NCBI GenBank assembly: GCA_903916595.1
Contig: CAIWXI010000055.1
Span: forward strand, 71,870 to 135,869
Direction: 5' to 3'
DNA length: 64,000 nt
Source: an uncultured Bacteroidales bacterium
GTDB taxonomy: Bacteria > Bacteroidota > Bacteroidia > Bacteroidales > FEN-979
This document shows, piece after piece, positions 1-64,000 of this stretch (its first letter is position 1; each line of letters begins with the position of its first letter). A program made the translations under genes and the position numbers. The notes under the pieces were generated by a model. The model worked only from the letters and a program-made list of their open reading frames with translations. It was not told the DNA's origin and ran no database searches.

Positions 1-869
1 GATTTTTTATTGAGGACCCTGCCAGTAAACACACGAAGGGTATCATATACCGGGAGCAGAAAGATGCTGAACACGATAACTGCAGTTTCGCTGTAATTAA
101 AATAGGAAGTAACGTGACGGCTCATGACAAGTGAAAGTATACCCGCGGCCGAAAGGAGAAAGCCCAGAATCATCGAACCTGTATCGCCCATAAAAATTTT
201 TGCCGGATGATAATTATATTTCAGAAAACCAAGCAGGGCTCCAACAGTTGAAGCAGAGATTAAGGCCAGACTATGCTCGCCCGAAATGAAAAACAGGAAA
301 AAAAATCCGGTCATATTGATAAGCGCCAGACCGCCCGCAAGTCCGTCGATCCCGTCGATCAGGTTGAACGCGTTGATGATACCTGTCACAATAAAAATTG
401 TGATTATGTATTGAATAATATGTGGCAGATGGTTAATCCCCAGAATTCCGAACATGTCGTCGATCCGCAAGCCTGCGTGGGCCAGAAGCAGAGCTGCGAT
501 GATCTGGCCAAGGAATTTGACCTTTGGAGTTAATTCGCGCAGATCATCAGTTACACCTATTGTTATAAGGATAATCATTCCGGCGATCAGATGAAGCAAA
601 AAGTAGGAATTGCCATAAATAAACCATAATGGAATGGTAGCTACTATGCCTGAAACAATGCCCAGACCGCCTAAGCGGCTGATAGGGACTTTATGTACTT
701 TTCGCTCATTTGGTTTATCTACCAGGTTATACCTGGTCGATAATCTGATGATAACGGGTATCAGCATAAGGCAGATGATAAAGCTTACTCCCAAAGCTGC
801 GCCCGACAACAGCAACTCATCGGTGCCTTTATCACTAAAGAAATTATTGAATAAATCAAATCTGGACAT
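1..869 (-). CDS. WecA/MraY-family phosphosugar-1-phosphate transferase (partial, 3' end outside window)
   Basis: The minus strand is open from an ATG at 869-867 to the window edge (289 codons), with an in-frame TAA 12 bases upstream fixing the start. The translation is a multi-helix membrane protein with the family hallmarks: a VTDDL aspartate pair, the NAFNLIDGIDGLAGG loop and FMGDTGSM. Enzymes of this family transfer a sugar-1-phosphate from a UDP-sugar to undecaprenyl phosphate at the cytoplasmic membrane, the first step of O-antigen, capsule or peptidoglycan lipid-carrier synthesis. Its place downstream of three glycosyltransferases and an acetyltransferase points to surface polysaccharide (WecA/Rfe/TagO-like) rather than peptidoglycan MraY. 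The sugar specificity cannot be read from the sequence. The C-terminus is missing because the window ends. Confidence 0.93.
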   Translation of the reverse strand, partial: MSRFDLFNNFFSDKGTDELLLSGAALGVSFIICLMLIPVIIRLSTRYNLVDKPNERKVHKVPISRLGGLGIVSGIVATIPLWFIYGNSYFLLHLIAGMIILITIGVTDDLRELTPKVKFLGQIIAALLLAHAGLRIDDMFGILGINHLPHIIQYIITIFIVTGIINAFNLIDGIDGLAGGLALINMTGFFFLFFISGEHSLALISASTVGALLGFLKYNYHPAKIFMGDTGSMILGFLLSAAGILSLVMSRHVTSYFNYSETAVIVFSIFLLPVYDTLRVFTGRVLNKK

Positions 870-888
870 AGGCTGATATTAGAGAGTT

Positions 889-1656
889 TTACATTTGTCG
901 GTTCACCCATTCGGGGGGCATGAATTGTTTGAATTTCGATGCATTTTTATTAAACAGGGCCGCGAATGAAATCAGACCGTTGATATGCATGGCTCGAATG
1001 TCTTCGAGACTTTTCCGGATCACATTTTTAATGCTTTTATTACTTTCACCCCCCACCCGCATGCGTATCAGCACTAAGGGTATATAAAAGGTGCTTACCC
1101 TGAATCTTACAAGAAAACGCAGAATTGACTCATAATCTGCCGCTATGCGGAAAGTAGTGTTAAACCCGCCGTACTTTTCATAAATCTCTCTCTTCACGTA
1201 AAACGTTGGATGCGGTGGCATCCAACCCGTGAGAGCCCGGGCCCTTGAAAACCTGCGAGAACGCCAGAACCGTATGATCTTGTCGGTGTCGTTCTGATCA
1301 ACATAAACCAGGTCGCCATAAACCGAATCAACCTTGAATTTGATAAATGCCTCCGCTATCATTTTTGTAGTTTCGGTGGAGGCGAAAATATCGTCGGAAT
1401 GCAGGAATCCGACCACATCTCCCGTTGCCATCCTGATTCCCTTATTGAGTGCATCATACAGGCCCTTGTCCTTTTCGGAAATGAATTTCGAAACCCGGTC
1501 GCCATAAGAGCGGATGATATCACAGGTGCCGTCCTTTGACTTCCCGTCGACCAAAATATACTCTATGTCTTTATAAGACTGGCCCAGTACCGAATCCATG
1601 GTGTCGCGAAGGGTCTTTTCGCTGTTGTATGTGATCGTGATAATTGATATTTTCAT
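889..1656 (-). CDS. Family 2 glycosyltransferase (WcaE/WcaA-like)
   Basis: The 255-residue product has a GT-A fold N-terminus: strand-turn MKISIITITYNSEKTL, nucleotide-binding Asp37 in LVDGKSKDGT, and the metal-binding DxD-type motif HSDD at residues 86-89. Such enzymes move a sugar from a nucleotide donor onto a lipid-linked or glycan acceptor on the cytoplasmic face of the membrane. No membrane segment is obvious. It lies 19 bases upstream of the lipid-carrier transferase and 33 bases downstream of the acetyltransferase on the same strand, so it is probably part of one polysaccharide operon. Length is normal for short GT2 enzymes of colanic-acid-like clusters. Donor and acceptor are unknown. 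Confidence 0.9.
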   Translation of the reverse strand: MKISIITITYNSEKTLRDTMDSVLGQSYKDIEYILVDGKSKDGTCDIIRSYGDRVSKFISEKDKGLYDALNKGIRMATGDVVGFLHSDDIFASTETTKMIAEAFIKFKVDSVYGDLVYVDQNDTDKIIRFWRSRRFSRARALTGWMPPHPTFYVKREIYEKYGGFNTTFRIAADYESILRFLVRFRVSTFYIPLVLIRMRVGGESNKSIKNVIRKSLEDIRAMHINGLISFAALFNKNASKFKQFMPPEWVNRQM

Positions 1657-1689
1657 AGCGGATATTCTTGTTAAAGGTTACATCCCGGG

Positions 1690-2265
1690 TTAGCCTTGCT
1701 GTGCTGGGTTCCCGGTAGAATCGAAAATCCGGTCTTTTACTTTAACGGCCGGGTTTCCCTGGTAAATAGAATAGGGTTCGAGATCGCGTGTGGCTACTGA
1801 ATTCACTGCAAGAACCGCGTGGGATTTACAGTGTATTCCCGGACATACAATACTGTATGCACCTATCCAAACCCCGTCGTCAAGATTAATTTTTCCTGTG
1901 ATAAGATCAAACGTACTTTTCCTGTAATTGTGGTTGCCGCATAACAGCATCGCACCTTGTGAAATACAGCAGTTGGCGCCAATGACCACATCATCCAGAT
2001 TGTCGATCCATGAATTTTCCCCAATCCATGTATAATCCCCGATGCTGAGCCTCCAGGGGTATTTGATATTGACCGATGGTTTAATATTCACGCCTTTGCC
2101 AACCCTGGCTCCAAACAGCCGGAGCAGGGTACATTTTACTCCGCTTGAAGGAATCATGGCAGATTTGAAAAAGACGACGTTCACATAATACCATGCCAGC
2201 CGTTGAAGAGGGTTCCCCCCGGGATTGTAAGAACTGTTATCGTAGGTTGAGATATCGGTTCGCAT
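1690..2265 (-). CDS. Left-handed beta-helix acetyltransferase, WcaF-like
   Basis: The 191-residue protein shows hexapeptide-repeat character from about residue 50 to 165 (for example GKGVNIKPSVNIKYP, IGDYTWIGENSWID, GVWIGAYSIVCPG) and ends with the typical YQGNPAVKVKDR segment. This matches the WcaF/NodL/LacA acyltransferase group, which acetylates sugars of exported polysaccharides using acetyl-CoA. The predicted catalytic histidine lies in the CGNHNYRKSTFD loop. It is 2 bases from the upstream glycosyltransferase, indicating translational coupling. It probably adds O-acetyl groups to the polysaccharide built by this cluster. The acceptor is not known. Confidence 0.88.
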   Translation of the reverse strand: MRTDISTYDNSSYNPGGNPLQRLAWYYVNVVFFKSAMIPSSGVKCTLLRLFGARVGKGVNIKPSVNIKYPWRLSIGDYTWIGENSWIDNLDDVVIGANCCISQGAMLLCGNHNYRKSTFDLITGKINLDDGVWIGAYSIVCPGIHCKSHAVLAVNSVATRDLEPYSIYQGNPAVKVKDRIFDSTGNPAQQG

Positions 2266-2267
2266 AA

Positions 2268-3407
2268 TCAGAGGTTAAACAGGTTTATATTTTCGGAAAG
2301 CATTTCAGGATTTGAAACATAGGCCTGTGCGTATCTGAAAGCGTTTGCTGAAAAAGTTTCGAAACCCGGGCTGTCCATTGAAGCGAAAAACTCAACCGCC
2401 TCTTTGAAACCACCTGGATTTTCAAGAGGAATATCCCTGCCGATCCCTGCGTTTTCAAGGTCCTTCCATGGAGTACGGTCACTGATGATTACCGGACAAC
2501 CTGCCATAAAACTCTCTAAAATTGTATGACCAAAATTTTCACCGGTCGTCGGCAGTAGCATTAAATCATAAGTCTGAAGCTCATCTGGTATCTTTTCGCT
2601 GTTGATACTCCCCCTGTAATTTACCTTTATATTCGGGGACATTGATTCGATAAGGTTTTTACATTTATTCCAGTAAGCTTCGTCGTAAACGGGGCCTATC
2701 AGATCATAACGGATTTCATGATCTTTACACTGCCTGAGTATTTCCAGCGCATACAGCTGGTTCTTTTCGGGGGAAATACGGGCTACTGTAACCATGCTTA
2801 ATTTGCCCGTGGTTTTTGGTTTACGCAACGGAGGGGAAGAAATTTTCCGGGGAAGTTCCCTGGCCAGCAGGATCCGTGTATTCTTACCGATATGAGACTG
2901 GATGTCGGCTGTTTCATGGGAAGTTACCGAGTGGAAAACCGTGCCATTGTAATATCCGGTCAACCTCGCGGCTCCGAGGAACAGTTTTTTCCTGAATGGT
3001 TTTACTGCAAGAGCTCCTGACCCGAGATTTCCGTGAGGACAAATGATAATATGGCTGTATTTTTGCCTTTTTGCTAGCAGAAGCGGAAGTATGGAATAGG
3101 AAAACCCGAACAACAGGTGGATGTAAACCATATCATACCTTGTTTCCTTAAGGATTGATGAAAATGTTTTAGACGTTTGATTGGCGTCTGAAACATAAAA
3201 TACATTCACATTCGGCGCAATCACAGTCCACCGGTCAGGAGTAATTCCCTCATACGGAGTGGTCTCGGTATAATCGGTATTACGGGTAACGATAAAGAAT
3301 TCGAATTCGTTTTTCAGAAAATCCACCTGGTTCATAAAAGCACGAATGGTCCCACCCGCTTTATATCCCGGCCAGTAATAATCGGTAAAGGAGATTATTT
3401 TCTTCAT
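2268..3407 (-). CDS. GT4-family glycosyltransferase
   Basis: The 379-residue product has a GT-B layout. The N-terminal half begins ISFTDYYWPGYKAGGTIRAF, a glycine-rich acceptor-side loop. The C-terminal half carries VARISPEKNQLYALEIL and the EX7E-type donor motif in GENFGHTILESFMAGCPV. Retaining GT4 enzymes transfer hexoses from UDP- or GDP-sugars to glycan intermediates. One base separates it from the upstream gene and two from the downstream one, consistent with a single transcript. No signal peptide or transmembrane helix is seen, so it should act at the inner membrane surface. Sugar specificity is not deducible. Confidence 0.9.
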   Translation of the reverse strand: MKKIISFTDYYWPGYKAGGTIRAFMNQVDFLKNEFEFFIVTRNTDYTETTPYEGITPDRWTVIAPNVNVFYVSDANQTSKTFSSILKETRYDMVYIHLLFGFSYSILPLLLAKRQKYSHIIICPHGNLGSGALAVKPFRKKLFLGAARLTGYYNGTVFHSVTSHETADIQSHIGKNTRILLARELPRKISSPPLRKPKTTGKLSMVTVARISPEKNQLYALEILRQCKDHEIRYDLIGPVYDEAYWNKCKNLIESMSPNIKVNYRGSINSEKIPDELQTYDLMLLPTTGENFGHTILESFMAGCPVIISDRTPWKDLENAGIGRDIPLENPGGFKEAVEFFASMDSPGFETFSANAFRYAQAYVSNPEMLSENINLFNL

Positions 3408-3408
3408 G

Positions 3409-4401
3409 TCATGATGTTACTATTTGCGCATAAATATCGGCAAATTTGTTTCCTATTGTTTGTGGATGAAAGCGTTTAATATTTTCAAAACCATTATTGA
3501 TCAGCTTCAAGCGTAATGCTTCGCCGGATATCAGCTGAATAACAGCCTGCCTGATTTCTTCGGTGTTTTCTGCATCGATAATCAGTGCTGCATCGCCGGC
3601 TACTTCGGGAAGGGATGTATTATTGCCGGCAATGACCGGCCGGCCGATGGCATTGGCCTCCAGTATTGGCAACCCGAATCCCTCATACAGGGAGGCGAAC
3701 AGGACAATATCAGCTTTTCGGTATTGATCAAGCACTTCTGAGTAGGGCAGGTTGAAATGATTTTCCCAGGTGATGTTGTGCTGTTTAAGCAAAGCCAGAT
3801 GCTCATCGGTGAGCTTTCCGATGATGATCAGCGTAACATCAAGTCGTTCCAAAGCAGGGATCACCCGGTGCAGGTTCTTGTTCGGGGTTGTCCCGATTTG
3901 TAGTATAACCGGTTTCGATGCATTGAATTTCCTGGGTGAAGGAATTATATCGGGCGAGATGCAGTCGTGTACAACCAGGATCTTTGAAGAGTCAATACCG
4001 GTTTTTTCGATGAGATCTTTCTTGATAAATTCGGAAATCACAGTGATATAACGGACCCTCCTTGCAGGAAGTGTAAACCAGAAAAATTTAAGGACAGCTA
4101 TGCGTAGCCGACCTCCCGATGAAAGAATCCTGAGATCATGAATAGTAAGAATGGTTTTATATTTTTTCATCAGGATGGCGATATAATGTACATCTCCGGT
4201 GATGTGATTTACTTCTCCCTGATGCCGGGCCGCGTCGATGGTATTATAAACTCTTTTCCACAGCCCGGTGCTGTTCTCCTTCATTACATAACGCTGGGGA
4301 GTAACACGTCCGGGCAAGGCAGAAATGATAGTATCAAACAGCTCTTCAATACTGTGGTGCCAGGGGGCATTGGCTTTGCGGAAAAAAAAGACAGTTTGCA
4401 T
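3409..4401 (-). CDS. GT4-family glycosyltransferase (group 1)
   Basis: The 330-residue protein is a GT-B glycosyltransferase. The donor-side half contains [20 protein letters not shown] and the conserved [17 protein letters not shown] block, which has the two glutamates of the EX7E signature. It is the first gene of the polysaccharide cluster on the minus strand and ends one base before the next glycosyltransferase. The two GT4 genes share this fold but differ clearly in sequence, so they probably form different linkages. Only 75 bases lie between its start and the end of the receiver gene upstream, with no clear promoter of its own, so transcription could continue from the receiver gene. Confidence 0.9.
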
Positions 4402-4476
4402 ATTCCTTTAATAGTTAAACCCAAAAAAAGGATTCATGCTCGCTAAAATACAACAAAAAACGGTCTCGGGTTTATT

Positions 4477-4917
4477 TCATTCCGTATCGGTAAGGAATTT
4501 TTTTACATTCGAAATGATTTTCTTTACCGGCTTGTTCGCTGACTTAGCCTGCATATCCGACTCAACTTCTTTTATAATAACCAGAAGTTTATCGAATGCA
4601 TGTTCATCTTTTGTAATATAGTCTTTTGCTCCTTGTTTAATCGATTGAACAGCAATTTTTACATCTTTCTGCCCCGACATGAATATCACCTTTAAATCTG
4701 GTTTATACGCCCTGATCTTCTGCAGTACCTCAACACCGTTAACCATTCCAAGCTGGTGATCCATGATCACAAGGTCGGGAACGGTATCTTCATAAATCTG
4801 AAGAAGACATTCCATCCCATTATCAAGATGTTTCACATTATCGTATCCATTATTATGAAGAAGGCCCAGCATCATGGTTGCGTAAAACGGATCGTCTTCC
4901 ACTAAAAGAATAAACAT
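4477..4917 (-). CDS. Single-domain response regulator (CheY-like receiver)
   Basis: The 146-residue product is one receiver domain and a short basic tail with no DNA-binding or enzymatic output. The acidic pocket (Glu7, Asp8, Asp9), phospho-acceptor Asp53 in VIMDHQL, Ser81 in FMSGQ and Lys103 in YITKDEHAF are present, so phosphorylation should work. Domains of this kind pass phosphate between kinases and Hpt proteins or act by protein contact. It is transcribed divergently from the 1225-residue hybrid kinase starting 126 bases away, whose C-terminal Hpt domain is a plausible partner. That pairing is inferred from position only. Confidence 0.9.
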   Translation of the reverse strand: MFILLVEDDPFYATMMLGLLHNNGYDNVKHLDNGMECLLQIYEDTVPDLVIMDHQLGMVNGVEVLQKIRAYKPDLKVIFMSGQKDVKIAVQSIKQGAKDYITKDEHAFDKLLVIIKEVESDMQAKSANKPVKKIISNVKKFLTDTE

Positions 4918-5043
4918 GGTATAAATTTGGTTTAATGTTAATTGATATTATTTACTTTTGATGTGCCTGAAAGCGAATTCAAAAACATTTATTTTCTATT
5001 ATTCTAACAGATATTCAATCCCGATAAAGGTAAAGAAAAAAAG

Positions 5044-8000
5044 ATGAGATCAGACCAGACAGATAAAATTTCTCAAGAGATGCTATTGAATTTGGCATTA
5101 GCAGCAGGAGGTGATGCTGAAAAACACAAGTATGATCTGAAAAGTTTTTTAGATACTGCGGTCCCTGCATTCATTACAATACTGAATTGCAAAACCGCAT
5201 TAGTGCTAAGGTTTTCAGAACAGGGCTTACAAGTGGAATATCCTGAAAGTCAATCTGCTATTCCAGAACGTATATTAAGTGTTTTGTCTGCATCCGGTTT
5301 TTCTGAAAAGGCGGAATCCATAAGTGGTTCAGGATACCGGGTAGTTGAGAAGGACCAGCTTCACTATATCTTTCCAATGAAGGGAAGAGGTTTTTTTATT
5401 CTTTCGCGGGAGAGCAGATTTGATGAAGGTTTTCCTGAATTAATGTGTCGGGTTGTTGACATCCTGTCGAATACATGCCACACAATTGGAGAGGTAAGCC
5501 TACTCGAGAATACGAAGAAAACGCTAAACCGGGAGCGGAATCTTCTGCGCACTATCATCGATAATATTCCAGAGCCGGTCTACGTAAAGGATCTTGAAGG
5601 CAGAAAGATACTGCTGAACCAGGCGGAAGCTGATTTGCTTGGCGTTGGTTCTGTCGAAGAAATTTTAGGCAAAACAGATGCAGATTTCTACCCGGAAGAT
5701 GTAGCACAGAAGACCAAAATAGAAGATCTTCAGATCATTAGCACACAGACTCCGATGATTCATGAGGAAGGGATGGTTACCACGAAATCCGGTTCGGAGA
5801 TCTGGCTTGAAGGAAATAAAATTCCCTATTTCGACAGTAGTGGAAAGATCATGGGGATCATAGGGATCAGTCACAATATCACGAAGCGCAAGAAGGCGGA
5901 GAGAGAAATTCAGGAAAATGCAGATAAATATCAATCTATTTTTAATTCCTTCCTGGACCTTTTCTATCGTTCCGACCTGAAAGGGAATATTCTTGTCGTT
6001 TCACCCTCGGTTTACAAGTTAGCCGGCTACCTGCCCGGGGAACTAATAGGTAAAACAGTGGATGCGGTGTATGCTGATCTTAAGAGCCGCAATAAAATGA
6101 TAGAATTGCTACTGACAAACGGGTCGGTAAATGATTATGAAAATGTGCTTATTAAAAAGGATGGCAGCCATGTACCGGTATCCATAAATAGTCATTTGAT
6201 CACCGGCGCGGATGGCAAACCTGAGTTCATCGAAGGAAGCATCCGTGATATCTCTGAACGAAAGGAAGCTGAAGAAAAACTGGCAGGCTTACTTCAGCAG
6301 CAGAATCTTATTACCCAGGTGGCTGCTGAATTCATCAATATTCCTTTGGATAGCAGTGATGAAGCCGTTAACAGGTTACTCTCTCTGATAGGGGCTCAGA
6401 ACACGGTCGACAGGGTATACATTTTTACCTATGATTTTGCTTCGGATACTATGTCGAACACGCATGAATGGTGTGCCCGGGGAGTCACTCCCCAAAAGGA
6501 TCATCTGCAAATGATTCCTCTTGAATCATATTCATCATGGGTTCAGACCCATCAGCGTAGCGAGATGTTGATAGTGCCCGATGTGACTAAACTGGAGAAA
6601 GAGGATGTATACAGAATGATGCTCGAGCCCCAGGGAATAAAAACCCTGATCACAGTTCCCATGGTACTGGAAGAAGAGTGCCTGGGATTTGTGGGCTTTG
6701 ATTCGGTAAAAACAGTAAAAAAATGGAGTAAGGAAGAAGTTACCTTATTACAGTTAGTTGCCGATCTTCTATGTAATGTCACCGACAGAAAAAGAACAGA
6801 ACAGGCCCTCAAAACAAGGGAGGCATACCTGAGGGCGATCTTTAACAATGTTCCATACCTGATGTGGCTGAAAGATTTCGAGGGCCGCTACCTGCTGGTC
6901 AACCAGCCTTTCCTCGACTATTTCAGTTTTACTGAACATGATAATCCGATAGGAAAAACAGCAAAAGATATATGGTCAATGTCGATTTCTCAGAGTTTCA
7001 TTGATCAGGACAAGGAAGTGCTGCGAACCGGAGAACTGAAAATTATTGAGGAACAACTTGAATTTCACGGGAAAAAGGCCTGGTTTGAAATATATCGGGC
7101 TCCCATTATCGATCCTGATGGCCAGATCCTTGGAACTTCAGGTATTGCGCGTGATATTACAGGACGGATCAAGGCCGACAGGGAATTAAAAAAAGCCACC
7201 GAAGAAGCAAAAGCAGCCAGTGTTGCAAAGACCCGCTTCCTTGCCAATATGAGTCATGAAATCCGCACTCCGATGAATGCCATCATTGGCATGGTCAGAC
7301 TGCTGCTTGAATCGAGAGTCTCCGAACCTCAGATGAAGCTGCTTGATAACATGAAGACTTCATCGGAAACACTTCTCAGTATTATCAATGATATTCTTGA
7401 TTTTTCAAAAATTGAATCCGGGCAGATCGAGATTGAAAAGACCGATTTCAATCTCAATGAACTTTTCCGCAGGATTTATGATGCAAATGAATTCAGGGCC
7501 GATGAAAAAGGGATTAAACTCAGTTATATAATTGATGAACGGATCCCTGAGTTTCTTCAAGGTGATCCTTTGCATTTACAGCAGATTCTTAATAATCTTG
7601 TGAGTAATGCAATCAAATTTACCCAGGAAGGAATGGTAGAATTAAGATGTGAACTTATCGGAAGTGAAAATGGCAGACATAGGATTTTTTTCCTGGTAGA
7701 AGATACCGGTATCGGTATAAGCCTCGAAAACCAGAAAAAAATATTCAACAGCTTCCAGCAGGAAGATGAGAGCATTACACGCATTTACGGAGGGACTGGT
7801 CTTGGGCTGGCAATCAGCCAGCAGCTGGTTGAGCTCATGGGAGGCATGTTATCGGTTGAAAGCGCCAGAAATAAAGGAAGTAAATTTTTCTTTACTATCG
7901 AACTTGGCGAGGGATTAGAGACGAAGCATGGGATTGATCAAAAACAACTGACAGAGAAGACATATTCATTAAAAGGGACTACTTTACTGCTGGTTGAGGA

Positions 8001-8721
8001 TAACAAATTCAATCAGTTCATTGCACAAGCAATTCTTGAGAAATGGAAAGCTAAAACAGTTCTCTGCGAAGATGGACAGCAGGCTTTGGACAAACTGCGT
8101 AATGAATCCTTTGATCTTATCCTGATGGATCTTCAGATGCCGGTGATGGACGGAATTACTGCTTCTGCCATTATCAGACAGGAACTGAAATTGAAAACCC
8201 CTATACTCGCTCTGACAGCGAATGTTGTGATGGGAATTGAGGAAAGATGCACAAAAGCAGGGATGCAGGGGTATATTTCGAAGCCATTTAATGAGGATGA
8301 ATTATACAAGAAAATCAAATTAGCTCTGGGAGTAGAAAAAGAAACAACTGAACGTCCATCCAAAGAAATAGAACAAGTTCAACTCTGCGACATCTCACGC
8401 CTTGTCAAGATGGTAGGAAATGATACCGGGATGCTGAAAAAAATGGTTGAAAAGTTCCTGGAAGTTACGCCTGAATATATCAGAGATCTATCGGAGGCCT
8501 CGTTAAATCATGATATTGATGCCATAAGCAGAATATCCCATAAATTAAAATCGGCCATTGATCTGGTATCAAATGACAGCATGCGCAAACTGATTCAAAC
8601 CATCAACGATATCAGTAAAACGGGGAAGGAGAGTGATGAGCTAAATGAACTGATCCAAAAATTTCTTCAGTATTTTGTATTTCTGGAAAAGCAGCTAAAC
8701 GATGAGATACAGGGAAAGTAA
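5044..8721 (+). CDS. Soluble hybrid histidine kinase: GAF-like, PAS, PAS, GAF, PAS, HisKA, HATPase, REC, Hpt
   Basis: The 1225-residue protein has no transmembrane segment. Domains in order: a divergent GAF-like N-terminus (about 30-155), PAS (168-285), PAS (295-410), GAF (420-580), PAS (596-715), HisKA with His738 in NMSHEIRTPMN, HATPase (about 840-955; DTGIGIS and GGTGLGLAIS boxes), receiver with Asp1029 in LILMDLQMP, and Hpt with His1166 in ISHKLKSAID. A complete His-Asp-His relay is therefore present and a separate receiver must take the final phosphate; the divergent receiver at 4477-4917 is a candidate. The sensed signal should be cytoplasmic. A TACTTTTG match to the Bacteroidota -7 element lies at 4953-4960 without a convincing -33 partner. 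The architecture closely matches the C-terminal half of the kinase at 9480-11972. Confidence 0.93.
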   Translation: MRSDQTDKISQEMLLNLALAAGGDAEKHKYDLKSFLDTAVPAFITILNCKTALVLRFSEQGLQVEYPESQSAIPERILSVLSASGFSEKAESISGSGYRVVEKDQLHYIFPMKGRGFFILSRESRFDEGFPELMCRVVDILSNTCHTIGEVSLLENTKKTLNRERNLLRTIIDNIPEPVYVKDLEGRKILLNQAEADLLGVGSVEEILGKTDADFYPEDVAQKTKIEDLQIISTQTPMIHEEGMVTTKSGSEIWLEGNKIPYFDSSGKIMGIIGISHNITKRKKAEREIQENADKYQSIFNSFLDLFYRSDLKGNILVVSPSVYKLAGYLPGELIGKTVDAVYADLKSRNKMIELLLTNGSVNDYENVLIKKDGSHVPVSINSHLITGADGKPEFIEGSIRDISERKEAEEKLAGLLQQQNLITQVAAEFINIPLDSSDEAVNRLLSLIGAQNTVDRVYIFTYDFASDTMSNTHEWCARGVTPQKDHLQMIPLESYSSWVQTHQRSEMLIVPDVTKLEKEDVYRMMLEPQGIKTLITVPMVLEEECLGFVGFDSVKTVKKWSKEEVTLLQLVADLLCNVTDRKRTEQALKTREAYLRAIFNNVPYLMWLKDFEGRYLLVNQPFLDYFSFTEHDNPIGKTAKDIWSMSISQSFIDQDKEVLRTGELKIIEEQLEFHGKKAWFEIYRAPIIDPDGQILGTSGIARDITGRIKADRELKKATEEAKAASVAKTRFLANMSHEIRTPMNAIIGMVRLLLESRVSEPQMKLLDNMKTSSETLLSIINDILDFSKIESGQIEIEKTDFNLNELFRRIYDANEFRADEKGIKLSYIIDERIPEFLQGDPLHLQQILNNLVSNAIKFTQEGMVELRCELIGSENGRHRIFFLVEDTGIGISLENQKKIFNSFQQEDESITRIYGGTGLGLAISQQLVELMGGMLSVESARNKGSKFFFTIELGEGLETKHGIDQKQLTEKTYSLKGTTLLLVEDNKFNQFIAQAILEKWKAKTVLCEDGQQALDKLRNESFDLILMDLQMPVMDGITASAIIRQELKLKTPILALTANVVMGIEERCTKAGMQGYISKPFNEDELYKKIKLALGVEKETTERPSKEIEQVQLCDISRLVKMVGNDTGMLKKMVEKFLEVTPEYIRDLSEASLNHDIDAISRISHKLKSAIDLVSNDSMRKLIQTINDISKTGKESDELNELIQKFLQYFVFLEKQLNDEIQGK

Positions 8722-9517
8722 AGTTACGTTGAAATATATGACCGAAATAAATTTTTTGTTTTACAAGTCTGTTTCCCAGCTTGTTATGCCTTTGGGCTTG
8801 ACATTTCTGGGTTTGATACTTTCGCTCGTTTTTTTTTATTTTGAAAAAAAAGAACCAGCGGTCTTCTTTTTTCTGTTTTCACTTTCCTGGTTGTGGTTAT
8901 GGAGTACTCCTGTATGGAGTGATTTTATAAGAGGAAGACTTGAATCGAAATACAATTACCGTAAGGCTGAAGAGTTCCCCGTTGCCGATGCCATTGTTGT
9001 GCTGGGGGGGGGTGTAAGAGGTTTTGCAGGCAAGGAATTACCACTCATAGACCTGAACCGTGCCGCTGACCGTGAATTGTTTGCTGCTCAGCTGTTTCAT
9101 GCAGGTAAATCAAGAATTATCATTTTGAGTGGCGGAGCCGATCCTTTCATCAAGTCAGGCGCGTCTACACTGGGAATGAAGACCTTTCTAATTAATCTGG
9201 GCGTGCCCGCGGCAGCCATCACGATCGGGGCGAACAGCCGGAATACTGTAGAAAACGTTGAGGAAGTCATTCAGATGGTAAAGCCGGTAAAGGGAAAAAC
9301 AATTTTGCTGGTTACCTCGGCGATGCATATGAATCGGGCATACTGGCTTTTTTCCCGTTCAGATTTTACTATTATACCTGCTCCTGCTGATTTTGAGGTT
9401 GTGAAATCGCCATTTTCGATTTACAGGTTATTGCCCGATGCCGAAGCCCTTGAGAACAGCTCCAGGGCTGCAAGGGAAATCATTGGCCTGTGGTCGTATC
9501 ATTTGGGATTTCTTTGA
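8702..9517 (+). CDS. ElyC/SanA/YdcF-type (DUF218) membrane protein
   Basis: The product has two N-terminal hydrophobic segments (LVMPLGLTFLGLILSLVFFY and a second Phe/Leu/Trp-rich one) followed by a DUF218 domain with DAIVVLGGGVRG, ILSGGADPF, NSRNTVENV and LLVTSAMHMNRA. DUF218 proteins such as E. coli ElyC and SanA act in envelope integrity and lipid-carrier metabolism, but the reaction is not settled. The longest frame starts at 8702 inside the upstream kinase gene. The ATG at 8738 (MTEINFLFYKS) is more likely, because the first 12 residues come from sequence overlapping the kinase stop and the helix follows directly after residue 13. Its 3' end overlaps the convergent kinase gene by 38 bases. 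Confidence 0.88.
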   Translation: MRYRESKVTLKYMTEINFLFYKSVSQLVMPLGLTFLGLILSLVFFYFEKKEPAVFFFLFSLSWLWLWSTPVWSDFIRGRLESKYNYRKAEEFPVADAIVVLGGGVRGFAGKELPLIDLNRAADRELFAAQLFHAGKSRIIILSGGADPFIKSGASTLGMKTFLINLGVPAAAITIGANSRNTVENVEEVIQMVKPVKGKTILLVTSAMHMNRAYWLFSRSDFTIIPAPADFEVVKSPFSIYRLLPDAEALENSSRAAREIIGLWSYHLGFL

Positions 9518-11972
9518 TGAGTTCCTGAACCTGTGAGATCATGACAGGAAAAATTCCGTTAAGACGTTCAAACAGTTTCTCCAACACTTCGTGATCACTC
9601 CCGGCAGTTGAAAAAGTATGAATCTCCCTCACAATGTCCCTTACTGACTTGGCTGCAAGGAGATCAATACTTGATTGAATTTTATGCGCTGCTGCATGAA
9701 GCTCTGCATATTCCTTTTTCTCGTATGCTTTCAGCAATGAATTATAGTAATCGGGAATAAATTCATTAAATTTCATCAGCATATTTCTGATCTGAATACT
9801 GTCGCTGAGCATTGACCTTGACAATTTGGTCAGGTCATAGTACATCTCTTCTTTTTTCTTAACAGTTCCCGAAGGTTCCGGGTTGGCATTTTCAATTACA
9901 AAGGCCGGTTCCTTTCCCACGGTTTTCAGCACTTTGATATAGAAATCTTCTTCATCAAAGGGTTTGGAGATATAGCCGTTCATTCCCGCCTGGTTTGCTT
10001 TCTGAAGAGCTTCCCTGGTAACGTCGGCGGTTAACGCGATGATCGGGGTTTCTTTGTTCAGATCGGCACGTATCATCCTGGCAGCAGTAAGACCGTCCAT
10101 TACTGGCATCTGCATATCCATCAGCACCAGGTCATAATCTGACAGCCAGAGTTTGGTTACAGCGATCTGTCCGTTCTCAGCAACATCCACCGAAGCGCCC
10201 CATTTTTCAAGAATGGATATGGCAATGAATTGATTGAATTCATTGTCTTCAACAACCAGGATCCGGATGTTATTTAGTATATGCTGATCAAAAAATATCG
10301 TCCTCCTGACTTTCTGAAGCTCTTGGGCATCGGTTATTTGAAACTGGAGGAAAAAGTAGAAACGGCTTCCTTTGCCCTTCACGCTTTCCACTTTAAGCTC
10401 GCCTCCCATAAGGTTCACCAACTGCTGGCTGATCGCCAGCCCGAGACCCGTACCTCCGTATAAACGGTTAACGCTTTCATCTTCCTGCCTGAAATTTTCA
10501 AACACATGCTTCAGGTTTTCCTTGCTGATACCAATACCCGTATCGGCCACGGAAAAACGCAATCCGGCATTTGTAAGTGTTGCGGAGATCAGTTCGCAGG
10601 AAATCTCTACCTTACCTGTAGTTGTGAAGTTGATTGCATTACTGACGAGGTTCGTCAGGATCTGCTGCAGCCTTGCAGGGTCACCAATGAGTGCAAAAGG
10701 TATTTGAGGACTAACCCGGGTTGTGAGGGTAAGCTTTTTTTCTTCAGCAGAGTGTTCCAGAACGCTGTTTACCCTTTTCATAACATCCCTCAAATCAAAA
10801 GGAAGAGATTCGAGCTCAATTTTCCCGGCTTCTATTTTTGAAAAATCCAGAATTTTATTGATAGTACCCAACAGATTCTCGCCCGACAAGATCAGTTTGT
10901 CGTTCAGGTTTTTTTGATCCGGTGTCAAAGGAGTACCTCGCATCAGCTTCGACAAGCCAATTACAGCATTTAAGGGGGTACGTATTTCATGGCTCATTTT
11001 GGCAAGAAACAGACTTTTTGCCGCATTCGCCGCATCAGCTTCTTTAATGGCTTTCACCAGATCGGTCCGGACTTTTTTTTGTTCTGTTACATCGCGCTGG
11101 ATCGAAATGAAATTGGTAAGTTCACCGTTTGTATTAAAGACCGGCTGAATCTGCAGCCTGACCCAGTAAGGATGACCATCTTTATGATAATTCAACAGAT
11201 CTGTTTCAATGGATTCCCTCTTATTTATTGCTGTTTCTATCTCCTTCACTATCAAGGGATCAGTTTCTCTCCCCTGGAGTAGTTTGCCGGGTATGATACC
11301 TTTTATATTGCCGAGTGTATATCCTGAAATTCGTTCAAAACTCTGGTTTACCCATTCTGCAAGACCATCACTGCCGGTAATGATCACGGCATTATCGGTT
11401 TCCCTGGCGATCAGAGATGTTAGCCTGAGTTCAGCCTGCATAAGGATATTGCCATAAATGCTTCCGGCAATATTGAAAATAAAAGATAAGATGGTTAAAG
11501 CTTCATTATTGAATTGGTTTTTCTTTGAGCTCAGAATACCGAATGCTCCAACAGCCTGTTCCCCGTTCATTACAGGAACATATACACATGAGCGCACAAG
11601 AACACTATTTGAAAAGGAAACAGACCTTTGATCCCGATCATTTTCCGTATCAGGGATATTTAAAATTGTTTTAGTGCGGAAAACATTTCCCGGATGACGT
11701 TCCATTGCACTACGTTCGGCAATTAGCCGCTCATCATCATTGAACCCCTTAGCAACAAGCAATTTTAACCGGCTTTCATGAAAATCGTAAAAGTAGAGTT
11801 CTGAAAATTCGATTTCCATAAGATCGTCAAGCGCCTGCTCTACCTTTACTGCCAATTCATTAAGGGTTTGTACGCCTGAACAAGATGAAATAAACCGGTT
11901 TAGCCGGTCCAGAATACCCATATGATCTTTTACGTTCACAATACAAAGGTAATTCATTACAGACATTTCCAT
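9480..11972 (-). CDS. Hybrid histidine kinase: GAF, PAS, HisKA, HATPase, REC, Hpt
   Basis: The 830-residue soluble protein carries a GAF domain (about 30-175), a PAS/PAC domain (190-300; ends FISIQRDVTEQKK), HisKA with His328 in KMSHEIRTPLN, HATPase (about 425-545), a receiver with Asp619 in LVLMDMQMP and an Hpt domain with His763 in AAHKIQSSIDLL. It is a shorter relative of the 1225-residue kinase: the HisKA-to-Hpt blocks are collinear, including the receiver segment EDNEFNQFIAISILEKW against EDNKFNQFIAQAILEKW. A duplication is likely. An internal ATG at residue 18 (MGILDRL) is an alternative start. Its 3' end overlaps the convergent ElyC-like gene. Its start lies 57 bases from the divergent lpxD. 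Confidence 0.92.
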   Translation of the reverse strand: MEMSVMNYLCIVNVKDHMGILDRLNRFISSCSGVQTLNELAVKVEQALDDLMEIEFSELYFYDFHESRLKLLVAKGFNDDERLIAERSAMERHPGNVFRTKTILNIPDTENDRDQRSVSFSNSVLVRSCVYVPVMNGEQAVGAFGILSSKKNQFNNEALTILSFIFNIAGSIYGNILMQAELRLTSLIARETDNAVIITGSDGLAEWVNQSFERISGYTLGNIKGIIPGKLLQGRETDPLIVKEIETAINKRESIETDLLNYHKDGHPYWVRLQIQPVFNTNGELTNFISIQRDVTEQKKVRTDLVKAIKEADAANAAKSLFLAKMSHEIRTPLNAVIGLSKLMRGTPLTPDQKNLNDKLILSGENLLGTINKILDFSKIEAGKIELESLPFDLRDVMKRVNSVLEHSAEEKKLTLTTRVSPQIPFALIGDPARLQQILTNLVSNAINFTTTGKVEISCELISATLTNAGLRFSVADTGIGISKENLKHVFENFRQEDESVNRLYGGTGLGLAISQQLVNLMGGELKVESVKGKGSRFYFFLQFQITDAQELQKVRRTIFFDQHILNNIRILVVEDNEFNQFIAISILEKWGASVDVAENGQIAVTKLWLSDYDLVLMDMQMPVMDGLTAARMIRADLNKETPIIALTADVTREALQKANQAGMNGYISKPFDEEDFYIKVLKTVGKEPAFVIENANPEPSGTVKKKEEMYYDLTKLSRSMLSDSIQIRNMLMKFNEFIPDYYNSLLKAYEKKEYAELHAAAHKIQSSIDLLAAKSVRDIVREIHTFSTAGSDHEVLEKLFERLNGIFPVMISQVQELIKEIPNDTTTGQ

Positions 11973-12029
11973 TAATCAGCAAATTATTATTGGTAAATTG
12001 CAGCCCGAAATTAATTTTAATCTGCAAAC

Positions 12030-13058
12030 ATGAGATTCACTGCAAAACAGATCTCCGAACTGGTCAGCGGACTGGTAGAAGGCAATCCGGATACAACCAT
12101 CAGTAAAGTATCAAAGATTGAGGAAGGAACCCCTGGCTCCATCTCCTTTCTCTCGAATCCGTTGTACACCCAGTATATTTATACAACCGAAGCATCGGTG
12201 GTCATCGTCAACAAATCGTTTGTTGCTGAACGACCCGTGAAAACAACGCTTATCCGGGTTGATAGTGCTGAAGTGGCCTTCGGTAAGCTGCTGGAACTGT
12301 ACAACCAGATAAAGGATAATAAGAAGGGCATTTCCAAACAATGCGTTATTGCGGATTCGGCCCGCCTGGGCGAAAACCTTTATATAGGAGAATTTACTTA
12401 TATCGGCGAGAACGTCCTGATCGGGAACAATGTCAAAATACATCCCCAGGTCTATATCGGCGACAACACTACCATCGGCGACAACACTATACTTTATCCC
12501 GGGGTCAAGATCTATTCCGATAATATCATCGGGAAAAACTGCATCTTCCATGCTGGCGTAATTATTGGAAGCGACGGATTCAGGTTTGTGCCCCAGAATG
12601 CAGGAAATAAAAAAATCCCCCAGATCGGGAATGTGGTTATTGAGGATGATGTGGAAATGGGAGCCAATTGTACTATTGACCGGGCGACCCTGGGATCGAC
12701 CTTCATCCGCAAGGGAGTTAAGTTCGACAACCTGGTGCATGTGGCCCACAATTGTGAAGTGGGCGAAAGCACCTATATTGCTGCTCAAACCGGGATTGCC
12801 GGGTCGACCAAGGTAGGTAAAAACTGCCTTATCAGCGGGCATGTCGCCATGGCCCCCCATCTCACCATTGCCGATAATACATCGATGGGAGGAGCCACCG
12901 GGGTATCAAAAAGCCTGACCAAACCCGGGCTGAGCTATCTTGGTATACCTGCCATGGAAGTCTCGAAATACAGACGGTCTATCGTTTATTTCCGCAATTT
13001 CTCTGAGATTGTCGAGCGGATTGAGAAGCTTGAGAAGGAACAGAAGCAGAGAAAATGA
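12030..13058 (+). CDS. lpxD: UDP-3-O-acylglucosamine N-acyltransferase LpxD
   Basis: The 342-residue protein has the LpxD layout: an N-terminal uridine-binding domain (MRFTAKQISELVSG, SISFLSNPLY), a long left-handed beta-helix with hexapeptide repeats (residues about 105-290), and a C-terminal helix (EIVERIEKLEKEQ). The catalytic histidine is His240 in VHVAHNCEVG, and HAGVIIGSDGFRF is the typical substrate-contact segment. LpxD adds the N-linked hydroxyacyl chain in lipid A synthesis in the cytoplasm. Length is normal. It overlaps the next gene, a large histidine kinase, by four bases (ATGA), so the two are translationally coupled. This is an unusual partner for lpxD. Confidence 0.97.
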   Translation: MRFTAKQISELVSGLVEGNPDTTISKVSKIEEGTPGSISFLSNPLYTQYIYTTEASVVIVNKSFVAERPVKTTLIRVDSAEVAFGKLLELYNQIKDNKKGISKQCVIADSARLGENLYIGEFTYIGENVLIGNNVKIHPQVYIGDNTTIGDNTILYPGVKIYSDNIIGKNCIFHAGVIIGSDGFRFVPQNAGNKKIPQIGNVVIEDDVEMGANCTIDRATLGSTFIRKGVKFDNLVHVAHNCEVGESTYIAAQTGIAGSTKVGKNCLISGHVAMAPHLTIADNTSMGGATGVSKSLTKPGLSYLGIPAMEVSKYRRSIVYFRNFSEIVERIEKLEKEQKQRK

Positions 13059-16000
13059 AAAAGACCGGCAAACAATCTGAGTCAATCAGGTTCCGTCACA
13101 AGGCTGAAGCTTTACTGAAAGAAAAAGCCTTAACAGATCGTTCACAACTTTCTGATGCTGATATCATCAAACTCATTCATGAGATTGAAGTATATCAGAT
13201 TGAGCTGGAATTGCAGAACGAAGATCTGATCAATGGCAGAGAACAGATTAAAGCCGCTGTCGACAGATATACTGAACTTTACGATTTTGCCCCGACGGGT
13301 TATTTTACCCTTTCAGAAGAAGGTAAAATTCTGGAATTGAATCTCAGCGGAGCCAGGATGCTTGGCAAAGAACGCCGGAAATTAATTAACAGTCATTTCG
13401 CTTTTTTTATTTCCCTGGATACACGGCCGTCATTTAATGATTTTTTCTTAAGAGTAAACACAAGCGGAGTTAAAGAAACCTGTGAGGTAAGGCTGAATAC
13501 AAGGAATGATGAACCGGTTTATGTTCATATTGAAGGCATCCTTTCAGAAAATGGCAAAGTATGCCATGTCACCGTGGTTGATATTTCTGAAACCAAACTG
13601 GCTGTAAAATCACTGGAATTATTAAATCGCCAGAAAAATCTGATCCTCCAGGCGGCCGGAGAAGGCATCCTGGGTATCGACATCAACGGAATTCAAACCT
13701 TTGTCAACCCTATGGCCAGTGAGATACTCGGGTATACTGCGGAGGAATTGCTCGGGAAGAATTCTCATATGGTCTTTCATCATCACTATCAGGACGGAGC
13801 ACTTTACCCCGCCGAAAAATGTCCGATTTATGCCACCATGCAAACTGGGAGTTCAAATCGTGGCGAAGAGTATTTCTGGAGAAAAGACGGAACAGGTTTT
13901 CCTATTGAGTACAGCAGCCTGCCCATTATTGAAGATGGCCGGATTACTGGTGCAGTAATAACTTTCCGGGATATCACAGAGCGTAAAAATGCCGAGCAAA
14001 ACCTGCTTCAAAGCGAGGAGAGGTATAAATCGCTGTTCCAGGACAATTATTCGGTCATGCTCCTTATTGACCCTGAATCAGGGGATATCAAAGATGCAAA
14101 TCCTTCGGCCTGCCAGTACTATGGATGGTCACATGCCGAGATCTGCAGCAGGAATATTTCCGACATTAATACCATGACGCAAGCCGAAGTGGATTCAGCT
14201 TTGAAGCATGCAAAAACAGAAAAAATCAGGCAATTTGAATTCAAACACCACAAAGCCAGCGGGGAAGTGAGGGATGTGGAAGGGTACTCCGGGCCTATTT
14301 CTTTCGGAGATACAAAACTGCTTTACTCCATCATTCACGACATCACAGAACGCAAACAGGCTGAGGAGTCGATCAAGGAGAGCAGGCAAAAACTCGCTTT
14401 TGCCAATAACCAGCTCATCATGGCCCAGTATGTAGGGCATACCGGTTCCTGGTTTTACGATCTGAAAACGCAAAAACTGACCGGAACCGAAGAGGCTTAC
14501 CATTTGTTCGGACTGGATAAAGATCAGGAAGACTTCGACATTGAAAGCATTGAAGCCTGCATTCCTGAGAAGGAACGAGTTCACCAGGCATTGATAGACC
14601 TGATACAGAATGGCATCCCTTACGATGTGGAATACGTTGTTCATCCGGCCGATGGTTCCAGCCCAAGAACTGTCATCTCGAAAGCCATCCTCGAAAAAAA
14701 TCCCGATGGCAATTCACTTGCACTGGTAGGAGTAATACAGGATATTACCGAACGAAAACAATCAGAGCAGATTCTTAATGCCCGTCTTCGTCTGACCGAG
14801 TTTTCACAATCACATACCAGGAATGAATTGCAGCAAAAGCTACTGGATGAGCTTGAATTACTTACCGATAGCCGCATAGGATTCTTCCATTCCATTGATT
14901 CCGATCAGAATTCTCTGACGCTTCAAAGCTGGTCGACCAATACCTTGCAGAATATGTGCAAAGCCGATGCGAGAGGCCAGCATTATCCTATCGACAAAGC
15001 CGGTGTATGGGTCGATTGCTTCCATCAGAGGAAAGCAGTGATCCATAACGATTACATGAATCTGCCCGGCCGTCATGGATTACCCGACGGACATGCTCCG
15101 GTGATTCGTGAAATGGCAGTTCCTGTATTCCGTAACGACCTGATCGTAGCTATAGTGGGCCTCGGGAACAAACCAGGAGAGTATGTTGAAAATGACATTG
15201 AGGTCGTTTCTTTACTTGCCGATATGGCCTGGGATATTACCGAACGAAAAGGAGCCGAAGAAGCTCTTGTTGAAAGCGAAGCCAAACTTAATCATGCACA
15301 GGAAATTGCCAGAATGGGCAACTGGGAACTTGATCTGGTCACAAATAACGTCACCTGGTCGAAAAACTATTTCCGCATCCTTGGGATGCAGCCGGATGCC
15401 AGGAAATTGTCGAAAGACGACTTTATGAAAATTGTTCATCCCGGGGATGTTCACCTGATTGATGAAATTTTCAGGGAGATAAATAAAAACAGAAAACCTG
15501 AATCTGTCGATATACGGCTGACAATGCCCGACGGAAGCATCAAATGGGTGCAAAATACAATTGTCCCGCGTTATGACCGGGATAATCTGGTTTCTCTGAG
15601 CGGAGTTAACATTGATATTTCCGAGAAAAAGCTGGCCGAAATGCAGGTGCTTGAGCTGAATGCGGGCCTGGAACGTAAAATTAAAGAAAGAACGGCCCAG
15701 TTAGCTGAAGCCAATGAACATCTGAAGCTTGAAATTGAAGAACGCCAGCAGTCGGAAGAAAAAATAAAGGAGGCGCGAAATGAAGCCGAACAGGCGAATC
15801 TGGCCAAAAGTGAGTTCCTCTCACGTATGAGCCATGAACTGAGGACTCCGATGAATTCAATTCTTGGCTTCGCCCAGCTGATGCAGATGCAGGAACTTGG
15901 TAATGCTCAGAAAAAAGGGGTCAGTCATATCCTGACCAGCGGGAAACATCTGCTGCATCTGATCAATGAAATACTCGACATTTCACGAATCGAAGCCGGC

Positions 16001-16924
16001 CGTATTGTACTTTCCATGGAACCCGTTCAGCTGTATGCCCTCATTATGGAGACGATCGATGTGGTTCATCCGGAGGCGGCAAAACGCAATCTGAACATGG
16101 ATCTGGAACCCTCGCCGGCAAATCAGTTCTTTGTAAAAGCCGACCCTCAGCGCTTAAAACAGGTTCTGCTAAACCTGGTCAATAATGCAATAAAATATAA
16201 CCGTGAGGAAGGGTGGGTAATAATTAAAACCGAACAAGGACCCACTCATTCCGATGGGACCGTTTCTGTCAGGATCTCAATAACCGATACGGGGATTGGG
16301 ATCTCAGTGGAAGACATCCCGAAACTTTCACAACCCTTTGAGAGGATAGGAGCGGCAAAATCTGAAATCGAAGGCACAGGGCTTGGCCTTACTGTAGTGA
16401 AGAAACTGATGGAAGCCATGGGAGGGACGTTCGGGGTTGACAGTACCTTGGGCGAAGGCAGCACATTCTGGATAGAATTGCCCATGGCCAGTCAGCCTGT
16501 ACTCCGTAATGAGTGGTCGGCCGATATCTCAAAACAGAAAGAATCGAATACCGGACAATCCGGAACGATACTGTACATCGAAGATAACATCTCGAATTCG
16601 GAACTGGTGCAGGAAATACTTCAAAATCACAGGCCTGAGATACGGGTTATTACATCTCCCTCGGGGAAACTTGCTCTTGAGGAAGCTGCAGGTTTGATAC
16701 CCGATTTAATACTGCTTGATCTCGACCTTCCCGACATGAACGGGAGCGAGGTGTTTGATGCATTAAAGGCCGGCGCTGACACATGCGCAATACCTGTTGT
16801 AATTATCAGCGCCGATGCGATGCCTCAGCAAATAGAGAAATTAATGCTCGCCGGAGCCAGGGATTATCTGACCAAACCTCTTAATATCACTGAATTTTTG
16901 ACAATGATTGATGAATGGTTCTAA
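13055..16924 (+). CDS. Multi-PAS histidine kinase with C-terminal receiver
   Basis: The 1289-residue soluble protein has a short N-terminal helix, five PAS domains (about 72-180, 195-312, 325-435, 462-565, 748-860) and a GAF domain (575-725) between the fourth and fifth PAS. A coiled coil (865-915) leads to HisKA with His927 in RMSHELRTPMN, HATPase (1025-1145; DTGIGIS and GTGLGLTVV boxes) and a receiver with phospho-acceptor Asp1222 in LILLDLDLPDM. There is no Hpt domain, so phosphate from Asp1222 would need an external partner. The start is set by the ATGA overlap with lpxD. The REC-HisKA kinase gene follows 24 bases later and is probably co-transcribed. Ligands of the PAS domains cannot be inferred. 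Confidence 0.92.
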   Translation: MKKTGKQSESIRFRHKAEALLKEKALTDRSQLSDADIIKLIHEIEVYQIELELQNEDLINGREQIKAAVDRYTELYDFAPTGYFTLSEEGKILELNLSGARMLGKERRKLINSHFAFFISLDTRPSFNDFFLRVNTSGVKETCEVRLNTRNDEPVYVHIEGILSENGKVCHVTVVDISETKLAVKSLELLNRQKNLILQAAGEGILGIDINGIQTFVNPMASEILGYTAEELLGKNSHMVFHHHYQDGALYPAEKCPIYATMQTGSSNRGEEYFWRKDGTGFPIEYSSLPIIEDGRITGAVITFRDITERKNAEQNLLQSEERYKSLFQDNYSVMLLIDPESGDIKDANPSACQYYGWSHAEICSRNISDINTMTQAEVDSALKHAKTEKIRQFEFKHHKASGEVRDVEGYSGPISFGDTKLLYSIIHDITERKQAEESIKESRQKLAFANNQLIMAQYVGHTGSWFYDLKTQKLTGTEEAYHLFGLDKDQEDFDIESIEACIPEKERVHQALIDLIQNGIPYDVEYVVHPADGSSPRTVISKAILEKNPDGNSLALVGVIQDITERKQSEQILNARLRLTEFSQSHTRNELQQKLLDELELLTDSRIGFFHSIDSDQNSLTLQSWSTNTLQNMCKADARGQHYPIDKAGVWVDCFHQRKAVIHNDYMNLPGRHGLPDGHAPVIREMAVPVFRNDLIVAIVGLGNKPGEYVENDIEVVSLLADMAWDITERKGAEEALVESEAKLNHAQEIARMGNWELDLVTNNVTWSKNYFRILGMQPDARKLSKDDFMKIVHPGDVHLIDEIFREINKNRKPESVDIRLTMPDGSIKWVQNTIVPRYDRDNLVSLSGVNIDISEKKLAEMQVLELNAGLERKIKERTAQLAEANEHLKLEIEERQQSEEKIKEARNEAEQANLAKSEFLSRMSHELRTPMNSILGFAQLMQMQELGNAQKKGVSHILTSGKHLLHLINEILDISRIEAGRIVLSMEPVQLYALIMETIDVVHPEAAKRNLNMDLEPSPANQFFVKADPQRLKQVLLNLVNNAIKYNREEGWVIIKTEQGPTHSDGTVSVRISITDTGIGISVEDIPKLSQPFERIGAAKSEIEGTGLGLTVVKKLMEAMGGTFGVDSTLGEGSTFWIELPMASQPVLRNEWSADISKQKESNTGQSGTILYIEDNISNSELVQEILQNHRPEIRVITSPSGKLALEEAAGLIPDLILLDLDLPDMNGSEVFDALKAGADTCAIPVVIISADAMPQQIEKLMLAGARDYLTKPLNITEFLTMIDEWF

Positions 16925-16948
16925 GGAAGTATTACTAATAGACCTGGT

Positions 16949-18148
16949 ATGATTGATTCAACATTGAAAAAAGCACATATTCTTATCGTTGACGATCAGG
17001 AAGCCAATATTGATATTCTTGTCGGGTTGCTCGAATTTCAGGGGTATACAAATGTGAAATCTACAACTGATCCCAGGATGGTTAAAAGCATGTTCAAGAC
17101 ATTTAACCCCGACTTGATCCTGCTCGACCTGCTTATGCCTCACCTTACAGGTTTCGAGGTTATGGAACAGCTCAAGACTCTTATTCCACAGGCGACATTT
17201 CTCCCGGTGCTGGTTCTAACAGCCGATATCACGGTTGAAACCAAACAGCGGGCGCTGGCTAATGGTGCAAACGATTTCCTGGTCAAGCCTTTTGATCTGA
17301 TCGAGACAGGCCTGCGTGTCAGGATTCTTCTGGAAGCGCGCTTTATGCATCTGCAACTCGAGAATCAGAATCGTATTTTAGAAGAGAAAGTGAAGGAGCG
17401 GACAGCGGAACTTGAGACGGCTAACATTCATCTCTATGCAGCAAAAGAAAAAGCCGAAGCCAGCGACCGGATGAAAACAGCTTTCATGCAAAACATTTCA
17501 CATGAAGTGAGAACCCCCCTGAATGGGCTCCTTGGCTTTGGGTCTCTTCTTGCAGAGCCAGACCTGGACGATGAAAGCAGGCAGCAATACTTATCAATGA
17601 TGAAATCATCCAGCGACCGGCTGATCAATACGATCACCGATTACATTGATATTTCTTTGATTGTTTCAGACTCCGTAGAAGTCTTTTCAAGGCCAGTCAT
17701 TATTAATAATATAATGATGGATTTACAGAACAAATTCGAGAATATTATCCGCATTAAACAACTCGAATTTAATCTTGTAATTTCTGATGATAAAGAACTT
17801 TTCTGTATTCAGACTGATCCGGAATTATTGACAAGAATCATGTTCCACCTGCTTTCCAATGCTGTCAAATTTACGCAACAAGGCCAAGTTACCATGGGCT
17901 ATTCAGTGGATTCCGAAAAGATTGAATTCTTCGTGAAAGATACTGGTGCAGGTATTGAGAAAGAGGCGCGGGAGAGGGTTTTTGAGAGCTTCATGCAGGA
18001 AAATATAACGAATACCCGCGGCCATGAGGGGAGTGGACTGGGTCTGTCGATCATCAGAGGGTTTTCGAAAGCGCTTGGTGGTGAGATCCGGCTCGAGTCT
18101 GAAAAAGGAAAAGGTTCTTCATTCTACTTTTCACTTCCCCTTCTTTAG
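16949..18148 (+). CDS. Receiver-histidine kinase (REC-HisKA-HATPase)
   Basis: The 399-residue product begins with a receiver (about 8-128; acidic pocket in ILIVDDQEAN, phospho-acceptor Asp60 in LILLDLLMP, Lys in FLVKPFD). A coiled-coil linker is followed by HisKA with His185 in NISHEVRTPLN and HATPase (about 280-399; DTGAGIEKEA and GSGLGLSII). In this arrangement the receiver input controls the kinase, so it is a likely acceptor in a relay from the 1289-residue kinase just upstream (24-base gap). It has no DNA-binding output. The last 18 bases overlap the 3' end of the convergent DedA gene. Confidence 0.92.
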   Translation: MIDSTLKKAHILIVDDQEANIDILVGLLEFQGYTNVKSTTDPRMVKSMFKTFNPDLILLDLLMPHLTGFEVMEQLKTLIPQATFLPVLVLTADITVETKQRALANGANDFLVKPFDLIETGLRVRILLEARFMHLQLENQNRILEEKVKERTAELETANIHLYAAKEKAEASDRMKTAFMQNISHEVRTPLNGLLGFGSLLAEPDLDDESRQQYLSMMKSSSDRLINTITDYIDISLIVSDSVEVFSRPVIINNIMMDLQNKFENIIRIKQLEFNLVISDDKELFCIQTDPELLTRIMFHLLSNAVKFTQQGQVTMGYSVDSEKIEFFVKDTGAGIEKEARERVFESFMQENITNTRGHEGSGLGLSIIRGFSKALGGEIRLESEKGKGSSFYFSLPLL

Positions 18149-18757
18149 CTTTACAGCACCCCGGATAAGGATAGTCATGGTCACTACGGTGATTCCAAGT
18201 ACGATATATTCGATGTAATCGACCGAGCCGGGGATCTGGCGGCCGAGGAGGTATCCGAGCGGGATCAGTGTCCCCGACCAGAGTATGGCCCCGGCCAGGT
18301 TCAATAATGTAAACCTCCAAAAATTCATGTCGATCGCTCCTGCCAGGATAGGCACAAAAGTACGCACTACCGGGATGAATCGTCCGCCGACAAGCGCCAG
18401 TCCGCCGTGCTTGTCGTAATACGCCCTGGCCGTTTCAAGATGCCTTTGCTTGAAAAAGAAGGTGTCGTTTTTAAGAAAAAGCCGCTTGCCGAAATATTTC
18501 CCGGTGGCAAAGCCTGTGGCGTTGCCGGCAATGGCTGCCAGGGCTACCGTGAGCACCAGCAAATAAATGTTAACCGAGAGATCGGCCGATCCGCAGAAGA
18601 TCCCGGCAGTGACAAGCAGGGCATCCCCGGGGAAGATAAACCCGAAAAACAGGCCGGTCTCAGCAAAAATGATGATCAGCAGTAACGCCAATCCGCCATA
18701 ATGGATCAGGTGCCCGGAACTGAATAATAGTTTAACAAACTCTGTTGCCTGTTCCAT
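18131..18757 (-). CDS. DedA-family membrane protein (VTT domain)
   Basis: The 208-residue protein has four to five membrane segments and the DedA signature: ETGLFFGFIFPGDALLVTAG near residues 32-52 and the GGRFIPVVRTFVPILAGA motif with its conserved arginines, followed by WSGTLIPLGYLLGR. DedA proteins are proposed proton-coupled lipid-carrier (undecaprenyl phosphate) or phospholipid translocases needed for envelope homeostasis. Here it stands alone between two plus-strand units and overlaps the end of the upstream kinase gene tail to tail. No promoter was identified upstream of 18757. Confidence 0.93.
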   Translation of the reverse strand: MEQATEFVKLLFSSGHLIHYGGLALLLIIIFAETGLFFGFIFPGDALLVTAGIFCGSADLSVNIYLLVLTVALAAIAGNATGFATGKYFGKRLFLKNDTFFFKQRHLETARAYYDKHGGLALVGGRFIPVVRTFVPILAGAIDMNFWRFTLLNLAGAILWSGTLIPLGYLLGRQIPGSVDYIEYIVLGITVVTMTILIRGAVKLKKGK

Positions 18758-18844
18758 TCAGCGGGAAAGTTTTCGAAAAATAATTTTTGCCATTTTTCAA
18801 AACTAAACAAAATCAAAGGTTTTAAGGAAAAATATTTTTAAGAC

Positions 18845-18874
18845 TTGTCGATTACATTAAATAATATAACTTTG
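18845..18874 (+). promoter_or_regulatory. Bacteroidota-type promoter for the lipoprotein gene
   Basis: TTG at 18845-18847 is followed after 19 bases by TAACTTTG at 18867-18874, a full match to the known TTG-N19/20-TAnnTTTG promoter of this phylum. It points at the lipoprotein gene starting at 18913, leaving a leader of about 30-35 bases. The PNPOx-like and acs genes behind it could be read from the same promoter. Confidence 0.7.
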
Positions 18875-18912
18875 ATACACAAACCCAAAATCATTAACCT
18901 AATAAGTTTTCT

Positions 18913-19293
18913 ATGAAAAAAATTTCCGTTTTCATCGTTTTCATTGCTTTAGCGATGATCAGCCTGAGCGGCTGCAAAAAAGCCAAAGAGATTACCTGTG
19001 TTCTTTATGCGGCTGAAAACCAACCCGCGGCAGATATGAATGTCATATATTCTGCTACTCAAACAGGGGATGGTACTATTTTAGCATTAAGTTATGTGAC
19101 CATTTCAGGAACAGTGACTATTCAGAATCCTACCCTGCCATGGACCATCACAGTGTCTGTTCTGACAAGCACCAAGGTTTCGATGGCGGCTACCGGTAAT
19201 GTTAAGAACGGAAGCCTGAAAATTGCATACGACGGCAGCAGCGGCGGGTCGACTATTCATGCAAGCGACAACTGTGAGCAGCAGACCAACTAG
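18913..19293 (+). CDS. Small hypothetical lipoprotein
   Basis: The 126-residue product starts with a lipoprotein signal peptide: MKK, a hydrophobic core, and the lipobox LSGC with the lipidated cysteine near residue 21, followed by Lys-Lys-Ala-Lys. The mature part is Ser/Thr/Gly rich with alternating hydrophobic residues, suggesting a small beta-sandwich of about 100 residues. It ends SDNCEQQTN, which could give a disulfide with the cysteine in ITCVLYA. I do not recognise a family. A clear promoter lies just upstream and a flavin-binding protein gene follows 42 bases downstream. Function is unknown; an envelope location is likely. Confidence 0.8.
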   Translation: MKKISVFIVFIALAMISLSGCKKAKEITCVLYAAENQPAADMNVIYSATQTGDGTILALSYVTISGTVTIQNPTLPWTITVSVLTSTKVSMAATGNVKNGSLKIAYDGSSGGSTIHASDNCEQQTN

Positions 19294-19335
19294 AGGGAGG
19301 GCAGGCAATCGTTTTATTATTTATCTAAACAAATC

Positions 19336-19740
19336 ATGGAAATGGCAACACTAACACCGGAAATGAAAGACATGATTGCAAAGCAGCAATGCTTTATAGG
19401 AACAGTAAATGCCGACGGAACACCCAATGTAGCGCCAAAACGCTCAACCCGGGTCCTGTCTGATGATTCTATCATGTTTACCGAAGGTACGGGAGGGGCA
19501 ACTTACGCCAATATTAAAAGAGGTTCAAAAGTATCGGTTTCTGTAGTAAACCGTGAAACAATTGATGGTTATCGCTTTGTCGGAACGGCCTTACTTGAGG
19601 AAAGCGGAGAATTATACGAACAGGCGGTCGTGATGTCGGCCAAAATAGGGATGCCTAAACCCAGGGCGGTCACTGTTATCCATATTGAAGAAATTCATTC
19701 CCTGAAACCGGGGCCGAATGCCGGTAAAAAGATATTGTAA
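19336..19740 (+). CDS. Pyridoxamine 5'-phosphate oxidase-like flavin-binding protein
   Basis: The 134-residue protein resembles the small PNPOx-like split-barrel family: an N-terminal helix, then CFIGTVNADGTPNVAPKRS, a strand-turn region typical of FMN-phosphate contacts, IKRGSKVSVSVV, and GYRFVGTALLEESGELYE. Members bind FMN or F420-like cofactors and reduce varied small substrates; many are uncharacterised. It is too short and divergent to be PdxH. Codon 3 is also ATG, so the start could be two codons later. It precedes acs by 19 bases, suggesting co-transcription, but the functional link is not evident. Confidence 0.85.
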   Translation: MEMATLTPEMKDMIAKQQCFIGTVNADGTPNVAPKRSTRVLSDDSIMFTEGTGGATYANIKRGSKVSVSVVNRETIDGYRFVGTALLEESGELYEQAVVMSAKIGMPKPRAVTVIHIEEIHSLKPGPNAGKKIL

Positions 19741-19759
19741 AACAAAATAAACCCTACAG

Positions 19760-21667
<1,908 letters not shown>

Positions 21668-21683
21668 CAAAGCCCGGGATTGA

Positions 21684-23042
21684 CTAAAGTTTGATGATCT
21701 TGAAGTACCGGATCTCATATTTATCGCTGAGGCAGACCAGGTAGAATCCTGGTTGGGCCGGCTGTGAATGTGTAGTCAGGCCATCCCATTCTATACTGTT
21801 CAAACCAGGCGTCAGCCTGCCCGAATAGACTTTTCTGATCAGGCATCCGCGTAGGTCAATAATACAGACATCCATATCCTTTGCACGATCGGATTGAATC
21901 TCGATGCGGCATCCCTGCTCAACCGGATTTGGAAATATCCTGACTTCCCGGCTCATGGCAGCCGGCTTCTCGATGTCTGTTATGAATGAGTTTAAAATCA
22001 ATTCAGCATTCATAAGGTCTGTGGGAGGCCTTCCGTAGTACAACCATAAATTAATCCTTACGTTTTCATTCCCCGGTGAAGGTATATATGTATGATTTGT
22101 ATATTTCCACGAATACGAAGAATTCCCCCAGGTACTTTTAAACACTACGGAATCGGGGTGCCAGGTAAACTCATGCACCGAATGGCTGAGGCCCGTGAGG
22201 TCCATGTTGAAACGATTACAATTCCCGGTAATATCGTAGGGCTGGATAACAAACTGGGAATTTTTATTCAGGGGGTCTCCCCAGCGTGAGAATTCAAAAT
22301 CAATTTCCCTGAAGTAATTATTGGGGGGGTGATCCATCAGCGAACAGTCATCCCAGGTAAAGATACCGGCTATCACATTAGGATCAAGCAGATCGACCCG
22401 GCCGTCGACATCAAACGAATAATGATTAAAACCCAGTGAGGAGTTGCATATGAGTTCCGAGCAATACCAGGCATTTCCGTGCTTCGCGATCCGCAGATGC
22501 AAGCGTTGAAGATTGTCGACCCAAACCATGGTATCATTGTCGCTGAATATATTGGGACCAGGCCCCAGGGGCAACAGATTAGCTCCCACCGATGTTTTGA
22601 CGGTCCACTCAAACCCAGACCATGATAGCGTGCGGGAGCCATGAGGCCGGCATGTGGTTGCATACGGGTATGCAAATAATGAAACGGGAAGCTCTTCCCC
22701 CAGCAATATAGGAGGAGAAAATGACAAAGGGATTAAAAAAGCGATGATCTGGGTTGCATACTGGTCCATGCCTCCCGTCACTATATTCGCACTGAAGCTT
22801 GAATCGGTTTGGATCACTGTTAGAGGTTCTGAAGAAGTCGGTTTAATCCACCACCCTCCTGCTTCCGCTATATAAATATAAACTGCTATCCCGTGATCGT
22901 AAAGGGTCGTGTTGTGAACCTTGCCCTCGAGGAGGCCAGTCGTGGCCCAGCCAGGAACAACCGTGAACTCAACCAGAGGCGCTGACGACGTTTTATGTTG
23001 TAATCCAGACAGGACAAGCAATACAAACAAAAATTTCTTCAC
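21684..23042 (-). CDS. Secreted GH16-like protein with T9SS sorting domain
   Basis: The 452-residue protein has a signal peptide (MKKFLFVLLVLSGLQHKTSS), an N-terminal beta-rich module (about 25-130, with GGWWIKPTSSEPL and a GGMDQYATQIIAFLIP segment) and a jelly-roll domain. The jelly roll contains REIDFEFSRWG, which fits the GH16 catalytic motif ExDxxE/EIDFE. The last 85 residues (RIFPNPVEQGC, GLNSIEWDG, PGFYLV, KIIKL) look like a T9SS type A sorting domain. GH16 enzymes cleave beta-1,3/1,4-glucans or galactans; the substrate here is unknown. The active-site glutamates are in place, so activity is plausible. It converges on acs with a 16-base gap. Secretion to the cell surface or medium is predicted. 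Confidence 0.82.
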   Translation of the reverse strand: MKKFLFVLLVLSGLQHKTSSAPLVEFTVVPGWATTGLLEGKVHNTTLYDHGIAVYIYIAEAGGWWIKPTSSEPLTVIQTDSSFSANIVTGGMDQYATQIIAFLIPLSFSPPILLGEELPVSLFAYPYATTCRPHGSRTLSWSGFEWTVKTSVGANLLPLGPGPNIFSDNDTMVWVDNLQRLHLRIAKHGNAWYCSELICNSSLGFNHYSFDVDGRVDLLDPNVIAGIFTWDDCSLMDHPPNNYFREIDFEFSRWGDPLNKNSQFVIQPYDITGNCNRFNMDLTGLSHSVHEFTWHPDSVVFKSTWGNSSYSWKYTNHTYIPSPGNENVRINLWLYYGRPPTDLMNAELILNSFITDIEKPAAMSREVRIFPNPVEQGCRIEIQSDRAKDMDVCIIDLRGCLIRKVYSGRLTPGLNSIEWDGLTTHSQPAQPGFYLVCLSDKYEIRYFKIIKL

Positions 23043-23138
23043 CGGGCTTGAAAAATATTTGTAAAGATACTAATTTGGCATCTATTAGCCGATTAGGGTA
23101 TTGTTCTGTGCCATTTATATAAAAACAATACATTATAC

Positions 23139-23169
23139 TTGACACAGGCTGTAAAATTTATTATATTTG
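23139..23169 (+). promoter_or_regulatory. Bacteroidota-type promoter for the tandem-domain secreted protein
   Basis: TTG at 23139-23141 and TATATTTG at 23162-23169 are separated by 20 bases, matching TTG-N20-TAnnTTTG. The leader to the ATG at 23218 is about 40-45 bases and contains repeated AAACCA words (AACCAAACCATTAAAACTAAACCA). Confidence 0.72.
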
Positions 23170-23217
23170 CGCTCTGATTAAATTAAACCAAACCATTAAA
23201 ACTAAACCATCAAAACC

Positions 23218-24168
23218 ATGAAAAAAACTTTACTCATTTGCTTTATGTTGCTGACCGTCGTCGGCATTTCTAACGCATTGGCTGACGTTCAGGTAATTCT
23301 GAATGTCGACATGCATGGATCCGGGCTAACGGCCGGACAACCTGTTTATTTTGCTGGTAATTTCGGAGGAGTCTATGGCTCATGGGATGCACCAGGTACA
23401 AACGCGAACAATGAACTTACCGATGCTAACAACGATTCAGTTTATTCTGTTACCCTGACGATTCCGACAGGAACGTATCAGTTTAAATTTTTTAAAGGCG
23501 CTGGCTGGGATGGTGGCGAATGGACCGGTGATCCAAACAGACACATCGATGTTGTAGGCGATTTCAACACCAATTACCATTGGGCTATATTTGATGCTCA
23601 GGTAATTATGAATGTAGATATGCATGGATCGGGCCTTGCAGCCGGAGAACCCGTGTATTTTGCAGGTAATTTCGGAGGAATCTATGGCTCCTGGAATACT
23701 CCAGGGGATAATCTTAACAATCAGCTTACAGATCCCAATAACGACTCAATTTATTCGGTCACCCTGATTCTTGCACCAGGTGTTTATGCCTACAAGTTTT
23801 TCAAAGGCGCTGGCTGGGGTGGTGGCGAATGGGCCGGTGATCCAAACAGAGGGATCAATGTTGTAAACGACACTACTGCCAACTTCCTCTGGGGAGTTTT
23901 AATCCCGGCTGGTATTGGCGAATCTCCATTGGCAAACAAAGTATCAGTATACCCTGTACCTTTTAACAACACCTTGAACGTAATGACATCTGCTGACCTT
24001 AACTCTATTTCTCTCACTTCGGCCAATGGCCTGCAAGTAGCAAGAATAGAAAGCCCGGTAATCGGAACTACCGCAGTGAACACATCAGCATTCGCTGCCG
24101 GTATGTACTTCGTTACATTCAATCCGAAATCCGGTAAATCGTATACAGTAAAAGTTATGAAATATTAA
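23218..24168 (+). CDS. Secreted protein with two tandem starch-binding-like domains and T9SS tail
   Basis: The 316-residue protein has a signal peptide (MKKTLLICFMLLTVVGISNALA) and two nearly identical modules of 103 residues. Module 1 begins QVILNVDMHGSGL, module 2 begins QVIMNVDMHGSGL. Both contain PVYFAGNFGG.YGSW, LTD.NNDS.YSVTL and KFFKGAGW.GGEW.GDPNR. The early-set beta-sandwich pattern with aromatic residues resembles CBM48/CBM20-like or SusE/F-type starch-binding modules, but this is inferred from pattern only. The C-terminal 75 residues (VSVYPVPFNNTLNV, GMYFVTF, YTVKVMKY) are a T9SS type A sorting domain. It has its own strong promoter and is followed by a 27-bp hairpin, so it is a single-gene unit. 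A binding rather than catalytic role is likely. Confidence 0.85.
   Translation: MKKTLLICFMLLTVVGISNALADVQVILNVDMHGSGLTAGQPVYFAGNFGGVYGSWDAPGTNANNELTDANNDSVYSVTLTIPTGTYQFKFFKGAGWDGGEWTGDPNRHIDVVGDFNTNYHWAIFDAQVIMNVDMHGSGLAAGEPVYFAGNFGGIYGSWNTPGDNLNNQLTDPNNDSIYSVTLILAPGVYAYKFFKGAGWGGGEWAGDPNRGINVVNDTTANFLWGVLIPAGIGESPLANKVSVYPVPFNNTLNVMTSADLNSISLTSANGLQVARIESPVIGTTAVNTSAFAAGMYFVTFNPKSGKSYTVKVMKY
23290..23907 (+). repeat. Two-copy 309-bp in-frame tandem repeat
   Basis: The units at 23290-23598 and 23599-23907 align over their whole length; both start CAGGTAATT.TGAATGT. They encode the two 103-residue modules of the secreted protein. Differences are mostly third-position changes, so this is an older duplication under protein-level constraint, not a recent or assembly-generated one. 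Confidence 0.85.
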
Positions 24169-24194
24169 ACTCAGGCTGAAATATACAACAGCTT

Positions 24195-24252
24195 AATAAT
24201 CAATGGACCACTTTAAGTTAATCCTTTAACTTAAAGTGGTCCATTGATTATT
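24195..24252. terminator. 27-bp perfect inverted repeat, bidirectional terminator
   Basis: The arms 24195-24221 and 24226-24252 are perfect reverse complements over 27 bp with a TCCT loop at 24222-24225. The right arm runs into a short T tract at 24251-24255. It lies between the ends of the plus-strand secreted protein and the minus-strand glutaminase gene, as expected of a terminator serving both. The stem is AT-rich and much longer than typical intrinsic terminators. Confidence 0.75.
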
Positions 24253-24278
24253 TTTAGACCTAAATAAAACCCTGAAAC

Positions 24279-24362
24279 ATGTTTGAAAAACTCAACAAGC
24301 ACAAATGGTGGATCATTGCATCCATCGGACTGGCGATGATTCTTTATATTGTTCTTACCTGA
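24279..24362 (+). CDS. Possible 27-residue single-helix membrane peptide
   Basis: A short frame starts at ATG 24279 and stops at TGA 24360-24362. It encodes MFEKLNKHKWW followed by a hydrophobic stretch of about 16 residues (IIASIGLAMILYIVLT): a charged head and one membrane helix, typical of small membrane proteins. It lies just after the 27-bp hairpin and abuts the end of the glutaminase gene. There is no clear ribosome binding site or promoter, and the hairpin would block read-through from upstream. It may also be chance coding. Confidence 0.35.
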   Translation: MFEKLNKHKWWIIASIGLAMILYIVLT

Positions 24363-25373
24363 TTATGGTTTGTAAATATTGAATCCCAGTTTTTGTGCAA
24401 TGAAAGCGATTGCTTTTTGAGCCTTTACACTATTTCCAGCCCCATCGAGAGGTGGTGAAAATACTGCAATGGCCATTTTACCCGGGACAATAGCCAGTAT
24501 ACCTCCACCCACGCCGCTTTTAGCAGGAAGTCCGACGGTATACATCCATTCGCCGGTTTTCTCGTATAAACCTTCCATTCCCATCACGGCCAAAACTTTA
24601 GGAACAGATTCTTCGCTTAACAGTCGTTCTTTTGTAATGGGATGGATTCCTCCGTTAGCCAGTGAACTTCCCATCATAGCCAGATCTTCGGCGGTTATGC
24701 CAACAGAACACTGTTTGGTGTAACTATCGCAGGCGTCTATCGGGTCGGCCCACATATGTCCGTAGGAGGCAAGCAACATGGCAATGGCCCGGTTATGCAT
24801 ATTTGTAGCTGCCTCTGATTGGTATAATTCGTTGATTACACGCAATGGTCTGTTCGCCAGTTTACTGAAGTATTTGAGAATCTTGCCGAACTGTTCCTCT
24901 TTCGTACTTCCTTTAATTAAGCTGTTGGTTGCCATCGCTCCCGCATTAACAATCGGGCTTACTGGACTTTTTCCTTCCAGTTCGATAGCAATTACAGAAT
25001 TAAAAGGCATGCCCGTTGCATTGACTCCTATATTAATCCTGATGGTATCAGGATTAACCGTTTGCATCGCGAGAGCCAGCACGAAAGCTTTTGAAATAGA
25101 CTCAATACCAAATTCAAAATCGGTATTTCCTATTTTATAAATCTTCCCGCTACTGGTAACAATAACGATACCGAAAAGATCGGAAGGTACTTTAGCCAGG
25201 TAAGGAATATAATCGGCATTCTTTCCTTCGGTAACAGTTCTTGTTTTATTATAAGCCTCTTCCTGTGCTTTTTGAATAATATCTTTTTCCTGTGGATTTT
25301 GTCCGAACGAAAAAAATGCCTGGCTGATAACGATACCTGATATGAACAGGATCTTAATCAATGGATGTTTCAT
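24363..25373 (-). CDS. glsA: Exported glutaminase
   Basis: The 336-residue protein (ATG at 25373) is a serine-dependent beta-lactamase-like glutaminase. The catalytic SxxK is Ser92-Ile-Ser-Lys95 in GIESISKAFVLALA, and NAGAMATNSLI, YQSEAATNMHNRA, YTKQCSVGITAEDLA and PAKSGVGGGILAIVPGK follow. It deaminates glutamine to glutamate and ammonia. Residues 1-28 (MKHPLIKILFISGIVISQAFF then SFGQ) form a signal peptide, so it should work in the periplasm, unlike cytoplasmic E. coli YbaS. The frame extends 18 bases upstream to a TTG, but the ATG directly precedes the signal peptide and sits 4 bases after the gadC stop. With gadC and gadB it should supply glutamate and ammonia for acid resistance. Confidence 0.94.
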   Translation of the reverse strand: MKHPLIKILFISGIVISQAFFSFGQNPQEKDIIQKAQEEAYNKTRTVTEGKNADYIPYLAKVPSDLFGIVIVTSSGKIYKIGNTDFEFGIESISKAFVLALAMQTVNPDTIRINIGVNATGMPFNSVIAIELEGKSPVSPIVNAGAMATNSLIKGSTKEEQFGKILKYFSKLANRPLRVINELYQSEAATNMHNRAIAMLLASYGHMWADPIDACDSYTKQCSVGITAEDLAMMGSSLANGGIHPITKERLLSEESVPKVLAVMGMEGLYEKTGEWMYTVGLPAKSGVGGGILAIVPGKMAIAVFSPPLDGAGNSVKAQKAIAFIAQKLGFNIYKP

Positions 25374-25377
25374 AAGT

Positions 25378-26808
25378 TTATTTTTTTCCAATTGTAATTA
25401 AGAAAGGCAATGCGGTAAACAGAATGGTTCCTCCGGCAACTAATCCCACGTATTCCAGCGGACTTCCAACCGGGAGCTGTGAGGGCGGGAAGAATGATAC
25501 AATAAATGCAAATAATACGGCCAGGAACCCCATCCCTGCAATTGCCCACATCCCTGCAGTCCCACCGGGTACTTTATAGGAACGGACAAGATCGGGTTGA
25601 GAGTAACGTAATTTAATACCTGCAGCATACATCAGCAGGTACATGATGAGATACAGGCCGATGGTTAAAGCGCCCAGTAAGAAGAAAGCCACGCCAACAT
25701 TAGGAATAATAAAGTAGATCGATGCAAGAAGGGTAACGATGAGTCCCTGAACGATAAGAATATTCTGCTGAATACCTTTTTTATTGACTTTCGCCATTTC
25801 ACCCGGCAGCAAACCATCTTTCGCGGTCCATAATAAACCACGGCTCGGCCCGGCGATCCAGGAGATTACGCTTCCCAGAACACCAAATGCCATCAGGACA
25901 CACACTACAGGGAGCAACCATTTGACACCCATGCTTATAAAAATATTTTCAAAAGCCTGCATCAGACCTGATTGTAAAGTCATCTTGCTTTCTGGTAAAA
26001 CAACAGAAATCGCCAAAGATCCCAGAATCTGAAGAAAGAAAATCAGAGCAGCTGCAAGAAGAAGAACTTTGGGAAACTGTTTGGAAGGGTTTTTCAATTC
26101 GTTGGCATGAACTGCCTGCACCTCAATCCCGGCAAAAATCAAAATCACCGCAGCCAGAAAAGTAACATTGTCCAGACCGGTAATATGAGGGAACCACCGT
26201 GGATGAGAGATGCCATTTAACAAATAGGCAGAGGTTGTATCAACCGCAGAAGGATGTAAGAAGGCCAATGGGTTTCCCTGTGCAATATAAATAATTGTAA
26301 AAATTATCAGTACTGCACCCGGTATCACGGTTCCCAGCAAGAAGCCATAGCTTGCGATTTTTGACATCAATTGTGTGCCATTCAGGGTAATGATTGTAGA
26401 AAGCCAGTAGACAACGATACAGAAAATGCCCACATAGGTTCCATTGTTACTAAGCTCGGGTTTTCCTATCATGTAAGCAATGATGGCAGCTGCAAACCCC
26501 AGAAGAATAGGGTAATAAACTACATTTTGTATCCATTGCAGCCAGATTGCAAGAAATCCTAATTTTTTATTAAAGGCTTCTTTAACCCAGGTATAAACTC
26601 CACCTCCGGTGCTTCCGAATGCCCCCCCCAGTTCAGCCGAAACCATGGATGCGGGAATCAGAAAAAAGACTGTACCGAACAGCACGTAGAAAAACATGGT
26701 TAATTCTTCTATCGCCATAAACGATAAACCACGAAGACTGAACACAGCGGCGCCCGTCATGAATACCAGACGGGTGGTTGTCATAGTGACATTTTTTGAT
26801 TGTTCCAT
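25378..26808 (-). CDS. gadC: Glutamate:GABA antiporter (GadC-type APC transporter)
   Basis: The 476-residue protein has about 12 membrane helices of the APC amino acid antiporter fold. It starts TTTRLVFMTGAAVFSLRGLSFMAIEELTM, carries the GGVYTWVKEAF loop, FAGIEVQAVHANELKNP in helix 6, and SWIAGPSRGLLWTAKDGLLP. These match glutamate:GABA antiporters. It exchanges external glutamate for internal GABA, exporting the decarboxylation product. It lies 29 bases downstream of gadB and 4 bases upstream of glsA, so the three are one operon. The long C-terminal plug of E. coli GadC appears shorter here, so gating by pH may differ; this is inferred from length only. Confidence 0.92.
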   Translation of the reverse strand: MEQSKNVTMTTTRLVFMTGAAVFSLRGLSFMAIEELTMFFYVLFGTVFFLIPASMVSAELGGAFGSTGGGVYTWVKEAFNKKLGFLAIWLQWIQNVVYYPILLGFAAAIIAYMIGKPELSNNGTYVGIFCIVVYWLSTIITLNGTQLMSKIASYGFLLGTVIPGAVLIIFTIIYIAQGNPLAFLHPSAVDTTSAYLLNGISHPRWFPHITGLDNVTFLAAVILIFAGIEVQAVHANELKNPSKQFPKVLLLAAALIFFLQILGSLAISVVLPESKMTLQSGLMQAFENIFISMGVKWLLPVVCVLMAFGVLGSVISWIAGPSRGLLWTAKDGLLPGEMAKVNKKGIQQNILIVQGLIVTLLASIYFIIPNVGVAFFLLGALTIGLYLIMYLLMYAAGIKLRYSQPDLVRSYKVPGGTAGMWAIAGMGFLAVLFAFIVSFFPPSQLPVGSPLEYVGLVAGGTILFTALPFLITIGKK

Positions 26809-26837
26809 GTTGATACCTTTGAAATTAATAATTCGAA

Positions 26838-28232
26838 CTAATTGTGATTAAAACCTGTTACGTCCTGAGCCCCATTGGGATTACTGACCGGATGCTGTTT
26901 GAACCATTCGATGGCCCGTACAAAGTCAGCTATTAACAGATCAGCCATATCGCGGCTGAAACCATGACGTATCAATACCCTTTGTACAACCAGATCTTCA
27001 CAGTTTGATGGCATGGAGTAGGAGGCAATCTGCCAGCCTCTGCTGCGCAAACGGTCCGACAGATCATACAGGGTAAAACCGACCTGGGCGTCTTTTTTCA
27101 AAGTCCAGCATGCGCCGGGTAATGCTCCCTGACCATCATAAATGATATCAAACACTTTCATTTTTTCAATTTTCCGGGCAATATATGTTGCATGGTCAGC
27201 ACAGGCCTGCTGTATCCTTCTGTAGCCATCTTTGCCTAAGCGCAGAAAATTATAATACTGGGCAACGATTTGTCCGCCGGGACGTGAAAAATTGAGTGCG
27301 AAAGTCGGCATGTTACCTCCCAGGTAATTTACATTAAAAACGAGGTCTTCAGGAAGATCCGACTTTTCACGCCAGATAACCCAACCTACTCCAAGCGGCG
27401 ATAAGCCGAATTTGTGACCTGAGGTGTTGATTGATTTTACTCTGGGTAAACGGAAATCCCATACAAGGTGGGGATGGAGGAAGGGAGCTACGAACCCACC
27501 GCTGGCACCGTCTACATGGATGGGAATATCCAGTCCGGTGTTTTTCTGCAATTCATCCAGTGCATCGCTGATTGATTGTACATCTTCATACTGGCAGGTG
27601 AATGTAACTCCGAGCGTGGGAACCACACCTATTGTATTTTCGTCGCAACGTTTCAGAACTTCTTCTGCATTCATCAGCAAACGACCATGCTCCATCGGAA
27701 TTTGCCTCAATTCCACATCAAAATAACGGGCAAATTTTTCCCAGCAAACCTGGACCGGGCCGGTCACCAGGTTTGGTTTAGAAGTATCTTTTCCTGCAGC
27801 TTTCATTTTCTCTCGCCACCGCCATTTCATGGCCAGGCCACCGCACATAGCTGCCTCGCTTGAACCGGTAGTGGAACATCCGATGGTGGTCTTGCTTTTA
27901 GGGGCATTCCATAAATCGGCAATCATATGAACACAACGCTCTTCAATAGCGGCAGTTTGCGGATATTCATCCTTGTCGATCATGTTTTTATCGAGACATT
28001 CATCCATTAATTTGTGGATCTCGCTGTCGAGCCAGGTTGAACAGAAGGTTGCAAGGTTCAGCCTTGAATTCCCGTCAATCATCAGTTCATCATGTATGAT
28101 AGCATAAACATCTGCGCTATTGCTGTCTTTTTCTGGAATTTTGAACTTTGGAACACTAATACGTAAGTCGGTTGAAGCATAAATATCTTCATCGATCTTA
28201 GCGATGATTTTTTCTTTTTCGTGGAGTGCCAT
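26838..28232 (-). CDS. gadB: Glutamate decarboxylase
   Basis: The 464-residue protein matches bacterial GadA/GadB: an N-terminal [17 protein letters not shown] segment, [40 protein letters not shown], and the PLP-binding Lys274 in [18 protein letters not shown] (E. coli Lys276). It converts glutamate to GABA and CO2, consuming one cytoplasmic proton. The C-terminal tail contains HHs-like FNHN rather than an extended regulatory tail. It is the first gene of the gadB-gadC-glsA operon. A TAACTTTG -7 element lies on the minus strand at 28276-28269, about 37 bases upstream, without a clear -33 match. Confidence 0.96.
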
Positions 28233-28268
28233 AATTAGTTTTTTATGATTTTTCTGATATTAATTTCT

Positions 28269-28276
28269 CAAAGTTA
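28269..28276 (-). promoter_or_regulatory. Possible -7 element for the gad operon
   Basis: Read on the minus strand this is TAACTTTG, a full TAnnTTTG match 37 bases before the gadB start. No TTG is found 17-23 bases further upstream, so the assignment is tentative; acid-induced promoters may depend on an activator. Confidence 0.4.
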
Positions 28277-28321
28277 CATTTTTATTAATTGCAGAAGCAT
28301 GGTGTTTGAGAGAAGTGAAAA

Positions 28322-29329
28322 TTATTTATTTTCGTGGGCATGGTCCATTCTCAGCACCAGTTTCTCTGAGCTTCCCTGGCTATGTTCCTCGAGATCCATG
28401 AATAATCCCTTATCGGTAAGATCGAGAGGATATGAATTTTTCCAATCATGGTGTGCGATCGTATGGAGGCGCTCCACGATTACGTCATCGTGGACTTCAA
28501 TAGCCAGTTCACGTCGGTCGTCGAAGCTGCCGGGAGCAAGGTTGATGGAGCCCACGATAGCACGAAGTCCGTCGGCCAGCAGCATTTTGCCATGCAGCTT
28601 CAGATGTTTCAACTTGTGGATTTTTACGCCCACGTCATCCATGATCCTCAGTCCGCCAATACCTTCGATGATCTTTTCTTTTTTCAATGAATGCGGAGGG
28701 CGCGCCATAAGATGGATTTTAACGCCACGTTCCCGGGCACGAACGAGACGCTCAATAATAACCATATCCTGATAACGCTCGTTCTGAATAAACAGGGTGT
28801 GCTTCACCTCATCAATAAACTGTGCAATGCGCTCGCGGCCGTTAGCCGGGCACCATATAAGATGTGCACTCAGTCCGGGTTTGAATTCCTGTCGGTTCCA
28901 GTCAGCGTCGAAACAGTCAATGACTTCCCTGACTCCGTGAGGGTGAGTTGTAGTAACGGCGTAATCGCGGGTTTCTGTGAGATTCTGGGTAGCCCAGTTG
29001 AGTGATTTTACATACGCCACTGCTTCATCAACCACCATGGATTTCTCATGGGTGATGCCAAAGCCGGGGTTGCTGTCTTTAACTTCTATGCCTGCCGCTG
29101 TAAGGGCCTTGCGCACGACGTCGTTATCATCCGCCCCATCGCGGCGGGTGGCATTGAGCATTACTCGCACTTTCACACCGCGCTGGTGGGCGGCAATGAC
29201 GGCATTGAGAAAACCCGGGTCGGAAAAGACAAACATTTTTACCTGAAGCGATTTCTTTGCTTCGTTTATGGCGTCGAGGAAGGGTTTCGGTGATTCATCG
29301 GGTAGAACTATCAGTGAGCGTGTCGACAT
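28322..29329 (-). CDS. Phospholipase D-like protein with two HKD motifs
   Basis: The 335-residue product (ATG at 29329) has two PLD half-domains. The first holds THEKSMVVDEAVAYVKSLNW, the second LHGKMLLADGLRAIVGSIN; both have the His-x-Lys-x4-Asp core and the downstream Asn. No signal peptide or membrane helix is visible, so it may act in the cytoplasm. PLD-family members hydrolyse or transfer phosphodiesters in lipids or nucleic acids, and the substrate here is unknown. The frame extends to an ATG at 29398, but that part overlaps the upstream ABC gene by 62 bases and encodes low-complexity sequence. The start at 29329 gives a 7-base gap. Co-transcription with the ABC exporter is likely. Confidence 0.87.
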   Translation of the reverse strand: MSTRSLIVLPDESPKPFLDAINEAKKSLQVKMFVFSDPGFLNAVIAAHQRGVKVRVMLNATRRDGADDNDVVRKALTAAGIEVKDSNPGFGITHEKSMVVDEAVAYVKSLNWATQNLTETRDYAVTTTHPHGVREVIDCFDADWNRQEFKPGLSAHLIWCPANGRERIAQFIDEVKHTLFIQNERYQDMVIIERLVRARERGVKIHLMARPPHSLKKEKIIEGIGGLRIMDDVGVKIHKLKHLKLHGKMLLADGLRAIVGSINLAPGSFDDRRELAIEVHDDVIVERLHTIAHHDWKNSYPLDLTDKGLFMDLEEHSQGSSEKLVLRMDHAHENK

Positions 29330-29336
29330 AGGATTT

Positions 29337-31199
29337 TCAGATTTGGGAAAATGAAGTGGTTCCGGACTGGATGTGGTAAAGCCCGGCATATATTTCATTA
29401 AGCATGATCAGTTCGTCATGGCTGCCTTCCTCGGCGATTAATCCGCCTTTGAGCACTAAAATTTTATCGGCGTTGCGAATCGTACTGAGGCGATGTGCTA
29501 TAGTGATGACAGTACGGCCTTTCATCAGGCGTTCGAGGGCTTCCATGACCAGTTTCTCAGACTCGGTATCAAGAGCAGCGGTGGGTTCATCGAGGATGAG
29601 GATAGGCGAGTTGCGAACGATGGCTCTTGCGATGCCAATGCGCTGGCGTTGCCCACCCGAGAGAGTAAGTCCGCGCTCGCCCACTATTGAATCATAACCA
29701 TGCGGCATCTGTAAAATGAACTCATGGGCATTGGCCATTCTGGCCGCTTCAATTATTTCCTTTGGTGTTGCCCCGGGCCGGCCATAGGCGATGTTGTCGC
29801 GGATGCTGCCGGCGAAAAGGACGGTTTCCTGCAAGACGAAACCGATTTGCTCCCGCAGCAGGTCGATTTTATAGTCGGTTACATCCAGCCCATCAATAAT
29901 CACACGCCCTGAGGTCGGATCGTAATAGCGCGGAATAAGGCTTACAACGGTAGACTTGCCGCCTCCGGTAGGACCGCAGATGCCGATTCGCTGGCCGGGC
30001 TTGATAGTGAGATTGATGTCGCGCAGTACAGGCGATGCAGGGTCGTAAGCAAAGGCAACATGGTCGAAAACGATTTCTCCAAGTAACTTTCCCGGAGCGA
30101 TAGCATCGGGTTTTTGAGGAACGATAGTGTCAGCATCAAGGATAGTCTGGATTCGTTCCATCCCGACGGCTGCCTGGGCAATGACATTGGTCATTTTTGC
30201 GAGGTCCTGTACCGGTTTGAAGAATTTGGTGAGGTACGAAAGAAATACGGTAAGAGCGCCTATTGTCATCGCGTCGCTGAGAATAAGCCCTGCCCCTCGC
30301 CAAAGCACAAAGGCCACACAAAGCGAGACGGTGATGGAAACAATCGGAGAGAGAAGCGACTTAACACGCCGGGCTTTCAGCGCGGCCTGGACGGTTTCCA
30401 TGCTTGCCTCTCTGAGCCGGTCTTCTTCCATTTCCTGTCTCCCAAACGCCTTGACGGAGCGAATGGATTCGAGGCCCTGCTGAACAACGGCAAGAATATC
30501 GCTTTGGTGTATGCGTACTTCGTGTGTAGCTTTCTTTACAGCTGTCTTGAAGCGTGCAACAAATAGCAACAGAAATGGCGTCACTCCTACTGCGACAAGA
30601 GCGAAATCGAAGTTGAGGTAAAGCATCACGCCAACCATTCCAAAGATCGTAAGTGAATCGATGAGTATGCTAAGCAGGGTCGTTGAGGCGAAGCTCTGGA
30701 TCGTGGCAACATCAGATGTAATGGTGCTCAAGAGGTTACCGATCTGGTGGGTATCGTAATATCTCAGCGAAAGGCGGTGGAGATGATGGTAAAGTCGTTG
30801 CCGGAGATCATTCGCAACATATTGCGCCACGCTCTCGGTATAATAATTGTCGATATAGCCCGCTATCGCCCCGATCACTGCGATGAGTACAGTAGCCGCT
30901 GCTGCCACTCCTGCCAACGCGAGTGTTTTCTCGCCGAACGAAAAATCCCGCAACCAGGTCAGAAATTCAGGCAGCGTATGCTTCCCCACCACGTTATCGA
31001 GAATGATCTTCAGTGGCCAGGGAGCGGCTATGCTCATGGCTGTTTCAAGTAACATGGCCGAAAATACGATAATGAGCCAGCCATGATAAGGCCTCACCAG
31101 TTCAAGGACCAGCCGGGTCATCTTTTTGTCGGGCCGGCCTAAGGGGTGAAATGAACTTTTCTTCTTGGGTGTTAAAGTAATATTACCGGAGTCTTTCAC
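29337..31199 (-). CDS. ABC exporter, fused membrane and ATPase domains (MsbA-like)
   Basis: The 620-residue half-transporter has six membrane helices (about 38-330) and a nucleotide-binding domain with Walker A GPTGGGKST (409-417), Q-loop FVLQETVLFAG, signature LSGGQRQRIG and Walker B ILILDEPTAALD, and the H-loop in TIAHRLSTI. It should form a homodimer exporting lipid or a hydrophobic compound. The start codon is GTG at 31199; an in-frame ATG at codon 27 (MTRLVLELV) is possible. A TATCTTTG -7 match lies at 31224-31217 on the minus strand. It is complete in itself and so does not look like the missing ATPase of the efflux operon upstream. Confidence 0.93.
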   Translation of the reverse strand: MKDSGNITLTPKKKSSFHPLGRPDKKMTRLVLELVRPYHGWLIIVFSAMLLETAMSIAAPWPLKIILDNVVGKHTLPEFLTWLRDFSFGEKTLALAGVAAAATVLIAVIGAIAGYIDNYYTESVAQYVANDLRQRLYHHLHRLSLRYYDTHQIGNLLSTITSDVATIQSFASTTLLSILIDSLTIFGMVGVMLYLNFDFALVAVGVTPFLLLFVARFKTAVKKATHEVRIHQSDILAVVQQGLESIRSVKAFGRQEMEEDRLREASMETVQAALKARRVKSLLSPIVSITVSLCVAFVLWRGAGLILSDAMTIGALTVFLSYLTKFFKPVQDLAKMTNVIAQAAVGMERIQTILDADTIVPQKPDAIAPGKLLGEIVFDHVAFAYDPASPVLRDINLTIKPGQRIGICGPTGGGKSTVVSLIPRYYDPTSGRVIIDGLDVTDYKIDLLREQIGFVLQETVLFAGSIRDNIAYGRPGATPKEIIEAARMANAHEFILQMPHGYDSIVGERGLTLSGGQRQRIGIARAIVRNSPILILDEPTAALDTESEKLVMEALERLMKGRTVITIAHRLSTIRNADKILVLKGGLIAEEGSHDELIMLNEIYAGLYHIQSGTTSFSQI

Positions 31200-31274
31200 C
31201 TGGCTGGATTATCTCTCAAAGATAAAGTTTTTCCGGCTCAGAGTAAAATGTATTTCATAGACTAATTCCAGAGG

Positions 31275-32444
31275 CTATATAATGTCACTCGATTTGCGGG
31301 CAAGCAATCTGAATCTCCAAAAGACCAGGCAGGAGAACAGCAGCATCAGTGCAGCCATATGAAGCACAGTCAATGCGTTGTCGCTGAGTGTCCCCCCTTG
31401 CTGTGAGACCGAGATATAAGCCCGCATAAAAGGGGTGGTGGGAAGAATTGACGAAATTCCCTGGATAACAGGGGGGAGCATTTTGAATGGCCATACATAG
31501 CCGGTGATGAGGAAAAAGGGATATGATGAAAAGGCCATGATCTGAAGGCAAAGGAGCTGGGATTTAAAGAAAGAGCCTAACCACATGGCCATAGGGATCA
31601 GCGTGAGCAGGAACACGGCAATTAAAAGGCTCAAAGTCCAGGCATCTCCTTTGAGCCCGATATTAAACACCGAGAATGTTATTGTCAGGGCGAAGAGGGC
31701 ATAGGTTGAAAAGAGGATGAAATAAAACAGTCCTTTTCCAACAAGGCCCTGGAATATTTTTCCTCTGCTCAGTGAGAACCAGCCGGGCAGCGTTTTTTTC
31801 ATGCGTTCTGCCGCCACGCTTCCCGACAGGCCTATCAACAGAGTTTGCTGCAAAATAAGCATCAGCAGACCGGGCAATAAAAATGCGCCATAGCTCGAAC
31901 TTTCATTGAACATCGGCCGGTAATCGAGGTTAACCGGCATGGCTTCCTTAAAAGAAGCTGTCTCGTTCATGCCTTTCATCTCGAAATACTGCATCCTTAC
32001 GCCTGCGCTCACAGCCAGACAAGTCTCGGTTACCGAGGCGATAAGATCGCTTGAGGGAAGAAAACGTGCGGCATTGACAGCTAATATAACGTTCCCCTGC
32101 CGCAGCGACAGAACCTTTTGCTCCAGGCCTTTATCGATATAAATAAAACCCTGGCAACCGCCTTCGTACATCAGATGCTGAGCCCGGTCGACCGAAGGTT
32201 CAAAAACCACATCGACCATCTGCAGATTGTTTATCTGCTGGATGAGCAGCCGCGACAGACTGCTCTGGTCGTCGTCGACCACAGCCATCTTCACTTTCTC
32301 CTCCTCCTTATATGAATAGATGCTGCCGTAAAAAAACAAATACAGCAATGGGGCGATCAGTAGTGTAAGCAACAGGCTGTGATCTTTGCCGATCAGATTC
32401 AGTTCCCTCAGAAACACTGATATTATGCCGCGCATCGTTTTCAT
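31275..32444 (-). CDS. ABC-2 type permease (efflux subunit B)
   Basis: The 389-residue protein has the ABC-2/YhgE-like pattern: one N-terminal membrane helix (LLLTLLIAPLLYLFFYGSI), a large extracytoplasmic domain (about 45-175), then five C-terminal helices including LPGLLMLILQQTLLIGLSG and SFSSYPFFLITGYVWPF-like segments. It resembles YbhR/YhhJ drug-efflux permeases. Its ATG overlaps the stop of the preceding permease gene by four bases, so the pair is coupled and probably heterodimeric. No ATP-binding protein is encoded in this operon. Confidence 0.88.
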   Translation of the reverse strand: MKTMRGIISVFLRELNLIGKDHSLLLTLLIAPLLYLFFYGSIYSYKEEEKVKMAVVDDDQSSLSRLLIQQINNLQMVDVVFEPSVDRAQHLMYEGGCQGFIYIDKGLEQKVLSLRQGNVILAVNAARFLPSSDLIASVTETCLAVSAGVRMQYFEMKGMNETASFKEAMPVNLDYRPMFNESSSYGAFLLPGLLMLILQQTLLIGLSGSVAAERMKKTLPGWFSLSRGKIFQGLVGKGLFYFILFSTYALFALTITFSVFNIGLKGDAWTLSLLIAVFLLTLIPMAMWLGSFFKSQLLCLQIMAFSSYPFFLITGYVWPFKMLPPVIQGISSILPTTPFMRAYISVSQQGGTLSDNALTVLHMAALMLLFSCLVFWRFRLLARKSSDII

Positions 32445-33601
32445 GTAAGGATGTATTCCTTCCTGATTTTATATTTTAATACAAGGTAAGCAAGGGGGAA
32501 TGTGAGCAGTGTAAATAACAGTAAAACGCTCATTTCATGAATTGCAAACCTCATCGGAAGCTGCATCTGGTATAGCTTTACAAAACCGTCAAGAAAAGAG
32601 GAATAAGGCATCACCAATGAATAATACTGATCAAACCAGGGCATGGCCCAGCGGGGAAAAGTATATCCGCTGAAAACAAATGCAGGAGCGGTGTAAAAAA
32701 GTGCAATGTCACTGGCCAGCATGGTGTCGCTTATAACGACCGAGATCAGCAATCCGATACTGATACAGGCAATGGCCAGCAAGGTGAAAAGCACAAAAAA
32801 ATTAAAGGTAGCCATGCCTTGCCCGATGCCGAAGACAGGAAAGATGATCCCTGTAACGAGAATGAAATTGATCCAGGCTACACTCAGATGAGCCAGCATC
32901 TTCCCGGTCATAATATTTATAGCCGATCCTTTGGCGAGGGCATAAAGTTCCTGCAAAGACCCGGTTTTTGATTCGTAGTTGAAAATCAGTACCCCCACCA
33001 TGATGATGATCATCTGCAGGGCCACGGTGATCAGTCCGGGCACCAGATACCTGAAGTAGTTGTAATCAGGATTAAACAACGGAAGCGTGGTCAGCTTCAC
33101 AGGTTCCACCAAAGCCATAGCTTTCGAGGGGTTCATCCCGGTTTGAATCAGTTTTTGAAGGCTTATCCCGGCCCCGCCCATGATGATCACTTCCGAAGCG
33201 TTCCTGAACAGCATTTTTGCAGGTACCAGAGATGAAGCATTAGTGTATAGGGTTACGTTGACGGGCTGACTGCTCAGGATGTTTTTTTCCATGTTGGCCG
33301 GAAAATGCATGGCTCCCATTACCTCCCCCTTGAGGATCACCTTCTCCAGTTCACTTTGGCTTTTTACCTGCCGTATGATATGGATACTGACTGTTTGTTC
33401 AAGCAGGAAAGTGAGCTGGCGGGATACGGACGAATGACTTTCATCCCAGATTGCAAAGGGCAGATCTTTTATTTCCTCTTCCTGATAGATAAAGGCATAA
33501 AAGAAAAACAGTATGGGAGGTACAACCAGCAGAAGCCAATAAAAGACCGGCAAAGTGAGTATCCTTCGCCATTCCCTCAACGCGATCCGCAGTACCGTCA
33601 T
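32441..33601 (-). CDS. ABC-2 type permease (efflux subunit A)
   Basis: The 386-residue protein has the same topology as its downstream partner: helix 1 (FYWLLLVVPPILFFFYAFIY), an extracytoplasmic domain to about residue 180, then five helices (VPGLITVALQMIIIMVGVL, LSVAWINFILVTGIIF, FTLLAIACISIGLLISVVI and others). It fits the YbhS group. It starts 2 bases after the HlyD-type gene ends and overlaps the next permease by ATGA. The pair would form the inner-membrane channel of a TolC-linked exporter. Confidence 0.88.
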   Translation of the reverse strand: MTVLRIALREWRRILTLPVFYWLLLVVPPILFFFYAFIYQEEEIKDLPFAIWDESHSSVSRQLTFLLEQTVSIHIIRQVKSQSELEKVILKGEVMGAMHFPANMEKNILSSQPVNVTLYTNASSLVPAKMLFRNASEVIIMGGAGISLQKLIQTGMNPSKAMALVEPVKLTTLPLFNPDYNYFRYLVPGLITVALQMIIIMVGVLIFNYESKTGSLQELYALAKGSAINIMTGKMLAHLSVAWINFILVTGIIFPVFGIGQGMATFNFFVLFTLLAIACISIGLLISVVISDTMLASDIALFYTAPAFVFSGYTFPRWAMPWFDQYYSLVMPYSSFLDGFVKLYQMQLPMRFAIHEMSVLLLFTLLTFPLAYLVLKYKIRKEYILT

Positions 33602-33603
33602 AT

Positions 33604-34596
33604 TCAGGGAAGGATTAATGAAGCGGTCATTCCGGGACGAAATCCACGAATGGATGATGGGTTTAAAGGTTGAAGTTCAACAGTAAAGGTACGGAGTTCA
33701 AATTTTCCGGCTTCTTTTACAGGAACCCAGTCGGCAAATTCGAGTGAAGGTTCGATGTGTGATACTCGGGCGGCAAAAGTCTCCGGTTCGCAGCCGGGCA
33801 TTGTAAGGTTAAACACCTGCCCGGTAGCGATCCCCTTCATCCTGTCCTGCCTTATGTTGAACCGGATAAACTGAGTTCCTTTCTTCATCAGGGTAATGAT
33901 GGGATAACCTATCGATACAAATTCTCCTTTATGAATCACGACCGATGAAATGATCCCTTCGCCGGGCGAGAAGATACGGGCATCTCCCGAGATCGACTTC
34001 GTAAGTGATAAGGCTTGTTCAGCTTGCTGTACGCCTACTTCTGCCGCCTTGATTAATTCGGGCTGGGTCCCTTTCTGCAACATTTCGAGATTCATTTTGG
34101 CCGATTCCATTTCATGTAATGAGGCCTGGTATTGCAGCTGGATAAGATCCCGTTCTTCACCTGAGATCACCTGGCTCTTATACAGGTTCTCGATACGGTC
34201 GTTGGTTTGTTTTGCCACATCATTTTGTTTTTGGGCAATCTGATACAGATTACTGGCCATGCCGATCAGCTCCGGACGGGTGCCTTTTCGCAGCAGTTCG
34301 AGCTGTATTGTTGCGGCATTAAGGGATAATCTGGCCTGCTCCTGAAAAGAGTTCACCTCGGTGCTGCCCAGCACAGCCAGGAGCTGGTTCAGTTTCACCG
34401 TATCGCCTTCGTGAACCAGCAGGGAGTCAAGCTTCCCGGGGATGGTAGAAGAGATGTTGACAAACTCTGCATCGGCCATTCCGATCACGGTTTTTTCTTC
34501 CACCGGGCTGCTTCTCCTGAAGAGAAAGAGCAAGGCAACGATCAAAACAACAACCGGGACAAAAATGGTCCAGTATCGTTTTATAAAGTGTTTCAT
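33604..34596 (-). CDS. HlyD-family periplasmic adaptor
   Basis: The 330-residue protein has one N-terminal membrane helix (YWTIFVPVVVLIVALLFLF), a lipoyl half-motif (INISSTIPGKLDSLLVHEGDTVK), an alpha-helical hairpin (about 75-200; repeated LEMLQKGTQPELI and LELLRKGTRPELI segments) and a second half-motif (SVVIHKGEFVSIG). It links inner-membrane ABC-2 permeases to the TolC-type pore across the periplasm. The repeated KGT[RQ]PELI turns in the hairpin are characteristic of YbhG-like adaptors. It lies 5 bases after the tolC-like gene. Confidence 0.9.
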   Translation of the reverse strand: MKHFIKRYWTIFVPVVVLIVALLFLFRRSSPVEEKTVIGMADAEFVNISSTIPGKLDSLLVHEGDTVKLNQLLAVLGSTEVNSFQEQARLSLNAATIQLELLRKGTRPELIGMASNLYQIAQKQNDVAKQTNDRIENLYKSQVISGEERDLIQLQYQASLHEMESAKMNLEMLQKGTQPELIKAAEVGVQQAEQALSLTKSISGDARIFSPGEGIISSVVIHKGEFVSIGYPIITLMKKGTQFIRFNIRQDRMKGIATGQVFNLTMPGCEPETFAARVSHIEPSLEFADWVPVKEAGKFELRTFTVELQPLNPSSIRGFRPGMTASLILP

Positions 34597-34601
34597 ACCT
34601 T

Positions 34602-36053
34602 TTAATTTAGATATTCCGTGATCCGCCGTGAAGTCCCCGTAAGGCTAAAATATTCGGCTAACGCGATGTAATATCCGAATAACGCGGTATAATATGTTTT
34701 TTCAATTTCTTCCTGGATAATCAGGGCATCGTTAAGATCCTTGGGCGACGACATATTATTCCTGCCTCTTTCGCCAATGAGGGTTGTGGTGATCTTAGCC
34801 TCCTTTCGGGCGCTGTCGAGGGTCGCGATGTCCTGTTGTATCGACTTCAGCCGGTTCAGCGCCACTGCCACTTTTGTATTGATACCGCTTCGGGTGTTCT
34901 CTTCCATCAATGAAGCTTCTTCGGCTAACTGTTTTGTAACCTGAACCCGTTTATAATTCTTAAACCCGTCGAACATGCTCCACTGGAGTTCCAGTCCTAT
35001 CATCCAGGGCGGGGTAGTCACAGGAAGGTCTTTCTGGTAGAGGTTGACGTTGGCAACCCCGAACAGGTTGGGAAGAAGCAGAGAACGGGCACCTTTGATA
35101 TTAGTCCTTGCCAGGTTAGTGTTACTCCCTGCCAGGCGAAGCATTGGATTCTGCAATAACAGGTTGGTTTCGGGCCGTTGCATCGCGGTCTGCCTGTATT
35201 TCAGTGAATCCCCGATAGTAAGCAAGGTATCCTGGGGCAGACCGAGTAAGCGGTTCATCTCTGCCATTGCATTTTGTTTATCCAGAAACGTGCTGTTCAG
35301 ACTGCCGCGGGCCTGAACCAGCAAGACTTTTGTCCAGCTCTGAAAATAGGGTGGAATAATCTGGTTCCTGACCATTTCAGCCGCGAAATTTTCATTTTTT
35401 TCAAAAGCTTCCACGGTTTTTTTATCAATCAGAATCAGAGTGTTCAGATATAGTATCCTGATGTATTGAGCAGCGACGGTAAGTTCTACATCATTTTCTA
35501 TCAGTTGCTGATTGATAACTCCCGATTTTAGCTCTATTGAAGCCACATTCCTTGCAGTACTCAGTTTTCCGCCCAGCCAGATAGGCTGCCTTAAAAAAAG
35601 ACCAGCGGTAAAATACTGCTGCTGGCTTAGTTCCGGGTTATAATCGGGATAAGCGGTTTCAATTATGTTTTTGGAAGTATTGTAGATGGCCTGTTGTACC
35701 GGCCCAGGCAGGTCCTGACCGGTGATTTGCTTGTACACGGCGTTGGCGGAATACATGCTTTGCGCGGATGAACCAAGAACCACGCCGTTTTTTATGGTCT
35801 GCAGATTGATCGTAAGTGGATTGCTCAGGTAGTTGTAACCTGCAAGCAGGTCGATTTTGGGGAGGGCCGAGAGTTTTTCGGCGGTTAAAGCGTATTTCCT
35901 CGCCTGGACGCTGTGCTGCGATTGCCTGATCAGGAAGTTGTTTTGTTGAGCAATGTTAAAACAGGCCGTTAACGTCACGTCCTGTGCTTCGAGCATGACA
36001 TCACTACAAATCAGGCACAGGAAATAAACAAACGACAGGCTAAGATATTTCAT
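34602..36053 (-). CDS. TolC-family outer membrane efflux protein
   Basis: The 483-residue protein has a signal peptide (MKYLSLSFVYFLCLICSDVMLEA) and two internally similar long helical halves with strand segments, as in TolC: residues about 30-250 (YNYLSNPL; YFTAGLFLRQPIWLGGKL) and 270-470 (LPNLFGVANVNLYQKDL; WMIGLELQWSMFDGFKNYKRVQ). It should form the trimeric outer membrane duct for the adaptor and permeases encoded downstream. It is the first gene of its operon. A full promoter match ends only 5 bases before its ATG, so the message may be leaderless or nearly so. Confidence 0.9.
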   Translation of the reverse strand: MKYLSLSFVYFLCLICSDVMLEAQDVTLTACFNIAQQNNFLIRQSQHSVQARKYALTAEKLSALPKIDLLAGYNYLSNPLTINLQTIKNGVVLGSSAQSMYSANAVYKQITGQDLPGPVQQAIYNTSKNIIETAYPDYNPELSQQQYFTAGLFLRQPIWLGGKLSTARNVASIELKSGVINQQLIENDVELTVAAQYIRILYLNTLILIDKKTVEAFEKNENFAAEMVRNQIIPPYFQSWTKVLLVQARGSLNSTFLDKQNAMAEMNRLLGLPQDTLLTIGDSLKYRQTAMQRPETNLLLQNPMLRLAGSNTNLARTNIKGARSLLLPNLFGVANVNLYQKDLPVTTPPWMIGLELQWSMFDGFKNYKRVQVTKQLAEEASLMEENTRSGINTKVAVALNRLKSIQQDIATLDSARKEAKITTTLIGERGRNNMSSPKDLNDALIIQEEIEKTYYTALFGYYIALAEYFSLTGTSRRITEYLN

Positions 36054-36057
36054 AGTT

Positions 36058-36087
36058 CAAAAATATGAAATACCTTCAAGCATTCAA
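36058..36087 (-). promoter_or_regulatory. Bacteroidota-type promoter for the TolC/HlyD/ABC-2 operon
   Basis: On the minus strand TTG at 36087-36085 is followed after 19 bases by TATTTTTG at 36065-36058. Both elements match the phylum consensus. The -7 element ends 4 bases before the ATG codon at 36053-36051, so transcription would start at or just inside the start codon. Confidence 0.6.
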
Positions 36088-36197
36088 GATTTTTGGGAAG
36101 ATATTGTTGCTTTCTTTGATACCTCCGGCAATCTTCGGTTATTGCAAACCGGAGATTCCCGGCGGGATATGCCGGGCTGTTTAAGTGATACGGGAGA

Positions 36198-39100
36198 TCA
36201 GTATTTCAACCTGATCGTGAACTCTCCGGCAGTAGTCATTTTAAGCGTTTTGATATAGATCATACCCTGCTTTTCAACAGGCATGAAGCACCAGCCAGCC
36301 TTACTGTTCTTATAATCTTCCTCTGTTTTAAAATGCCGGAGTTTTGAATCCTGAGAAGTAAGCTGCCTGGGAACTGAGTTGCTGTGTAAATGGATAATAT
36401 AAAAACGCGATTGAAGCTTCCCTTGATAATTCCCTTTTGCCTGGGCTACCTTGATTTCTGTGACCCGGTTCCAGGCATCACATAGTGCAGAAAGACTTGT
36501 GAGCACAAACTTTCCTTCCCTGTAATCACGGTTGGAGCCTTCGTCTTCGAACATTGTGAATTCAGCACCCGACCCCGGGTACACATCCAGTGTAAGCGTA
36601 TCGGCAGGACGCTCATTATCGTAATTCATCTGCTGGTACATCGGGATCACCGAACCTGCCCTCACGAACAGAGGTAATTTATCAAGTGGTGCCGGATAGG
36701 AATTCAGCCAGGTTTTTCCTTCGTATACCTTACCATCCCAGTAATCGAACCAACGGCCTTCGGGCAGGTAGATGCTGTCTCGTTTTTCCTCATCGCGGAA
36801 TACAGGAGCCACAAGGAAGTTTTTGCCGAGAAGGAATTCGTAACGTGTCAGGTTTCCTGCTGCGACAGGGTCATGAGGGTATTCGAGCACCAGAGCGCGC
36901 ACGGCTGGGACCCCGGTTTCGGCTGCCTCATGGCAGAGAGAATACATATAGGGAGTAAGACGCAGCTTCAACTTTAAATATTTGCGGTTGACGGAGGTGT
37001 AGGGTTCGCCATAGATATACGGCTGTTTATCCTTAGGGGCCCAGCCCGACATGGACATGAGCACCGGTGTGAAACATTTCCACTGAAGGTCGCGGGTGAA
37101 AGTTTTGTCGCTTCCTGCAAAGATACCGTCAACGTCTCCTGTTGCACAGTTCTGGGCCGAAAGGCCAGAGCCGATAACAGTCGGGATATGCCAGCGGATA
37201 TAATCCCAGCTTCCTTTCTGATCGCCGGTCCATAAGACCGAATTGCGATGGGTTCCGGCCCATCCGCAGACCGACCAGATAAAACCACGGGCATCGCTGT
37301 TTTTCTCAATCCCTTCATAAGCGGCCTTGCAGCCATCGATAGCGAATTTATAACCTTCGCCAACCCAGGCCACATCAAGCTTACAAAGACGACTGCCATA
37401 CTGCCCCACTTCCCTGGCTATCTTTTCAAGCCCGTTCTCGGTCCACAGTCCGGTGTGAAAGCCTCTTATCCGTAGTTCATTTACTACCGAATCCAGTTTG
37501 GTATAACCGCAGCCGTAGCCATCATTGGGAAGAATCCATCCACGAGGCATGTCATTAGCGATATACTGGTCGGCTATCAGTGAAATAACATCAGGTGTCG
37601 TCCCATTGTGGCCGCTGGTATTATGGCCTTTCTTAGCCCGGCGATTATAGCAGTTCGCATCGCCCATGCCCAGCGCCCAGCGCGGTGGCAGGAAAGGCTT
37701 GCCGGTAATATCGGTATAGGCATTAAGGATCTCCTTAAGCGATCCGCCAGCAAAATAATAACAATCGAAACGAGCTTCCGAATGCGACAGCTTCACCGTG
37801 TCTTTAAAGGCGTATTCCCCGGGTGCATAGGTGTTCCTTAAAGCCCCGTAACCATTGGTGCTCATGTAAAACGGAGCCGGGTTTGGAGCTCCTCCTTCCT
37901 CCCAGTTCCAGTCGATACGCAGGAAGATGGTCTTGTCGCGATGAGAGAATCGGCCATTCTGCATACCGCCACCGTAAAAATATTCGTTCTCTCCCCGGCT
38001 CAGGTATTGCACGGTTTCTTTGCCATAGGTAAGGCAGCGGTTTTCTTCCCAGACCATGGTTTTATTATCCGGCTTATACATAGCAAAACGAAGGGGGTTT
38101 TTATAAGCACGAAGGGCGACTGCGGATGTGGTCATAAGGTAATATCCTTCTTTTTCGGCAAACTGAACACCAACCTGGCCTATGGGCTGACGGATCACAA
38201 TATCGCTCCCTGCAGGGTTCGTGAACATGCCGTCGTAAGCCATTTGTATCCTGAAGATATCATCCCTGCAGAACTCGACATTCACGAGGGCGTGCCTGCA
38301 TTCAAAAGTGAAAGTCTTCTCCGACCATGTGAAGCCCGTGACCATCCCAAGTTGGTAAGCCCCTGAATACAGTTCCATTGAAAGAGTATCATTTCCCTTC
38401 CTCTCATCATCAGTGAGAGCAGTATAGAATTTGATCCTGTGAATGCCGTAATCGGTGAGGTCGGCAGGAGGAAATGTGACATCAACGGTGTCGATGACCT
38501 GCATTTGCTGCTGATCGCCTAAGGGTACCGTGACTTTTACAGGCAGGCGCTGATCAATCTGCAGATAACAGTCAAAGGGCTTTGACAGAGGTTTCGAACT
38601 GAGGTTGACAACCTTAAACCGGAACACGTCGGCATTGGTAAACGTGTTGCCTGTCTGCTTATGCGAAGACAGTGAAGAAGCCAGGAGATCGGTATCCAGG
38701 GCCTCTGAAAGCTCGATATCATCGACCATCCAGTACCACATGTAAATCCCTTTCCAATAAAACCTGAGGTAAACCGTTTTCTGGAAAGCGGCCGTGCCCG
38801 TGATGTTCAGCTCCACTTCCATAGGGTTGGGACAATCGCCTTCGGAACTGATGCCCTGGCGCACTTCATATTCCTTCCAGTCGGTCCCGTTGTGTGAAAC
38901 CCCAACGTAAAGCCCGCCTTCACTGCGAACTCTGCCCCAGTCGTTCCATTTGAAATTCTGCATGAACTTCAGCACCACCGAGCTTTTACCCGAGCAATCG
39001 ATGGGCTTTGTCTGGATATACGCGTCCGGCCATATGTTCTTCTTTTCCCAGCGACGGTAATATTTATCAACCTTCACCCCCGGGGCATATTGCATATGAA

Positions 39101-39350
39101 AACCCCCGCTCTTCGAAGCTATAGGAGGCGCCTGCTGGTCAAAGCCGTATGAACCGGGATAAGGCTGGTTGGTGCAGTCCCAGACAACATTGCTGTCGTT
39201 GACCGCTTTGCTGATCCATCCTTCGGGCAGTTTTCCTGCCGAAAAATCCTCTTTCCAGAACACCTTGCCTGAAACCGGGCCGGTTTTCTGCCCCAGAGTC
39301 TGCAAAACGGCAAAGAAGAGGCAGGCTGCCGGGAAAACAAATCTTTTCAT
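36198..39350 (-). CDS. Secreted GH31 glycosidase with N-terminal jelly-roll module
   Basis: The 1050-residue protein has a signal peptide (MKRFVFPAACLFFAVLQTLG) and a MAM/anchor-J-like jelly roll (about 30-225; FWKEDFSAGKLPEGW, YWMVDDIELS). A beta-sandwich region follows (about 225-345), then the GH31 N-domain, catalytic barrel and C-terminal sheets. In the barrel, LPPRWALGMGDANCYNRR opens the sequence, KLDVAWVG holds the predicted nucleophile Asp and WTGDQKGSWDYIRW the predicted acid/base Asp. GH31 enzymes are mainly retaining alpha-glucosidases or alpha-xylosidases; the exact substrate is unclear. No T9SS tail is seen, so periplasm is likely. In the 143 bases upstream of this gene's end (36054-36197) a short GC-rich hairpin lies at 36158-36176. 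Confidence 0.87.
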   Translation of the reverse strand: MKRFVFPAACLFFAVLQTLGQKTGPVSGKVFWKEDFSAGKLPEGWISKAVNDSNVVWDCTNQPYPGSYGFDQQAPPIASKSGGFHMQYAPGVKVDKYYRRWEKKNIWPDAYIQTKPIDCSGKSSVVLKFMQNFKWNDWGRVRSEGGLYVGVSHNGTDWKEYEVRQGISSEGDCPNPMEVELNITGTAAFQKTVYLRFYWKGIYMWYWMVDDIELSEALDTDLLASSLSSHKQTGNTFTNADVFRFKVVNLSSKPLSKPFDCYLQIDQRLPVKVTVPLGDQQQMQVIDTVDVTFPPADLTDYGIHRIKFYTALTDDERKGNDTLSMELYSGAYQLGMVTGFTWSEKTFTFECRHALVNVEFCRDDIFRIQMAYDGMFTNPAGSDIVIRQPIGQVGVQFAEKEGYYLMTTSAVALRAYKNPLRFAMYKPDNKTMVWEENRCLTYGKETVQYLSRGENEYFYGGGMQNGRFSHRDKTIFLRIDWNWEEGGAPNPAPFYMSTNGYGALRNTYAPGEYAFKDTVKLSHSEARFDCYYFAGGSLKEILNAYTDITGKPFLPPRWALGMGDANCYNRRAKKGHNTSGHNGTTPDVISLIADQYIANDMPRGWILPNDGYGCGYTKLDSVVNELRIRGFHTGLWTENGLEKIAREVGQYGSRLCKLDVAWVGEGYKFAIDGCKAAYEGIEKNSDARGFIWSVCGWAGTHRNSVLWTGDQKGSWDYIRWHIPTVIGSGLSAQNCATGDVDGIFAGSDKTFTRDLQWKCFTPVLMSMSGWAPKDKQPYIYGEPYTSVNRKYLKLKLRLTPYMYSLCHEAAETGVPAVRALVLEYPHDPVAAGNLTRYEFLLGKNFLVAPVFRDEEKRDSIYLPEGRWFDYWDGKVYEGKTWLNSYPAPLDKLPLFVRAGSVIPMYQQMNYDNERPADTLTLDVYPGSGAEFTMFEDEGSNRDYREGKFVLTSLSALCDAWNRVTEIKVAQAKGNYQGKLQSRFYIIHLHSNSVPRQLTSQDSKLRHFKTEEDYKNSKAGWCFMPVEKQGMIYIKTLKMTTAGEFTIRLKY

Positions 39351-39393
39351 TTATCTGAAGTTTTATCACTGAGGACTATCACACAGACATTCC

Positions 39394-41754
39394 CTATATG
39401 GTGAGATGTTTCCTTTCTGGAAAACGAATGCCGTTCTTTACGAGTTCAGTATAAATGACTGATAACAACTGACTTTTTGCAATATTCTCAAAGGCAATGT
39501 TATGGACCATTAATTTAACCGTGAAAACCAGGGCGAAATCATTGATTTCGGAAAATAACACCTCGGTTTTCTCAGGAACAATGCTTTTCTGGTCCAGCAT
39601 GCATTTTTGAATGATGTCGATCACAGCGTAAGGATTTGAGTCGTGAGTAGTCTGGATCTTCGTTTCAATCACTCTCTGCTTATTCGAGATGGTCCAGTTT
39701 TGCAGGTTTTCCGACAGCAAGGTATTGTTGGGAATTAGTATATCGGCTCCATAATCGGTCGCAACCATGGTTGCCCTGAGGTTTACCTCCTTGACCTTGC
39801 ATTTTCCATTGCCAAAATCAAGATAATCGCCAACAACAAAGGGCCGTTCAAACACGATGATAAGGCCTGAAACCAGGTTGCTTACCACATTCTGCAGCCC
39901 GAAACCGATACCAATCCCAAGGGCACCCAGGAATATTGCGAAATTTGTCAGAGGCAACCCGGATGCCAGAAGTCCAACAATAAACCCCGCACAAAGAATC
40001 AACAGCCTGAAGAGCAGAAGGTAACTTCCAAGCCTGCTTCGTTTATCAAGATTATGATCGTGCCTGGGCTCAAAGGTATAGCGGAGAAGGGAGGCAAATA
40101 CAAATGCAAGATATACCGAAGCAAAAAAGGCAACAACGCTGAGATATGTAAATTCAGAGCTGCCGATAGTCCTGATAGTGGTTAAAAAGTTACTGATACT
40201 CGTCTTGGCCAGGTCGTACAGGTTCATATTATAGAGATACGCCATAATAATAATAGTGTATGAAACGAAGATCAGCAGGGGCCTGGTTTTTTCATAAGCG
40301 AGCCTTGTGTTGATCCTTACCGTTGTCAACTCCTTGTTGAAGTAATAAGCTATGATTTCAAGATAATCAAGTAAAGTATAAATAGCCACCCTGAGGACCA
40401 TGCTGATGATGACCAGGCTGAAGCCCGATAAGATGAATGATCTGCCAAGAGTATAGTTGCCCCAGACAACCAAAGCCCAGCCTGCAATGAGATGGATCCC
40501 CAGGATATATATCAGCAGGCGTACAATTTTTTCGTGCTGAAGATTGTATGTTTTTATTTGTCTGACGACAAGAAAGAGCGGGATCAGGAGCAAAATGGAT
40601 AATATATATACGAAGCGGCCTATAAATGTAGGGGTCACGAAAAAATTGATCAGGTATAATACGAGGAATGTAATGATAAGCGTGAGAATCACCGGTTTGT
40701 TTAATTGCGGATAGTTTTTTAATGTGAGCATGGTCACAGTAAAAGTGATGCCTATAAAAATAAATTCGAGGAATGCATGGGGGGGATGCACAAAAAGGAA
40801 AGGTGCAAGAGCCATCCCCATGATCACGGAAGCTGTTTTAGGAAATTTCTCAAGAAATTTCAGCTTGGCGTCTTTTAGTATTTTATTCTTCCGGTGTTCG
40901 TCATTGAACAGTTTGATCGGGATAAGGCAAAGTAAAAACAGAAGGGACCTGAAAATGATGATCCTCCATAATGACATTTCACCATAGTATTTTATCGATT
41001 CGAGGGTTTGCGCAAAGCTGGCAATGACCACATCTCTTAAGCCCAGTGGATAGAATTCAGGAGAAGCCTGCCATATCGGGGGTAATTCCCTCTTGATCAG
41101 GGAAGTCTCCTGCTTCTGCAGTAATTTTGATATTTCAGAATAGAAATGATAAATCTGAGAATGGGTTTCGACGATTCTGTTCTCAATGGCAGTATTTCTT
41201 TTTAGGGCAGAAAGGATAAAGTTCTCGGCTGTCTGCTGGCGGGTTAGCAGGCTGGTCACCGGATCTTTATAGTTGATGATGAAAACACTGTCGGACTGGG
41301 CCCTGAAAGCGGTTATTTCATGTTTTATCCGTTCGATCTCAAGGGTCTTTTTAACCAATAGCTCATTTAACTTATGGATCCGTCGTTGCCATTTGGAGAT
41401 GTCATCAAGGATGGTGGAAACCCGCATCTTCATATTGTAAACCGATCGTATGTCGAGAAGATTGGGGGTATTATAAAACGTGTTCCTGAGCATCTCGATG
41501 ACGACAAGGTGCTCTGCAAACTGATCAAAAAGAGTGATTGAATCAAGGTTGATATCATCACGATAAAGATACAGATCGTTAAGTTGAGTGTAACTTTCAT
41601 TGATCCACGCAGAAGGATTGGCGAGATACACCGGCTCGATGGCTTGTACCGGCTGGGGTTTAATAATTCCCACCGGCAACTGGGCTGACATATTAACCGC
41701 GGAAAAACACAATAAAACAAATACGGGAATCGAGATCTTGTACCGGTGAATCAT
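39394..41754 (-). CDS. Large MscS-family mechanosensitive channel
   Basis: The 786-residue protein has a signal peptide (ending NMSAQ), a helical periplasmic domain (about 45-255), about ten membrane helices (260-610) and an MscS core. The pore helix is GALGIGIGFGLQNVVSNLVSG and the beta domain is FERPFVVGDYLDFGNGKCKVKEVNLRAT with IPNNTLLSENLQNWT. This is the layout of MscK/YbdG-type large channels that release solutes on osmotic downshock. The pore helix keeps the Gly-rich packing faces. A CAAATTTA (TAAATTTG on the minus strand) -7 match is at 41785-41778. It ends 44 bases before the GH31 gene and could share its transcript. Confidence 0.91.
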   Translation of the reverse strand: MIHRYKISIPVFVLLCFSAVNMSAQLPVGIIKPQPVQAIEPVYLANPSAWINESYTQLNDLYLYRDDINLDSITLFDQFAEHLVVIEMLRNTFYNTPNLLDIRSVYNMKMRVSTILDDISKWQRRIHKLNELLVKKTLEIERIKHEITAFRAQSDSVFIINYKDPVTSLLTRQQTAENFILSALKRNTAIENRIVETHSQIYHFYSEISKLLQKQETSLIKRELPPIWQASPEFYPLGLRDVVIASFAQTLESIKYYGEMSLWRIIIFRSLLFLLCLIPIKLFNDEHRKNKILKDAKLKFLEKFPKTASVIMGMALAPFLFVHPPHAFLEFIFIGITFTVTMLTLKNYPQLNKPVILTLIITFLVLYLINFFVTPTFIGRFVYILSILLLIPLFLVVRQIKTYNLQHEKIVRLLIYILGIHLIAGWALVVWGNYTLGRSFILSGFSLVIISMVLRVAIYTLLDYLEIIAYYFNKELTTVRINTRLAYEKTRPLLIFVSYTIIIMAYLYNMNLYDLAKTSISNFLTTIRTIGSSEFTYLSVVAFFASVYLAFVFASLLRYTFEPRHDHNLDKRSRLGSYLLLFRLLILCAGFIVGLLASGLPLTNFAIFLGALGIGIGFGLQNVVSNLVSGLIIVFERPFVVGDYLDFGNGKCKVKEVNLRATMVATDYGADILIPNNTLLSENLQNWTISNKQRVIETKIQTTHDSNPYAVIDIIQKCMLDQKSIVPEKTEVLFSEINDFALVFTVKLMVHNIAFENIAKSQLLSVIYTELVKNGIRFPERKHLTI

Positions 41755-41814
41755 ATGGATATAAATAAGGTGTTATGCAAATTTACTTTTTTCTTCCAAC
41801 GAAATAAACATTTT

Positions 41815-43119
41815 TTACCACCACCTGATCCCTGAGAGGCGGCACAGTTCCATTCGCGAAAGAAGAAGGTTGTATTCGAACTGAAGACGGCTGAGCTGGG
41901 CATCTTTAAAGTTGGTGATGGAAGTGAGCAGGTCGAGGTTGGTGATCACGCCGTATTTATACCGGTCGGAAGCGAGATCCATAGCCAGCTGGGCCTGCAT
42001 AATGAGGGTATCAGCGCTGGAAAGCTTTTTCTGACTCTTTCGTATTTCATCGAGGGAATTCAGAAGGTCTTTATTCAGGCTTAATTTCTGGGATTCGAGG
42101 GCTAATTTAGACGCATTCAGATTGATGGTTGCCAGCTTCTTTTGCAATCCCGGGCGGGAGGCAGGAAGGATAGGAATACTTAATCCAACGCCTACTGAAT
42201 AGTTAAAGGCCACAGCATCGATCTCGGGCATGAAACCGTTTTTATACCCGAGTCCGGCCTGGAAGTTGAGAAGCGGCATACGAAGACGGTTGGCCGAAAC
42301 GATATCCCATCCGGCCGAACTGATCTTGTCGCCCGCTATCCTGATCTCAGGATTATTTTGCATTGCCAGGGCGAAGATTGAGTCGGTAGTGATCCTGAAG
42401 GTGGACTGATTTACGACAGTATCGCTGAGGTAGCCTGTTCCGTTTCTTCCTGTAAGCATACCCAGCATGTTATACTGTTTGCTCAGCTGGGTCTGAAGAT
42501 CAGTATAAAAATTTCCGGCATTCGTAAATTTTACCTGGGTTGAAACAAGGTCATAAGTCAGTGCATCCCCGTTTTTTACCTTTACATCAATCTGCTGAAG
42601 GGTGGAAGCCAGAAGGTTGATCTGCTCCTGTTGAACAAAGAGACTTTTGTTGAGAAAAATAACTGAATAATAGATCTGGGCGACCTGGTAAGCCAGCTGG
42701 ATCTTAAAGCTTTCAAGATTATCTTTTGATGTTTGCAGATCGCTTTTTGCCTTATTCACCGTGGCTGGGGTTCTCAGGTCAAGGATTGGCTGTGCAAGAC
42801 TTACAGAGGCATTGTAATTGTTAGCCGGCAGAAAGCTGACATCCATGAACTGACCCTGGCCAAAAGGAAATTGAATCGACGGGGTGGGATACATCCGGCG
42901 GTACGAAAGGTCGGCCCCGGCAACCGGCAGATAGCCGGCCTTTCCCAGGCTTACCTTCACTTCGCTCATCTTTACCAGGTCAGCCATTTCACCTACTTTT
43001 GGATATTTCTGAAACGACTGGTCAACCAGCTGTTTCAGCGTTCCCGGAACCGGGATCTCCTGGGCTTGCAGATTGTTCGCGAAAACGAAACATGCAATTA
43101 TATAATATATCGATCTCAT
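41815..43119 (-). CDS. TolC-family outer membrane protein of the EmrAB system
   Basis: The 434-residue protein (ATG at 43119) has a signal peptide (MRSIYYIIACFVFANNLQAQ) and the repeated helical TolC pattern (VSLAQPILDLRTPATVNKAKSDLQ; GLSIPILPASRPGLQKKLATINLNASKL; YKYGVITNLDLLTSITNFKDAQ). It is the outer membrane duct for the MFS/HlyD pair encoded upstream on the same strand. The frame can be extended to a TTG at 43143, but this adds eight residues before the signal peptide and enters the 7-base repeat tract, so ATG 43119 is preferred. The gap from emrB is 63 bases, mostly repeat. Confidence 0.9.
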   Translation of the reverse strand: MRSIYYIIACFVFANNLQAQEIPVPGTLKQLVDQSFQKYPKVGEMADLVKMSEVKVSLGKAGYLPVAGADLSYRRMYPTPSIQFPFGQGQFMDVSFLPANNYNASVSLAQPILDLRTPATVNKAKSDLQTSKDNLESFKIQLAYQVAQIYYSVIFLNKSLFVQQEQINLLASTLQQIDVKVKNGDALTYDLVSTQVKFTNAGNFYTDLQTQLSKQYNMLGMLTGRNGTGYLSDTVVNQSTFRITTDSIFALAMQNNPEIRIAGDKISSAGWDIVSANRLRMPLLNFQAGLGYKNGFMPEIDAVAFNYSVGVGLSIPILPASRPGLQKKLATINLNASKLALESQKLSLNKDLLNSLDEIRKSQKKLSSADTLIMQAQLAMDLASDRYKYGVITNLDLLTSITNFKDAQLSRLQFEYNLLLSRMELCRLSGIRWW

Positions 43120-43144
43120 ACGATTCAATGGATTAACATTCAAA

Positions 43145-43186
43145 ATTCTTCATTCAACATTCGATATCCGATATTCGACATTCTAA
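43145..43186. repeat. Heptamer-period tandem repeat (ATTCgAt type), six units
   Basis: Six consecutive 7-base words: ATTCTTC, ATTCAAC, ATTCGAT, ATCCGAT, ATTCGAC, ATTCTAA. They fill most of the gap between emrB and the tolC-like gene, and the last word contains the emrB stop codon. Similar period-7 tracts with other words occur at 47495-47543 and 60353-60422. Confidence 0.75.
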
Positions 43187-44745
43187 TGCGCTTCCGCCGC
43201 TGCTACTGCCTGTTCCCCACCGATTTTCCTGTTTTTTGTGATGAAGATCAGAGGGAAAGCGATCAGGATAAACAAGCTTGCATACAGGAAAGCATCGAGG
43301 TAACTTAGCATGAACGTTTGCTTCATTACCGACCCTTCCATCACCTGGAAGGTCTGTTGCTGCAGGTTTGCTGCAAACGGAAGTTTCGCCTGCAGGCCCT
43401 GGTAAATCTGGTTATACCGCTCGGCAAATTGCTGACTGCCGGCATAAATATTGCTGATGAGGTCTATACGGTGCACTGCAACGCGGTGGGCCACGTAATT
43501 GTTTATAATTGCAATTCCAAAGGATCCTCCCATCTGCCGCATCATGTTGTTCAGAGCCACACCCTGCGGAATATCACGGGGCTTTAGTCCGGCGACAGCC
43601 ATAGCATTCAAAGGAACGAACAGGCAGGCCAATCCTGCGCCCCTGATCATCAGGGGCAAAGCAAAGAAGCCCGACGATACGTTCAGGTCGGCCCTCGACA
43701 TCAGGAGCCCAAAGCCCATGAGAGCGATAAATCCTATGCCCACAAAGAGTTTGGGAGACGTGCCTGCCTGAAGTGCCTTCCCGATAAAGGGCATGAAGAA
43801 CAGCGAAAGTATGGAAGCAGGCAACAGGGTCAGTCCGGTTTCATAAGCCGTATATCCTAGTACCCTTTGCAGCATGAGGGGGAAAATAAACACAGATGTG
43901 AATAAAATAAAACCGACAATGAAAGTGAGGAGTGTAGTAAGTGCCAGGTTCCTGTCTTTCAGTATCCTGAGGTTGACCACAGGTTCCTTTTGTTTCAGCT
44001 CCCACCAGATGAAGGTTACTAATCCTATGACTGCAATTACAGATAACCAGATAATGAGTTTCGAATCGTACCAGTCTTCGGCTTCCCCTCTTTCGAGAAC
44101 ATACTGCAATGAGCCGATCCCGATCGTAAGCAGGAAAATCCCGCTCCAGTCTATTCTCGGTTTTATGTGGATGTCGAATCCCCTTGGTATAAAGCGATAG
44201 GTGAGGATGCTTGCAAGAATTCCAAAAGGCACGTTGATGTAGAAAATCAGAGGCCAGGAATAGCTGTCGATGATCATTCCGCCAACGGTTGGCCCGAGTG
44301 TTGGCCCGAGCACGACACCCATGCCGAACAAGGCCGCAGCCAGACCTCTTTGCTTGCCGGGAAATGTCTCAAAGAGGATGGACTGGGAAGTTGAAAGCAG
44401 TCCGCCCCCGCCAAGGCCCTGCACGAAGCGCCACAGCACGATCTGCCAGAGCGAGGTTGACATTCCGCAGAATACCGAAGCAATAGTGAAGATGATGATG
44501 GAAGCCATATAATACCGGCGGCGGCCGAAAAATGCAGCAAGGAAGCCTGTCATCGGAATGATGATCACGTTGGCAATGGCATAGGAGGTAATCACCCAGG
44601 CGATGTCTTCAATGGAAGCGCCCAGGTTACCTGCCATCTGGTTCAGTGCAACATTCACGATCGATGTGTCGATCAGCTCCATGATAGCCGCCGAAATAGT
44701 GGTCAGCGCGATGACAATCTTAGCTGTACTGCTGAGTGAGTGCAT
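43183..44745 (-). CDS. emrB: EmrB/QacA-type MFS drug transporter (DHA2, 14 helices)
   Basis: The 520-residue protein has 14 predicted membrane helices and DHA2 hallmarks: MELIDTSIVNVALNQMAG (motif D1), WVITSYAIANVIIIPMTGFLAAFFGRRRYYM (motif A), WRFVQGLGGGGLLSTSQS (motif B) and GPTLGPTVGGMIID (motif C). Such transporters export lipophilic drugs by proton antiport. With the adaptor gene 7 bases upstream and a TolC-like gene downstream it makes a complete EmrAB-TolC tripartite system. Its stop codon lies inside a heptamer repeat. Drug specificity is unknown. Confidence 0.94.
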   Translation of the reverse strand: MHSLSSTAKIVIALTTISAAIMELIDTSIVNVALNQMAGNLGASIEDIAWVITSYAIANVIIIPMTGFLAAFFGRRRYYMASIIIFTIASVFCGMSTSLWQIVLWRFVQGLGGGGLLSTSQSILFETFPGKQRGLAAALFGMGVVLGPTLGPTVGGMIIDSYSWPLIFYINVPFGILASILTYRFIPRGFDIHIKPRIDWSGIFLLTIGIGSLQYVLERGEAEDWYDSKLIIWLSVIAVIGLVTFIWWELKQKEPVVNLRILKDRNLALTTLLTFIVGFILFTSVFIFPLMLQRVLGYTAYETGLTLLPASILSLFFMPFIGKALQAGTSPKLFVGIGFIALMGFGLLMSRADLNVSSGFFALPLMIRGAGLACLFVPLNAMAVAGLKPRDIPQGVALNNMMRQMGGSFGIAIINNYVAHRVAVHRIDLISNIYAGSQQFAERYNQIYQGLQAKLPFAANLQQQTFQVMEGSVMKQTFMLSYLDAFLYASLFILIAFPLIFITKNRKIGGEQAVAAAEAH

Positions 44746-44752
44746 CGTTGAA

Positions 44753-45802
44753 TCAGATTGGAACTGAAACGATTACACTCATGCCTGCACGAAGAATATC
44801 TTTATATTTTCCTGCATCGAGAATCTCTATCCGAACCGGTATACGCTGGGTGACTTTCACAAAGTTTCCGGTGGCATTGTCGGGCGGAAGGAGTGAAAAC
44901 CTGGCCCCGGTTGCTTCGGATAATGACACCACTTTGCCTTTGACATCCAGCTTGGGATAACCGTCGATTTTAATTTCTACTATCTGCCCAACATGAATGT
45001 TCTTTACCTGGTTTTCCTTGAAATTCGCAATCACCCATTGACTCTCGCTGTTGACAATTGTAACCAGTGGGGTGCCCGATTGTATGAACTGCCCTTCATC
45101 GATATTGCGCTTCCCGAGTTTCCCGTCAGCTATGGCATAAATGCGGCAATATGAAAGTTTGAGCCTTTGCTGGTCGATGCGTGACTGTTTGATGTCGGCC
45201 TGCGCCTGTGCCTTGCCAACGAGTGAACGAAGGACTTCCAGTCGTGTTTCGGCAACTTTTACGTCCATCTGACTTGTTTCAAGCTGCTTGGTCGTGACAT
45301 CGTAAGCCGACTGACTGTCGTCGATCTGACGTTTTGTAATGGCATTTCCCTCGAACAATTTTTTATCGCGGTTCAGATCATTGACGGCTTTGAACTGCCT
45401 TATCCTGAGTACTTCGAGGTTTGATTTCGCCGAAGCAAGCGAAGCCTCAGCATTGGTAAGCGATGCTTTGGCGTTCTCAATATCGGAAAGCGACTGCTTG
45501 AAATCGGCCTGCATCTCCCGGAGCTGAAGTTCAAGCTCGGTTGAATCGACAAGCAACAGCAACTGCCCCTTTGTGACCACAGAATAGTCATCTACATAAA
45601 TCTTATTTACATACCCCGAAACCCGTGAAAGAATCGGGACCAGCCTCATTTCAACCTGGGCATTGTCGGTTTCTTCATGATTTATCGCATGCCAGACCTC
45701 TATTGAAAGATAGACCAGGCCGATGAGAACAACGGTGCCGATGATAATACGGGGGAATATTTTCTTACCGGATTTTCGTTCTTTTTTGGATTCAGTGTCC
45801 AT
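44753..45802 (-). CDS. emrA: EmrA-type membrane fusion protein
   Basis: The 349-residue protein has one N-terminal membrane helix (IIIGTVVLIGLVYLSIEVWHAI), a lipoyl domain split into RVSGYVNKIYVDDYSVVTKGQLLL and IDEGQFIQSGTPLVTIV, a long helical hairpin (about 90-205; alanine-rich KASLTNAEASLASAKSNLEVL), and a beta-barrel. This is the EmrA/VceA adaptor type that pairs with DHA2 transporters. It starts 36 bases after the radical SAM gene ends and stops 7 bases before emrB, so it may be read with both. Confidence 0.93.
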   Translation of the reverse strand: MDTESKKERKSGKKIFPRIIIGTVVLIGLVYLSIEVWHAINHEETDNAQVEMRLVPILSRVSGYVNKIYVDDYSVVTKGQLLLLVDSTELELQLREMQADFKQSLSDIENAKASLTNAEASLASAKSNLEVLRIRQFKAVNDLNRDKKLFEGNAITKRQIDDSQSAYDVTTKQLETSQMDVKVAETRLEVLRSLVGKAQAQADIKQSRIDQQRLKLSYCRIYAIADGKLGKRNIDEGQFIQSGTPLVTIVNSESQWVIANFKENQVKNIHVGQIVEIKIDGYPKLDVKGKVVSLSEATGARFSLLPPDNATGNFVKVTQRIPVRIEILDAGKYKDILRAGMSVIVSVPI

Positions 45803-45838
45803 GAAATAAGGTTTTTTCGCTTGAGACGGATCAGGTCA

Positions 45839-47452
45839 TTAAATAGAATGTCCTGTCATTCTTTCATTAAATTCATGTTCGTTTATAGTTTCCATTTCCT
45901 TAAGCGATTCGGTGATGTTTTGTACTATATACTTTTTTTGCTTCTGAAAGTGGATGAACATGGCTGCAAGGTTCACTCCGGCTTCAATACCCATGGGGTT
46001 GCGGGTGATGACTGTAAAAAACATCCTCCAGTAGTGCAGACCGGTTTCCTTTGAAAATCCCACTTTCCGGCAAACGCGTAAAAACGAGCGCATATAAATG
46101 AGCCAGGTAGAGAAAGATGGTTTATGCCGGTATTTTGGCCTGATTTTTAATGCCGTATAAATAACCCGCCGATAATAATTTGCAGGTGTGTAAACCGTTT
46201 TAAGAATCTCTGCATAGTTTTTAAAGATCTCTGAGCGGGGGATCAGCGTGGCGAAGTTGATCCCGCTGGTGGTCTGGTCTATATCGGTTGCGCTGACATT
46301 CTTTGCCAGGAGATGGAACAACCTCCCTTCAGCCTCCAGCCGGCGTGTGAGCTGGGTTCTGGGCAGAGCGTAAAGCAGCCCGATCATAGCCATGCATATC
46401 CCCGATTCCTGAATGGAATTGATCATGTTTGTGGCGATGTTCCTGCTTTCACTGTCGAACCCCACGATATAACCGCCGTTGCTTACCATACCATAAGAGA
46501 GGATCTTGTTGACGGCATCTGCCACAGGTTTATTAACGTTCTGGTTTTTCTGGTTGAATAAAAGGGTGTCGTTCTCAGGCGTTTCTATTCCAAGAAAGAC
46601 ATAGCGAAAGTCGCAATCCTGCATCAGCTGCAGCAGTTCATCGTCATCAGCCAGGTTTACCGAGGCTTCGGTTGTAAAGAAGAACGGGTATTTTCTTGAC
46701 TTTGTCCAGGATTTGATTTCCCTTAAAAGTTCTTTAACTTTTTTCTTGTTGCCGATAAAGTTGTCGTCGACCATATCGATATGCCCTCGGTAACCCAGGT
46801 CGTACAATGACTGAAGCTCTTTAAGGATCTGTTCATTCGTTTTAAACCTGGGTGTTCTTCCGAACAGTTCGATCACATCACAGAATTCGCAGTTGAAAGG
46901 GCATCCGCGTATAAACTGCATACCAATCATGATATAGTCGCGGAAGCGGATGAGATCGTAACGGGGGATCACCGATTCGAGCATATTGGCCCGCTCTTCA
47001 GATTGATACATTCCTGATGTTTTTCCGTCCCGGAGGTCCTTCAGGAACAGGGGAATCGTGATTTCGCCTTCACCCAGAACGAGAAAATCGGCTTCACTGT
47101 ATAGGCCAGGCTGGGACGTGGGATCCGGGCCGCCTACAACCACTGTGCGATCAAGGTTATGTGCCCTGCGGATAAATTCAAGCATGCTTTTTTGCTGGGG
47201 GAGCATGCCCCCGGTGCAGACTATATCAGCCCAGAGAAGATGCTCATCGAGCAGAGGTTCCACGTTTTCATCAATCAGTTTAAAGATCCAATGCTGTGGA
47301 AAAAGGCCGGCCACTGTGAGCAAACCCAAAGGGGCAGCTGGGTACCGGGCGCCCACAATGTCGCAAACGTCCTGGTAATTCCAGAAACTAAAGTCGGAAA
47401 ATTTTGTCTGAACCAACAAACATCGGGTAGGCCCCCCGTACAAATCCATCAT
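45839..47452 (-). CDS. B12-binding-domain radical SAM protein (DUF4070 type)
   Basis: The 537-residue protein has an N-terminal cobalamin-binding-like domain (about 30-150; GLLTVAGLFPQHW, VVVGGPDPTSQPGLY). A radical SAM barrel has CxxxCxxC in FIRGCPFNCEFCDVIELFGRTPR, and a C-terminal region with DUF4070-type segments follows. The cobalamin His in DxHxxG is not clearly present, so B12 binding is uncertain. Relatives include enzymes modifying hopanoids or lipids and many of unknown substrate. A TATCTTTG -7 element lies on the minus strand at 47486-47479, about 27 bases before the ATG. The emrA-emrB-tolC genes follow at once; a link between its product and export is possible but unproven. Confidence 0.88.
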   Translation of the reverse strand: MMDLYGGPTRCLLVQTKFSDFSFWNYQDVCDIVGARYPAAPLGLLTVAGLFPQHWIFKLIDENVEPLLDEHLLWADIVCTGGMLPQQKSMLEFIRRAHNLDRTVVVGGPDPTSQPGLYSEADFLVLGEGEITIPLFLKDLRDGKTSGMYQSEERANMLESVIPRYDLIRFRDYIMIGMQFIRGCPFNCEFCDVIELFGRTPRFKTNEQILKELQSLYDLGYRGHIDMVDDNFIGNKKKVKELLREIKSWTKSRKYPFFFTTEASVNLADDDELLQLMQDCDFRYVFLGIETPENDTLLFNQKNQNVNKPVADAVNKILSYGMVSNGGYIVGFDSESRNIATNMINSIQESGICMAMIGLLYALPRTQLTRRLEAEGRLFHLLAKNVSATDIDQTTSGINFATLIPRSEIFKNYAEILKTVYTPANYYRRVIYTALKIRPKYRHKPSFSTWLIYMRSFLRVCRKVGFSKETGLHYWRMFFTVITRNPMGIEAGVNLAAMFIHFQKQKKYIVQNITESLKEMETINEHEFNERMTGHSI

Positions 47453-47494
47453 TTAAATTCGATCTAAGAAAAAGTGTGCAAAGATACGAAAAAA

Positions 47495-47543
47495 GTACGA
47501 AGTACGATGTACAAAGTACGATGTACGATGTACGAAGGACGAA
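47495..47543. repeat. Heptamer-period tandem repeat (GTACGAt type), seven units
   Basis: Seven 7-base words in a row: GTACGAA, GTACGAT, GTACAAA, GTACGAT, GTACGAT, GTACGAA, GGACGAA. The tract lies in the 116-base gap between the propeller-protein gene end and the radical SAM gene start, just upstream of the latter's TATCTTTG element on the minus strand. It shares its period, not its word, with the tracts at 43145 and 60353. Confidence 0.8.
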
Positions 47544-47568
47544 GGGTGGGGATATGAGAATCAGAACG

Positions 47569-50500
47569 TTATCGGTTGCTTTTTTTTAGCGCCTTAATCC
47601 TGTACACCACGCCCTGAGTATCGATGAGGATTATAAAATAAACTCCATCATTTTTATTGCCCAGATAGAACGGATAAGAGCCTGAAATATTATTGAGATT
47701 GCCCTCCTCAATCACAAGGCCTGTTGAGGTCACAATTTTATACCTGAAACTATTCCCATCGGGGAGTGAGACATTTACTATACCGTTGGTTGGCACAGGG
47801 AATGCAGTAAGACCCTTACACTCTGTTGCCGACCCGGCCGATGCAGGGTAATCAACGCAACCCACTATACTGAATTCAGCGGCCGAAGCCCAGGGGTTGC
47901 CGTTAACTTCCGATAGCGCAACGAGGCGGAAATATCGTCCCGGCATCGCGGTGTCAAGGACAATAGTCTGGGGAGCGCTGGTATTGTCAAACTGACCGGT
48001 TTTTACCGGCAGACCCCAATTCAGTGTATCTGTGCTGATATATAACTGATAATTTTTAATGCGGCCATTTTCACCTTCCTGCCTTGTGAGGTAAGTAAAT
48101 TTGTGAATCCAGTAAAGTTGTCCCAATCCTATCTGAATCTCATGTGGGTATGGAACGTCGCCGGTACTCCAGCAGGTATGCCAGATGGTTGAAGGATTAT
48201 TGTCAAAACTCATGGTGGCGTAGCCCGGGTCATTTACTTCTTCACTGTCTGCATAAATAAGAGACCACAGGTCTTTGGGCAATTCAGCAGGATTGTTGCA
48301 GTCGTAAATCGAAGGACAGGTTGTTGCGCTGACCATGGATGGAACAGACTTCGTATATGTCTGGCCGTTTTGGGTAACCGTAAGGCTAACATCGTAGGAG
48401 CCTGGATTTCCCAAAACGACTTTAGGATTACGCACATCCGGGTTTTCAAAAAATGCCGGTGCAGGGCTCATACTCCAATGCCAGCTGGCGCCGGTATGGT
48501 TCAGAATTGAATGATCATCAAAATACAGGGTGTCGGTCATGCATTCGTAATGGGCTTTTTCTATCCAGGGATTAACGATGGGCGTGAAATCCGGTTCCAT
48601 CATAGGCGATTCCCAAACCCCGTCATTTCCGGCAACCCGGAGTTTACTATCCCTGAAGAACGGCAACGCGAGGTTCACGTATGTTCCCGCGGGATAATTG
48701 TTTTCAAAAGCGGCCCAGTCGTTCATCCCATCCTTGCGGTAATAAACTTTCGCTTTATTGCCGTTCGTTGCATTGGTAAACAGGTACACCAGGTCCTGAT
48801 CAGAAGCTGAAGGTTGAATAACCATGCATTTCATATAATCCACAAGGCTGCCGGTCCAGTCTGTCCATGTATCGCCGCCGTTTACCGATCGGTAAACCTT
48901 TCCTATATCGGCCGACCAGGTTCCATTCTGAAGGCAGGCGTAGATCACATTTTCATTATATGGAGAAACAGCAAAAAAGAGTTTGCCCTTCCAGTTGGAG
49001 TTTCCATAAGGAGCCGAGGTGAGAGAAGGTTTTAAAGTCCAGCTGGCACCACCGTCGGTACTTTTATACAAGCCCCTGTTCACGATATCGGCATAGAGCA
49101 CATCAGGGTTGCTGTAACTTATCTGCAAATACCTTACCCTGTCGGGGAAATTGCATAGCAGATCCCAGGTCACACCCATGTCGGTACTTTTCCAGAAGCC
49201 TGTTCCTTCGCCCAGAAATACGGTACCATAATAATTCGGATGAAATACCATGTTTCCACGTCTTCCGCCATATTCATCCATATTCGGATATTTGCTGAAG
49301 ATAAATCGGCCATCTGGCTTCCCTTCGGCAGTTTCAGGCAAGATCCATCCATTTCCGAGGTCGTTGAAAGCCACATGTCTGCTTTTGCCTTGCAGAACCC
49401 AGCCTGTGGGAGATTCGGCCCCGCCCATCCGCAGGGCTTTAGGCTGATAAAAACCGGCTATGGCCGTATTCCCGTTATGATACCTGCCACCAACCACGAT
49501 ATCTTCATTCCAACCCTGGTCAAATCCCCACATATCGGATCCGGTAAGTCCATTGATCCTGACTGAATAATTTGCCGCGGCGGTAAAATTATCGGTACTG
49601 AGGTTCATCCCGCCGTCGGTTGAAACCCAGGTCTCCCCGTTTGGGAGCATCCTGATGTCCTGTATATCGGGATGAATGCTGAAGTTCCCCGAATACCCCC
49701 CAACCGCAGTAAAACTGCCGCCTCCGTTGGTTGATTTGTAGAGTGTGCAAGTGCCAGCCAATATGGTATTCGCGTTGTTTGGTGAGACATCCAGAACCAG
49801 GTCGAAATATCCCTGACCATTGTCCATCGGGAAAGTACTCGTTTGGCCCGTTGCTCGCACCGTCCAAATCCAGCTGCCGGAAACAAGGGTCCCTTTCATC
49901 AGGTAAGGGGTGTTATTGGCGCTTAGTAAAAGGGCCAGAAGGTTATCTGCGCTGGCGGGAGTCATTGCAAGAAGCCCCCCGCTTGATTCAACGATGGTGG
50001 AAGGGAAGGATATCATTGTTTGGAAGGTTGAACCACCATCGGTCGATTGTATCATCGAAAAGTTTCCGGATGCCTTGGTCAGGGCAAAGATCTGTGAATT
50101 GTCGTTTGGCTTGATCTCCGCATCATACACCGGGGCCGTCCATTTCCGGGACCATGACAATCCCCCGTTGGTACTGAGAAAAAGGCCGTTAGCTGAAGCG
50201 GCCAGTATTTTCCGGGGATCCGAGGGGTCGATTTTCAGACGGTCGGCATAAAAAAGGTTGCCGGCAGCTAAAAGAGGCGCCCATGTGCTGCCACCGTCGG
50301 TGGTCTTGTGCACCTGGTTCCCGGCTGCCACGAATACTTCAGAGGAGTTTGACGGATTCACGGCGACCGCGGTAACAGATCCGCCAAAATAATAGGCCGG
50401 GGCCTGCAACATCCAGTTCAATCCTTTGTCGGTGGTTTTATTCACAAACCCGGTTTCGGTGCCGCAATACAAAATGTTGTTGTCGGAAGCAGCCACGTCG

Positions 50501-51036
50501 AAAGAATACACATTAGCCTGCCAGGGACAGGAAGCAGGAGCTGAGGAAGAACCGGATTCGTTGAGCCAGAAAGTTTCTTTGGGCCCTAAAAAGGTCCAGT
50601 CGGAATTTGTTGATGGGGAGTTGATGGGATGACCTGCATTTGTTGATGGGGAGTTGATGGAATGACCTGCGCTGGCTTGGGTGTTTCTAAGGGTTTTATA
50701 ATATTTCTCCAGGTCGGGTAACACGATACGGCCATCCGCCATTACATACGATTCAACAGCCCGTCGCCAGATCTTAAAATACCGGATGATAGCGTTTTTT
50801 TCCGAGGGATGTTTTGCTATCCAGGCATCAAACTCACGGGTAATGTCATTATAATTGACCGATGGCTGATAAAGCATCTTTGCCCAGTCGGGGAAGTCGT
50901 CGCTGCAGGCCGGTTTGTAACTCTTGTTTATCCCCGGCATCTCATCATAGGGAGTATACTGTTTTTGACCTGCAGCAGACAGGGTGTAAAAACAAAACAG
51001 AGCAGCAGTCAGTGTTTTCCACAAAATAGTTTTCAC
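47569..51036 (-). CDS. Large secreted beta-propeller protein (Vps10/BNR repeats, PKD-like, F5/8-type domain, T9SS-like tail)
   Basis: The 1155-residue protein starts at GTG 51036, directly before a signal peptide (MKTILWKTLTAALFCFYTLSAAG). The frame runs 33 bases further to a TTG, but that lies in a TACTTTTG -7 element (51074-51067) and adds nothing useful. After a helical region and an 11-residue tandem repeat come many sortilin/BNR repeats with Asp-box-like turns (KTTDGGSTWAPL, LSTNGGLSWSRK, KSTDGGASWTLK, RSVNGGDTWTDW) over about residues 155-820. A PKD-like domain (about 855-915), an F5/8-type discoidin domain (about 930-1060) and a C-terminal strand-rich tail (FPVPTNGIVNVSLPDG; YFIILIDTQGVVYRIKALK) like a T9SS sorting domain follow. 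The function is likely surface binding or adhesion; the ligand is unknown. Confidence 0.87.
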   Translation of the reverse strand: MKTILWKTLTAALFCFYTLSAAGQKQYTPYDEMPGINKSYKPACSDDFPDWAKMLYQPSVNYNDITREFDAWIAKHPSEKNAIIRYFKIWRRAVESYVMADGRIVLPDLEKYYKTLRNTQASAGHSINSPSTNAGHPINSPSTNSDWTFLGPKETFWLNESGSSSAPASCPWQANVYSFDVAASDNNILYCGTETGFVNKTTDKGLNWMLQAPAYYFGGSVTAVAVNPSNSSEVFVAAGNQVHKTTDGGSTWAPLLAAGNLFYADRLKIDPSDPRKILAASANGLFLSTNGGLSWSRKWTAPVYDAEIKPNDNSQIFALTKASGNFSMIQSTDGGSTFQTMISFPSTIVESSGGLLAMTPASADNLLALLLSANNTPYLMKGTLVSGSWIWTVRATGQTSTFPMDNGQGYFDLVLDVSPNNANTILAGTCTLYKSTNGGGSFTAVGGYSGNFSIHPDIQDIRMLPNGETWVSTDGGMNLSTDNFTAAANYSVRINGLTGSDMWGFDQGWNEDIVVGGRYHNGNTAIAGFYQPKALRMGGAESPTGWVLQGKSRHVAFNDLGNGWILPETAEGKPDGRFIFSKYPNMDEYGGRRGNMVFHPNYYGTVFLGEGTGFWKSTDMGVTWDLLCNFPDRVRYLQISYSNPDVLYADIVNRGLYKSTDGGASWTLKPSLTSAPYGNSNWKGKLFFAVSPYNENVIYACLQNGTWSADIGKVYRSVNGGDTWTDWTGSLVDYMKCMVIQPSASDQDLVYLFTNATNGNKAKVYYRKDGMNDWAAFENNYPAGTYVNLALPFFRDSKLRVAGNDGVWESPMMEPDFTPIVNPWIEKAHYECMTDTLYFDDHSILNHTGASWHWSMSPAPAFFENPDVRNPKVVLGNPGSYDVSLTVTQNGQTYTKSVPSMVSATTCPSIYDCNNPAELPKDLWSLIYADSEEVNDPGYATMSFDNNPSTIWHTCWSTGDVPYPHEIQIGLGQLYWIHKFTYLTRQEGENGRIKNYQLYISTDTLNWGLPVKTGQFDNTSAPQTIVLDTAMPGRYFRLVALSEVNGNPWASAAEFSIVGCVDYPASAGSATECKGLTAFPVPTNGIVNVSLPDGNSFRYKIVTSTGLVIEEGNLNNISGSYPFYLGNKNDGVYFIILIDTQGVVYRIKALKKSNR
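50606..50671. repeat. Two-copy 33-bp tandem repeat inside the propeller-protein gene
   Basis: The units 50606-50638 and 50639-50671 differ at two bases and keep the frame. On the minus strand they encode AGH[SP]INSPSTN twice, in the linker between the N-terminal helical region and the first propeller repeats. The near identity suggests a recent slippage duplication. Confidence 0.9.
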
Positions 51037-51149
51037 GGTAGGCTTATTAATACAGTAATCAGAGATCAAAAGTACTTTACAATCCTGAATAATTCACGAA
51101 ATATTATACTCTTGCCCATGCCCGGAAATGGTTTTACAGGATTAAGTAA

Positions 51150-51157
51150 TAACTTTG
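51150..51157 (+). promoter_or_regulatory. Possible -7 element for the pentose phosphate operon
   Basis: TAACTTTG, a full TAnnTTTG match, lies 26 bases before the gnd ATG. The expected TTG about 20 bases upstream is not clear (ATGGTTTT is the nearest), so the promoter is only partly supported. Confidence 0.45.
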
Positions 51158-51183
51158 TAACAATCAAATTAAAAACCTGTAAC

Positions 51184-52083
51184 ATGAAAATTGGATTTAT
51201 CGGTCTTGGCAAAATGGGCTTTAATATGGTTCAGCGCTTATTAAATGATCATCATGAAATAGTAGTGTGGAACAGGTCGCAGGTAGCGGTTGAGGAAATT
51301 TCCAAAAAGGGCGCTATCGGGGCTGCCACTGTTGAAGAACTTACAAACAAACTTCCGGGGCGAAGGATTGTCTGGCTGATGGTCCCGGCCGGTAAACCGG
51401 TCGACGAAAACCTTGATCTCCTGCTCACTTTGTTAAACCAGGGAGATATCATTATCGACGGAGGAAATTCGTACTGGAGAGATACTCAGGCCAGAGCCGT
51501 GAGAGCTGCATTAAAAGGCGTAAATTATATTGATTGCGGTACCAGTGGCGGTGTATGGGGATTGAAAAACGGGTACTGCCTGATGTACGGTGGTGACAGG
51601 GAAGCTGCGGAATATGCAGAACCTTTATTCAAATCACTTGCCCCCGAACACGGCTATGTTTATTGCGGAGTGTCCGGAACGGGACATTTGGTGAAGATGG
51701 TGCATAACGGGATTGAATATGGTATGATGCAGGCGTTCGCCGAAGGTTTCGAAATACTTGAAAAAACCCCATTTAACCTCGATCTGCCGAAAATTGCTGA
51801 TGCCTGGCAATATGGTAGTGTAGTTCGTTCCTGGCTGCTGGAACTGGCTGTTGATGCCCTTAAGGAAGACCCTAAACTCGACCGCCTCGAAGATTATGTG
51901 CAGGATAGCGGAGAAGGGCGCTGGACCGTGCAAACGGCCATAGATTTTGATGTGCCTGCCCATGTGATCACGGCTTCTCTTTATAATCGGTTTCAGTCGC
52001 GTCAAACGGAATCCTTTGCAATGAAAATGCTTGCTGCTCTCCGTAACCAGTTCGGAGGCCATGCCGTAAAAACCAAAGAGTAA
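51184..52083 (+). CDS. gnd: 6-phosphogluconate dehydrogenase, short (decarboxylating) form
   Basis: The 299-residue protein begins with the Rossmann motif MKIGFIGLGKMGFNMVQRL and carries IIDGGNSYWRDTQAR, CGTSGGVWGLKNGYCLMYGG and the catalytic lysine in GHLVKMVHNGIEYGMMQA. It oxidises and decarboxylates 6-phosphogluconate to ribulose 5-phosphate. It belongs to the short GndA/YqeC-like class of about 300 residues, not the 470-residue form. NRS after the second strand is compatible with NADP but does not prove it. The frame is open upstream to 50809, but that part overlaps the opposite-strand secreted protein and has no homology sense. It begins the gnd-zwf-pgl-pgi operon, with a 6-base gap to zwf. 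Confidence 0.94.
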   Translation: MKIGFIGLGKMGFNMVQRLLNDHHEIVVWNRSQVAVEEISKKGAIGAATVEELTNKLPGRRIVWLMVPAGKPVDENLDLLLTLLNQGDIIIDGGNSYWRDTQARAVRAALKGVNYIDCGTSGGVWGLKNGYCLMYGGDREAAEYAEPLFKSLAPEHGYVYCGVSGTGHLVKMVHNGIEYGMMQAFAEGFEILEKTPFNLDLPKIADAWQYGSVVRSWLLELAVDALKEDPKLDRLEDYVQDSGEGRWTVQTAIDFDVPAHVITASLYNRFQSRQTESFAMKMLAALRNQFGGHAVKTKE

Positions 52084-52089
52084 GAGAAA

Positions 52090-53610
52090 ATGAACAAAAC
52101 CGATAGTCTGATCTATGTGATCTTCGGGGCTTCCGGCGACCTTACGAAACGAAAACTGATCCCGGCCTTGTACGCACTTTTTGTGCAGAAATTGCTGCCT
52201 GAGAAGTTTGCTCTTATGGGCGCATCCCGTTCCCTGCTCACAAATGGTGATTTCAGGGAAAGTATGAAAGCAGCCATACATGAGTTTAAAGAAATTGATG
52301 ATACGTCAGGTATTGACGAGTTCATGGAAAAACTTCATTATACGGCTGTCCGGTTCGATGACGTCTCCTCATACCTTGAACTGAAACAGGGGCTTGAAAA
52401 GTTGCGTACAATGTCAAATATTGGGGGAAATACAGTTTTTTATCTTTCAACGCCTCCCAGCTTGTACGGGATAATCCCGCAACATCTTTCGGCTGTGGGA
52501 CTTCATCGCCAGGATGATGGCTTTAAGAGGCTGATCATCGAGAAACCTTTTGGCTATGATCTGGAATCGGCCATATCTCTTAAAAACCTGCTGCTGAAGG
52601 ATTGGAATGAAGACCAGATATTCAGGATCGACCACTATTTAGGCAAAGAAACCGTTCAGAATCTGCTGGTCACACGATTTTCGAACGGGATGTTCGAACC
52701 CTTGTGGAACAGGAATTATATACATCATGTTGAAATTACTTCTGCTGAAAGCATCGGGGTTGAGAAGCGAGGGGGGTATTTCGACAGTTCCGGTTCCCTT
52801 CGTGATATGGTGCAGAACCATCTTCTGCAGGTTACTGCACTTTCCGCTATGGAGCCGCCTTCATCCCTTGACTCTTCCGCCATCAGGAATGAGATATTAA
52901 AAGTATTACAGTCATTAAGGCCTATACCCAGGGAAGACGTTGGAAAGGTCGCCATTCGGGGGCAATACCTGTCGTCGACAATAAAAGGCAAGCCAATACC
53001 CGGCTACAGGGAGGAAGAGGGCGTTGCTGCAGATTCTGTTACTGAGACTTATGCAGCATTGAAATTTTATATCGACAACTGGCGCTGGGGCGGAGTTCCG
53101 TTTTATATCCGTACCGGCAAGCGGCTGCCGACACGTGTGACCGAGGTTGTTATCCATTTTAAAGCTACTCCCCATTTCCTGTTTTCGGGCGACAAGTACC
53201 GGCAGGCATGGAATCAGCTTGTTATCAGGATACAGCCTGATGAAGGGATCCTTTTAAAATTCGGGATGAAAACACCGGGTGCCGGCTTTGAAGTGCAGAA
53301 TGTAAACATGGATTTCCATTATAAAGATCTTTCAAATCAAAGAATCCCTTTGGCTTATGAAAGACTTATACACGATGCGATACATGGCGATGCCACATTA
53401 TTTGCAAGGACAGAAGAAGTGCTTGAGGCGTGGAAATTTCTCACTCCTGTAATAGAGGCATGGAAAAACGAGCAGGAAGTTCCCCTGTATGGATATCCTG
53501 CCGGGACCTGGGGGCCACAGCAGGCCGATGACCTGATTGAAGGCCAGGACATGTCATGGCGATATCCTTGTAAAAATCTTTCTGATGACGGAATTTACTG
53601 CGAATTGTAA
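52090..53610 (+). CDS. zwf: Glucose-6-phosphate 1-dehydrogenase
   Basis: The 506-residue protein shows YVIFGASGDLTKRKLIPALY (nucleotide-binding start), the active-site signature RIDHYLGKETVQNLLV, EKPFGYDLESA, and GGVPFYIRTGKRLPTR. It oxidises glucose 6-phosphate to 6-phosphogluconolactone with NAD(P)+, the entry step of the oxidative pentose phosphate route. Length is normal. The gene lies between gnd and pgl, 2 bases before the pgl ATG, so the set is translated from one message. Confidence 0.97.
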   Translation: MNKTDSLIYVIFGASGDLTKRKLIPALYALFVQKLLPEKFALMGASRSLLTNGDFRESMKAAIHEFKEIDDTSGIDEFMEKLHYTAVRFDDVSSYLELKQGLEKLRTMSNIGGNTVFYLSTPPSLYGIIPQHLSAVGLHRQDDGFKRLIIEKPFGYDLESAISLKNLLLKDWNEDQIFRIDHYLGKETVQNLLVTRFSNGMFEPLWNRNYIHHVEITSAESIGVEKRGGYFDSSGSLRDMVQNHLLQVTALSAMEPPSSLDSSAIRNEILKVLQSLRPIPREDVGKVAIRGQYLSSTIKGKPIPGYREEEGVAADSVTETYAALKFYIDNWRWGGVPFYIRTGKRLPTRVTEVVIHFKATPHFLFSGDKYRQAWNQLVIRIQPDEGILLKFGMKTPGAGFEVQNVNMDFHYKDLSNQRIPLAYERLIHDAIHGDATLFARTEEVLEAWKFLTPVIEAWKNEQEVPLYGYPAGTWGPQQADDLIEGQDMSWRYPCKNLSDDGIYCEL

Positions 53611-53612
53611 GG

Positions 53613-54371
53613 ATGGCTGATACGATAAAGATATTTGAAACTGTGGATGAGTTAGCCCTGTATTTTGCTTCCTTTCTTGAAGCGCGCATAAGGGAAACAC
53701 CAGATGACACCACATTCTCATGGGTATTATCCGGTGGAACCACACCAAAACTGATATTCAGGGCAGTCGCTTTAAACTGCAGGGAAAGCGTTGACTGGAA
53801 TAAAATTAAGGTGTTCTGGGGCGATGAACGATGTGTTGGTCCTCAGGATGAAGAAAGCAATTTCAGGATGGCCAGGGAGAACCTGCTGGAACTGCTTCCC
53901 ATTCCATGGTATAATATATTCAGGATCCATGGTGAAAATGATCCGGCAGAAGAAGCGGTGAAATATTCAGAGCTCTTTGCCCGGCAAGTGAATTCATATA
54001 TGGGCATTCCAAATGCCGATCTTGTAATGCTCGGGCTAGGCGAAGACGGCCATACTGCTTCTGTTTTTCCTGGCGGCGCAGACCTCTTCAGCAGCCATAA
54101 GCTTTTTGATGTTTCGGAACATCCTTTAACGAAACAGAAACGGATCACAGCATGCGGAAAAGTGATCAACAATGCGAAAACCATAATAATTCTGGCTCCC
54201 GGAGAAAATAAGGCCGGCATGGTTGCCCGGATATTAGATGAACAAACCGGATGGGAACAGCTTCCTGCTGCCTGGGTTCGACCCGAAAAAGGCGAAAAGA
54301 TCTGGTTACTTGACAGGAAATCAGCATCCAAACTAAAATCAAATACAAACAATGAAAAACCAATTGACTGA
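53613..54371 (+). CDS. pgl: 6-phosphogluconolactonase (DevB/Pgl type)
   Basis: The 252-residue protein has [39 protein letters not shown] and [18 protein letters not shown], the conserved blocks of the NagB-fold lactonase. It hydrolyses 6-phosphogluconolactone to 6-phosphogluconate, between zwf and gnd. The 3' end overlaps pgi by 20 bases, so translation of the two is coupled. Confidence 0.95.
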
Positions 54372-55965
54372 ATCACTGGTATGGAAGTCGCTGCAAAGCC
54401 ATTTTCAGGAGTTAAAAAACACTTCCCTCAGGACACTTTTCGCTGAGGATAACAAAAGAGGAGAACAGTTTAGTATACATGATCTGGGAATATTCTTCGA
54501 TTATTCAAAACACCGTATCACAACCGAAACTATTCGCCTTTTAACACAACTTGCAAAGGAAAGAGGACTTGCCCGGGGGATACAAGCCATGTTTTCGGGT
54601 GAGAAGATCAATATTACCGAGAACCGGGCGGTCTTGCATACAGCTCTAAGGGCGCCCAAAGGATCTGTTGTCATGGCGGATGGCAGGAATGTAGTTCCTG
54701 ATGTACACGAGGTATTGGAAAAAATGAGCGATTTTGCCAACCATATCCGCAGCGGCCGGTGGAAAGGATTTACAGGCAAACCCATCCGCAATATAGTCAA
54801 CATAGGAATAGGAGGATCGGATCTGGGCCCGGTTATGGCATATGAAGCTTTGAAATTCTATGCTCAGCACAACCTCATCTTCCGCTTTGTGTCGAATGTA
54901 GACGGAAATGATTTTGCCGAAGCCGTCAGGGATCTGGATCCTGAAGAAACCCTCTTCGTTGTCTCCTCCAAAACCTTCACCACCCTTGAGACCATGACCA
55001 ATGCACGCACTGCAAGAACCTGGCTGCTCGGGAAGCTTATCAGCGAAAGTGCAGTGGCCCGCCATTTTGTGGCTGTTTCAACCAATGAAAAAGAGGTGAG
55101 CAGCTTTGGAATTGATACCCGAAACATGTTTGGCTTCTGGGACTGGGTAGGGGGAAGGTACAGCATGGATTCGGCCATTGGATTATCGACTATGATCGCT
55201 ATAGGGCCGGAAAATTTTTATGCTATGCTGGATGGCTTTCACCAGATGGATGAACATTTCCGCACTGCTCCTTTTGAACGGAATATCCCCGTGATTATGG
55301 GTCTTCTGGGCATATGGTATATTGATTTTTTTAATGCCCGGACTCAGGCTGTATTGCCATACGATAATTACCTCAAACGTTTCCCGGCTTATCTGCAGCA
55401 GCTTACCATGGAAAGCAACGGCAAGCACGTGACTCTCGATGGAATGAAAACAGATTACCAGACCGGTGCTGTATACTGGGGTGAACCCGGAACAAACGGA
55501 CAACATTCTTTTTACCAGCTCATACACCAGGGGACTTCCATTATTCCCTGTGATTTCATTGGTTTCAGAACATCCCTGAACCTGCTTCCTCTGCATCAGG
55601 ACTACTTAATGGCCAATATGATCGCTCAGGGTGAGGCCCTCGCTTTTGGTAAATCCGCCGAAGAAGTAAAAAAAGAAGGTGTTCCCGATCATCTCGCCCC
55701 ACATAAGGTATTTGAAGGAAACAGGCCGTCTTCAGCATTTTTCATGGAAAAACTTACTCCGGAATTTCTTGGCCGGCTAATTGCCATGTACGAACATGCG
55801 GTGTATACGCAGGGCGTGATCTGGGATATCAATCCCTTCGACCAGATGGGTGTTGAGCTGGGGAAAGTGCTTGCCATGAAGATCATTCCTGAGCTACAGG
55901 ACAAAAGCAAGCCACTTCATCACGACAGTTCGACCAACAGCCTGATAGAGTATTACCGGGGTTAG
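54352..55965 (+). CDS. pgi: Glucose-6-phosphate isomerase
   Basis: The 537-residue protein carries the Pgi signatures: [48 protein letters not shown], and [18 protein letters not shown]. It interconverts glucose 6-phosphate and fructose 6-phosphate, returning pentose-phosphate products to glycolysis. Its ATG lies inside the end of pgl. It ends 27 bases before the convergent archaemetzincin gene; a weak 6-bp stem spans the two ends, without a T tract. Confidence 0.97.
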
Positions 55966-55992
55966 ATTTACGGCGACTAACAGGTTCTGTAA

Positions 55993-56535
55993 TTAAACGC
56001 CGTGGATCAGTCCGGGATGAGCCCTGCAGTTGTTACATAAACCCCGGTCTTTCTGGTCTATATCTTCCACGTATGTGCTGGAGCGCATCACACAGACAGG
56101 TGTTGTACAATGGATTAATCCAAAAGTGTGACCCAGCTCGTGAATCACTTCTTTTGTAAACCGCTCAAGAAGCAGCTTGTCGTCGGGCTCTATGCCATAC
56201 CGCTCGTTACTTAAACGATAGAGCGAGGCAATCCCGGTTTGTCCGTTTAAAAATGCCTGCCCGAAAATATAGGTAAGAATGGGGATGAAAAGATCGACGC
56301 TGAATAATCCTATGGTTTTCAAAGCTGTTTCATTGGAGATCGCATTAACGGCGGTTAAGAGTTTGTTCCCGTTATACTGTCTCCTTGAGGCGTCGAAAAA
56401 TTCGTTCAGGTCAAGATGTGATTCTTTTACGATGACAGGATAAGTATATTCCCGTGTTACTGCCTGAGCTATTTCCTCAAGAAAATGTTTCCCTAAATAC
56501 CCAAAAGAAATCAAGGTGATATTTTGTTGAGTCAT
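55993..56535 (-). CDS. amzA: Archaemetzincin-type zinc metalloprotease
   Basis: The 180-residue protein contains the archaemetzincin core HELGHTFGLIHCTTPVCVMRS, that is HExxHxxGxxH with the added Cys pair, and a second CxxC in RGLCNNCRAHPGL. This fits the family pattern with a catalytic zinc held by three His and a structural zinc held by four Cys. No signal peptide is visible, so it is probably cytoplasmic. The family is of aminopeptidase or unknown physiological role. It lies 42 bases after the sigma-54 activator on the same strand and is the last gene of the redox operon. Confidence 0.93.
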   Translation of the reverse strand: MTQQNITLISFGYLGKHFLEEIAQAVTREYTYPVIVKESHLDLNEFFDASRRQYNGNKLLTAVNAISNETALKTIGLFSVDLFIPILTYIFGQAFLNGQTGIASLYRLSNERYGIEPDDKLLLERFTKEVIHELGHTFGLIHCTTPVCVMRSSTYVEDIDQKDRGLCNNCRAHPGLIHGV

Positions 56536-56577
56536 TCGGAAAAGGTCAGGTTAATAACTTAACGCGAAGCTGTTTAT

Positions 56578-57918
56578 TTATTCATCGGGCTTTAAATCGT
56601 ATTTTTTGATCTTGTTGTACAGGGTCACCCTGTCGACTTTCAATGCCTTTGCCGTGCGGGTGATGTTCCAGCTGTATTTGTTCAGGATCTGCCGTATGAA
56701 GGACTTTTCGAAATCATCAAGGCTTTCGATGGAATTATCGATCATGTCTTTTCCAAAAGGCAGGTCTTTCAGAGTGATTTTTTTCCCGTTTCCAATCACG
56801 ATAGCCCGTTCGATCATGTTTTCAAGTTCGCGTATATTCCCCGGGAAGGGGTATTCCCCAAGACGTTGCATAGCCGCATCATCGATGGTGATATGCGGCT
56901 TGTTCATGGTTGTACAGTATTTTTTAATAAAATAATCGACCAGCAACGGGATGTCTTCAACCCGCTCCCGGAGTGGTGGTATGCTAATATTCACAACATT
57001 CAGCCGATAGTAAAGATCTTCTCTGAAGATACCCTGTTCAACCATGCTTTTAAGATCCCGGTTGGTAGCGCAGATGACCCTGAAATCAGAAGATGTTTCT
57101 TTGTTACCGCCAACCCTCACGAATGTTTTTGTTTCCAGAACGCGCAGCAGTTCAATCTGCATTTTGGAAGATATTGTTGCGATCTCATCAAGAAAAATCG
57201 TTCCGCTGTCGGCCATCTCGAACCGGCCTTTACGGTTATACATGGCCCCTGTAAAAGCTCCCTTCTCATGTCCGAACAGCTCGCTTTCAAGAAGGCTTTC
57301 GGTGAGGGCCCCGCAATGTACGCTCACAAGCGGATAATATTTTCGGGAGGAATTGGCATGAATAGCCCGGGCAATTAATTCTTTTCCAGTTCCGCTTTCA
57401 CCGGTAATAATAACCGAAGAGTTACTTTGTGCCACGCTCTCGACCTGCTTCAGCACCTTTTTCATGGCTTCACTGTTCCCGATCAGGTCTTCTACATTAT
57501 CAAGTGAGCTTACTTTGTTTTTGAGTGTTTCGTTTTCCTGCGATAGCTCGATCTGTTTTGAGGCATTCCTGATCAGATGCGAAAGGTCATCGGGATCAAA
57601 AGGTTTTGTAACATAATCATAAGCCCCGTCTTTTAAGGCCATCACAGCCGTATTTACACTGGCAAAGGCCGTCATCACAATAACAATGGCATCCTGCTTT
57701 AAGGCTTTAATGCGCCTGAGCATTTCCAGCCCATCCATGCCCGGCATTTTAATATCGGCAAGGATGATGTCATACTGAGAGGACTCTATCAGTTGCAATG
57801 CTTTCCTGGCATTTTCAGCAACTTCCACCTGGTAGCCGTCTTCCACGAACCAGTTATTTAAAGAATCCCTTACCGATTCTTCATCGTCAACGATTAATAT
57901 TGATATCTTTCTGGCCAT
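56578..57918 (-). CDS. NtrC-family sigma-54-dependent response regulator
   Basis: The 446-residue protein has a receiver (1-120; phospho-acceptor Asp55 in IILADIKMPGMDG), a sigma-54 AAA+ domain (about 140-370; Walker A GESGTGKE, the sigma-54 contact loop GAFTGA, GTIFLDEI) and a Fis-type helix-turn-helix (about 400-446; NITRTAKALKVDRVTLYNKIKKY). It should activate sigma-54 promoters when phosphorylated by the kinase encoded 12 bases upstream. I could not find a clear -24/-12 site in the operon gaps, so its targets may lie outside this window or upstream of 64000. Confidence 0.95.
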   Translation of the reverse strand: MARKISILIVDDEESVRDSLNNWFVEDGYQVEVAENARKALQLIESSQYDIILADIKMPGMDGLEMLRRIKALKQDAIVIVMTAFASVNTAVMALKDGAYDYVTKPFDPDDLSHLIRNASKQIELSQENETLKNKVSSLDNVEDLIGNSEAMKKVLKQVESVAQSNSSVIITGESGTGKELIARAIHANSSRKYYPLVSVHCGALTESLLESELFGHEKGAFTGAMYNRKGRFEMADSGTIFLDEIATISSKMQIELLRVLETKTFVRVGGNKETSSDFRVICATNRDLKSMVEQGIFREDLYYRLNVVNISIPPLRERVEDIPLLVDYFIKKYCTTMNKPHITIDDAAMQRLGEYPFPGNIRELENMIERAIVIGNGKKITLKDLPFGKDMIDNSIESLDDFEKSFIRQILNKYSWNITRTAKALKVDRVTLYNKIKKYDLKPDE

Positions 57919-57930
57919 TCTGTGGTCTTC

Positions 57931-59583
57931 TTAATTTTTAATCAAAGGGAGTGTTATGGAGAACGTTGTACCTTGCGCTGGTTCAGATTTTACCTGTATC
58001 TTCCCGTTGTGGCTCTGCATGATGCCATGCACAATCGCAAGCCCCAGACCGATCCCGCTGGCGTTATGCTTGGTAGAGAAAAACGGTTCGAAAATATGGG
58101 GGATGTCATCCACCGATATTCCGATACCGTTATCAACTATTTCAAATCGTACAGTTTCTTCGTTTGGATTTAGTGTGCGGATAATGATCTCCCCGTTCTC
58201 ATTCAATGATTCACTGGCATTCACGAGCATGGCCACGCAGGCTTGTTTGATCTGGTTAGGACTGCAATAGATGAGATCGGAAGTGGCCGTAAAATCAGAA
58301 TAAAAATTAATGTTTGCAATTTTAATAGGATGGCTCATTAATTCATAGGTCTCCTGTAGTATTTCGTGAAGATGCCTGGGCTCAAAATCCTCCTGGTCTT
58401 TTTTCGAGAACTCAAGCAGGCCTTTTACAATCTCACCGCAACGTTTCGCCTCACTCTCTATAAGCTTTAAATGTTTCAGCATGGAATCGCGCTTGCTGGC
58501 ATATAATTCCGGATTACTCAACTGCTTGTAGATAAGCTTGGTATAGATGAGAATGCCAGATAGGGGATTATTAATTTCGTGTGCAACCGAGGATGACAGC
58601 TTCCCAAGAGAAGCGAGGCGCTCAATATGAATCAGTTCATTTTGTGCGGAGCTTAGCTCTTCTGATTTTTTCTGGACCTTATATTCCAGCTGCTGTGACC
58701 AGTTCTCCAATTCATTTGTAGCGGCCTGCAGATTATCGAGCATGTCGTTAAATGCCTTCGAAACCATCTTCATGTCGTCGAGCTGATTGGGCATGATCTC
58801 TACGCGTGTACTTTTATCCCCGTTGGCTACGGCAATACTGGCTTTAACCAGGGCATTCAGGGGTTTTTTGATCCGCTGCCGGGTAAAGAAAATCAGAAAT
58901 CCAACCAGAAAAAGAGTTGTTAATATGGCCAGCAGAAAAAATTCGGTTGAAGATTTCTGCACGGCGGCATCAAGTTCCGAAAGAGGGATCTTGATGATGA
59001 GGGAGCCGAGGATCTCATCGCTGGCTTTATGTGCATGACAGGAGCTTTGGTAGCAGGATTTCTCGTTAAGGATAGGTAACTTGATCAGCAGATGCCGGCC
59101 TTGGTTATCGTTATGGTTCATCTTGCAATCGCTTCCAACGTCGATGATCTTGTAATGCTTCCCCTTACTCGGAAACATGGCTTTAAGGTTGCTATGGCAG
59201 CTGAGACAATTCGGGTTGCTGTGATTGTTCGTTGTGTCGGAAGGGATTGAGGAATAAACCAGATTATCCTGACTGTCGTACATGTTAACCTCATCGATAC
59301 CCGGCATGGTATTGATGATGTCGAGGGTATTCTGCAAAGTGCTTTTATCGTTCTCGAGCATGGAATGATACAATGATCCGCCAACAATGGAACCGATATT
59401 GTTTCCATTCTGACGGATCACGGTATTGAGGTATTCCTCATTAACGGAACGAAAAATGATACTGAATGAAACGAACAGAAAAACGGAGGACGCAAAGATG
59501 ATAAGCACAACCCGGCTATAGATAGAAGAACGGAATCTTAAGTACTTCCTGAATATTGACTTTCCTTTGCTATCCGTATTCAT
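57931..59583 (-). CDS. Membrane sensor kinase with c-type haem motifs
   Basis: The 550-residue protein (ATG at 59583; a TTG 27 bases further out is less likely) has membrane helices at about 24-46 and 213-235 around an extracytoplasmic domain. This domain contains CLSCH (Cys126-His130) and a CX4CH (Cys177-His183) motif plus other His/Cys, so covalent haem is likely. HAMP, a coiled coil, HisKA with His335 in SVAHEINNPLSG and HATPase (DNGIGISVDDIPHI, GIGLGLAIV) follow, as in NtrB/ZraS kinases. It would read the redox state or a gas through haem and phosphorylate the sigma-54 regulator next door. It follows the small GcvH-like gene by 46 bases. Confidence 0.92.
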   Translation of the reverse strand: MNTDSKGKSIFRKYLRFRSSIYSRVVLIIFASSVFLFVSFSIIFRSVNEEYLNTVIRQNGNNIGSIVGGSLYHSMLENDKSTLQNTLDIINTMPGIDEVNMYDSQDNLVYSSIPSDTTNNHSNPNCLSCHSNLKAMFPSKGKHYKIIDVGSDCKMNHNDNQGRHLLIKLPILNEKSCYQSSCHAHKASDEILGSLIIKIPLSELDAAVQKSSTEFFLLAILTTLFLVGFLIFFTRQRIKKPLNALVKASIAVANGDKSTRVEIMPNQLDDMKMVSKAFNDMLDNLQAATNELENWSQQLEYKVQKKSEELSSAQNELIHIERLASLGKLSSSVAHEINNPLSGILIYTKLIYKQLSNPELYASKRDSMLKHLKLIESEAKRCGEIVKGLLEFSKKDQEDFEPRHLHEILQETYELMSHPIKIANINFYSDFTATSDLIYCSPNQIKQACVAMLVNASESLNENGEIIIRTLNPNEETVRFEIVDNGIGISVDDIPHIFEPFFSTKHNASGIGLGLAIVHGIMQSHNGKIQVKSEPAQGTTFSITLPLIKN

Positions 59584-59629
59584 TGGTTTATTTTCACTGC
59601 AATATACCAAAAAACGGCGATATGACGTA

Positions 59630-60343
59630 CTATGGATTTAAAAATTCCTTCTGGAAATCATGCCATACCCCCTCGGGCAATTCTGGAAGTACATGATCTC
59701 TTAGCTCGCCACCGTCCTGCAAAGCGACCATGGAGGCTTCATCTGAGTATTTGGGCATCGCTGAAGCGAGGAAATCCTTAAACCGCAGCAGTTCCATCTG
59801 GGACCAGTCGCTCGCGGCATCAGCAATATAATACGAGCTTGTTTCGGCTTTCCAGTTAGTCGGTTTTATTTTATACAGCCAGCCCGATTCAAACGGATCC
59901 TCGTTTAATATTTCGGGATTGTCGGTAAGGGCAGGGTTTGCACCAACCACATTTCCTGAAATCGGAGAAAACAGTTTCAGCAGTCTCCCATCATGATCAA
60001 TTTCGGTCATCGCTTCACCTTTGGCAATGAGTTCACCCGGCTTTTTCAGGAAATTCACGCTGACTTCACCTGTTATATGAAGCATCAGATCATCAAGCCC
60101 TACATTGGCAAGACCCGATTTTGAAAGGTGAGCCCAGGTATGGTTTTCGCTGTAGTATACTCCCTGGGGGACTTTTAAAATTTTACTGCTAAGAATACCC
60201 ATTGCCTTCTGAAGCTGTCGTTTAATTTTCACTTTCCTGTTCAGAACAACAGAGAAAGGAATAAGAAGAGCCAGGAATGCGATGATGATTAAATATTCCA
60301 TTCCTTTTGTTTCAAAAATGTTGTAATAACTGAATCCGTCCAT
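59630..60343 (-). CDS. Membrane-anchored GcvH-like protein
   Basis: The 237-residue protein has one N-terminal helix (YLIIIAFLALLIPFSVVL) followed by basic residues, so its bulk is cytoplasmic. Residues 60-175 align with GcvH (NHTWAHLS, VGLDDLMLHITGEV, FSPISGNVVGANPAL, ILNEDPFESGWLYKI). The lipoylation motif is absent: the turn reads IDHDGRLLKLFSP, with Gly119 or His117 where Lys is expected. The C-terminal 60 residues (LRFKDFLASAMPKYS, LQDGGELRDHVLP, GVWHDFQKEFLNP) are shared with the larger protein at 62543-64000. It lies between nrfD and the kinase. A structural or electron-transfer scaffold role is guessed, not glycine cleavage. Confidence 0.85.
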   Translation of the reverse strand: MDGFSYYNIFETKGMEYLIIIAFLALLIPFSVVLNRKVKIKRQLQKAMGILSSKILKVPQGVYYSENHTWAHLSKSGLANVGLDDLMLHITGEVSVNFLKKPGELIAKGEAMTEIDHDGRLLKLFSPISGNVVGANPALTDNPEILNEDPFESGWLYKIKPTNWKAETSSYYIADAASDWSQMELLRFKDFLASAMPKYSDEASMVALQDGGELRDHVLPELPEGVWHDFQKEFLNP

Positions 60344-60352
60344 AACTTTAAT

Positions 60353-60422
60353 ATTTACGATTTACGATTTACGATTTACGATTTCTATTATCTGCCATCT
60401 GTTATCTGTTATCTGTTATCCG
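60353..60422. repeat. Heptamer-period tandem repeat, ten in-phase units in two word types
   Basis: Four ATTTACG words, one ATTTCTA, then TTATCTG, CCATCTG, TTATCTG, TTATCTG, TTATCCG, all in the same 7-base phase. The tract starts 9 bases after the GcvH-like gene start on the plus strand and runs past the NrfD stop codon (60409-60411) into its last codons. It is the longest of three period-7 tracts in the window. Confidence 0.85.
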
Positions 60423-61638
60423 ATGATGCCCAGGAGGGTGAATCGCGCAGCACAGGCATACGGTTGATGACCCACCTGAAAATCCATATTTCAGTAAAGA
60501 TTACTGTAAGCGTTACAACCACTTCCATCCAGGAAGGAACGTAATGTATTGCGGCATCCCATCTGAAGCCGATCACCGTTACATTGAGCCGGTTAAGGAT
60601 TACCCCGAGCATGGTCAGAATAGCGGCTACGCGTATCATTAAAATGTTGTTCCGCCTGTAGCTGTAGTAAAAGAGTATCATGGGCAGCAAGACAAAGCCA
60701 AACATTTCAAGCAGATACCAGTATCCCATGGGAGTATTAAGCAGGTCCCAGTGTTTTTCATGAATAAAAACCAGAAGCTGCAGAAAAAAATATGCAAACA
60801 TAGTTCCGGCGCAGATTTTTGATAAACCCGGGATGATTTTGTTCCCGGCCCGGTGATCTTTGTCGCTGATCTGTGATGAGAATACTTTATGCGTAATGGA
60901 GCCTTCGAAGATGACCATTGAAAGACCGGCGAAGACACTGGAGACGAAAAACATGATCGGGATAAATTCAGAGTACCAGAGTGGGTGAATCTTTTCTTTG
61001 GCCATCAGATAGAGGGCTCCAAGTCCTGACTGGTGCAGGGTTGACAGGGTGATCCCGAAGATCACGGCCGCGATGGTCATTCCCGATAATATTTTATGGA
61101 TACGCCGGGCGCCAAGCCATTCAGCGATGGCAGGAGAGAATTCGATCAGTTGGGCTACCATATACAGCAGGAAATGCCAGGCTACAAGGAAGAGGACCGA
61201 GTTCACCCCGAAGTTGTTACCTATAATGGGGTTGATCACATTCCATGGCCTGCCCAGGTCAAGCAACAGGGCCCCGGCATAAAAAACGTATGCGAGAAAA
61301 CCGTTCAAAACCGTCACCCTTACAATAGAATGGTACTTTTTCATATTCAGGATATACACCATGAACGTGACTACATAAGCGCCCCCGGCAAAAGCAACAC
61401 CGGTAACCACGTCAAAACCGATCCACAGCCCCCAGGGGACTTCCTGGGTGAGGTTGGTAATGGCTCCTATGCCTTTCCAGAAGCGGATGACGATGAGAAC
61501 CAGTCCTAAAATAATTATCGGGACTGAGATAATATTGAATGGGGTGAAGATCTTTCCTTTGGGTTTCAGTTCACTCAGCAGAAACTTCCAGATGGATTTG
61601 CCATCATGATCGGTTACGGATGTATAGGTCGGGTTCAT
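60409..61638 (-). CDS. NrfD/HybB-family integral membrane subunit
   Basis: The 409-residue protein has about ten membrane helices, an NrfD/HybB pattern: EVPWGLWIGFDVVTGVAFAGGAYVV in the second helix pair, LLLDLGRPWNV in the fourth, and SSVFAGLSMVIFEGS in the sixth. HybB- and NrfD-type subunits carry electrons between quinones and an iron-sulfur partner without haem. It overlaps the iron-sulfur gene by four bases (ATGA), so the two products form one complex. No catalytic molybdopterin or hydrogenase subunit is found in the window. The final codons lie in the heptamer repeat. Confidence 0.92.
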   Translation of the reverse strand: MNPTYTSVTDHDGKSIWKFLLSELKPKGKIFTPFNIISVPIIILGLVLIVIRFWKGIGAITNLTQEVPWGLWIGFDVVTGVAFAGGAYVVTFMVYILNMKKYHSIVRVTVLNGFLAYVFYAGALLLDLGRPWNVINPIIGNNFGVNSVLFLVAWHFLLYMVAQLIEFSPAIAEWLGARRIHKILSGMTIAAVIFGITLSTLHQSGLGALYLMAKEKIHPLWYSEFIPIMFFVSSVFAGLSMVIFEGSITHKVFSSQISDKDHRAGNKIIPGLSKICAGTMFAYFFLQLLVFIHEKHWDLLNTPMGYWYLLEMFGFVLLPMILFYYSYRRNNILMIRVAAILTMLGVILNRLNVTVIGFRWDAAIHYVPSWMEVVVTLTVIFTEIWIFRWVINRMPVLRDSPSWASSDNR

Positions 61639-62498
61639 GATTTATCCTCCTCATTCTTAGTGTTATTTTTCGTTGCCTGATAGATTCCGGAAAGCAGTGC
61701 GGGAAACAGTACAAATATAGTTGGCACACTATAGAGAAATCCTTTAGTCAAAGCGGGATAAGAAGCTTTCTGAAGGTTGGTTTTCATACCCAGTTCCTTG
61801 AAGTTCACGGGAGAAAGATACAGCCAGCATGTGCCTCCGGCTTCATCTTCTCCATACAGGTAATCGACATACAGCTTTGGATTTTCAACAATCCTTTTTC
61901 TGGCTTCGCTGATGAGCTGCCGCCGGGTGCCATAAAGCAGGGCCTCATTCGGACAATTTGCAGCACAGGCAGGCATCTCGCCTGTTTTAAGTCGTTCATA
62001 GCACATATCGCATTTCTGTATCTTCGGATTAGGACTGTGGTATTCGAACTTTGGGATATCGAACGGACAGGATATCATACAGTAACGGCATCCCATGCAT
62101 TTATCACTCCTCCAGATCACTGGCCCTGCTTTTGTTTTATGCATGGCCTGGGTGAGACAGGCTGCCACACAGGCAGGCTGACTACAATGCATGCACTGCA
62201 TTTTTATGAACACCTTGCCTTTGGAAGTGTTGTATTGGTTGACAACAGTACGTTTCGTTTCACTTGTTTGTCGAACAAGAGGTAAGTCCTTCGCAGGATC
62301 GGGTGGCGGCAGCCCGTTGGCATCGGCACAGTCGTATTCACAGCCATGGCAACCTTTGCAGCGGGCTGAGTCATATAATACTCCGCGGAAATCTATTTCA
62401 GTATTGCTGTTTGGCGCCGCTTTCAGGTCCCGGCCTACTGCAAGGGCCGCTCCGGTTACGCCCAGTACTTTCAAAAACCCTCGTCGATTGATCGTCAT
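61635..62498 (-). CDS. Tat-exported four-cluster ferredoxin-like iron-sulfur protein (HybA/DmsB type)
   Basis: The 287-residue protein starts with a Tat signal (NRRGFLKVLGVTGAALAVG). Four Cys sets follow: CKGCHGCEYDC, CMHCSQPACVAAC, CMGCRYCMISC, and CDMC with CAANC, together 16 cysteines for four 4Fe-4S clusters. A C-terminal hydrophobic helix (FLYSVPTIFVLFPALLSGIY) would anchor it on the outer face of the inner membrane. This is the HybA/HmcB group. It would pass electrons to or from the NrfD subunit, whose gene overlaps it by four bases. It lies 44 bases after the PBP-GcvH gene. Confidence 0.95.
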   Translation of the reverse strand: MTINRRGFLKVLGVTGAALAVGRDLKAAPNSNTEIDFRGVLYDSARCKGCHGCEYDCADANGLPPPDPAKDLPLVRQTSETKRTVVNQYNTSKGKVFIKMQCMHCSQPACVAACLTQAMHKTKAGPVIWRSDKCMGCRYCMISCPFDIPKFEYHSPNPKIQKCDMCYERLKTGEMPACAANCPNEALLYGTRRQLISEARKRIVENPKLYVDYLYGEDEAGGTCWLYLSPVNFKELGMKTNLQKASYPALTKGFLYSVPTIFVLFPALLSGIYQATKNNTKNEEDKS

Positions 62499-62542
62499 AT
62501 AGTTTTTATTAGTAGTTTGAATACTTCAGTTTTGGATCGTAT

Positions 62543-64000
62543 CTATCTTACAGTATTGATGAATCTGGTCTGAAAATCTTCCCAGACTTCAGGACCGAAG
62601 TCGGCAAGGATATTGTCTTTCAGAACACCGCCATCCTGGAGGATAATCTGGGCATACTTTGGTGAATCCACCTGCATGACAAATGCAAGAAAATCCTTCA
62701 GCCGGGTAAATTCACCATGTAACCATGTCCTGTACTGATCGGCCATAGAGAGGAAAGAAGTTTCCCTCAGCCAGTTACTTGGCTCGATGCTGCATATCCA
62801 CCCCTCGGTGTATGGAGAGTCGTTGATTATGGATGAATTGGCTGACAGTGCAGGATTCTGTTCCCTTACAATTCCTGAAACGGGGGAATGTATAATCAAA
62901 TGCTTGCCTTTTTGAATAAGAATGCAAAGCTGATCACCTTTGTTGATCCTTACTCCCGGGCTTTTCATACCGATACTGGTGATGGGACCAGTCACATGCT
63001 GCAGAAAATCATCAATACCAACTTTTACTGTACCATCCTGTTCCATGAAAGCCCAGGTATGAGTCTTATCATAGTACAACCCTTTTGGAATAACCACATT
63101 TTTTTCGTCAAATACAGGTGACTGTCCGGGAAGAATATCACTTTGGTGTGTTTTCCTGTTTCTATATCTTATGAAGATCAGGTCGAGAGTGAAGCCTAAA
63201 GCAACAACAATGACCAGTAGCAGTAAAACAAGTTTTGCAATAGAATTGGTTTCTGTAGGTAATTCGGGATAAATAGTGGTTGTGATAAGCTTATTCATCT
63301 GAGACTGACGCTCACTGCTCACCAGGTCGGAATACCCGTTTGCAGGAAGAGATTCCTGCCCCGAGGAAAGAACCCACTGCAGGAAAGCTACTTCAGTTTC
63401 ATTGGTCGGTCGAGTTTTAGCAATACAGAAAAGGTTATTGGTCAAGGCTTTCGGATATTTTCCAATCCATACTCCCCTTGAAAAATTTGCAAAATCACCA
63501 TAGATATTCTCCATGTAATCCAACTTTCCATTGCCGTTCTTGTCGATAGGCAATAAACGGATATTCTCTAAAAAACTTTCTTTGTTTGGCTGAAGGATGT
63601 CGGTCATCCTGCAAAAACCAATGGCATAGGGATCATTCTGGATGAATGAGATCAGGCTCTCTTTGGTTTCACCTTTTATTCCGGCCATTGAAGCCTGGCT
63701 GGCATTCATAAATCCGGCTATTCCCGTTTTTGTGTAATTATCATTTAAAATATAATACTTCACAGGAGCAGTCAGGCCGTTATTGAGCAGCGTTCCCCAT
63801 TGCATCTTGCCGGGAGTTTCCAGACTCCTGGCTAGAGCTTCACGCGAAATACCTTTCTGGTATATTTCAGCGAGAAAAGGGTTTTTGGAACTGATCACGG
63901 GCACAAAAATTTCCCGGCCAATAACTACCTGGAAAACCGATCTCTGTTTTTCTGAAGTTGGAAATTCGTTGGAGATAAAACAGAGATTTTCCCCTTTACT
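62543..64000 (-). CDS. PBP-like/GcvH-like fusion protein (partial, 5' end outside window)
   Basis: The frame is open through the right edge, and the first visible codons read NLCFISNEFPTSEKQRS, so the 5' end lies outside. A GTG at 63904 is probably internal. From N to C: a PstS-like substrate-binding region (IFVPVISSKNPFL, ESLISFIQNDPYAIGFCRM) that should be extracytoplasmic, one membrane helix (LVLLLLVIVVALGFTLDLIF), a cytoplasmic GcvH-like domain (KTHTWAFMEQDGTVKVGIDD, IHSPVSGIVREQNPAL), and a C-terminal module (LKDFLAFVMQ, ILQDGGVLKDN, VWEDFQTRFINTV) shared with the 237-residue protein. The GcvH turn reads IQKGKHLIIHSP: the ESVKA lipoylation motif is missing, though lysines lie next to the expected position. 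A PBP-GcvH fusion is unfamiliar to me. Confidence 0.85.
   Translation of the reverse strand, partial: SKGENLCFISNEFPTSEKQRSVFQVVIGREIFVPVISSKNPFLAEIYQKGISREALARSLETPGKMQWGTLLNNGLTAPVKYYILNDNYTKTGIAGFMNASQASMAGIKGETKESLISFIQNDPYAIGFCRMTDILQPNKESFLENIRLLPIDKNGNGKLDYMENIYGDFANFSRGVWIGKYPKALTNNLFCIAKTRPTNETEVAFLQWVLSSGQESLPANGYSDLVSSERQSQMNKLITTTIYPELPTETNSIAKLVLLLLVIVVALGFTLDLIFIRYRNRKTHQSDILPGQSPVFDEKNVVIPKGLYYDKTHTWAFMEQDGTVKVGIDDFLQHVTGPITSIGMKSPGVRINKGDQLCILIQKGKHLIIHSPVSGIVREQNPALSANSSIINDSPYTEGWICSIEPSNWLRETSFLSMADQYRTWLHGEFTRLKDFLAFVMQVDSPKYAQIILQDGGVLKDNILADFGPEVWEDFQTRFINTVR

Follow-up and report, generated by a model that had tools for sequence, protein, structure and literature searches.

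The described proteins closest to the one considered here, SHORT, are GcvH (PF01597), with which it has the fold and a sequence core in common, and LbpA of the Hdr-like sulfur pathway, which is likewise a GcvH-like protein outside glycine cleavage and has a strictly conserved lysine and adjoining hdr-like genes (PMC6067878). SHORT is unlike GcvH in having no lipoyl lysine, a transmembrane (TM) anchor, a C-terminal extension and other neighbours. Because the lysine is missing and the scores lie under the curated GcvH cut-offs (79.2 vs 117 bits, NF002270; 67.9 vs 115.85, TIGR00527), SHORT is not a member of GcvH. A role as a glycine-cleavage component was rejected, since the same genome encodes, on another contig, an ordinary GcvH that has its lysine. 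SHORT is not LbpA either; it has no conserved lysine, and no hdr-like or lipoate-ligase genes were found among the identified genes beside it in the window (the whole stretch of 64,000 nucleotides that was analysed, from an uncultured Bacteroidales bacterium).

The two genes preceding SHORT match HybA and HybB of E. coli hydrogenase 2 and HmcB and HmcC of Desulfovibrio. Pairs of this type are known in Hmc, [FeFe]-hydrogenase and octahaem modules (PMC10924467), and residues R89, Y99, E148 and H184 of E. coli HybB have been shown to matter (PMC8076601). Scores against the NCBIfam models were below the equivalog cut-offs (HmcC, 401.6 vs 550 bits; HmcB, 319.5 vs 420). HmcA, HmcE and HmcF were absent from the cluster genes in the window, no hydrogenase was seen, and the cluster is not Hmc (compare PMC10924467). 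The literature searched, which took in few of the subscription journals, held no GcvH-like part of a HybA/HybB or HmcB/HmcC complex and no published description of the cluster. The periplasmic domain of LONG, the first protein of the cluster, has a fold like that of PstS phosphate-binding proteins but is TM-tethered to a GcvH-like domain and contains a conserved EF-hand-like loop. The cluster kinase has a periplasmic CxxCH, as do sensor kinases with sCache_heme/DUF3365 haem-c sensor domains (PMC12889525), but it has a second motif, Cx4CHxH, and no DUF3365 Pfam match, and the likeness is by analogy only.

The GcvH-like domain of SHORT

SHORT and its parts map to the window as follows.

59630..60343, minus strand: SHORT (TM segment, lysine-less GcvH-like domain and C-terminal extension), 237 aa, ATG start, intact ORF
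60200..60319, minus strand: residues 9-48, N-terminal helix with a single TM segment (helical in the model; charge pattern)
59849..60175, minus strand: residues 57-165, GcvH-like domain (Pfam, profile alignment, overlay)
59987..59989, minus strand: codon of Gly119, the lipoyl-lysine position of GcvH, at the hairpin tip (alignments, model)
59633..59848, minus strand: residues 166-237, conserved helical C-terminal extension with a GG pair (model, alignments)

A GcvH fold had been recognised in an earlier, sequence-only reading of this DNA, and was confirmed. PF01597 (GCV_H) matched residues 62-168 (Pfam, E = 1.1e-22), the AlphaFold model had a mean pLDDT of 86 (about 95 within the GcvH-like domain), and the solved-structure comparison, listed for residues 57-184, gave an overlay on pea H-protein with a Z of 18.4 and an rmsd of 1.6 Å over 130 residues. 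The N-terminal TM helix and C-terminal extension reported in the same reading were also found. Residues 9-48 are helical in the model, and five Lys or Arg occur in the 15 residues that follow; by the positive-inside rule, SHORT is predicted to be N-out/C-in, and its GcvH-like domain is therefore predicted to be cytoplasmic. The extension, about residues 166-237, is mostly helical in the model over its roughly 70 residues and is common to SHORT and LONG, with W, E, R, D, F, Q and GG positions invariant. In the wider alignment, whose 67 rows include some LONG domains, the GG pair is present in 67/67 rows and mean column conservation was 0.60 for the extension vs 0.49 for the hairpin tip, so that what stays constant in this family is the extension and not the hairpin. 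Conservation at the tip (mostly Gly-Lys) could mean a function for the turn itself. An NCBIfam search with the TM segment and the extension returned no match to either, and an HmcD-like peptide was rejected on that result as the identity of the TM segment. Short direct repeats (ATTTACG and TTATCTG units) were noted between SHORT and the HybB-like gene at window positions 60355-60420.

His117 or Gly119 had been proposed as the expected position of the lysine. A profile of 67 homologues was aligned with solved GcvH chains (1e-25), gapless through the hairpin, and placed the lipoyl lysine (Lys63 in pea; Lys65 in E. coli, counted with Met1) on Gly119; in the AlphaFold model, strands 111-117 and 120-125 flank a D118-G119 turn. 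The equivalence was drawn from the gapless alignment and the position of the turn, the overlay giving ranges only. Gly119 was retained on these grounds and His117 was ruled out. Column 119 contains Gly in 72, Asp in 4, Asn in 3 and Ser in 2 of the 81 Bacteroidales copies of SHORT, and Lys in 0/81. In the wider alignment, 66 of 67 rows have a residue other than Lys; the exception, the distant homologue L059, has a near relative with Ser (L060). Lys123, named beforehand as a residue that might occupy the lipoylation turn, lies four residues past it and is Lys in 38 of 81 Bacteroidales copies; it was ruled out as the lipoyl site by its position and its lack of conservation. In the alignment of homologues, a check suggested by the sequence-only reading, the lipoyl lysine is thus missing from essentially all copies, for practical purposes throughout. 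Since the overlay was obtained with no Lys at 119, the fold was retained after the cofactor site had been lost.

Residue 120 is Lys in 72 of 81 SHORT copies, and Lys445 of LONG is kept in 84 of 84. These residues are what would support a register-shifted or other acylation, with Lys120 beside the turn bearing lipoate or another group. The residue is Arg in the window protein, however, is not Lys in 9 of 81 copies, and stands one off from the lipoyl position, and lipoyl-domain ligases require the lysine exactly at the hairpin tip. Such a modification is very improbable, and SHORT probably carries no acyl group in the cell. The intact fold and sensor-type gene context would also suit a cytoplasmic sensor with a small, non-covalently bound ligand in the groove where GcvH shelters its lipoyl arm, but nothing in the analysis points to a ligand, and we regard this as improbable. 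Loss of the defining residue might otherwise mark SHORT as a decaying, functionless GcvH copy. Decay is contradicted by the conservation of length, extension and synteny in 80 loci, the separate lysine-bearing GcvH of the genome also counts against it, and it was given almost no weight. Reuse of the fold had been put forward as well: lysine loss, membrane anchoring and the distinction from glycine cleavage proteins held across more than 80 homologues, and a scaffold role would be their most economical reading.

The gene cluster and its distribution

SHORT lies in a cluster transcribed from one strand in the order LONG, HybA-like, HybB-like, SHORT, histidine kinase, σ54 regulator and archaemetzincin, and neighbouring genes are no more than 65 nt apart. 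This context, with its LONG paralogue, HybA/HybB linkage, kinase and regulator and its relatives in other classes, had not been seen in the sequence-only reading. The genes other than SHORT are listed below.

62543..64000 in the window (contig C55:134412-136106), minus strand: LONG, 564 aa, first 237 nt beyond the window
61635..62498, minus strand: HybA/HmcB-like Tat-exported ferredoxin, 16 cluster cysteines, C-terminal TM
60409..61638, minus strand: HybB/HmcC-like NrfD-family membrane subunit, 409 aa, 10 predicted TM segments
57931..59610, minus strand: sensor histidine kinase, 2 TM, periplasmic CxxCH and Cx4CHxH, HAMP
56578..57918, minus strand: NtrC-type sigma-54-dependent response regulator
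55993..56535, minus strand: archaemetzincin-type metalloprotease (HELGHTFGLIH), last gene of the cluster

LONG consists of a signal peptide, the PstS-like periplasmic domain, a TM helix and a second lysine-less GcvH-like domain. The PstS-like domain gave a profile match of 1.6e-8 and a fold match with a Z of 22.5 and an rmsd of 4.4 Å over 269 residues; the GcvH-like domain gave a Z of 20.0 at 1.5 Å, and its lysine position is Gly444 in 84/84 copies. The EF-hand-like loop, DxNxNGxxDxxE, occupies residues 232-243 (L008) within the PstS-like domain, with key positions kept in 81-85 of 85 copies. The HybA-like protein has all 16 cysteines for four [4Fe-4S] clusters, a Tat signal and the C-terminal TM. 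In the HybB-like protein the equivalents of E. coli R89, Y99, E148 and H184 are kept as R107, Y117, E166 and H202, and those of E133 and E268 are replaced in Bacteroidales and kept or similar in more distant clusters. No catalytic subunit was found in any locus inspected.

One genome per species was scanned and the best 80 of 282 relatives were kept. The record titles of these best 80 named Bacteroidota groups, apart from a single Chlorobiota label and a single 'uncultured bacterium'; the isolates Sunxiuqinia dokdonensis and S. indica were among them. HybB lay directly before SHORT in 80/80 loci of this set, and LONG and the kinase were each found in 73/80, many of the exceptions being contig ends. 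Full-length SHORT and HybB occurred in the same 12 of 41 genomes; a thirteenth (G024) had fragments of SHORT and HybA at contig ends. The kinase and archaemetzincin occurred together in 20 of the 41, all with LONG, and in G001, G003, G005, G007, G019 and G029 LONG lay directly before the kinase, the HybA-HybB-SHORT cassette being absent as a block. From these co-occurrences and absences, SHORT goes with HybA/HybB and LONG with the kinase. SHORT is genetically linked to HybA/HybB, a linkage that can reflect co-regulation alone. A 21st genome (G018) had a truncated LONG (L049:8267-9979) with the promoter and with neither kinase nor archaemetzincin, probably a remnant of the cluster. The archaemetzincin was the constant final cluster gene, in Bacteroidales and beyond.

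In other classes of the phylum, most loci read contained a TM-GcvH beside HybA and HybB, a second GcvH-like protein, a CxxCH kinase, a regulator and archaemetzincin. The second GcvH-like protein had a head of the form C-x-W-x3-[GS]-x3-[YF]-x-L-C-x5-C-x2-C in 10 of 11 cases (L148-L155, L157, L159), and the motif suggests a possible metal or FeS site formed by its four cysteines. Cys-headed 'GcvH' proteins occur in Deltaproteobacteria. A plasmid search with the Cys-rich protein as query gave matches to at most half of the query, and the annotated ones among the 20 matches listed were GcvH. In the tree, the SHORT and LONG domains are sisters (support 98/97) and adjoin the TM-GcvH group. A single duplication is likely, after which one copy gained the PstS-like domain and the other took the slot after HybB. 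A GcvH domain that keeps its Lys (ESSKS) was seen fused to a Cys-containing N-terminal domain (L009:9053-10018, contig C166), which resembles small neighbouring DGC-like ORFs. In one distant cluster, a gene for a c554-type cytochrome with four CxxCH motifs (L157:11833-12330) is flanked by the second GcvH-like gene and the kinase.

These genes could belong to an ordinary respiratory module, in which electrons would move through HybA/HybB between menaquinone and some periplasmic enzyme or cytochrome whose gene lies elsewhere, SHORT would only stabilise the complex, and the kinase and regulator would merely control expression. The retained N-side residues of HybB, the HybA/HybB-type pairs of the Hmc, [FeFe]-hydrogenase and octahaem modules (PMC10924467) and the cytochrome gene of the one distant cluster are consistent with this, but the loci contain no partner enzyme, and the two GcvH-like domains, as well as LONG and the kinase where HybA/HybB are absent, are left unexplained. 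We consider this reading unlikely.

Promoter and kinase

Upstream of LONG, a conserved σ54-type element, TGGCAY-N5-TTGA, was found in 60 of 64 loci, mostly at 48-108 nt, vs 0.38 expected from mononucleotide shuffles. Of the 64 loci, 42 also have palindromes of the form TGTTKA-N5-TMAACA, vs 0.07 expected; in most cases these lie some 93 and 182 nt further upstream. The search with TTGC as the -12 element gave almost nothing, and was dropped for the conserved TTGA. The elements in the genome of the window are located as follows.

Contig C55:136146-136340 (L008 about 4147-4341), beyond the window: sigma-54-type element TTTGGCAC-N5-TTGA and two palindromes TGTTGA-N5-TCAACA, upstream of LONG

Eleven of the 41 genomes have a single copy of the strict combined pattern, which in 10 of them is at LONG; the match away from LONG (G006, L175), near a RadC-like gene, was taken as chance. 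Five exact palindromes elsewhere in the genome of the window had no σ54 element close by, and a wider regulon was ruled out on that account. The palindromes are probably bound by the cluster's own regulator.

CxxCH is present in 93 of 94 kinases and Cx4CHxH in 94 of 94, and from these motifs the kinase is a putative haem protein. By sequence, its sensor region has no solved relative; a weak match to Mcp40H-20 was obtained (E 0.048). A redox-sensing relay would make the kinase the electron acceptor: HybB/HybA would move menaquinol electrons to its periplasmic haem-type domain, hence no enzyme, and the GcvH-like domains would bring the kinase, the redox module and the PstS-like domain together in a signalling complex controlling its own sigma-54 promoter. 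The lack of a catalytic subunit and the near-invariant kinase motifs argue for such a relay, as does the sigma-54 element with palindromes, whose strict combination is almost confined to the region upstream of the cluster. However, genomes without HybA/HybB/SHORT still have the kinase, LONG and the regulator, so another input would be needed, haem binding by the kinase is putative, and the cytochrome c554-type gene product of the distant cluster could be the acceptor instead. The relay is accordingly held to be doubtful.

Proposed role of SHORT

We favour, with moderate confidence, a reading in which SHORT is a lipoate-free, membrane-tethered accessory docking subunit of the HybA-HybB menaquinol/iron-sulfur module; it would probably pair with the GcvH-like domain of LONG and link the module to LONG, the kinase and the regulator. 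Its one N-terminal helix would keep SHORT on the cytoplasmic side of the membrane, where its GcvH fold would serve as a docking surface for HybA/HybB, and the GcvH-like domain of LONG would be the docking surface for the kinase side. The two domains are sisters, which by itself is no proof of pairing; as a pair they would join the HybA/HybB module to the unit of LONG, haem-type kinase and sigma-54 regulator. Physical contact of SHORT with HybA/HybB and with LONG would be part of this arrangement. The lack of an enzyme subunit in the loci speaks for a sensing role, while HybA/HybB cannot be the sole input to the kinase, since the kinase persists without them. More speculative, and rather to be doubted, is the full picture of a transmembrane redox-signalling complex not described before. 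Its HybA/HybB quinone module would feed the haem-type kinase, and its two GcvH domains, both lipoate-free and one of them joined to a periplasmic PstS-like domain, would act as matched cytoplasmic couplings.

Proteins with a GcvH fold are usually labelled as parts of the glycine cleavage system or as carriers of lipoate. Here a broad range of relatives has abandoned the cofactor site but retains the fold, along with a membrane anchor, a new extension and an accompanying quinone-reactive FeS/NrfD pair. The cluster is a conserved, self-contained redox/sensor unit with a σ54-type promoter, widespread in environmental Bacteroidota, and the analysis gives its genes a testable role.
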